Part shown: piece by piece, positions 1 through 23,650 of the stretch
Numbering within the stretch: position 1 is the first letter of the stretch
How the letters are laid out: every line of letters starts with the position of its first letter
DNA from: a virus
Virus record (IMG/VR): IMGVR_UViG_3300015245_000079
Location: 1-23,650 of that record
Strand: one strand, 5' to 3'
Length of the DNA stretch: 23,650 nt
Position numbers and translations under genes: made by a program
The notes under the pieces: generated by a model
The model's input: the letters and a program-made list of their open reading frames with translations, nothing else
What the model was told of the DNA's origin: nothing
The model's database searches: none

Positions 1-2
1 TC

Positions 3-131
3 TTTCTTGAATGGGTGGCTGACCGTCTGTGCATGAAACACGGTGATGACCCAGACGTGGACTTTGTGCAGGCGTTGCGCCGGTACGCCAGAGAACTGCA
101 CACAATAGGTGTACATCTTGAAACTGACTAG
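3..131 (+). CDS. 3' end of a phage gene cut by the window edge
   Basis: An open frame runs in from the left edge and stops at TAG 129-131, leaving 42 residues. The tail reads FLEWVADRLCMKHG followed by an Asp-rich turn and an amphipathic helix (DFVQALRRYARELH). It has the look of the helical C-terminus of a small cytoplasmic phage protein, but I recognise no family. Its stop lies inside the start region of the next frame, the same tight packing seen throughout the window. Confidence 0.5.
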   Translation, partial: FLEWVADRLCMKHGDDPDVDFVQALRRYARELHTIGVHLETD

Positions 132-579
132 TCTGTTGGCAGAGCTGCCCAAATTGAGGCCCGACGAGCTAGCCACGGTAAAGGCTGCGGCAGAGCATTT
201 GCTGGGGGCTCAGCATGAGGCACCAGACAGCACAACACCGTTGTATGACGCCCTTACCAGCCTGCTTGGCAACCAGATGCCATATGGCCGATTCAAGCTC
301 AGCGCTTCATGGCGTATGTGGGCTAGGAACGCACCCACGGTGGTAACCTTCATAGATAAAAACTTTCCAAAGGCCACAAAAGTAGCCAGGCTCGCCCTGA
401 TGAAATTCATAGTTGAGACGCTTATAGCTGAGATGCGTGAACGCAAGATACCGGTAACGGTTGGATCAGTAACAAACAACTTGACCCGCTGCCCTGAAGT
501 TTTCGAAATGGCCTTCCCAGATTACATAGAAAGTGGACTACAACATTTGGTGCTCAAAGCAATGGAGAAGAAAAAATGA
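109..579 (+). CDS. hypothetical phage protein, helical
   Basis: Protein of up to 156 residues, with no signal peptide or membrane segment. It is mostly helical: an N-terminal LLAELPKLRPDELATVKAAAEHLL helix pair, a central FKLSASWRMWARN stretch, and a basic tail ending in KAMEKKK. I do not recognise a family. The start is uncertain: GTG 109 overlaps the previous stop by 23 bases, and TTG codons at 118 and 136 are alternatives, none with a clear ribosome site. The stop overlaps the next start as ATGA, so it belongs to the coupled array leading to the MazG-like gene and the helicase. Confidence 0.7.
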   Translation: MYILKLTSLLAELPKLRPDELATVKAAAEHLLGAQHEAPDSTTPLYDALTSLLGNQMPYGRFKLSASWRMWARNAPTVVTFIDKNFPKATKVARLALMKFIVETLIAEMRERKIPVTVGSVTNNLTRCPEVFEMAFPDYIESGLQHLVLKAMEKKK

Positions 580-764
580 AGGTCAATGACAATTACGTGC
601 CAATAACGGGGGTCCATCTCTATAAAACTGGAGACCACACGGTGGTGGCTGTAGAAATCGGTGGTACGTGGATTGAAGTAATTCGCGAACGAAGTGATGG
701 TGCATTTTCTCATATAGTTGAAACAAACGGAATGTATACCTGCTACTACAGTAGTCCAAAATGA
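576..764 (+). CDS. small hypothetical protein
   Basis: A 62-residue soluble protein that looks beta-rich: VPITGVHLYKTGDHTVVAV, then EIGGTWIEVIRE, then a C-terminal TCYYSS. No catalytic motif is visible. It starts at ATG 576 inside the stop of the preceding gene (ATGA), and its own stop overlaps the MazG-like start, also as ATGA. Position between coupled genes and the lack of stops in the frame are the main support. Function unknown. Confidence 0.6.
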   Translation: MKVNDNYVPITGVHLYKTGDHTVVAVEIGGTWIEVIRERSDGAFSHIVETNGMYTCYYSSPK

Positions 765-1057
765 CTTACATACCAACAGGCACCACACTTACGGACTATG
801 AACGTGAGGCGCTGGTCATATTGATGGAGGAATGTGCTGAGGTCATTCAGGCAGCAAGTAAACTAATCAGGTTTGGTAAAGAAAATAGACCTGATAACGG
901 CATCTCAAATACAGAGACGCTTTCACTCGAGGCAGGCGATCTCAGGTATATGCTCACAGTTATTAGGGATTTGGAATTGACAGACGAGGAAACTGAGATA
1001 AAAGGCCAACAGCGCAAGCATGATAGAATCCGCTGGTACATGCAGTCCAAGCGGTGA
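761..1057 (+). CDS. MazG-like nucleotide pyrophosphohydrolase
   Basis: A 98-residue all-helical protein of the MazG/dCTPase superfamily. The metal-binding signature is visible as E23-E24-C-A-E27 in helix 1 and E57-A-G-D60 in a later helix, the usual EExxE...ExxD pattern; SKLIRFG after helix 1 is also typical of phage members. Such enzymes hydrolyse (d)NTPs to the monophosphate and pyrophosphate. In phages they are thought to shape the nucleotide pool or lower alarmone levels. Length fits a single-domain phage member. The start overlaps the upstream stop (ATGA) and the helicase begins 4 bases after the stop. The exact substrate cannot be told from sequence. Confidence 0.8.
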   Translation: MTYIPTGTTLTDYEREALVILMEECAEVIQAASKLIRFGKENRPDNGISNTETLSLEAGDLRYMLTVIRDLELTDEETEIKGQQRKHDRIRWYMQSKR

Positions 1058-1060
1058 AGC

Positions 1061-2470
1061 ATGCTGTTAGGGTCTTTGCAAGAAAATCTGCTCACGCTGC
1101 TTGTGTGGGACAAAACACATTCTCCTGTCATCAGGGGGGTTTTAGCCCCTGAATTGTGGGGCGGTCCGTACCGCGTCATAGTAACTCGTGTCTATGATTA
1201 TTTAGATAAATTCAAGCGGCCACCTGAAGATCATCTTCCTGATCTGCTCTCAGATAAGCTTGAGGGCATCAACAAACGTGAGGCATCACTCTATGCGGAC
1301 ATCTGTGAAAGCATTTATTCTACGAAAAATGGTATCAACTCTGCATACGCAATGTCCCAGCTTGAAACCTTTGTCAAGCGCCAGTCATTACGCTCTGTGG
1401 CTATTGATCTCGCTAAGGCGTTGCAGAGGGACACAGAGGAAGGGCTGGAACAAGCTGAAGCCCTGATAGCTGGCGCTACCCATCAAAGCCTGAGTGTCTT
1501 TGATCCAGGCACCCGCCTCAGCGACAAAACACGTGCCCTCAGATTCCTTGACATTGAGAATAATTCGTTCCCTACAGGCATCCCCGAATTGGATCGGAGA
1601 GGCTTCGGCCCAACCCGCAAAGAGCTATGGCTTGGCATTGGCAATTCAGGCGCTGGTAAATCATGGATGTTGATGCAATTGGCTAAGATGTCTTTACTGC
1701 ATAGAGTGAAAGTTTGCCACGTAACGCTGGAGATGTCTGAAGAACGCTGTACACAGCGGTATTTTCAGGCATTGTGGGCCATATCAAAACGCTCTGAAAG
1801 CTTTCAGACCACCAAGTTTCAGAAGGACAAATTGGGGCGCATCACTGGCTTTGACGATATCAGGATCAAACCAAAACTCAGCTATGATGATCCAAACATA
1901 CGCAAAAAGCTGGAACGACGCATAGATAGGTGGTCCAGTCGTCTACTGGACAACATCATAGTCAAGCAGTTCCCTAGCGGAGGGCTGACAGTGCCTCAGC
2001 TGAAAGCCTACCTAGATAATCTTGAGGTGGCTGAGAAGTTTGTGCCCGATCTTCTAATCATAGATTACCCCGATCTAATGCGGCTGGACAAGGACAATTA
2101 CCGGCTTGCGCTTGATGAAGTCTTCAAGGACATTAGAGGCATCGCGGTGTCGCGTAACATTGCTATAGCAGCAGTCAGCCAGTCTCACCGTGGAGCGGCA
2201 AAGGCAAAACAAGTAGGGGCGGACAACGTGGCTGAAGCATACAGCAAGATTGCTCACTCAGACATCGTCGTTACACTTAGCTCTACCACCCATGAGCAAA
2301 AGCTAGGTCTTGCCCGGCTCTTCGTAGCTAAAGGACGTAATGACGCTGACAAAACTACAATCGTAATCAGCCAGCAATATGGGATCGGTGGCTTCGCTGT
2401 TGACAGCTCTTTAAAGCGCGGCAATTATTTTGGGTTGGTACCAAGGGATGCAGGTAGTTCAGATGACTGA
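1061..2470 (+). CDS. dnaB: DnaB-like replicative DNA helicase
   Basis: A 469-residue RecA-fold hexameric helicase of the DnaB/T4 gp41 type, expected to unwind the replication fork 5'-3' and recruit the primase encoded about 3 kb downstream. Walker A is GNSGAGKS at about residues 194-201, and Walker B is LLIIDYPDLM with D335. The sensor/H3 region AIAAVSQSHRG and a Ser-Lys-Ile-Ala-His segment follow, then a LFVAKGRND strand typical of the C-terminal DnaB domain. The N-terminal 150 residues are helical and should correspond to the primase-interacting domain, though divergent. ATG 1061 follows the MazG-like stop by 3 bases. The 3' end overlaps the next gene. Confidence 0.92.
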   Translation: MLLGSLQENLLTLLVWDKTHSPVIRGVLAPELWGGPYRVIVTRVYDYLDKFKRPPEDHLPDLLSDKLEGINKREASLYADICESIYSTKNGINSAYAMSQLETFVKRQSLRSVAIDLAKALQRDTEEGLEQAEALIAGATHQSLSVFDPGTRLSDKTRALRFLDIENNSFPTGIPELDRRGFGPTRKELWLGIGNSGAGKSWMLMQLAKMSLLHRVKVCHVTLEMSEERCTQRYFQALWAISKRSESFQTTKFQKDKLGRITGFDDIRIKPKLSYDDPNIRKKLERRIDRWSSRLLDNIIVKQFPSGGLTVPQLKAYLDNLEVAEKFVPDLLIIDYPDLMRLDKDNYRLALDEVFKDIRGIAVSRNIAIAAVSQSHRGAAKAKQVGADNVAEAYSKIAHSDIVVTLSSTTHEQKLGLARLFVAKGRNDADKTTIVISQQYGIGGFAVDSSLKRGNYFGLVPRDAGSSDD

Positions 2471-2756
2471 GTGGCCACCGGGCGCACTAAAAAGCAAAAC
2501 AGCCCTGAAGAGGGTGGAAAAGGTCTACGGTGTTGCTTACGGAAGGATAACAAAATATAATACAGGAGTAGTTAAACCAAGAGATGACGAATTTTGGCTC
2601 GATACCAACGCTCACTACAACCTTGTCTATTTTCACTTAGAAAAGCCATTCGAGGATGCTGACGGTTATCTATTTACCAATTATCTTCATGCTTATGCGT
2701 ACAGCCTCAAATCAGCTCCAGTAAAAAAGAGGAATATGGCTATCAACTCAGATTGA
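2463..2756 (+). CDS. hypothetical phage protein
   Basis: A 97-residue protein beginning MTEWPPGALKSKTALKRVEK. I chose ATG 2463, which overlaps the helicase stop by 8 bases; an in-frame ATG at 2448 and a TTG at 2430 are alternatives. Content is mixed alpha/beta with many aromatics (FWLDTNAHYNLVYFHLEKPF, YLFTNYLHAYAYSL) and a basic C-terminus. No family recognised and no membrane segment. Location directly behind the helicase gene suggests a replication-accessory role, but that is only inference. Confidence 0.6.
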   Translation: MTEWPPGALKSKTALKRVEKVYGVAYGRITKYNTGVVKPRDDEFWLDTNAHYNLVYFHLEKPFEDADGYLFTNYLHAYAYSLKSAPVKKRNMAINSD

Positions 2757-2769
2757 AGGAACGAGACAA

Positions 2770-3252
2770 ATGATTGAAGTCATGCCGAAGTTGTGGGTAG
2801 GCAGCGATCAGGATTACCACGGGCTGCGGCCAGCCGAAGCATGGGCTGTGGTACATGCCTCGAAAGAGCCCTACCACCGTGAAGCCTTGGGCTACAAGAC
2901 ACTAGGGGCGCCAAAGGCCCACCTTGAGTACCTCGTAGCATTACGTGGCAACCGTCTGTGTCTCAATATGGTAGACATCGACGATCCTAAATGGATCAGC
3001 CCATTCATGATCAATTCGGCCATCAGCTTCATTCAAGAGAGGTTAAAGTCAAATTGGTCTGTACTGGTCCACTGCAACCAGGGCGGCTCACGCGGCCCTG
3101 GAGTTGCCATGGCGTATATGGCGCATGTGTTGCCGCCTGAATTTGACGAGGCAGAGCGTGAATTCACTAAGCTGTACCCTGCCTATGCACCACGTGCCGG
3201 CATCCGTGGCTACCTGATGAACAACTGGGACTTGCTGAGTAAAGGATGCTGA
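2770..3252 (+). CDS. dual-specificity/tyrosine phosphatase-like protein
   Basis: A 160-residue protein with the cysteine-dependent phosphatase signature: VLVHCNQGGSRGPG, where H101, nucleophile C102 and R108 form the canonical HCX5R P-loop. The N-terminus (IEVMPKLWVGSDQDY) matches the opening strand of dual-specificity phosphatases. An Asp upstream of the P-loop (MVDIDDPKW) could supply the general acid. All catalytic features look intact, so activity on phosphoprotein, RNA 5' ends or another phosphoester is plausible; the substrate is not predictable. An AGGAA ribosome site precedes ATG 2770. The end overlaps the SNF2-type helicase by 7 bases, so the pair is probably co-translated. Confidence 0.78.
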   Translation: MIEVMPKLWVGSDQDYHGLRPAEAWAVVHASKEPYHREALGYKTLGAPKAHLEYLVALRGNRLCLNMVDIDDPKWISPFMINSAISFIQERLKSNWSVLVHCNQGGSRGPGVAMAYMAHVLPPEFDEAEREFTKLYPAYAPRAGIRGYLMNNWDLLSKGC

Positions 3253-4811
3253 ACAAAAAAGTAGTAACACAATTCCTAAATAGGGAACTTGTCAGCTTTG
3301 ACTTTCTTAAGAAAGAGTCAGTCAAAGCGCTGAATGATGCACTCAGCGAGCTTAAACCGTTGCCTGATTTTGGTGGTGCCAAACTATGGGCGCATCAGAA
3401 AGTATCGCTGCTCCTGCTACTGGAGCTGAAGCGATTCATGCTCCATTTATCTATGGGGGCTGGTAAGACACTCGTAACTCTGCTCCTGATCAAATATCGC
3501 AAGCAGCGTGGTGAGAAGCCCAAAGCCATTGTCTTTGTGCCCTACATCACCAGCGTTGAAACCTGGGTTGAGGAGGTAGCCAAACATGCACCTGACCTTA
3601 TCTGCCGACCCCTTTTGGGCACTACTACAGATAATCTTCGTGAGCTTAGCGATTCTTCCATTCACGCTGATCTTTTTGTTATTTGTTACCAGAGTGCTGT
3701 CGCCATGGTCACTGAAACGGCCTACAACCCCAAAACGGAAAAGAATGAATGGAAATTAGAGGCTGCTCAAATCAGGGAATACTTCAAAGATTTTGATATG
3801 CTCGTGCTCGATGAAGTTCATCGTGCGAAGAGTGCTTCAGCCCTAACCTACCGCATGTGCCGGGCCATCTCAGCCCAATGTGAGTATGTCCTAGGGCTGA
3901 CTGGCACGCCCTTTGGCAAGGATTTATCTGATCTGTGGCCGCAGTTCTACCTGATTGACTTTGGTGAGACACTAGGCGCTACCAAAGGGTTTTTTATGGA
4001 GGTGTTCTTCAACCGTAAAAAGATGAAGTGGGGCAAAGGGCGTTTCAGTTTTGATTTCACCTTCAAGAAGAAACTGCTGCCGACGCTCAAGCGCATGATC
4101 AAGAACTGCTCAATCAGCTATACGGTCGACGAATTTGCCGACATGTTGCCCAAAGAATATATGATCAAGACGATACCGGCACCACCTGATGCTGAGGGTT
4201 ATTGCAAGGCGGCAATCAGGAACATTGAAGATCAGATTAAGGGCAAAGGCAGTTACCAGATAATTGAAAGCAATTACCTTCAGCTGAGACAGCTGAGCTC
4301 CGGTTTTATGACACTTAAGGGTGAGGATTCAACCAAGATACAGGTTAGGTTTGACCAGAACCCTAAATTGGACCTGCTGATGGACCTTATTTTGTCCATG
4401 CCTGCCGATCAGAAATTTGTGGTTTTTCACCATTTTATTTTCACGAACCAAATAATCAGTGAGGCACTGACCAAGCTAAGGATCAAGCACGCTCGCATAT
4501 GGGGTGGTCAGAAGGACCCCATTGGTGAATTGCGGTGCTTCAAGCAGGACCCTGACTGCATGGGTCTGATCCTGAACTGGCAATCAGGCTCGAGCTCATT
4601 AAACATCCAGAATGCATCATACCTGTTTGTGTTTGAACAGACAGATTCACCTATCAATCGCCAACAGGGTGAAGCTAGGCTGTGGCGCCCCGGTCAAACT
4701 CAGCGCGTCATGATTTTCGACCTATTGGTACGCCAAACCTGGGACCGTCGTATTTATAACTCAAACCGGGCAGGCAAAAACCTGCTCAAAGAACTGCTAG
4801 GTGGTAAATGA
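3246..4811 (+). CDS. SNF2-type DNA helicase/translocase
   Basis: A 521-residue superfamily 2 ATPase with both RecA lobes. Motifs in order: LWAHQ (Q-like), Walker A MSMGAGKT-type loop (M70-G-A-G-K74-T), DEVH at 189-192, motif III LGLTGTPFG, motif IV VVFHHF, motif V LILNWQSGSSSLNIQ and motif VI QQGEARLWRPGQ with R478 and R481. The last is diagnostic for the SNF2 family (GRxxRxGQ). Such proteins translocate on duplex DNA and remodel forks or strip proteins rather than act as classic strand separators. Phage members commonly sit in replication clusters. ATG 3246 overlaps the phosphatase-like gene; the stop overlaps the tryptophan-rich paralogue as ATGA. Confidence 0.88.
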   Translation: MLNKKVVTQFLNRELVSFDFLKKESVKALNDALSELKPLPDFGGAKLWAHQKVSLLLLLELKRFMLHLSMGAGKTLVTLLLIKYRKQRGEKPKAIVFVPYITSVETWVEEVAKHAPDLICRPLLGTTTDNLRELSDSSIHADLFVICYQSAVAMVTETAYNPKTEKNEWKLEAAQIREYFKDFDMLVLDEVHRAKSASALTYRMCRAISAQCEYVLGLTGTPFGKDLSDLWPQFYLIDFGETLGATKGFFMEVFFNRKKMKWGKGRFSFDFTFKKKLLPTLKRMIKNCSISYTVDEFADMLPKEYMIKTIPAPPDAEGYCKAAIRNIEDQIKGKGSYQIIESNYLQLRQLSSGFMTLKGEDSTKIQVRFDQNPKLDLLMDLILSMPADQKFVVFHHFIFTNQIISEALTKLRIKHARIWGGQKDPIGELRCFKQDPDCMGLILNWQSGSSSLNIQNASYLFVFEQTDSPINRQQGEARLWRPGQTQRVMIFDLLVRQTWDRRIYNSNRAGKNLLKELLGGK

Positions 4812-5029
4812 GCTATTACAGGATACGTAGAGACAATTTCGCTGGGTTTGAAGTTCAGGTGTGGAGGTGGTGGTTCCCAATTTGGGTACAGTTGAACTGT
4901 GTTAATACCCATTCATCTGTTGAGAAAGCAGAAGCATTCTTGAATAACCATAGTAATAATAATAATAGAGTGGTCAGGATTTACAAAGATGGCTCTTCAT
5001 GGAGGCCGAGTATTTGGGGTGGCAAATGA
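4808..5029 (+). CDS. tryptophan-rich small protein, paralogue 1 of 3
   Basis: A 73-residue protein beginning with a YRI strand, then VWRWWFPIW (the W-W-x-P-x-W core), a helix with KAEAFL, an Asn-rich linker and a C-terminal Y-K-D-G-S-S-W-R-P. The same order recurs in the next two genes, so this is the first of a tandem triplicate. There is no signal peptide, and the aromatic patch is too short and polar-flanked to be a clear membrane span. Start overlaps the SNF2-type stop (ATGA). The run of AAT codons at about 4950-4965 is a simple-sequence stretch absent from the sister copies. Function unknown. Confidence 0.75.
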   Translation: MSYYRIRRDNFAGFEVQVWRWWFPIWVQLNCVNTHSSVEKAEAFLNNHSNNNNRVVRIYKDGSSWRPSIWGGK

Positions 5030-5256
5030 TCAAATACCGTATCTTGGAATTCGATCCCGATATCAATAGTTTCCGGTATCGAATTGAATGGAGGTTTAGT
5101 TGGTGGCCGTGGTGGTCACATGCCAGGAGTTGTGATAGCCTGCTTGGCGCCCAGCAATACGTTGAGGATCAAATTAATCTAATAATAAAACGTAAGAAGA
5201 AGCCTAAACTGATCGGCACTTACTCAGCAGGAAAAAACTGGAAACCAATCAAATGA
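5026..5256 (+). CDS. tryptophan-rich small protein, paralogue 2 of 3
   Basis: A 76-residue protein starting at ATG 5026, which overlaps the stop of paralogue 1 (ATGA); a longer in-frame start at 4999 is less likely because it would run 31 bases into paralogue 1. Sequence order matches its neighbours: KYRI, then SWWPWW, then a helix with AQQYVEDQI, a lysine-rich linker (KRKKKPK) and a final YSAGKNWKP. The basic linker is the main difference from the other copies. Function unknown. Confidence 0.75.
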   Translation: MIKYRILEFDPDINSFRYRIEWRFSWWPWWSHARSCDSLLGAQQYVEDQINLIIKRKKKPKLIGTYSAGKNWKPIK

Positions 5257-5459
5257 AATACCGAATTGCAAGAGCGGCTGGTCACAACGCTTGGTACTGG
5301 ATAGATTATAAATACTGGTGGTGGCCATTTTGGATTGGGGTCCGTGGATTTGAAAAGTTAGAGGACGCTGAGGAATCTCTCCTCAAACAAATAACGGCAC
5401 CAAAAAAGCAGGTGATAAAGGAATATACCGTGGGTAAGGGATGGAAACCACCCAAATGA
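5253..5459 (+). CDS. tryptophan-rich small protein, paralogue 3 of 3
   Basis: A 68-residue protein: KYRIA, then KYWWWPFWIGV, then a LEDAEESLLKQ helix, then a KEYTVGKGWKPPK tail. It is the most compact of the three copies and shows the shared pattern most clearly (YRI ... WWxPxW ... AE helix ... Y-x2-G-x2-WKP). Start and stop both overlap neighbours in ATGA fashion, with paralogue 2 before and the primase after. Function unknown; translational coupling to the primase suggests similar stoichiometry. Confidence 0.77.
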   Translation: MKYRIARAAGHNAWYWIDYKYWWWPFWIGVRGFEKLEDAEESLLKQITAPKKQVIKEYTVGKGWKPPK

Positions 5460-6478
5460 ATTGGCTAGAGTTCCTTAACAGCCAGGGAATAGATTTCGTT
5501 ACCCGTAGCTCCAACACGAAGAAGGGAGAAGTGAGCGTTAGATGCCCCTGGTGTGGTGATGACGATCCGTCAATGCACCTTGGCATCAGCCTCACCGCCG
5601 AAAATTGGGGGTGTCATCGCAACCCCATGCACCGTGGGCACGCCCCGCACAGGCTGATTGCCGCGTTGCTTGGGTGCTCTGGTGCTCAGGCAAGGTTGAT
5701 CGTCAGGCAGTTCAGCCAATCAGACCCTGACGATCTTGATAGCGCGTTAGAGATTCTCGCCTCACCTGAGCCCACCGGAACGGGCCTAGCCGAGCCCCAG
5801 CCAGCCCTTTCAAGCCAAGCCTCCCCGTCCCCCACCCAACCCCACCACACCACCCCACAGAAGCTACCTGAAGAATTCAGGACCATCAGGCAACGCGGCG
5901 TAACGCTCAGGTTTTGGGATTACTTGTTTTACCGGGGCTTTGGTGATGACACCGACCAGCTGACAGATATGTATCAACTCAGATGCGCGGTTACTGGCAG
6001 GTGGAAAGACCGCGTCATAATCCCGTTCTATGACGCAGCCGGCACCCTCATAGGGTGGACCGGCCGAGCTATTCAGGAACCAGTCAATGCGCCGCGCTAC
6101 CTGAGCAGTGGTGAAGAGGTAAAGACTACCGTCTTCAACGAGCATAAGCTTCAGAGCGGCGGTGATCTGCTGTTTATGGTTGAGGGGCCATTTGACGCCC
6201 TGAAGATGGATTTCTATGGTCGGCCTCTAGGGGCACGAGCAACTTGTGTCTTTGGCGTGTCCATGACCATAGATCAAATCTCAATTATGAGCACGCTGCG
6301 CCGTAGATTCAAAAAGGTGGTTATCCTATTTGACCATGACGCGATTGAACCTGCATTCTATGCAGCTGACTGGCTGCAAGCTTCAAATGTGGTAATTGGT
6401 CAGTTACCAGATGGGGTGAAGGACCCTGGCTCGATGAGCAAGCAGGCCATAGCCAAATTGGTCGTGGCTCACAAATGA
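5456..6478 (+). CDS. dnaG: DNA primase (CHC2 zinc finger and Toprim)
   Basis: A DnaG-type primase of 340 residues if started at ATG 5456 (ATGA overlap with paralogue 3); an in-frame ATG at 5441 would add five residues. The zinc-binding region has C30-P-W-C33 and WGC53-H54 with further His residues (MHRGHAPH). A Pro/Ser/Thr/Gln-rich linker follows at about residues 100-140. The catalytic core has VIIPFYDAAGTLIGWTGRAI, then Toprim acidic residues in VE243GPFDALK and LFD293HD295. It lacks the C-terminal helicase-binding domain of cellular DnaG, as is usual for short phage primases. It should lay RNA primers at the fork together with the DnaB-like helicase. Confidence 0.9.
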   Translation: MNWLEFLNSQGIDFVTRSSNTKKGEVSVRCPWCGDDDPSMHLGISLTAENWGCHRNPMHRGHAPHRLIAALLGCSGAQARLIVRQFSQSDPDDLDSALEILASPEPTGTGLAEPQPALSSQASPSPTQPHHTTPQKLPEEFRTIRQRGVTLRFWDYLFYRGFGDDTDQLTDMYQLRCAVTGRWKDRVIIPFYDAAGTLIGWTGRAIQEPVNAPRYLSSGEEVKTTVFNEHKLQSGGDLLFMVEGPFDALKMDFYGRPLGARATCVFGVSMTIDQISIMSTLRRRFKKVVILFDHDAIEPAFYAADWLQASNVVIGQLPDGVKDPGSMSKQAIAKLVVAHK

Positions 6479-6561
6479 GCAGTTGGCCCACACCCATTGA
6501 AATCGTTGAAGGTAATGAGCGACGACGGCAAACGAGATTTCTGGCAATGCGCAGGCGGTGA
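6475..6561 (+). CDS. possible tiny ORF after the primase
   Basis: A 28-codon frame starting at ATG 6475, which overlaps the primase stop as ATGA, and ending in TGA 6559-6561. The product begins MSSWPTPIEIVEGNE and ends in a very basic RRRQTRFLAMRRR stretch. Support is only the coupled start; it competes with another short frame over the same bases. Could be a real micropeptide or simply the remnant of spacing sequence. Confidence 0.3.
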   Translation: MSSWPTPIEIVEGNERRRQTRFLAMRRR

Positions 6562-6586
6562 GTGTGGGGAGGAAGAGGAGCAATGA
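6515..6586 (+). CDS. possible tiny ORF with a CxxxxC pair
   Basis: A 23-codon frame, MSDDGKRDFWQCAGG then ECGEEEEQ, overlapping the frame at 6475 in another phase. Its stop overlaps ATG 6583 as ATGA, so it could couple to the next gene, and its acidic tail is partly the Shine-Dalgarno sequence of that gene read as codons. AAGG lies only two bases before the start, too close for good initiation. Coding status doubtful. Confidence 0.2.
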   Translation: MSDDGKRDFWQCAGGECGEEEEQ

Positions 6587-6837
6587 GGAAGAAAACACAA
6601 AAACACAGGCCGACGCCGCCAAGAAAAATGAGCACGAAAGAACTGTGCATACACCTGTCTGGTGTAGCCGCCTTTCATACGGAGGACAAAACGGCACAGT
6701 CGAAAATATACGAGGCGATCCGTCGGCTCCAGCTGCTGGAAAAAGCCGCTATTGAGGCTGGCATACTGCCGGCGCGCAAACGATTGCAACGAAAATCGTC
6801 CCGATTGCGCTTGGGACATGGCGCGGCAAGCAGTTGA
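6583..6837 (+). CDS. small basic hypothetical protein
   Basis: An 84-residue protein starting MRKKTQKHRPTPPRK, chosen because ATG 6583 is preceded at 6571-6580 by GGAAGAGGAG, an excellent ribosome site; an in-frame upstream start at 6562 lies before that site and is unlikely. The middle is a helical pair (TAQSKIYEAIRRLQLLEKAAIEAGIL) and the ends are rich in Arg and Lys, which suggests nucleic-acid contact. No family recognised. It opens a short stretch whose genes have strong ribosome sites and intergenic gaps, unlike the coupled array around it. Confidence 0.5.
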   Translation: MRKKTQKHRPTPPRKMSTKELCIHLSGVAAFHTEDKTAQSKIYEAIRRLQLLEKAAIEAGILPARKRLQRKSSRLRLGHGAASS

Positions 6838-6861
6838 GCAGGATGCGCGGGAGGAGGAAAA

Positions 6862-7059
6862 ATGAAATCGTTTTGGAATTCACCATATGACGAAACAAAA
6901 TTTAGCGACGATTTTTGCCGGGCGATGTTGATGGCAATCGTCGTTCACATATTCCACAAAGATTGGGGCGCTGTCGGCTCATTCGGAGTGATCACGATTT
7001 GCTTTGCGTGGGCGCTGTTCCAAAGCTACGTACGTTTCAAACGCGTGCCAAGCACATAA
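6862..7059 (+). CDS. small membrane-associated protein
   Basis: A 65-residue protein with a hydrophobic stretch at about residues 22-33 (MLMAIVVHIF) and a stronger one at about 37-54 (AVGSFGVITICFAWALF), followed by a basic tail RFKRV. Probably one or two membrane passes. GGGAGGAGG at 6849-6857, four bases before ATG 6862, is a very strong ribosome site. No similarity that I can name; size and topology would fit a holin-like, anti-host or superinfection-exclusion peptide, but none of these is demonstrated. Confidence 0.55.
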   Translation: MKSFWNSPYDETKFSDDFCRAMLMAIVVHIFHKDWGAVGSFGVITICFAWALFQSYVRFKRVPST

Positions 7060-7096
7060 GCGAAGTGTGGGTTGACACGCAATCCAGGGAGGAAAA

Positions 7097-7228
7097 ATGA
7101 TGCTTCCACCATACCTTCCAAAGAAGAACAGGCTCCCCGCCGATGCGCCCCCATGGATGGGCATTATCAAGTTCTGCATCGCTCTGGCGTGCGTCGTGCT
7201 TCTCGTATTCTTCGCCTGCTCTCGTTAA
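7097..7228 (+). CDS. 43-residue single-pass membrane peptide
   Basis: A short gene not longer than 44 codons. ATG 7097 (or the adjacent ATG 7100) follows GGGAGG at 7087-7092 with the same AAAA spacer used by the gene at 6862. The N-terminus is Pro-rich (LPPYLPKKNRLPADAPPW), then a clear hydrophobic helix MGIIKFCIALACVVLLVFFA, then CSR at the end. The helix sits at the C-terminus, so the peptide may be tail-anchored. The shared initiation cassette and the topology argue that it is a real gene. Confidence 0.55.
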   Translation: MMLPPYLPKKNRLPADAPPWMGIIKFCIALACVVLLVFFACSR

Positions 7229-7249
7229 ATAATATCGTGATTTAAGGTG

Positions 7250-7279
7250 TTGACACGTGATTTGTGGTTGAAGTAGCCT
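7250..7279 (+). promoter_or_regulatory. sigma-70-like promoter candidate
   Basis: A perfect TTGACA at 7250-7255, then 18 bases, then TAGCCT at 7274-7279, which keeps the T1, A2 and T6 of TATAAT. It lies in one of the few non-coding gaps, 31 bases before the sigma-like gene, where a new transcription unit would be expected. The -10 is weak, so an activator or the phage's own factor might be needed. Confidence 0.4.
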
Positions 7280-7291
7280 TTTGATTGTCTG

Positions 7292-7307
7292 AGCCTATCA
7301 GGAGGCT
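7292..7307 (+). promoter_or_regulatory. small hairpin overlapping a ribosome site
   Basis: AGCCT (7292-7296) can pair with AGGCT (7303-7307) across a six-base loop. The Shine-Dalgarno AGGAGG of the following gene occupies 7300-7305, so half of it is in the stem. The AGGAGG also fixes the unusual TTG start at 7311 with a spacing of five bases. A five-pair stem is weak, so any effect would be modest. Confidence 0.3.
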
Positions 7308-7310
7308 GCT

Positions 7311-7862
7311 TTGCCACAAAAACGGGTGCGTGCTAGATTGGCATTCACGCCGATCTGGGAGGGGGTTATCAGGGGTTGGGCCAAGAAATTCATATCAAAA
7401 AATCGGTGGCGCTGTGACTCCATCCACAACTTTGATGATCTGCTGAATGACGCCTACCTTACCTTCATACGGGTAGCTGAACGCTACCCACGGGTCATGG
7501 ACCCACCTCATTTCATGGCCCTATACAAAACCGCCATGCGTAATGAGATGCATGATCGGGCACGCTATGTGCAGCGCAAAAGGCCAGTTCACGCTGAATT
7601 GTCTGATGATGTGTCTGACCTGTTTGATGATCGTATGGGTGAAGTTACGAACGGAGGCCACTTCAACCTGTTGATGGCTGAGGCCCCACCTGAGGTAAGG
7701 CTCGCCCTCACCCTGTTGTCTGAACAACCTGAAGCCCTACGCGACCCTGCCAAGCGCCCAAAGAACCGTGAGAACTTGAATATGAGGCTCCGACGTATTT
7801 TGGGCATAGAGTTTGATTTTGTCGGTGCATTTAAAACGTTGCTGGCCAAGGAGCCTACATGA
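7311..7862 (+). CDS. sigma-70 region 2-like phage sigma factor
   Basis: A 183-residue protein started at TTG 7311 on the strength of AGGAGG at 7300-7305. Residues about 40-90 resemble sigma-70 region 2: FDDLLNDAYLTFIRVAERYP, then PPHFMALYKTAMRNEMHDR and ARYVQRKR, that is the core-binding acidic helix followed by the basic, aromatic -10-recognition helix. The C-terminal part is shorter and does not show an obvious region 4 helix-turn-helix (the ENLNMRLRRILG segment is the best candidate). It may redirect host RNA polymerase to later phage promoters. It has its own promoter candidate and ends in an ATGA overlap with the HAD gene, inside a repeated AAGGAGCCTRCATGA motif. Confidence 0.65.
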   Translation: MPQKRVRARLAFTPIWEGVIRGWAKKFISKNRWRCDSIHNFDDLLNDAYLTFIRVAERYPRVMDPPHFMALYKTAMRNEMHDRARYVQRKRPVHAELSDDVSDLFDDRMGEVTNGGHFNLLMAEAPPEVRLALTLLSEQPEALRDPAKRPKNRENLNMRLRRILGIEFDFVGAFKTLLAKEPT

Positions 7863-8266
7863 GTAAACCCATCCTGTGCCTGGATTTCGACGGCGTCATT
7901 CACAGCTATGTGAGCGGCTGGAAGGGTGCCAATATTATTCCTGATCCCCCCGTTGATGGGGCCATTGATTTCATTTCACGAGCGTTGGAGCACTTCAAAG
8001 TAGCAATCTATTCGTCGCGTTCAGGTCAGCCCGATGGGATTTATTCAATGAGGAAATGGCTTCGACTTCATTGGCTTGAGGCGGGCCTGCCCGGCGAGAC
8101 AGAGATGGAAATTGAGTGGCCAACCGAGAAGCCAGCCGCTTTCATTACGATTGACGATCGCGCGTTGACATTTGATGGCACTTGGCCAGCAATCGAAGAG
8201 TTGAAGAAATTCAAGCCGTGGAATAAGCGAGATCCCAAAACCGCATCAGTGCGGGGCGAGAAATGA
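7859..8266 (+). CDS. HAD-superfamily phosphatase
   Basis: A 135-residue HAD-fold hydrolase. Motif I is LDFDGVIHSY with nucleophile D9 and acid D11; motif II is the serine of AIYSSRSGQ; the acidic motif near the C-terminus is FITIDD99-100RALTF. This compact layout is common in phage polynucleotide 5'/3'-phosphatase-like or nucleotidase-like proteins, where the product often has DDRAL in motif IV. The conserved Lys of motif III is not obvious. A strong ribosome site AAGGAGCC lies within the end of the sigma-like gene. The C-terminal TASVRG is repeated at the end of the next gene. Confidence 0.78.
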   Translation: MSKPILCLDFDGVIHSYVSGWKGANIIPDPPVDGAIDFISRALEHFKVAIYSSRSGQPDGIYSMRKWLRLHWLEAGLPGETEMEIEWPTEKPAAFITIDDRALTFDGTWPAIEELKKFKPWNKRDPKTASVRGEK

Positions 8267-8429
8267 GCCGAATTGAGGTTATCTATAAGGCGGTGGTTGA
8301 GCATGAAAAATGCTTCGTGCCGTGCGCCTGCTTTAATGTGCCGCATAAAGGATCATGCAGATCGCTCGCCGACAAAATCGCTGTGGCGTTAGTCGAGCAT
8401 GACGCGCAAACCGCATCAGTACGGGGTGA
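8238..8429 (+). repeat. 22-bp direct repeat with a hairpin core
   Basis: AAACCGCATCAGTGCGGGG followed by CGA at 8238-8259 recurs at 8408-8429 with two changes (G to A and C to T), 170 bases apart. The first copy contains CCGCA-TCAG-TGCGG, a perfect five-pair inverted repeat; in the second copy one pair is broken. Both copies encode TASVRG in frame near the ends of successive genes. Confidence 0.6.
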
Positions 8430-8475
8430 CGACAATCAGATTTTAACTCAAGACAAAGGCAAGGAGCCTGCATGA
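8263..8475 (+). CDS. small hypothetical protein
   Basis: A 70-residue protein: MSRIEVIYKAVVEHEKCFVP, then a cysteine cluster (C-A-C with another C after HKGS) in its first half, then an ADKIAVALVEHDAQ helix. Three cysteines and two histidines close together could bind a metal, but the spacing fits no finger that I know. Its C-terminus repeats the TASVRG of the upstream HAD protein, and its end carries the same AAGGAGCC ribosome site for the next gene, so the gene may have arisen by local duplication or insertion. Starts with an ATGA overlap. Confidence 0.55.
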   Translation: MSRIEVIYKAVVEHEKCFVPCACFNVPHKGSCRSLADKIAVALVEHDAQTASVRGDDNQILTQDKGKEPA

Positions 8476-9296
8476 CAAGCGAAGTTGAAACTGAGATTGT
8501 TAAAGCTGCCAGCTTCAAGCCTACCAAAATAGCACTTAAGGATCGGCAGGAGTACCTTGCCAGCCTTGTGCGCTCCGTGGACAAAATGTCCGAGGATGAC
8601 TTTGACACATTGAGTGATGATGCAGCTGACTGGATTACCAGCGCTATAGCTGCCATGAACAAAAAAAGGGAAATCCCTGACTTTATTGATGACGACGATG
8701 AAGAGACTGATGATGACACCGATATCAAGGCTGAAGCCGAAGCTGAGGATGCCCCCCCTGATGAAGAGGGTGACGATGCTGAGGAGGCGGATGAAGACAA
8801 TAAGGGAGATACAGAAGAAGCGAACTCTGAAACAGAGGATGACGTCGAGCAGGATCCTGACGAGGATACTGATGGAGGCAACGAGGCCGAGGCCGATGAA
8901 GATGACGAATCTGAAAATGAGGCCCGTGAAGCGGCAGCCGACAAAAAGCGGCGTGCTAAATCACCTCAGGCATCAAATCTAGCTGAAGACGCTTACAAAG
9001 CTGAAGTTAAAAAGCAAAAGTCAAAAGAGAAAAGTGGTGATGTAGCCCGCTATGCCCCAGGCAAGATAACTGGCGAGAAGGACCGCTACGGGATCACTAT
9101 TGGCACCAAAACCCACGATGCTATTCTCCTGTATGAAAAAGGCGCTACTATCAATCAGGTCAGCGAGGCACTGGGTGGGCGCCATCGTAACATCCTTAAA
9201 AAGCTGGCTGCGGAAGGTCACAAGCTAGAAAAAGATGGCAGCACATGGAAGATAACCCACAAAAGTGATGTTGCCAAAAAGGCAAAGAAAAAATGA
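8472..9296 (+). CDS. acidic-linker protein with C-terminal helix-turn-helix
   Basis: A 274-residue protein in three parts. Residues 1-65 form a helical N-terminal domain (QEYLASLVRSVDKMSEDDFD). Residues about 70-150 are an extreme Asp/Glu-rich low-complexity tract, followed by a Lys/Arg-rich segment. Residues about 195-265 form a compact domain with a likely helix-turn-helix (TKTHDAILLYEKGATINQVS, then EALGGRHRNILKKL) and a basic tail ending KKAKKK. Alternating charge and the small DNA-binding domain suggest a nucleic-acid-binding or chromatin-like protein, possibly a transcription regulator paired with the nearby sigma-like factor. Start overlaps the previous gene and has a strong AAGGAG site. 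Confidence 0.7.
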   Translation: MTSEVETEIVKAASFKPTKIALKDRQEYLASLVRSVDKMSEDDFDTLSDDAADWITSAIAAMNKKREIPDFIDDDDEETDDDTDIKAEAEAEDAPPDEEGDDAEEADEDNKGDTEEANSETEDDVEQDPDEDTDGGNEAEADEDDESENEAREAAADKKRRAKSPQASNLAEDAYKAEVKKQKSKEKSGDVARYAPGKITGEKDRYGITIGTKTHDAILLYEKGATINQVSEALGGRHRNILKKLAAEGHKLEKDGSTWKITHKSDVAKKAKKK

Positions 9297-9457
9297 ACCG
9301 TCTTCAGGACTACCTAAAAGATGATAGGCAGTGGCGACGTGACTTGCGCATAGAGCATGCTAAGCATCAAATGCGCAGCATTGCCGATCAGGATGAAAAA
9401 GATTTCTGGAAATCAGTGCTGAAAGCCAATGCAAGGGATGCACATGAAGCCAAATGA
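9293..9457 (+). CDS. 54-residue charged hypothetical protein
   Basis: A short frame starting at ATG 9293 within the stop of the acidic protein (ATGA) and ending in TGA 9455-9457. The product, MNRLQDYLKDDRQWRRDLRI onward, is a highly charged, almost entirely helical polypeptide with no cysteine and no membrane segment. The coupled start and the absence of any other gene in this interval support it. Function unknown. Confidence 0.5.
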   Translation: MNRLQDYLKDDRQWRRDLRIEHAKHQMRSIADQDEKDFWKSVLKANARDAHEAK

Positions 9458-9671
9458 CTTACCACCCATCCTGACCACTCAGGTCAGCATGAACATCAAC
9501 CAGAACGGCACCACGGTTATCTTTGGCAATCAGGACCCCAATGGCAAGGACGTACTTTGGCACAGTAGTGTCTTTTTCCCAGGGACGAGCGTGATGGCAT
9601 TGCGCGACATGATTACCAATCTGGTGGCCGATCATCAGAAAAATGCCAGCAAGATCGTTCAACCCAACTGA
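9444..9671 (+). CDS. small hypothetical protein
   Basis: A 75-residue protein, MKPNDLPPILTTQVSMNINQ onward, looking like a beta-sheet (TTVIFGNQDPNGKDVLWHSS) followed by one helix (VMALRDMITNLVADHQ). ATG 9444 was chosen because AAGGGA ends six bases before it; in-frame ATGs at 9429 and 9438 are alternatives. It overlaps the preceding small gene by 14 bases. No family recognised. Confidence 0.6.
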   Translation: MKPNDLPPILTTQVSMNINQNGTTVIFGNQDPNGKDVLWHSSVFFPGTSVMALRDMITNLVADHQKNASKIVQPN

Positions 9672-9672
9672 G

Positions 9673-10569
9673 ATGCTGTACAAAACCCCAGACAAGGCTT
9701 CAGGCAAAATTCTCAAACGCAGCCGACCGCTTTTGATTTCGCCAAAAGATGGATATCAGCGGCCGGGGCCTGGGAAGGCTTGGTTTCAAACAACGACAAC
9801 GATATGGAGAGTCGACGAGTTGATACGCCGATCAGTGCGTGATTGGCGGCGGCTGATGAATGAAACCGGGCACACTGGGTCGAGGTCAGGGACTTTCAGG
9901 AAGGATCACGATAGTGTCTACACCGGAACGCACTCCTCATTCGCTGCTCCTTTGGTTGAATGGATTTTGCTGCGGTATGGGGGCAGCAGTGGGGCTACAA
10001 TATTGGATGCTTTCGCGGGGGGATCTCCTCGCGCTGTTATTAGCTGTATTATGGGCTTACGTTACATTGGAATCGATATTCGGATTGATCAAATTAAAGA
10101 AAATGAGGCAACCCTGAAGGAACTGGGCCTGAAAGGTGCTACCTATATTCACGGTGATGGGCGCTTCATACCTGACGATGTTGGCCCCTTTGATGTGGCT
10201 CTGACGTGCCCTCCCTATTTCGATTTGGAGCAGTACAGTGACCAACCTGATGATCTAAGCAATCTAGGTAGCTACGAGGAATTCATTGCTGGCATATACT
10301 TCAGTGCGATGTCTCACTTCAAAGTCATGAAGCCTGGGGCTTTTGTATGCTGGGTCGTAGGTCCATTCAGGTCCAAAAAGACTGGCGAGTTGATTAACTT
10401 CCCAGGTCACACAATTGAAGCTTTTCGCGAAGCGGGATTTATCTACTGGCAGGATGTTATATTATCCAAAAATTTTGGCAGTGCAGCGAAAAGAAGCACG
10501 AATGCTTGGAAAGGTCTAAAGCTCGTTCCAATACACGAACATCTCCTGGTCTTCAGAAAGCCAAAATGA
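9673..10569 (+). CDS. DNA methyltransferase (N6-adenine or N4-cytosine type)
   Basis: A SAM-dependent DNA methylase of 298 residues from ATG 9673, one base after the previous stop; ATG 9643 would add ten. Motif I, the SAM-binding loop, is ILD112AFAGGSPR, followed by a YIGIDIR strand end; the catalytic motif IV is TCP180PYFDLEQYSD. The order I then IV and the PPY core fit amino-methyltransferases. The pattern of motif IV, the VVGPFRSKKTGELINFPGHT strand and the C-terminal HEHLLVF strand all match stand-alone phage DNA methylases. It probably protects phage DNA from restriction or marks it; no partner endonuclease is adjacent, and the target site is unknown. Confidence 0.85.
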   Translation: MLYKTPDKASGKILKRSRPLLISPKDGYQRPGPGKAWFQTTTTIWRVDELIRRSVRDWRRLMNETGHTGSRSGTFRKDHDSVYTGTHSSFAAPLVEWILLRYGGSSGATILDAFAGGSPRAVISCIMGLRYIGIDIRIDQIKENEATLKELGLKGATYIHGDGRFIPDDVGPFDVALTCPPYFDLEQYSDQPDDLSNLGSYEEFIAGIYFSAMSHFKVMKPGAFVCWVVGPFRSKKTGELINFPGHTIEAFREAGFIYWQDVILSKNFGSAAKRSTNAWKGLKLVPIHEHLLVFRKPK

Positions 10570-10811
10570 AAGCAACCCCCAGTGACGTATTCTATATTGT
10601 AGGTGAAAAGGATTTGAACGGTTTTATTGATCTTGCTTCAGAGGGCAAAGAAACATATTCACTGAATGAGGCGGTTGACGTGGCAAATGGTTACGCTATG
10701 GACCACCACGGTACCCCATGGATCATTGAGTGCCGATGCGTAAAACAGATTAAACGCGGCAAAACTTGGGATCCTAAAAAGCGATTAGAGGGTTACGATG
10801 AACAGGGCTGA
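10566..10811 (+). CDS. small hypothetical protein
   Basis: An 81-residue protein beginning at ATG 10566 by ATGA overlap with the methylase stop; the frame is open further upstream but that would bury it in the methylase. It looks like a compact alpha/beta fold: DVFYIVGEKDLNGFIDLASE, then YSLNEAVDVANGYAMDHHG, then PWIIECRCVKQIKRGKTWDP. The helix-strand arrangement resembles small phage proteins that accompany replication genes, but I recognise no family. The stop falls 14 bases inside the sliding-clamp gene. Confidence 0.6.
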   Translation: MKATPSDVFYIVGEKDLNGFIDLASEGKETYSLNEAVDVANGYAMDHHGTPWIIECRCVKQIKRGKTWDPKKRLEGYDEQG

Positions 10812-11829
10812 ACTAGTTGACACACTTACCCTGGTTGGCCGTGCTTTGGCTGAAACCAACCTGGTCCCAATACATCAGTGTTTCATGTTTAGAGGCCGAT
10901 CAGTAGCCGCCTTCAACGATCAAATTGGGCTTATTGCTCCCTGCAAAACCAGCGAAGCATTTGCAATTCACGGCCCCACGCTGCTGGGTCTGCTCAGTAA
11001 TAGCCAGGGTGAGGACGTTGAATTCACGCTTGAAGAGCATGATTGCATCATCAAAACCGGCCGTAGCACTTTCAAGCTGCCCTGGTTCCCTGAAACAGAC
11101 TTTCTGATTGAGGAACCTGAGGACAAGTGGCACAGCAAAATGGCCCTCACTGATGAAGCCCTGAAAGGGATCAGTTACTGCCTCCCAACTGCCTCACGTG
11201 AGGACACGCAACGGGCACTCAATGGTGTCTGCTTCAACGGTGTCACCCATACCCTTTATTCGTGTGATGGGGATGTCCTGACCCGCTACACGCTCAATAA
11301 AAACATGAAGGCTGCATCCGTCAGCTTGCTGCCCATTGCCTACTGTGAGTCCCTCCTGAAAGTGGCTGAAGCGGTAGGTGAGAACACTGCATTTGAATTA
11401 GATGTCAATCATGACTGGGCCAAAGCTGAGATTGGCACCTATGTTGTCTATGGGCGCCTGACTGAAAACAAAACCCCATTTGATTTCGCCAACCTTGTGA
11501 CCAAAACCCTGCAATCAAAGCCGCACTACGTGGCGGTCCCTGAGGGCCTGAATGAGGCTCTGACACGGGCACGGGTTATAGCTGACCCTGAAACGGCCAA
11601 GACAGCATTAGCAATTGAAAAGGGCCGGCTGCGCCTGCTGACCCAAACCCATCACGGCATCGTCAGGGATTCAGTACCTATGCCAGATCACCCTGATGTT
11701 GAGGCCAGTGTCAGCTCTGCACTAGTTCAGCGCGCCATAGGTTTGTGCAATGAGATGGCAATCATGGATAACGCTACTGCTTATCAGAATGGGATACTAT
11801 TCCAATTAGTCAGCAATATGGATAAATAA
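10798..11829 (+). CDS. dnaN: DNA polymerase sliding clamp (beta-like)
   Basis: A 343-residue protein with the internal repeat architecture of the bacterial beta clamp. The most recognisable stretch is REDTQRALNGVCFNG followed by LYSCDGDVLTRYTL, matching the R-x2-LNGV and TDG-hRL signatures of the second domain. The PIHQCFMFRGRSVAAFND start and the C-terminal TAYQNGILFQLVSNM strand fit the first and last domains. It is somewhat shorter than the roughly 366-residue cellular protein. It should encircle DNA and tether the UDG-polymerase encoded next door, loaded by the DnaX-like ATPase about 4 kb downstream. Confidence 0.83.
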   Translation: MNRAELVDTLTLVGRALAETNLVPIHQCFMFRGRSVAAFNDQIGLIAPCKTSEAFAIHGPTLLGLLSNSQGEDVEFTLEEHDCIIKTGRSTFKLPWFPETDFLIEEPEDKWHSKMALTDEALKGISYCLPTASREDTQRALNGVCFNGVTHTLYSCDGDVLTRYTLNKNMKAASVSLLPIAYCESLLKVAEAVGENTAFELDVNHDWAKAEIGTYVVYGRLTENKTPFDFANLVTKTLQSKPHYVAVPEGLNEALTRARVIADPETAKTALAIEKGRLRLLTQTHHGIVRDSVPMPDHPDVEASVSSALVQRAIGLCNEMAIMDNATAYQNGILFQLVSNMDK

Positions 11830-11831
11830 GC

Positions 11832-12140
11832 ATGGCCCCAACCTATATCACAGATATTCAAACCATAATTGATGCCACAGCAGCGCACCTTGGCATCTCA
11901 GCCGAGGTTATCAAAAGCCCAATTGATCGAACTACCCCTGTTTCGTATGCCCGTCATGTGGCACAGTACCTAGCATGCACCATGAGCTACAAATCCAAAC
12001 GCTACATTGCTGAGCAATTTAATTGCAAAGATCACTCGTCAGTGCTGAGGGCTGTCAATAAAATAGGGCTGCTGGCATTGTCAGACCGCAAGACCAGGAA
12101 CGACGTAGCTACTATCAAGCAAACCCTGATGAAGCCTTGA
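11832..12140 (+). CDS. stand-alone DnaA domain IV-like DNA-binding protein
   Basis: A 102-residue protein consisting almost only of the C-terminal DnaA helix-turn-helix domain. The signature is YARHVAQYLACTMSYKSKRY, then IAEQFN, then the hallmark CKDHSSVLRAVNKI at about 65-78, which corresponds to the RDHTTV-type recognition loop of DnaA. The AAA+ ATPase and N-terminal domains are absent. It might recognise an origin, recruit or exclude host DnaA, or act as a transcription repressor. It sits between clamp and polymerase genes, two bases after the clamp stop, and its TGA overlaps the TTG start of the polymerase. Confidence 0.8.
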   Translation: MAPTYITDIQTIIDATAAHLGISAEVIKSPIDRTTPVSYARHVAQYLACTMSYKSKRYIAEQFNCKDHSSVLRAVNKIGLLALSDRKTRNDVATIKQTLMKP

Positions 12141-15100
12141 GCTTTTTTTTCCATAAGCCTAAAGCCCCACAAAAGCCCGCTGATAAGTTTTCACAGCGTG
12201 GCCCTACCCCCCTTAGGGGTAACAAGCAGCAGGCGCTTACGCTGACCCGTTTAGGGTGTGCCGCGTGCCCCCTGAATAAAGCTGATGTCATGTCGCCGAA
12301 AATGGCGCCTACGCTGGCTGCACATACTGAAATTTATTTCCTGGCTGAAGCACCAGGGAGGGATGAAGATGAGAACACTGGCAGACCTCTTACTGGCCCT
12401 TCAGGCAGCCTTCTACGTGAGTGTATTCCTGGTGGTGACGACAGCTACTGCTCTTTTGATAATACTGTTAGAGATCGCCCTCCAAAGAATCGCACGCCGA
12501 CGTGGCAAGAATTGGAATGTTGCCGGGGGCACGTCACCAAAAGCATCGAAAAAGCCAAGCCAAAGCTGATCGTTGGCCTAGGGGCCGTACCGCTGCAATG
12601 GATGCTAAATTCAACTGACCTGCAAGGCATGCGGGGGCGCATCTTTGCGGTTAAGGTAGGTCAGCACACCTGTCATTTCCTCCCTACTTACCACCCCTCA
12701 TTCATACTGAGGGTAGCCTATGACAAAAGAAAACCCCTCATGTCCAATTTTGGACACTGCTTCAGGATGGACATCCAAAGGGCATTCAATGCCTTGGGTT
12801 ATCTGAAACAACCCCACATAGATTCTGAAGAAGAAATCAAAGCCGGCATCCAGTGCTTTGACGGCAGTGCTGAGGATCAGTACCTTACCATTCTGTTCCT
12901 GCTCAATAAAGCCAAAAAAGCTCCAATCAAATCAGTTGACCTTGAGACCAAATGGCTGCGCCCCTACAAAACCGGTGCGGCCATCATGACGGTAGCGATC
13001 AGCTTTGAGGATACTAATTTTTCATTTGCACTAGACCACCCTAAATCAGGATGGTCCAAAGCCAAACGTATTGGCATCCTCAACCTGCTCTATGAGCTAC
13101 TAAGGGACGACACAGTCAAGATCGCGCATAATTGTTTTGCTGGTGAAACTGAGATTATCACGTCTAAAGGTCTAAAGTCCTTACACTCACTTGTAGGTCA
13201 AGCAATAACCGTGTGGACAGAAAATGGCTGGATGCCTGCCAAAGTAGGAAATTTTGGTAAACAGACTTTGCAGGAACTGACGGTAGTACCTTATAATAGG
13301 AGCAGGAGCAGTATACAGCATAAGATGTATGTAACTGCCAATCATAACTGGGTGGTTGAACGACAGATTTGGAGAAAAAATCGAGGATATGATTGGGAAC
13401 GTCTGCCAAATTTTATCAAGACGTCAGAGTTAAGACTAAAGGATAAAATAATAGCAACAGTACCTAATAGCAGAACATCTGACACATACAGCAACGCCTT
13501 CATTCATGGGCTGATATTCGCTGATGGCAGTCTAATAAAAAGAAAGGCAAAAGCTGGGTACTATCCACACAATATCAGACTTTGCGGTTGGAAAAAGAAG
13601 TTTGCCGACAGATTTGAGAAGGTAACTTACCCTAAATTTGCAAACGGCGATGCAGTATGCAATTGGTACGTCAGTAATACAAATCTGAAAGATTTGCCGC
13701 CAGTAGGGGCGTCATCAAATTATATTCAGGATTTTATAGAAGGATGGCAATTATTAGATGGTACATCTGGTGCTGATGGCAGCTGGGGGCCTGGGCCAAA
13801 GACTAGAATAGTGACAACAACCAGGGTAGATGCAGCCAAATGGTTGATGCGGTACGCCCCCCTTGCTGGCTGGTTTGTAACAGGCTTTGTGCATAAACGA
13901 GGCAAAAATTTTAGTGGCCATACTATTAGTATGTGGAATGTTACTATTTCAAAAGATGAAAAAATGGCGTGGTCTGTTAGGAAGGTAAGCAATTCATCAC
14001 GCAGAGAAAATGTTTTCTGTGCTGTCGTTCCTGATGCCAAATGTTTTACATTAGGAAATGGGATATACACTGGAAATTGTCCTTTCGAATTGGAATGGTT
14101 CATTTGGCTGCTGGGCAAGAACGTGGTCAATCACGTGGCCTGGGAATGCACACAGATGCAGGCCCATTTCATTGATGAGAGGCGTGGCAAAGGCCGTGAT
14201 GACAGTGACAGGCGCGCGGTCTACCAATCACTAGATTTCCTGTGCAAGCAGCACTTTGGCACCTCATACAAGCCGCTGTTCAAGCTCAATAAAAAGGATA
14301 TGTCTAAGTCGGACCTGGGTGAAACCCTGATCTATAACGGGGTTGATACCAAATATACCCTGAGGCTTTGGCATAAGCAGGACAAGCTGCTCAAACAGAT
14401 GGGGTTGCATACAGCCTACTTAGATTCACTGCCGAGGCAGGCATCAGTAGCTCTGATGCAGTATATTGGCATTGGCGTTGACCAGAAAGAGGTGAAACGG
14501 ATTCAGGGATTGCTTGATGGTGAAATCAAAGCCATTGAAGCGCAGATCGCTGACCTGAAAGTGGTCAAGGCTTACGTCAAGCATAACCGTGAGTTCAACC
14601 CCGCAGGCCAGGATGCAATTGTACTATTCAGGGATTACCTGAAACGGCCAGAGGTCTCAATAAAAGAGGAAAACGGCACCCGCTACTCAGTTGACAAGAA
14701 CGTACTGGATAAAATTGATCACCCCCTGGCTGGCCTGATTTTGCAACTCAGAAATAAAAGCGTCCTCAAGCATACCTTCGTTGATCCGCTAGAAGCAGGT
14801 GTGGGTGAATGCCTTCACCCTGACGGCAAGATACATCAAAATCTAAACACCACATTCACAGAAACTGGAAGAACTAGTGCTGATGAGATAAATATGCAGA
14901 ACTACCCCCAGCGCAAGGACAGCTGGGTACGCAAGCAGATAGAGGCAGGCAAAGGCCACGTATTGCTGGCCTTTGACTATGGCCAGATTGAAGCATGCGG
15001 CGCGGCAGTGGTCTCAAATGACAAAGTGCTTGTTGAAGCCTTATGGCAGGATTACGATATCCATATGGATTGGGCAATTAAAATAGCTGACAGGTGCCCT

Positions 15101-15694
15101 GAAATTGTTGGTGGGTCAATGAAGGACCCCAAAGTAGCCAAAGCTTTCAGATCGAGAATTAAGAATAAACTTATCTTCCCGTCTATATATGGTGCGCAGG
15201 CTAAATCAGTAGCTGGCTATCTTGGTATAGAAGAATACATAGGTGAAGAGATAATGGATCTTTTCTGGCAGTCCTTTCACGGCCTCAAGGCGTGGCAGGA
15301 TCGGCTGATGAAAGGCTACTACGAGAACGGTTATGTTGCCAGCCTTGTGGGGCGCAGGCGTAATTACCCACTGCGACGCGAGCAGGCTATCAACCATCCT
15401 ATTCAATGCTGGGCAGCTGAGATAATCTGCGATGCAATGTGCCGACTATCACATCACGCGGTGACAACCGGTGAGTGGCACATTCACCCCGTCCTTAACA
15501 TTCATGATGACTTAACCGTGATTGTTCCTGATGATGACAAAATGCTAGAGCGAGCCATTGAAGTTATTTACCGAGCCATGTTGAGCCCGCCGTATAAGAT
15601 CAACGTGCCGCTTTCAGTTGAATGCTCAATCGGCAAAAACTGGTATGAGATGAATTCAATTGGGAAATTCTGGTCGCACCGTGATCTTAAATAA
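12137..15694 (+). CDS. polA: uracil-DNA glycosylase-DNA polymerase I fusion with intein
   Basis: A 1185-residue precursor. Residues about 1-220 form a family 4-like uracil-DNA glycosylase (AEAPGRDEDENTGRPLTGPS, YHPSFILR). Residues about 255 on form a 3'-5' exonuclease with DLET (motif I), HN|CPFE (motif II, split by an intein) and YNGVD (motif III). The C-terminal half is a family A polymerase: motif A D947YGQIEAC, motif B region RIKNKLIFPSIYG, motif C H1123DD. Removing the 315-residue intein leaves 870 residues. The start is TTG 12137, overlapping the DnaA-like stop; no in-frame ATG precedes the first Cys pair. A similar UDG-polymerase fusion is known in phage SPO1. Eight T residues directly after the start are odd. 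The glycosylase has lost one usual iron-sulfur cysteine. Confidence 0.92.
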   Translation: MSFFFHKPKAPQKPADKFSQRGPTPLRGNKQQALTLTRLGCAACPLNKADVMSPKMAPTLAAHTEIYFLAEAPGRDEDENTGRPLTGPSGSLLRECIPGGDDSYCSFDNTVRDRPPKNRTPTWQELECCRGHVTKSIEKAKPKLIVGLGAVPLQWMLNSTDLQGMRGRIFAVKVGQHTCHFLPTYHPSFILRVAYDKRKPLMSNFGHCFRMDIQRAFNALGYLKQPHIDSEEEIKAGIQCFDGSAEDQYLTILFLLNKAKKAPIKSVDLETKWLRPYKTGAAIMTVAISFEDTNFSFALDHPKSGWSKAKRIGILNLLYELLRDDTVKIAHNCFAGETEIITSKGLKSLHSLVGQAITVWTENGWMPAKVGNFGKQTLQELTVVPYNRSRSSIQHKMYVTANHNWVVERQIWRKNRGYDWERLPNFIKTSELRLKDKIIATVPNSRTSDTYSNAFIHGLIFADGSLIKRKAKAGYYPHNIRLCGWKKKFADRFEKVTYPKFANGDAVCNWYVSNTNLKDLPPVGASSNYIQDFIEGWQLLDGTSGADGSWGPGPKTRIVTTTRVDAAKWLMRYAPLAGWFVTGFVHKRGKNFSGHTISMWNVTISKDEKMAWSVRKVSNSSRRENVFCAVVPDAKCFTLGNGIYTGNCPFELEWFIWLLGKNVVNHVAWECTQMQAHFIDERRGKGRDDSDRRAVYQSLDFLCKQHFGTSYKPLFKLNKKDMSKSDLGETLIYNGVDTKYTLRLWHKQDKLLKQMGLHTAYLDSLPRQASVALMQYIGIGVDQKEVKRIQGLLDGEIKAIEAQIADLKVVKAYVKHNREFNPAGQDAIVLFRDYLKRPEVSIKEENGTRYSVDKNVLDKIDHPLAGLILQLRNKSVLKHTFVDPLEAGVGECLHPDGKIHQNLNTTFTETGRTSADEINMQNYPQRKDSWVRKQIEAGKGHVLLAFDYGQIEACGAAVVSNDKVLVEALWQDYDIHMDWAIKIADRCPEIVGGSMKDPKVAKAFRSRIKNKLIFPSIYGAQAKSVAGYLGIEEYIGEEIMDLFWQSFHGLKAWQDRLMKGYYENGYVASLVGRRRNYPLRREQAINHPIQCWAAEIICDAMCRLSHHAVTTGEWHIHPVLNIHDDLTVIVPDDDKMLERAIEVIYRAMLSPPYKINVPLSVECSIGKNWYEMNSIGKFWSHRDLK
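13133..14077 (+). mobile_element. LAGLIDADG intein in exonuclease motif II
   Basis: An in-frame 315-residue insertion. It begins with the catalytic Cys in CFAGETEIITSKGLKSL (block A), contains block B TANHNW with the T-x2-H motif, and ends VPDAKCFTLGNGIYTGN followed by Cys+1. The penultimate residue is Gly where His is usual, a variant seen in other phage inteins. The middle has two LAGLIDADG-like motifs, HGLIFADGS and FIEGWQLLDGTS, so it is or was a homing endonuclease. The nucleotide composition is visibly more A/T-rich than the flanking exteins, consistent with separate origin. Precise excision rebuilds IAHN-CPFELEW, a standard exonuclease motif II. Confidence 0.9.
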
Positions 15695-15705
15695 AGGAGT
15701 CATTT

Positions 15706-15915
15706 ATGGGGGTTAGAGGAGATATGGCAGCCATGTTGCAAAGCAAGTTTGGCCTCACGCCCAACTCAGCTCGTGAGATTTTAACCGCCATTTTTGAAGA
15801 TGCAAAGGACCCAAATTATGCCTATGCCTTTCACAGGTGGTGTGGTGAAGGTGAAGAAAATGACAATATGTCCGATTACTGGGAAACCATAGATTTTCTA
15901 AAAGAAATCGTATGA
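15706..15915 (+). CDS. small hypothetical protein
   Basis: A 69-residue acidic, helical protein: MGVRGDMAAMLQSKFGLTPN, then SAREILTAIFEDAK, then an acidic GEGEENDN loop and a final ETIDFLKEIV helix. AAAGGAGT at about 15693-15700 gives a strong ribosome site, so initiation here seems independent of the polymerase. The stop overlaps the clamp loader start as ATGA, coupling the two. No family recognised; a small clamp-loader partner is a possibility only by position. Confidence 0.6.
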   Translation: MGVRGDMAAMLQSKFGLTPNSAREILTAIFEDAKDPNYAYAFHRWCGEGEENDNMSDYWETIDFLKEIV

Positions 15916-16862
15916 CTTCATTCCATACCACTTACAGGCCGCTTACTTGGGCTGATGTCCTAGGTCAAGACGCAGCCGTCAAGAGCCTCAAGGCTGCCGC
16001 CAAGAACAAGCGGCAGCACGCCTATATATTCACAGGCCCATCAGGCTGTGGCAAGACAACCTTGGCCAGGATCATGGCCAAGCAATTAGCTGGTACCGGT
16101 GCCTCGGACCTGAATATTGAGGAGATACCAGCTGCCGACCACACTGGCGTTGATGACATGCGGCGCATAGTCAATAGCGCCCTGTACCGAGCTATGGGGG
16201 TAAGCGCAGTCAAAGCTTTTATAATCGATGAGGCGCATCGTTTGAGTTCAGCGGCGTTCGATGTGCTGCTCAAGCCGATTGAGGAGCCGCCTGAGCATGC
16301 CTACTGGTTCTTTTGCTCAACCAACCCTGGTAAGATACCAAAGACAATACAGACCAGGTGTGTGAAATTTGACCTAAAGCCAGTAGCTGAAGAACTACTC
16401 CTTGAACTGCTAGTGAAGGTAGCCGATGCTGAAAAATTGGATCTTGCTGATGATGTGCTGGAGGCTGTTGCGGAGGGAGCAGGAGGGTCGCCTAGACAAG
16501 CTCTCGTGTTTCTTGAGGCAGTTGCGTACTGTGAGAGCGCTGCGGAAGCACGCACTGTCATGCGCTCGGCGGGGCAGCAAAAAGAAGCCATTGACCTGGC
16601 GCGCTTCTTGATGAAGCCTCAAGGGCGCTCCTGGGCTGAAGCAATCAAACTGGTGAAATCCCTGGAAGGTGTTGACGCTGAGAGCATAAGGATCACTTTG
16701 GTGAACTATCTATCAGCCGTCTTGATGAACATCAAAAGTGAGAAACAGGCTCTGCCGGTCCTGAGACTGCTCTCTTGTTTTGATACCTCGTATATCAGCA
16801 CGGACCGCATGGCCCCTCTTTTGAACTCACTGGGACTGGCGTTAGGACTAGATCAACAATGA
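15912..16862 (+). CDS. DnaX-like clamp loader ATPase
   Basis: A 316-residue AAA+ protein of the clamp-loader family. Walker A is G42PSGCGK48TT; Walker B is IID106EAH; sensor 1 is FFCSTN followed by the arginine-finger segment PKTIQTRC (SRC in DnaX). The N-terminal YRPLTWADVLGQ is the classic DnaX/RFC opening. A sensor 2-like GGSPRQALVFLE follows. The zinc-binding cysteine module of bacterial DnaX is absent. The C-terminal helical part should form the pentamer collar. No separate delta-type subunit is obvious nearby, so the complex may be a homopentamer, use the small neighbours, or borrow host subunits. Confidence 0.88.
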   Translation: MTSFHTTYRPLTWADVLGQDAAVKSLKAAAKNKRQHAYIFTGPSGCGKTTLARIMAKQLAGTGASDLNIEEIPAADHTGVDDMRRIVNSALYRAMGVSAVKAFIIDEAHRLSSAAFDVLLKPIEEPPEHAYWFFCSTNPGKIPKTIQTRCVKFDLKPVAEELLLELLVKVADAEKLDLADDVLEAVAEGAGGSPRQALVFLEAVAYCESAAEARTVMRSAGQQKEAIDLARFLMKPQGRSWAEAIKLVKSLEGVDAESIRITLVNYLSAVLMNIKSEKQALPVLRLLSCFDTSYISTDRMAPLLNSLGLALGLDQQ

Positions 16863-17335
16863 TTGACATCGAAGAGTTTCGATCATACCTGCTGATCAAC
16901 AAAAACTCACTTGATGACGAGGTATCACGCCAACCTTCACTCTTTGAAAAGGTTGGTGATGCCTATACCGAGGCGGCAGCTGAGCGTGATGCCCTCAAAG
17001 AGGCGCTGGCTACAGTTGATGCGCGCTTGGACATAGCAGTTAGGAAAGCCTCAGAAAAGATCACCGAAGCCGCCGTCAAAAGCCAAATACAGTTGCATAA
17101 GGACCACCTTGGTGCCTTCAAGGCTTACTTGGCAGCCAAGGAGCAGACTGATAAGTTGGGTGTGTTGAAGGACAGCTTTCATATGCGCTCGCAGATGTTG
17201 AAAGAGCTTAGCGGGCTCTATATCTCAAATTATTTTGAGGCAAGCTCTAGCCGGGGGAATGCCCGGACGGACAAAGCCGTATATGAGAGACAAAGAGCAC
17301 GTCTGGCTGAAGGTCGCAAGGAACGTAATGACTAA
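16859..17335 (+). CDS. coiled-coil phage protein between clamp loader and SSB
   Basis: A 158-residue soluble protein with a long alpha-helical, charged middle (AYTEAAAERDALKEALATVD, then KASEKITEAAVKSQIQLHKD) and a conserved-looking RSQMLKELSGLYISNYF motif near residue 120. The C-terminus is basic (RQRARLAEGRKER). This pattern recurs in phage replication clusters next to SSB and recombinase genes. By position it could serve as a recombination mediator of the UvsY kind or as a clamp-loader accessory; the sequence does not decide. Starts by ATGA overlap with the clamp loader. Confidence 0.7.
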   Translation: MIDIEEFRSYLLINKNSLDDEVSRQPSLFEKVGDAYTEAAAERDALKEALATVDARLDIAVRKASEKITEAAVKSQIQLHKDHLGAFKAYLAAKEQTDKLGVLKDSFHMRSQMLKELSGLYISNYFEASSSRGNARTDKAVYERQRARLAEGRKERND

Positions 17336-17489
17336 CGACGGCAATGGGATCTTGCTGATCATAGTTGTCTCATTGGCGTTGTGGTTGACGTCTAAGGCTA
17401 TCTTTGCGGCCTACTTCAAGGCGCGTGAGGATTACTGGCTCAGATTCTACAGAAAGGTCAAAGGGTTCAAAGATGGCGAAAAACACTAG
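17328..17489 (+). CDS. small single-pass membrane protein
   Basis: A 53-residue protein with ATG 17328 preceded by AAGGA five bases upstream and overlapping the previous stop by 8 bases. A hydrophobic helix GILLIIVVSLALWLTS covers about residues 7-22, followed by a long amphipathic, basic tail (AREDYWLRFYRKVKGFKDG). An N-out/C-in single span is suggested by the positive-inside rule. It is embedded between replication genes and overlaps the SSB start by 17 bases. Function unknown. Confidence 0.55.
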   Translation: MTNDGNGILLIIVVSLALWLTSKAIFAAYFKAREDYWLRFYRKVKGFKDGEKH

Positions 17490-18507
17490 AAGTTTCAAGT
17501 ATCAGCGCAGGTCAACCGATGACGTGAAGGAACGGGCTAACGCCAAAGGGGGAAATTTTGACACCTTCGTCAAGCCGCAATTCAAGCGCTACAAGATAAA
17601 AGAGGGCAAGAATCTGATCCGTATTTTGCCCCCTACCTGGGACAAAGCCAAGCACTACGGTTACGATATTCATGTCAATTACAGCATTGGCATAGACAAT
17701 CAGTCCTACCTCAGCCTGAGTGAGATGAAAGGCGAGAAAGACCCGCTTGAGGAGGCGCGGCGTGAGGCCCAGCGTGACGGCGATGAAAAGCTGGCCAAAG
17801 CATTGCGCCCGCAGCGGCGTATCCTTATGTGGATCATTGATCGCCTTGACGAGGATGAAGGCCCCCAGCTGATGGACGCGCCGTTCACCCTGGATAAGTC
17901 CATCGCCAATATCTCATTGGATGAGGACACCAAGGACGTAATTTACATTGATGACCCTGAAGAGGGGTGTGATCTAAGGTTCTACCGTGAGGGTACCGGG
18001 CTGACCACCAAATATGACGCATCACGGATGAAACTGCTGAAGACAGCACCCATCAGTGAGGATGAAAAACAGCAGCAGGAATGGCTTGACTACATCACTG
18101 AAAATCCAGTGCCTGACTGCCTGCAATTCTATGACTATGATCACATCAGCTCGACATTCAGTGGGGTAGCAGGGCGCCGCGATGAAGATGAGGACGCAGA
18201 TGAAAAGCCTCAGCGTCGCAAACCAAGCAATGAGGACGATGATGAGCCGAGGCCACGTAATCGACGGGCCGAGGCTGAAGATGAAGATGAAAAGCCGCGC
18301 AGCCGCAGCAGGCTGAAGGATGATGAATCTGACGAGGATGAAGATGAGCACCCTACGCCCCGACGTGGCGCAACTTCGCGGGCCAGTAAGGATGATGATG
18401 ACGAGCCTGCTGAGGATGCCAAGCAAAAAGGCGGTAGCATTCGTGAACGCATTGCAGCCCGCAACCGGGCCAGCGTGAAAGTCGATGATGACGAAGAGGA
18501 TGACTAG
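17473..18507 (+). CDS. ssb: gp32-like single-stranded DNA-binding protein
   Basis: A 344-residue protein with the outline of T4 gp32-type SSBs: a basic N-terminus (KNTRSFKYQRRSTDDV), an OB-fold core opening with YKIKEGKNLIRILPP and continuing through RRILMWIIDRLDEDEGPQLM, and a very long Asp/Glu-rich C-terminal tail from about residue 235 containing scattered Arg/Lys repeats (EDEDEKPRSRSR). The acidic tail normally recruits other replication and recombination proteins. ATG 17473 is used; the frame is open to 17404. The usual zinc-ribbon cysteines seem lost in the NQSYLSLSEMKGEKDPLEEA segment. It should coat ssDNA for the recombinase and polymerase in this cluster. Confidence 0.8.
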   Translation: MAKNTRSFKYQRRSTDDVKERANAKGGNFDTFVKPQFKRYKIKEGKNLIRILPPTWDKAKHYGYDIHVNYSIGIDNQSYLSLSEMKGEKDPLEEARREAQRDGDEKLAKALRPQRRILMWIIDRLDEDEGPQLMDAPFTLDKSIANISLDEDTKDVIYIDDPEEGCDLRFYREGTGLTTKYDASRMKLLKTAPISEDEKQQQEWLDYITENPVPDCLQFYDYDHISSTFSGVAGRRDEDEDADEKPQRRKPSNEDDDEPRPRNRRAEAEDEDEKPRSRSRLKDDESDEDEDEHPTPRRGATSRASKDDDDEPAEDAKQKGGSIRERIAARNRASVKVDDDEEDD

Positions 18508-18521
18508 ACAGGAGGAATGAG

Positions 18522-18674
18522 ATTCTCCGCCGTGGTGAAATAGACTCCATACGTTTAGATAGACGATCATGGGGTGAAATTCTAAATGATGAAATACCTG
18601 AAAAGCGATGGGCAAAGGAGAAACAGGATGCCATTAGCAAAAGTAGGAGAATTAGAGCCAGACTTAGAACTTAA
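18522..18674 (+). other. possible ATT-initiated small ORF
   Basis: The 120-base gap after the SSB gene holds an open frame without ATG, GTG or TTG. A perfect AGGAGG at 18510-18515 lies six bases before ATT 18522; the frame then encodes 50 residues, ILRRGEIDSIRLDRRSWGEI and a strongly basic tail, ending at TAA 18672-18674. The same AGGAGG is only one base from ATG 18517, which would give just eight codons. Either the ATT frame is real, the site serves a leader peptide, or the gap is decayed coding sequence. Confidence 0.25.
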
Positions 18675-18804
18675 TCTGCGACGCTGGTGCATTGAAGAAG
18701 CGCACTCTGCGTGCAAAGAAAACGGTGATTTTGAAAATTCAATATCCTACGCTCAAGACGTTTATGACTGGATTAAGAGTGGAAAGGTGCCTGCCGATGA
18801 GTAA
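18628..18804 (+). CDS. small acidic hypothetical protein
   Basis: A 58-residue protein, MPLAKVGELEPDLELNLRRW onward, all helical and acidic with two cysteines, ending DVYDWIKSGKVPADE. ATG 18628 is chosen because AAAGGAG ends seven bases upstream; ATG 18586 would add 14 residues without a good ribosome site. Its stop overlaps the next gene by 8 bases. No family recognised. Confidence 0.55.
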   Translation: MPLAKVGELEPDLELNLRRWCIEEAHSACKENGDFENSISYAQDVYDWIKSGKVPADE

Positions 18805-19033
18805 ATACCGCAAAAAGCCAGTCGTCATCGACGCCGTTCAGTGGAATAGTTACGGTGATGCACCCATCTGGGCTCAGCCACACCTCACTGAACACCCCGA
18901 TTGCTGCTCCATTGAAACCCTGGAGGGCACCATGCGATGCAACCCAACTGACTGGATTCTAAAGGGGGTAAATGGAGAGATTTATCCGTGCAAACACGAA
19001 ATTTTCATCAAAACCTATGAGCCAGCTAACTAA
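18797..19033 (+). CDS. conserved phage/prophage hypothetical protein (KYRKKPVVI family)
   Basis: A 78-residue protein with the recognisable pattern of a widespread phage and prophage family: KYRKKPVVIDAVQWN at the N-terminus, IETLEGTMRCNPTDWILKGV in the middle and GEIYPCKHEIFIKTYEP at the end. It is a small beta-rich cytoplasmic fold; the role of the family is unknown as far as I can say. The stop shares one base with the recombinase start (TAATG). Confidence 0.75.
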   Translation: MSKYRKKPVVIDAVQWNSYGDAPIWAQPHLTEHPDCCSIETLEGTMRCNPTDWILKGVNGEIYPCKHEIFIKTYEPAN

Positions 19034-20061
19034 TGCCCAAAAGACCAAGGGTAAAGCTTGAGGCAACCCCGAACTCCTATTTTGTGAGTGAAAAGACCAA
19101 TTACCAATTTGTGCCTAGCGGCTGTACACTACTGGACTGTGCCCTGGGAGGTGGCTGGGCGTTGGGCCGGGTAGCCAATATAGTAGGCGACAAAAGCACT
19201 GCTAAAACCGCCTTAGCCACCGAGGCATTGATCAATTTTGTGTGCCACTACCCTGATGGCAGGGCGGCTTACCGGGATGCCGAAGCCGCCTTTGACCTAC
19301 CCTATGCTGAAGCCATGGGCTTGCCATTAGGTAAAATCAGCTTTGGTGATGATAGCAATCCCATCCTCACTGTTGAGGACTTCATTCGTGATTTTGACAC
19401 CTATCTCGATGCTAGGGTCAAGGACAAGTCACCGGGCATCTACGTATTGGACAGCATGGATGCTTTATCTGACGAAGCTGAAATGGATCGTGAGATAGGT
19501 AAGGGTAGCTTCGGTACCGACAAATCACGCCTCTTGAGCAAAATGTTCCGCACCAAAGCTCACAAAATTGAGCAGGCAAATACCGGGCTCCTGATTGTCA
19601 GTCAGGTACGTGAGAATATTGGCTTCATGGTTGGTGAGAAGTATAAGAGGTCCGGTGGCAAAGCCATGGATCACTACAATTCACAGATTGTGTGGCTTGC
19701 CCACATAGGAAAGATTCAGAAGACCATCAATAAGGTGAAGCGCACTGTGGGCATTGAGGTGAAAGCTTCGATAAAAAAGAATAAAGTTGGGGTCTCCTTC
19801 AGGGACGTTGAGTTCGATTTCATTTTTGGGTACGGCATTGAAGACCTTGGGGCTTGCGTCAAATGGCTTGCCGAGGTAGGGCGCTCAACCGATGCCAACG
19901 TCAAAGCTGGCGATGTGAAAAATTATCTCAAAGAACTGGACAATATGTCCAATGAAGAATATCGCAAAGAGCATGAAATGGTATCGGAGGTAGTAAAAAA
20001 TGTTTGGCGTGAGGTGGAAACCACCTTTCTTCCACGTCGCACCAAGTATGGTGCCGGGTAA
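19033..20061 (+). CDS. RecA/UvsX-like recombinase
   Basis: A 342-residue RecA-fold ATPase. The N-terminus has the typical FVPSGCTLLDCALGGGWALG lead-in. Walker A is G52DKSTAK58T, diverged from the bacterial GPESSGKT but with the essential Lys-Thr, and Walker B is IYVLDSMDALS. A conserved LLIVSQVRENIG segment (L1 region) and a GGKAMDHYNSQIVWL strand follow, as in RecA and UvsX. Length is close to RecA. It should form filaments on ssDNA after displacing the SSB and drive strand exchange for repair and recombination-dependent replication. Confidence 0.87.
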   Translation: MPKRPRVKLEATPNSYFVSEKTNYQFVPSGCTLLDCALGGGWALGRVANIVGDKSTAKTALATEALINFVCHYPDGRAAYRDAEAAFDLPYAEAMGLPLGKISFGDDSNPILTVEDFIRDFDTYLDARVKDKSPGIYVLDSMDALSDEAEMDREIGKGSFGTDKSRLLSKMFRTKAHKIEQANTGLLIVSQVRENIGFMVGEKYKRSGGKAMDHYNSQIVWLAHIGKIQKTINKVKRTVGIEVKASIKKNKVGVSFRDVEFDFIFGYGIEDLGACVKWLAEVGRSTDANVKAGDVKNYLKELDNMSNEEYRKEHEMVSEVVKNVWREVETTFLPRRTKYGAG

Positions 20062-20272
20062 GACGTGGAAGCCTCGACGTGGGTATGAATGGGCCGCCAT
20101 AGTTGAGACAACTATGCGAAACAGACCATTCAATTTCAAACCGCACGAAATTGATCGGGTCAAAAGAGCTGTAGAGGGGGTATACTGGCTAGGATGGGAC
20201 AAAAATGCATACGTTAACTTTTGTGAGCGTGAGATATTGGAAGTAGAAAAATATGCGGAAAGGCGGAGGTAA
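20000..20272 (+). CDS. hypothetical protein overlapping the recombinase end
   Basis: A 90-residue basic protein, from ATG 20000 preceded by GGAGG at 19986-19990 (nine-base spacing). This start overlaps the recombinase gene by 62 bases in another frame; an in-frame ATG at 20048 has a smaller overlap of 14 bases but no ribosome site. The common part reads GKTWKPRRGYEWAAIVETTM, then a basic FKPHEIDRVKRAVEGVYWLG and a Glu/Arg-rich tail. No family recognised. It overlaps the following nuclease gene by 20 bases. Confidence 0.55.
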   Translation: MFGVRWKPPFFHVAPSMVPGKTWKPRRGYEWAAIVETTMRNRPFNFKPHEIDRVKRAVEGVYWLGWDKNAYVNFCEREILEVEKYAERRR

Positions 20273-20759
20273 GCAAAAGGGCGCGAGTTTTGAGCGAGAG
20301 ATTTGCCGGCATCTATCTTTGTGGGTAAGCCAAGGTAAAAATGAGGATGTCTACTGGCGTTCAGCTATGTCCGGTGGGCGTTCAACCGTAGCCTTTGCCA
20401 AGGGGAAAAGGCTCGCTGCCCAAGCTGGCGACATCACATGCATTCACCCTATTGGCCATGCGCTAGCCGGGCAGTTCTTCATGGAATGCAAAGCGTACCG
20501 TGATCTCAATTACCCAGGGCTTTTGAAGGGCACAGGTCACTTGGTTGTCTTTTGGCGCGAAGCTGTAGAGCAAGCCAAGCGTTATAAAAAACTTCCTTTA
20601 CTGATCGCAAAGCAAAATCAGCAGCCAGCCACAGCCTGCCTGACGGCTGAGGGGGTCAGATTATTGAAACTGCGTGGTCGTTCTGTGTTGATTGCTCCTG
20701 GTCTCAACCTGCGTATAGTGCTTTTTGACACATTCCTCAAATGGGCGCACCGGCTGTGA
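20253..20759 (+). CDS. PDDEXK-family endonuclease, resolvase-like
   Basis: A 168-residue protein with a PDDEXK nuclease core. The first helix has KGASFE14REICRHL, then a strand AQAGD60ITCIHP, then FFME78CK80AY, giving the E...D-x17-E-x-K active-site pattern found in archaeal Holliday junction resolvases and related phage nucleases. R-rich and Gly-rich N-terminus (MRKGGGKQKG) may bind DNA. A conserved Gln-x3-Y in the following helix (EAVEQAKRY) is also typical. Next to a recombinase and SbcCD genes, a junction-resolving or recombination endonuclease is the best reading, though a repair nuclease is also possible. Confidence 0.75.
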   Translation: MRKGGGKQKGASFEREICRHLSLWVSQGKNEDVYWRSAMSGGRSTVAFAKGKRLAAQAGDITCIHPIGHALAGQFFMECKAYRDLNYPGLLKGTGHLVVFWREAVEQAKRYKKLPLLIAKQNQQPATACLTAEGVRLLKLRGRSVLIAPGLNLRIVLFDTFLKWAHRL

Positions 20760-21181
20760 CCAAGCTGATCATTGATCCAAGTGAAATGGGTGATTACCTG
20801 AGTGAGGTCCTAGGTGACGCACCATGGACTCATTTTGAGCAGTTCATTATAGGCATAGCTGTCTTTGGAGGCATAGAATTCAAAATGAGGATTGGCCTGC
20901 ATATGAAGCGGCCAACACAAGCGGTCATGGCATTAGGACAATTCGTGAAGCTAAGACGGGCAAATGAATACGGGCGTTTCAAGCTCAAGAACTTGACGCC
21001 TGAGGCACCTGACACGTGTGTCTATTTTCACGGCTGGGGGCAAGACATGGTGCCGTGTTGGTGTCCTGCCCCTGAGGTCTTTGAAAAACTGATGGGTGCC
21101 ACCAAACCTGAAGTCCCACCCGGCATCAGTCGTGTCATGATGGACGAGCTGATACTGAAGCCTTGGCTTCCCAGGAGGTAA
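20741..21181 (+). CDS. tandem paralogue family X, copy 1
   Basis: A protein of up to 146 residues. The central block FKMRIGLHMKRPTQAVMALGQFVKLR recurs in the next two genes (written here in two pieces: FKMRIGLHMKRP and TQAVMALGQFVKLR). An N-terminal segment with WTHFEQF matches WEHFES and WKDFEK in the sister copies. The C-terminus is distinct (a cysteine pair in PCWCPAPE). ATG 20741 overlaps the nuclease by 19 bases; GTG 20756 (GTGA overlap) is an equally good start. Function unknown; mixed alpha/beta, no membrane segment. Confidence 0.65.
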   Translation: MGAPAVTKLIIDPSEMGDYLSEVLGDAPWTHFEQFIIGIAVFGGIEFKMRIGLHMKRPTQAVMALGQFVKLRRANEYGRFKLKNLTPEAPDTCVYFHGWGQDMVPCWCPAPEVFEKLMGATKPEVPPGISRVMMDELILKPWLPRR

Positions 21182-21183
21182 CC

Positions 21184-21672
21184 ATGACCGTTGAAGAACT
21201 TGAAGAAATGATCAATGACCTTAGATGGGAGCATTTTGAGTCTGAGATGTGGGGCCAGATTCAAATCAGCAAGATCATATTTGCCATGCGGGTAGGGCTG
21301 CATATGGACCGCCCGACGCAGGCAGTCATGGCTGAAGGTCAATTTGTCAGGATGCGATCGGCTGACTACTGGAAGGATTTCATGCTAACGAAATTGGACC
21401 CAGACCGACTATACGAGAGCCTATATTTTCTTCGGGGTGGTCAATCAGTAAATTCAGCAATGGATACTCTCTGGCGTCCCAAGGAACTGATGCCAACACA
21501 AGCGGGTATGGGTGGATTAAATCCTGGCATTTATGGAGGCGCCGCCCAAATGACAGCTGCTCAGCTGTTGCAAATTCAACAGACGCTGCAACTCCAGTCT
21601 AAGACGGTATCTGCTATGGGGCCAAAGCGGCCAGTTCAATCCAGTTCGTGGACAGGGAAAAATACGCCATGA
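21184..21672 (+). CDS. tandem paralogue family X, copy 2
   Basis: A 162-residue protein starting at ATG 21184, fixed by AGGAGGT at 21173-21179, which also encodes the final Arg-Arg of copy 1. The opening MTVEELEEMINDLRWEHFES is almost the same as copy 3, and FAMRVGLHMDRPTQAVMAEG then QFVRMR is the shared core. The C-terminal third is Gln-, Gly- and Met-rich (QLLQIQQTLQLQSK), low in complexity and unlike the others. Function unknown. Confidence 0.72.
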   Translation: MTVEELEEMINDLRWEHFESEMWGQIQISKIIFAMRVGLHMDRPTQAVMAEGQFVRMRSADYWKDFMLTKLDPDRLYESLYFLRGGQSVNSAMDTLWRPKELMPTQAGMGGLNPGIYGGAAQMTAAQLLQIQQTLQLQSKTVSAMGPKRPVQSSSWTGKNTP

Positions 21673-22127
21673 CCGTTGAAGAGCTTGAACAAATGATTGG
21701 CCACCTCAACTGGAAGGACTTTGAGAAAACCGACGCGGCTGAGATAACTCTGCTGCCACCAGCACCTGCCAATGTGCAACGTGAGCCACCGGTCCGGTTT
21801 GTGATGCGTGTTGGCCTGCACATGAATAGACCAGCCCAGGTCATCATTGCCATGGGCCACTTCGTGAGGCTGCGGGCAGCCCCTGAATACGAAGGCTACG
21901 AGCTTGCACGCCTGGACCCCGGTGACCCGGACAACAGCCTATATGATGGGCTCGTAGCCATTGCAGGTACAAACAATATCGAAAAAAAAGCTAAGTGGAG
22001 ACCACCCTTAAAACTCTTTGGTAACATGAGTGAGATTGTGAATGCAACTATCCGTAATATGACCGGTCAATTGGCAGCCAATATGAAAAGAAATAATAAC
22101 CTGCTTATGCGGCTGATAAAGAAATAG
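21669..22127 (+). CDS. tandem paralogue family X, copy 3
   Basis: A 152-residue protein starting at ATG 21669 by ATGA overlap with copy 2; GTG 21648 would add seven residues. It opens MTVEELEQMIGHLNWKDFEK and carries the core FVMRVGLHMNRPAQVIIAMG then HFVRLR, followed by ELARLDPGDPDNSLY, which aligns with LTKLDPDRLYESLY in copy 2. A proline-rich insertion (LLPPAPANVQREPP) precedes the core. The C-terminal helix is basic (MKRNNNLLMRLIKK). Function unknown. Confidence 0.72.
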   Translation: MTVEELEQMIGHLNWKDFEKTDAAEITLLPPAPANVQREPPVRFVMRVGLHMNRPAQVIIAMGHFVRLRAAPEYEGYELARLDPGDPDNSLYDGLVAIAGTNNIEKKAKWRPPLKLFGNMSEIVNATIRNMTGQLAANMKRNNNLLMRLIKK

Positions 22128-22128
22128 C

Positions 22129-23130
22129 ATGTGGCTTATCACATCCGATTTGCACCTGACTGACCGCCCCAAGGACGCAGCACGGTTTGGACTGTTCAAG
22201 TGGCTTGCTAAGCAGCAAGACAAATACCAAGTACGAGCTACCTTCATTCTCGGCGATATAACCGACAAAAAAGACAATCATTCATCAGAGCTAGTCAACC
22301 GAATAGTGGATGAGTTAACTGGGTTGCGCCCGCCTGTCTATGTGTTGATGGGCAACCATGATTATATAAATTCAGCCAATCCATTCTTCAGATTCTTGAG
22401 TTACATTGAAGATATCCATTTTATTACCAAGCCTACCAAATTGTTGGAATTCAATGTTGCCATGATACCACACCAACCTGATCAGGACACATTTGATGCA
22501 GCTTGTGATGTAATCACCTCACAAACTCGCGTGGTGATGGTGCATCAGTCATTCACTGGTGCTCAGGCTGAAACCGGGCTCCGTTTGTCGGGCTTACAAT
22601 GGCCACCGGTGGGCTTTAAGGGTAGGGGGCTGGTCACCCTAGCTGGTGACGTACACACCCCTCAGCGGCTGCCTAATGGGCTTACATACATAGGGGCACC
22701 ATACCATGTCCATTTTGGAGATGATTCTGAGCCGAGGGTGCTCCTGCTTGATGGCGCCAAACAAACAGACCTGCACTACCCGTGCCCGTGCAAATGGTCG
22801 CTGACCGTACATGATGCTGATGATCTTCAGCGCAATGAAAAGCTGAAGGCTGGCGATCAGATCAAGATCAAAATTGAATTGGCCCGCGAAGAGGCGGTAC
22901 AATGGAATGAATACAAGCAGCGTATATTGGCAGTAGCCAAAGAGCTGAAGCTTGAGGTATTTGGGGTTGAGGTGCAAATCAAGGAAAGCAAGCGGCGTGA
23001 GCGCCCGCGCTTAGGCCAATTAGTAAAGGTAAAGACACCAGAAGATGTGTTCAATGCCTTCTGTATGGATGAAAAAGTAGCCTCAAATATCAAGAGCGCG
23101 GGTTTTGATGTTCTCAATACTGAGCGTTGA
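22129..23130 (+). CDS. sbcD: SbcD/Mre11-like nuclease subunit
   Basis: A 333-residue metallophosphoesterase with all the expected motifs: D7-L-H9 in ITSDLHLTD, G-D43-I-T-D, G-N76-H77-D78-Y, H139 in MVHQSF, and GD-V-H176 in LAGDVHTPQ. This set is typical of SbcD, Mre11 and T4 gp47. The C-terminal 100 residues form the capping/ATPase-binding part. Together with the SbcC-like product of the next gene it should process DNA ends and hairpins for recombination. ATG 22129 starts one base after the stop of copy 3. Confidence 0.9.
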   Translation: MWLITSDLHLTDRPKDAARFGLFKWLAKQQDKYQVRATFILGDITDKKDNHSSELVNRIVDELTGLRPPVYVLMGNHDYINSANPFFRFLSYIEDIHFITKPTKLLEFNVAMIPHQPDQDTFDAACDVITSQTRVVMVHQSFTGAQAETGLRLSGLQWPPVGFKGRGLVTLAGDVHTPQRLPNGLTYIGAPYHVHFGDDSEPRVLLLDGAKQTDLHYPCPCKWSLTVHDADDLQRNEKLKAGDQIKIKIELAREEAVQWNEYKQRILAVAKELKLEVFGVEVQIKESKRRERPRLGQLVKVKTPEDVFNAFCMDEKVASNIKSAGFDVLNTER

Positions 23131-23650
23131 TCTAGTTAATTTTCGTTCTTATGTTGGTGAGCACTCATTTGAGTTCCCAACTGAGGATGGACTATACTGC
23201 TTGACGGGAATCAATCGACTAAACCCGCGCCTGGGTGCGAATGACGTTGGCAAATCAACTCTTTTCGAAGTCATATTTTGGTGCTTGTATGAAAGAACTA
23301 CACGCGAGCTTAAAGCCGGTGATGTAGTGTCCTGGCATCAAAAGTCCTGTGAGGTGATAGCTTGTCTTGAGGTAGGTGAAAGCAAATACGCTGTCTGCCG
23401 CATGCAGTCGCCCAACCAGTTGACTATCAATGATCGCATTGTAGACCAGGACGAACTTAATAGAATTCTAAGGCTGGGGCCTGATGCCTTCACTTACGCG
23501 GTTATGATCCCGCAGTTTGGTGATTCGTTCTTTGATCTGAAGCCGGCTGACAAGCTCACCCTATTTTCGCAAATCATGGAACTGGATTTTTGGTTGGACA
23601 AGTCAAAGTCAGCCGATGAGCAGGCTACACGTCACAAGCATGAGCGTGAA
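23108..23650 (+). CDS. sbcC: SbcC/Rad50-like ATPase, 5' part only
   Basis: The N-terminal 181 residues of an SMC-type ATPase, cut by the right edge. ATG 23108 overlaps the SbcD-like gene by 23 bases in another frame. The sequence opens MFSILSVDLVNFRSYVGEHS, then Walker A LGANDVGK49ST at about 43-51, then FEVIFWCLYERTTRELKAGD, matching Rad50/SbcC/T4 gp46 N-lobes; the Q-loop is VMIPQFGDSFF. The helix beginning QIMELDFWLDKSKSADEQAT should lead into the coiled coil beyond the window. Partner of the SbcD-like nuclease. Confidence 0.88.
   Translation, partial: MFSILSVDLVNFRSYVGEHSFEFPTEDGLYCLTGINRLNPRLGANDVGKSTLFEVIFWCLYERTTRELKAGDVVSWHQKSCEVIACLEVGESKYAVCRMQSPNQLTINDRIVDQDELNRILRLGPDAFTYAVMIPQFGDSFFDLKPADKLTLFSQIMELDFWLDKSKSADEQATRHKHERE

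Follow-up and report, generated by a model that had tools for sequence, protein, structure and literature searches.

An intein splitting exonuclease motif II of a viral family A DNA polymerase

Introduction

In the IMG/VR virus record IMGVR_UViG_3300015245_000079, which comes from a bacterial virus, the reading frame of a replicative DNA polymerase contains a 315-residue block in the middle of a metal-binding motif of its proofreading exonuclease. This raises the questions of what the block is, how it came to occupy such a position, and whether its presence there has a role in replication fidelity. To answer them we analyzed the whole 23,650-base stretch of the record (positions 1-23,650), hereafter the window, together with related polymerases and inteins from other phages.

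Results

The polymerase gene and its neighborhood

The gene (12137..15694, plus strand, as are all its features given below) encodes a family A DNA polymerase precursor of 1185 aa, with matches to PF03167 (2.2e-17), PF01612 (3.2e-05) and PF00476 (3e-59). Its reading frame starts with a TTG at 12137, which overlaps the stop of the upstream gene. The precursor consists of a family-4-like uracil-DNA glycosylase (UDG) domain, a DEDD 3'-5' exonuclease split by the insert, and a PolA polymerase domain (14534..15649, PF00476). The UDG superfamily domain, found by domain searches at residues 60-202 (12314..12742), is fused to the N-terminal side of the polymerase; the same arrangement is present in the nearest polymerase found (L002), and the region is covered by N-terminal matches to the polymerase of Edwardsiella phage ZHS. 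The gene just upstream, at 11832-12140, encodes a DnaA C-terminal DNA-binding domain on its own (PF08299, 2.7e-15) and overlaps the TTG start. Elsewhere in the window, three genes in tandem (20741-21181, 21163-21672 and 21648-22127) overlap one another; their products of 146-169 aa are paralogues, 44% and 49% identical where they align, and have no Pfam match. A small protein (2770-3252) weakly matches a dual-specificity phosphatase profile (PF00782, 2.1e-07, under the cut-off).

The insert separates the two halves of exonuclease motif II

Alignment with other phage PolAs identified exonuclease motif I as VDLET (Asp-Leu-Glu with D268 and E270, 12938..12946), motif II as HN|CPFE and motif III as YNGVD (14333..14347). 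The insert divides motif II, so that HN forms the end of the N-extein (13127..13132) and CPFE, beginning with the +1 Cys, follows the insert (14078..14089). When the flanks were searched separately, PF01612 gave sub-threshold scores of 12.6 bits (N-terminal) and 13.5 bits (C-terminal), whereas the joined flanks matched in one stretch with 41.7 bits, close to the 42.0 bits of the uninterrupted L002 polymerase. At the sequence level, leaving the insert out thus restores the exonuclease domain. The original prediction had an intein interrupting exonuclease motif II of the replicative polymerase after IAHN and before CPFE, and the rebuilt PF01612 match bears this out. All three motifs expected of a family A DEDD exonuclease (DxE in Exo I, N-x-x-[FY]-[DE] in Exo II and Y-x3-D in Exo III) are present in the predicted product, the second of them after splicing only. 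In place of the usual Asp, motif II has Glu as its acidic residue in the window polymerase, L002, L016, L032, L096, Vibrio phage R01 and Edwardsiella phage ZHS; as several enzymes share this replacement, proofreading in this branch is to be regarded as putative.

The insert has the sequence features and predicted fold of an intein

The insert comprises residues 333-647 (13133..14077). It runs from Cys333 (nt 13133) to a terminal YTGN (nt 14077), and the next residue is Cys; joining the exteins in silico gives a product of 870 aa that reads KIAHN-CPFELEW across the junction. Sequence, family searches and a structural model all point to a 315-aa intein with a Hint splicing domain and a LAGLIDADG homing endonuclease. 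The family alignment places the predicted splicing nucleophile Cys1 (A1) at 13133..13135 and block B, TANHNW with His71 (B10) and Trp73 (B12), at 13334..13351. The two LAGLIDADG motifs are AFIHGLIFADG (Asp131, 13496..13528) and YIQDFIEGWQLLDG (Asp209, 13721..13762). Block F is VFCAVVPDAKCFTL (14012..14053), with Cys296 at F4 and without the F-block His, and block G is GIYTGN (14060..14077), with Thr313 at G5, the penultimate Gly314 at G6 and Asn315 at G7. The sequence features of an intein are therefore all recognizable, namely an in-frame insertion missing from homologues, blocks A, B, F and G, Cys1, Asn315 and a +1 Cys.

The window intein alone reached no curated family cut-off in profile searches. 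Among 15 family members, 13 matched Pfam Intein_splicing, 10 matched NCBIfam intein_Nterm and seven matched LAGLIDADG_3. Searches against the PDB gave nothing credible with phmmer and the intein alone, and weak matches with the family profile (a DnaE intein at 1.2e-05, PI-PfuI at 0.00029). An AlphaFold2 model of the intein, built from the 15-sequence alignment, had a pLDDT of 88.7 and a pTM of 0.87. It matched PI-PfuI (1dq3) with Z 19.7 and rmsd 3.9 A over 282 residues, and PI-SceI with Z 19.0, both matches spanning 1-315; its splicing part matched the mini-intein NpuDnaB (4o1r) with Z 18.0 and rmsd 1.9 over 127 residues. The model thus predicts a Hint fold and, with the two acidic residues and the PI-SceI match, a LAGLIDADG endonuclease over the whole insert, although PI-PfuI and PI-SceI are larger (454 aa), share 15-17% identity with it and reside in other hosts.

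The insert is also compositionally foreign: its codons have a third-position GC of 0.36, those of the exteins 0.54, and 10,000 random codon sets drawn from the neighboring genes included no value as low. Rfam detected no intron in the window at gathering level. The original prediction had given the coordinates and lengths of the insert exactly, and family, fold and empty-site evidence agree with it.

Related inteins in other phage genes

A tblastn search of annotated phages returned six records that align with the intein over its full length (1-315). All six start with Cys1 and end in TGN|C or TGQ|C, and four of them sit in phage ribonucleotide reductases (RNRs). The inteins of the class III RNRs of Morganella phage MP1 and Klebsiella phage FBKp34 share with the window intein Cys1, the TGN|C end, the Trp-Cys-Thr triplet described below and the LAGLIDADG endonuclease, and so does that of the Thermobifida phage P318 RNR, except that it ends in TGQ|C. 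All three differ from it in host gene and insertion site, are about 25-28% identical to it and fall outside the clade of motif II inteins. An intein in a phage replicative polymerase is also known from Pseudomonas phage MIJ3 (PMC6892783), but there the host enzyme is of family B, the intein is split and the endonuclease is of the HNH type.

Filled and empty sites among phage polymerases

The nearest polymerase (L002, 63% identity) reads VAHN|APFE and has an empty site. Scans of IMG/VR with patterns and profiles revealed inteins at the identical point in four further, divergent polymerases, those of L016/L033 (MAHN|C...TRN|CKFE), L032 (IMHN|C...TSN|SKFE), L092/L097 (VLHN|C...TGN|SPFD) and L096 (TNHN|C...TGN|SVFE); the host proteins of L092 and L096 match the PolA profile at 9e-27 and 3e-82. 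In a further phage contig (L013, 2963-2988), a 1711-aa reading frame apparently contains two back-to-back inteins around AGIFAHN|C.

A tree of 24 inteins (those of L003-L007, L016-L033, L092, L096, L099, L100 and L106, with the window intein at 13133-14077) placed the five motif II inteins together as a clade, with support of 99/98 and present in 100% of 200 bootstrap trees. On the tree of the host polymerases, which has few rows and long branches for L092 and L096, the presence of the intein requires four changes, at least three of them forced by supported branches. A single intein clade in hosts that do not group together suggests that the element homes. All five intein-bearing polymerases have Cys or Ser at +1, and eight empty ones have A, L, A, G, F, I, I and G there, as expected if selection maintains splicing. 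The simplest reading is one homing lineage that spread horizontally into one site, with splicing under selection; an old insertion followed by many losses is less likely. The DNA flanking the site is identical at 48 of 90 positions between the window and L002, so this pair does not capture a recent homing event.

No relative of these inteins was found in annotated polA genes by tblastn of 50,697 phage records, a result that says nothing about unrelated inteins, and two narrow protein patterns found no relative in 84,980 bacterial and archaeal genomes. A DNA pattern for the C-terminal junction matched mostly unrelated genes.

Probable introns in the same motif of Herelleviridae polymerases

Exonuclease motif II is also interrupted in polA genes of Herelleviridae, at VGHNI|QYD in Listeria phage AG20, Enterococcus phage EFDG1 and Bacillus phage KKP_4048, and at VAHNGK|YD in Staphylococcus phage 812, whose gene is annotated as a three-piece join. 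These breaks lie two to four residues past the intein site and, unlike the intein, the interruptions would be removed as RNA. They are probably group I introns: an Rfam group I match was obtained for KKP_4048 alone (E 1.6e-06, under the gathering score), the other cases being recognized from the split reading frame and, for phage 812, also from the annotation. Of 60 matches taken at even spacing, 13 have alignments that end at residue 270 or 272, at motif II. Herelleviridae polA genes interrupted in this way include L041 (4853-5666), L042, L043 and L044 (4928-5255), and their pieces are annotated as separate polymerases or exonucleases. The family phrog_4008, which ends exactly at residue 332, was at first taken for intein-broken polymerases; those of its fragments that could be checked correspond to exon 1 of Herelleviridae polA genes split by introns.

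Splicing residues and the class 1/class 3 question

In the alignment of 24 inteins, the catalytic set of the window intein is complete (Cys1, His71, Asn315, the +1 Cys, Asp131 and Asp209), and splicing most likely begins at Cys1 by the class 1 route. None of the 24 has a penultimate His; that position holds Gly, Ser, Arg or Phe, and within the motif II clade it varies between Gly, Ser and Arg. The F-block His is absent from all five motif II inteins in the alignment. The suggestion that the penultimate Gly may slow splicing was not upheld. Besides the 24 relatives without His, the intein of the mycobacteriophage Bethlehem RDF, which has a penultimate Gly, splices fully, and its G316H variant is slower (Kelley et al. 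2016, PMC5050341), so slow splicing should not be assumed here.

All 24 inteins combine Cys1 with Trp at B12, Cys at F4 and Thr at G5, three positions that were not part of the patterns used to retrieve them. This Trp-Cys-Thr triplet, shared with the class 3 inteins MP-Be DnaB, MsmDnaB1 and MchDnaB1, has been described as confined to class 3 (PMC7664689, PMC5050341), whose members have no N-terminal nucleophile (PMC7664689, PMC5050341, PMC3196547). Since all 24 have Cys1, the inteins cannot be filed as class 3; they have the N-terminal nucleophile of class 1, which they are presumed to use. Class 3 inteins ending in THN also have a penultimate His (PMC12245125), whereas the members of this family do not. 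Some class 1 inteins also have Cys at F4 and form a polyphyletic set (PMC3196547), and others have Trp B12 or Thr G5 on its own (PMC7891396, PMC12245125), so the combination may have been inherited by chance in one clade. Class 3 has been proposed to derive from a phage intein after loss of residue 1 (PMC3196547). The present clade, with Cys1, the full triplet and no penultimate His, might be an intermediate between class 1 and class 3, able to splice through either nucleophile and surviving as a representative of such a progenitor, but this interpretation is rather unlikely.

Discussion

Taken together, the data make it very probable that the insert is a full-length LAGLIDADG intein behaving as a selfish homing element. 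After translation it would excise itself and join residues 332 and 648, giving an 870-residue UDG-exonuclease-polymerase. Its endonuclease would cut the conserved motif II DNA in intein-free polA genes of co-infecting phages, and repair of the cut gene would copy the intein in. Motif II would be a favored site because it has little freedom to vary and imprecise loss would ruin the exonuclease. Inteins and group I introns are known to be biased towards conserved sites (Swithers et al. 2009, PMC2814812), and this bias, together with the repeated invasion of motif II by both kinds of element, accounts for the position of the intein.

The same position had led the original prediction to the proposal of a mutation-rate switch, in which the unspliced precursor polymerizes without proofreading and the conditions for splicing set the fidelity of the phage. 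The insert does separate the conserved Asn from the acidic residue of motif II, so the unspliced exonuclease is likely inactive, and conditional splicing is known for other inteins. An AlphaFold2 model of a precursor fragment, from a six-row alignment, was too poor to judge the disruption of the exonuclease (pLDDT about 35 after the intein). Site targeting, however, accounts for the recurrence of inteins at this site and of introns in this motif, the penultimate residue is not constant within the clade, and the Bethlehem intein splices fully with Gly at that position (PMC5050341). Beyond the position of the insert nothing supports such a switch, and there is no sign of a long-lived or polymerase-active precursor; we therefore consider it very improbable, and it is not needed to explain where the insert lies.

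Degeneration of the element, with a dead endonuclease or splicing domain and a polymerase that is non-functional or bypassed, would fit the missing penultimate and F-block His residues and the failure of the window intein to reach curated cut-offs. It is improbable nonetheless, as the frame is open, Cys1, the B10 His, Asn315, the +1 Cys and both LAGLIDADG Asp residues are present, the +1 nucleophile is retained in five of five cases and the polymerase motifs are intact. The view that the block is a normal structural part of polymerases of this family, and no intein, can be practically dismissed. No relatives that keep it as an essential part of the enzyme were seen, and its absence from L002 and several other phage PolAs already refutes the idea; related blocks occur in unrelated genes such as those of RNRs, and the modeled fold is that of an intein.

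The presumed homing intein described here is an element of a familiar kind, with what may be a new insertion site and possibly a variant signature. In the literature searched we found no description of the metal-binding motif of a proofreading exonuclease as an intein insertion site. One presumably homing lineage occupies this site in very different phages, and introns break the same motif elsewhere. The origin of class 3 inteins is disputed between divergence from a phage class 1 intein and a separate origin (PMC3196547 versus PMC7664689), and 24 natural inteins that combine Cys1 with the class 3 triplet make the question testable by mutating Cys1 and Cys296.
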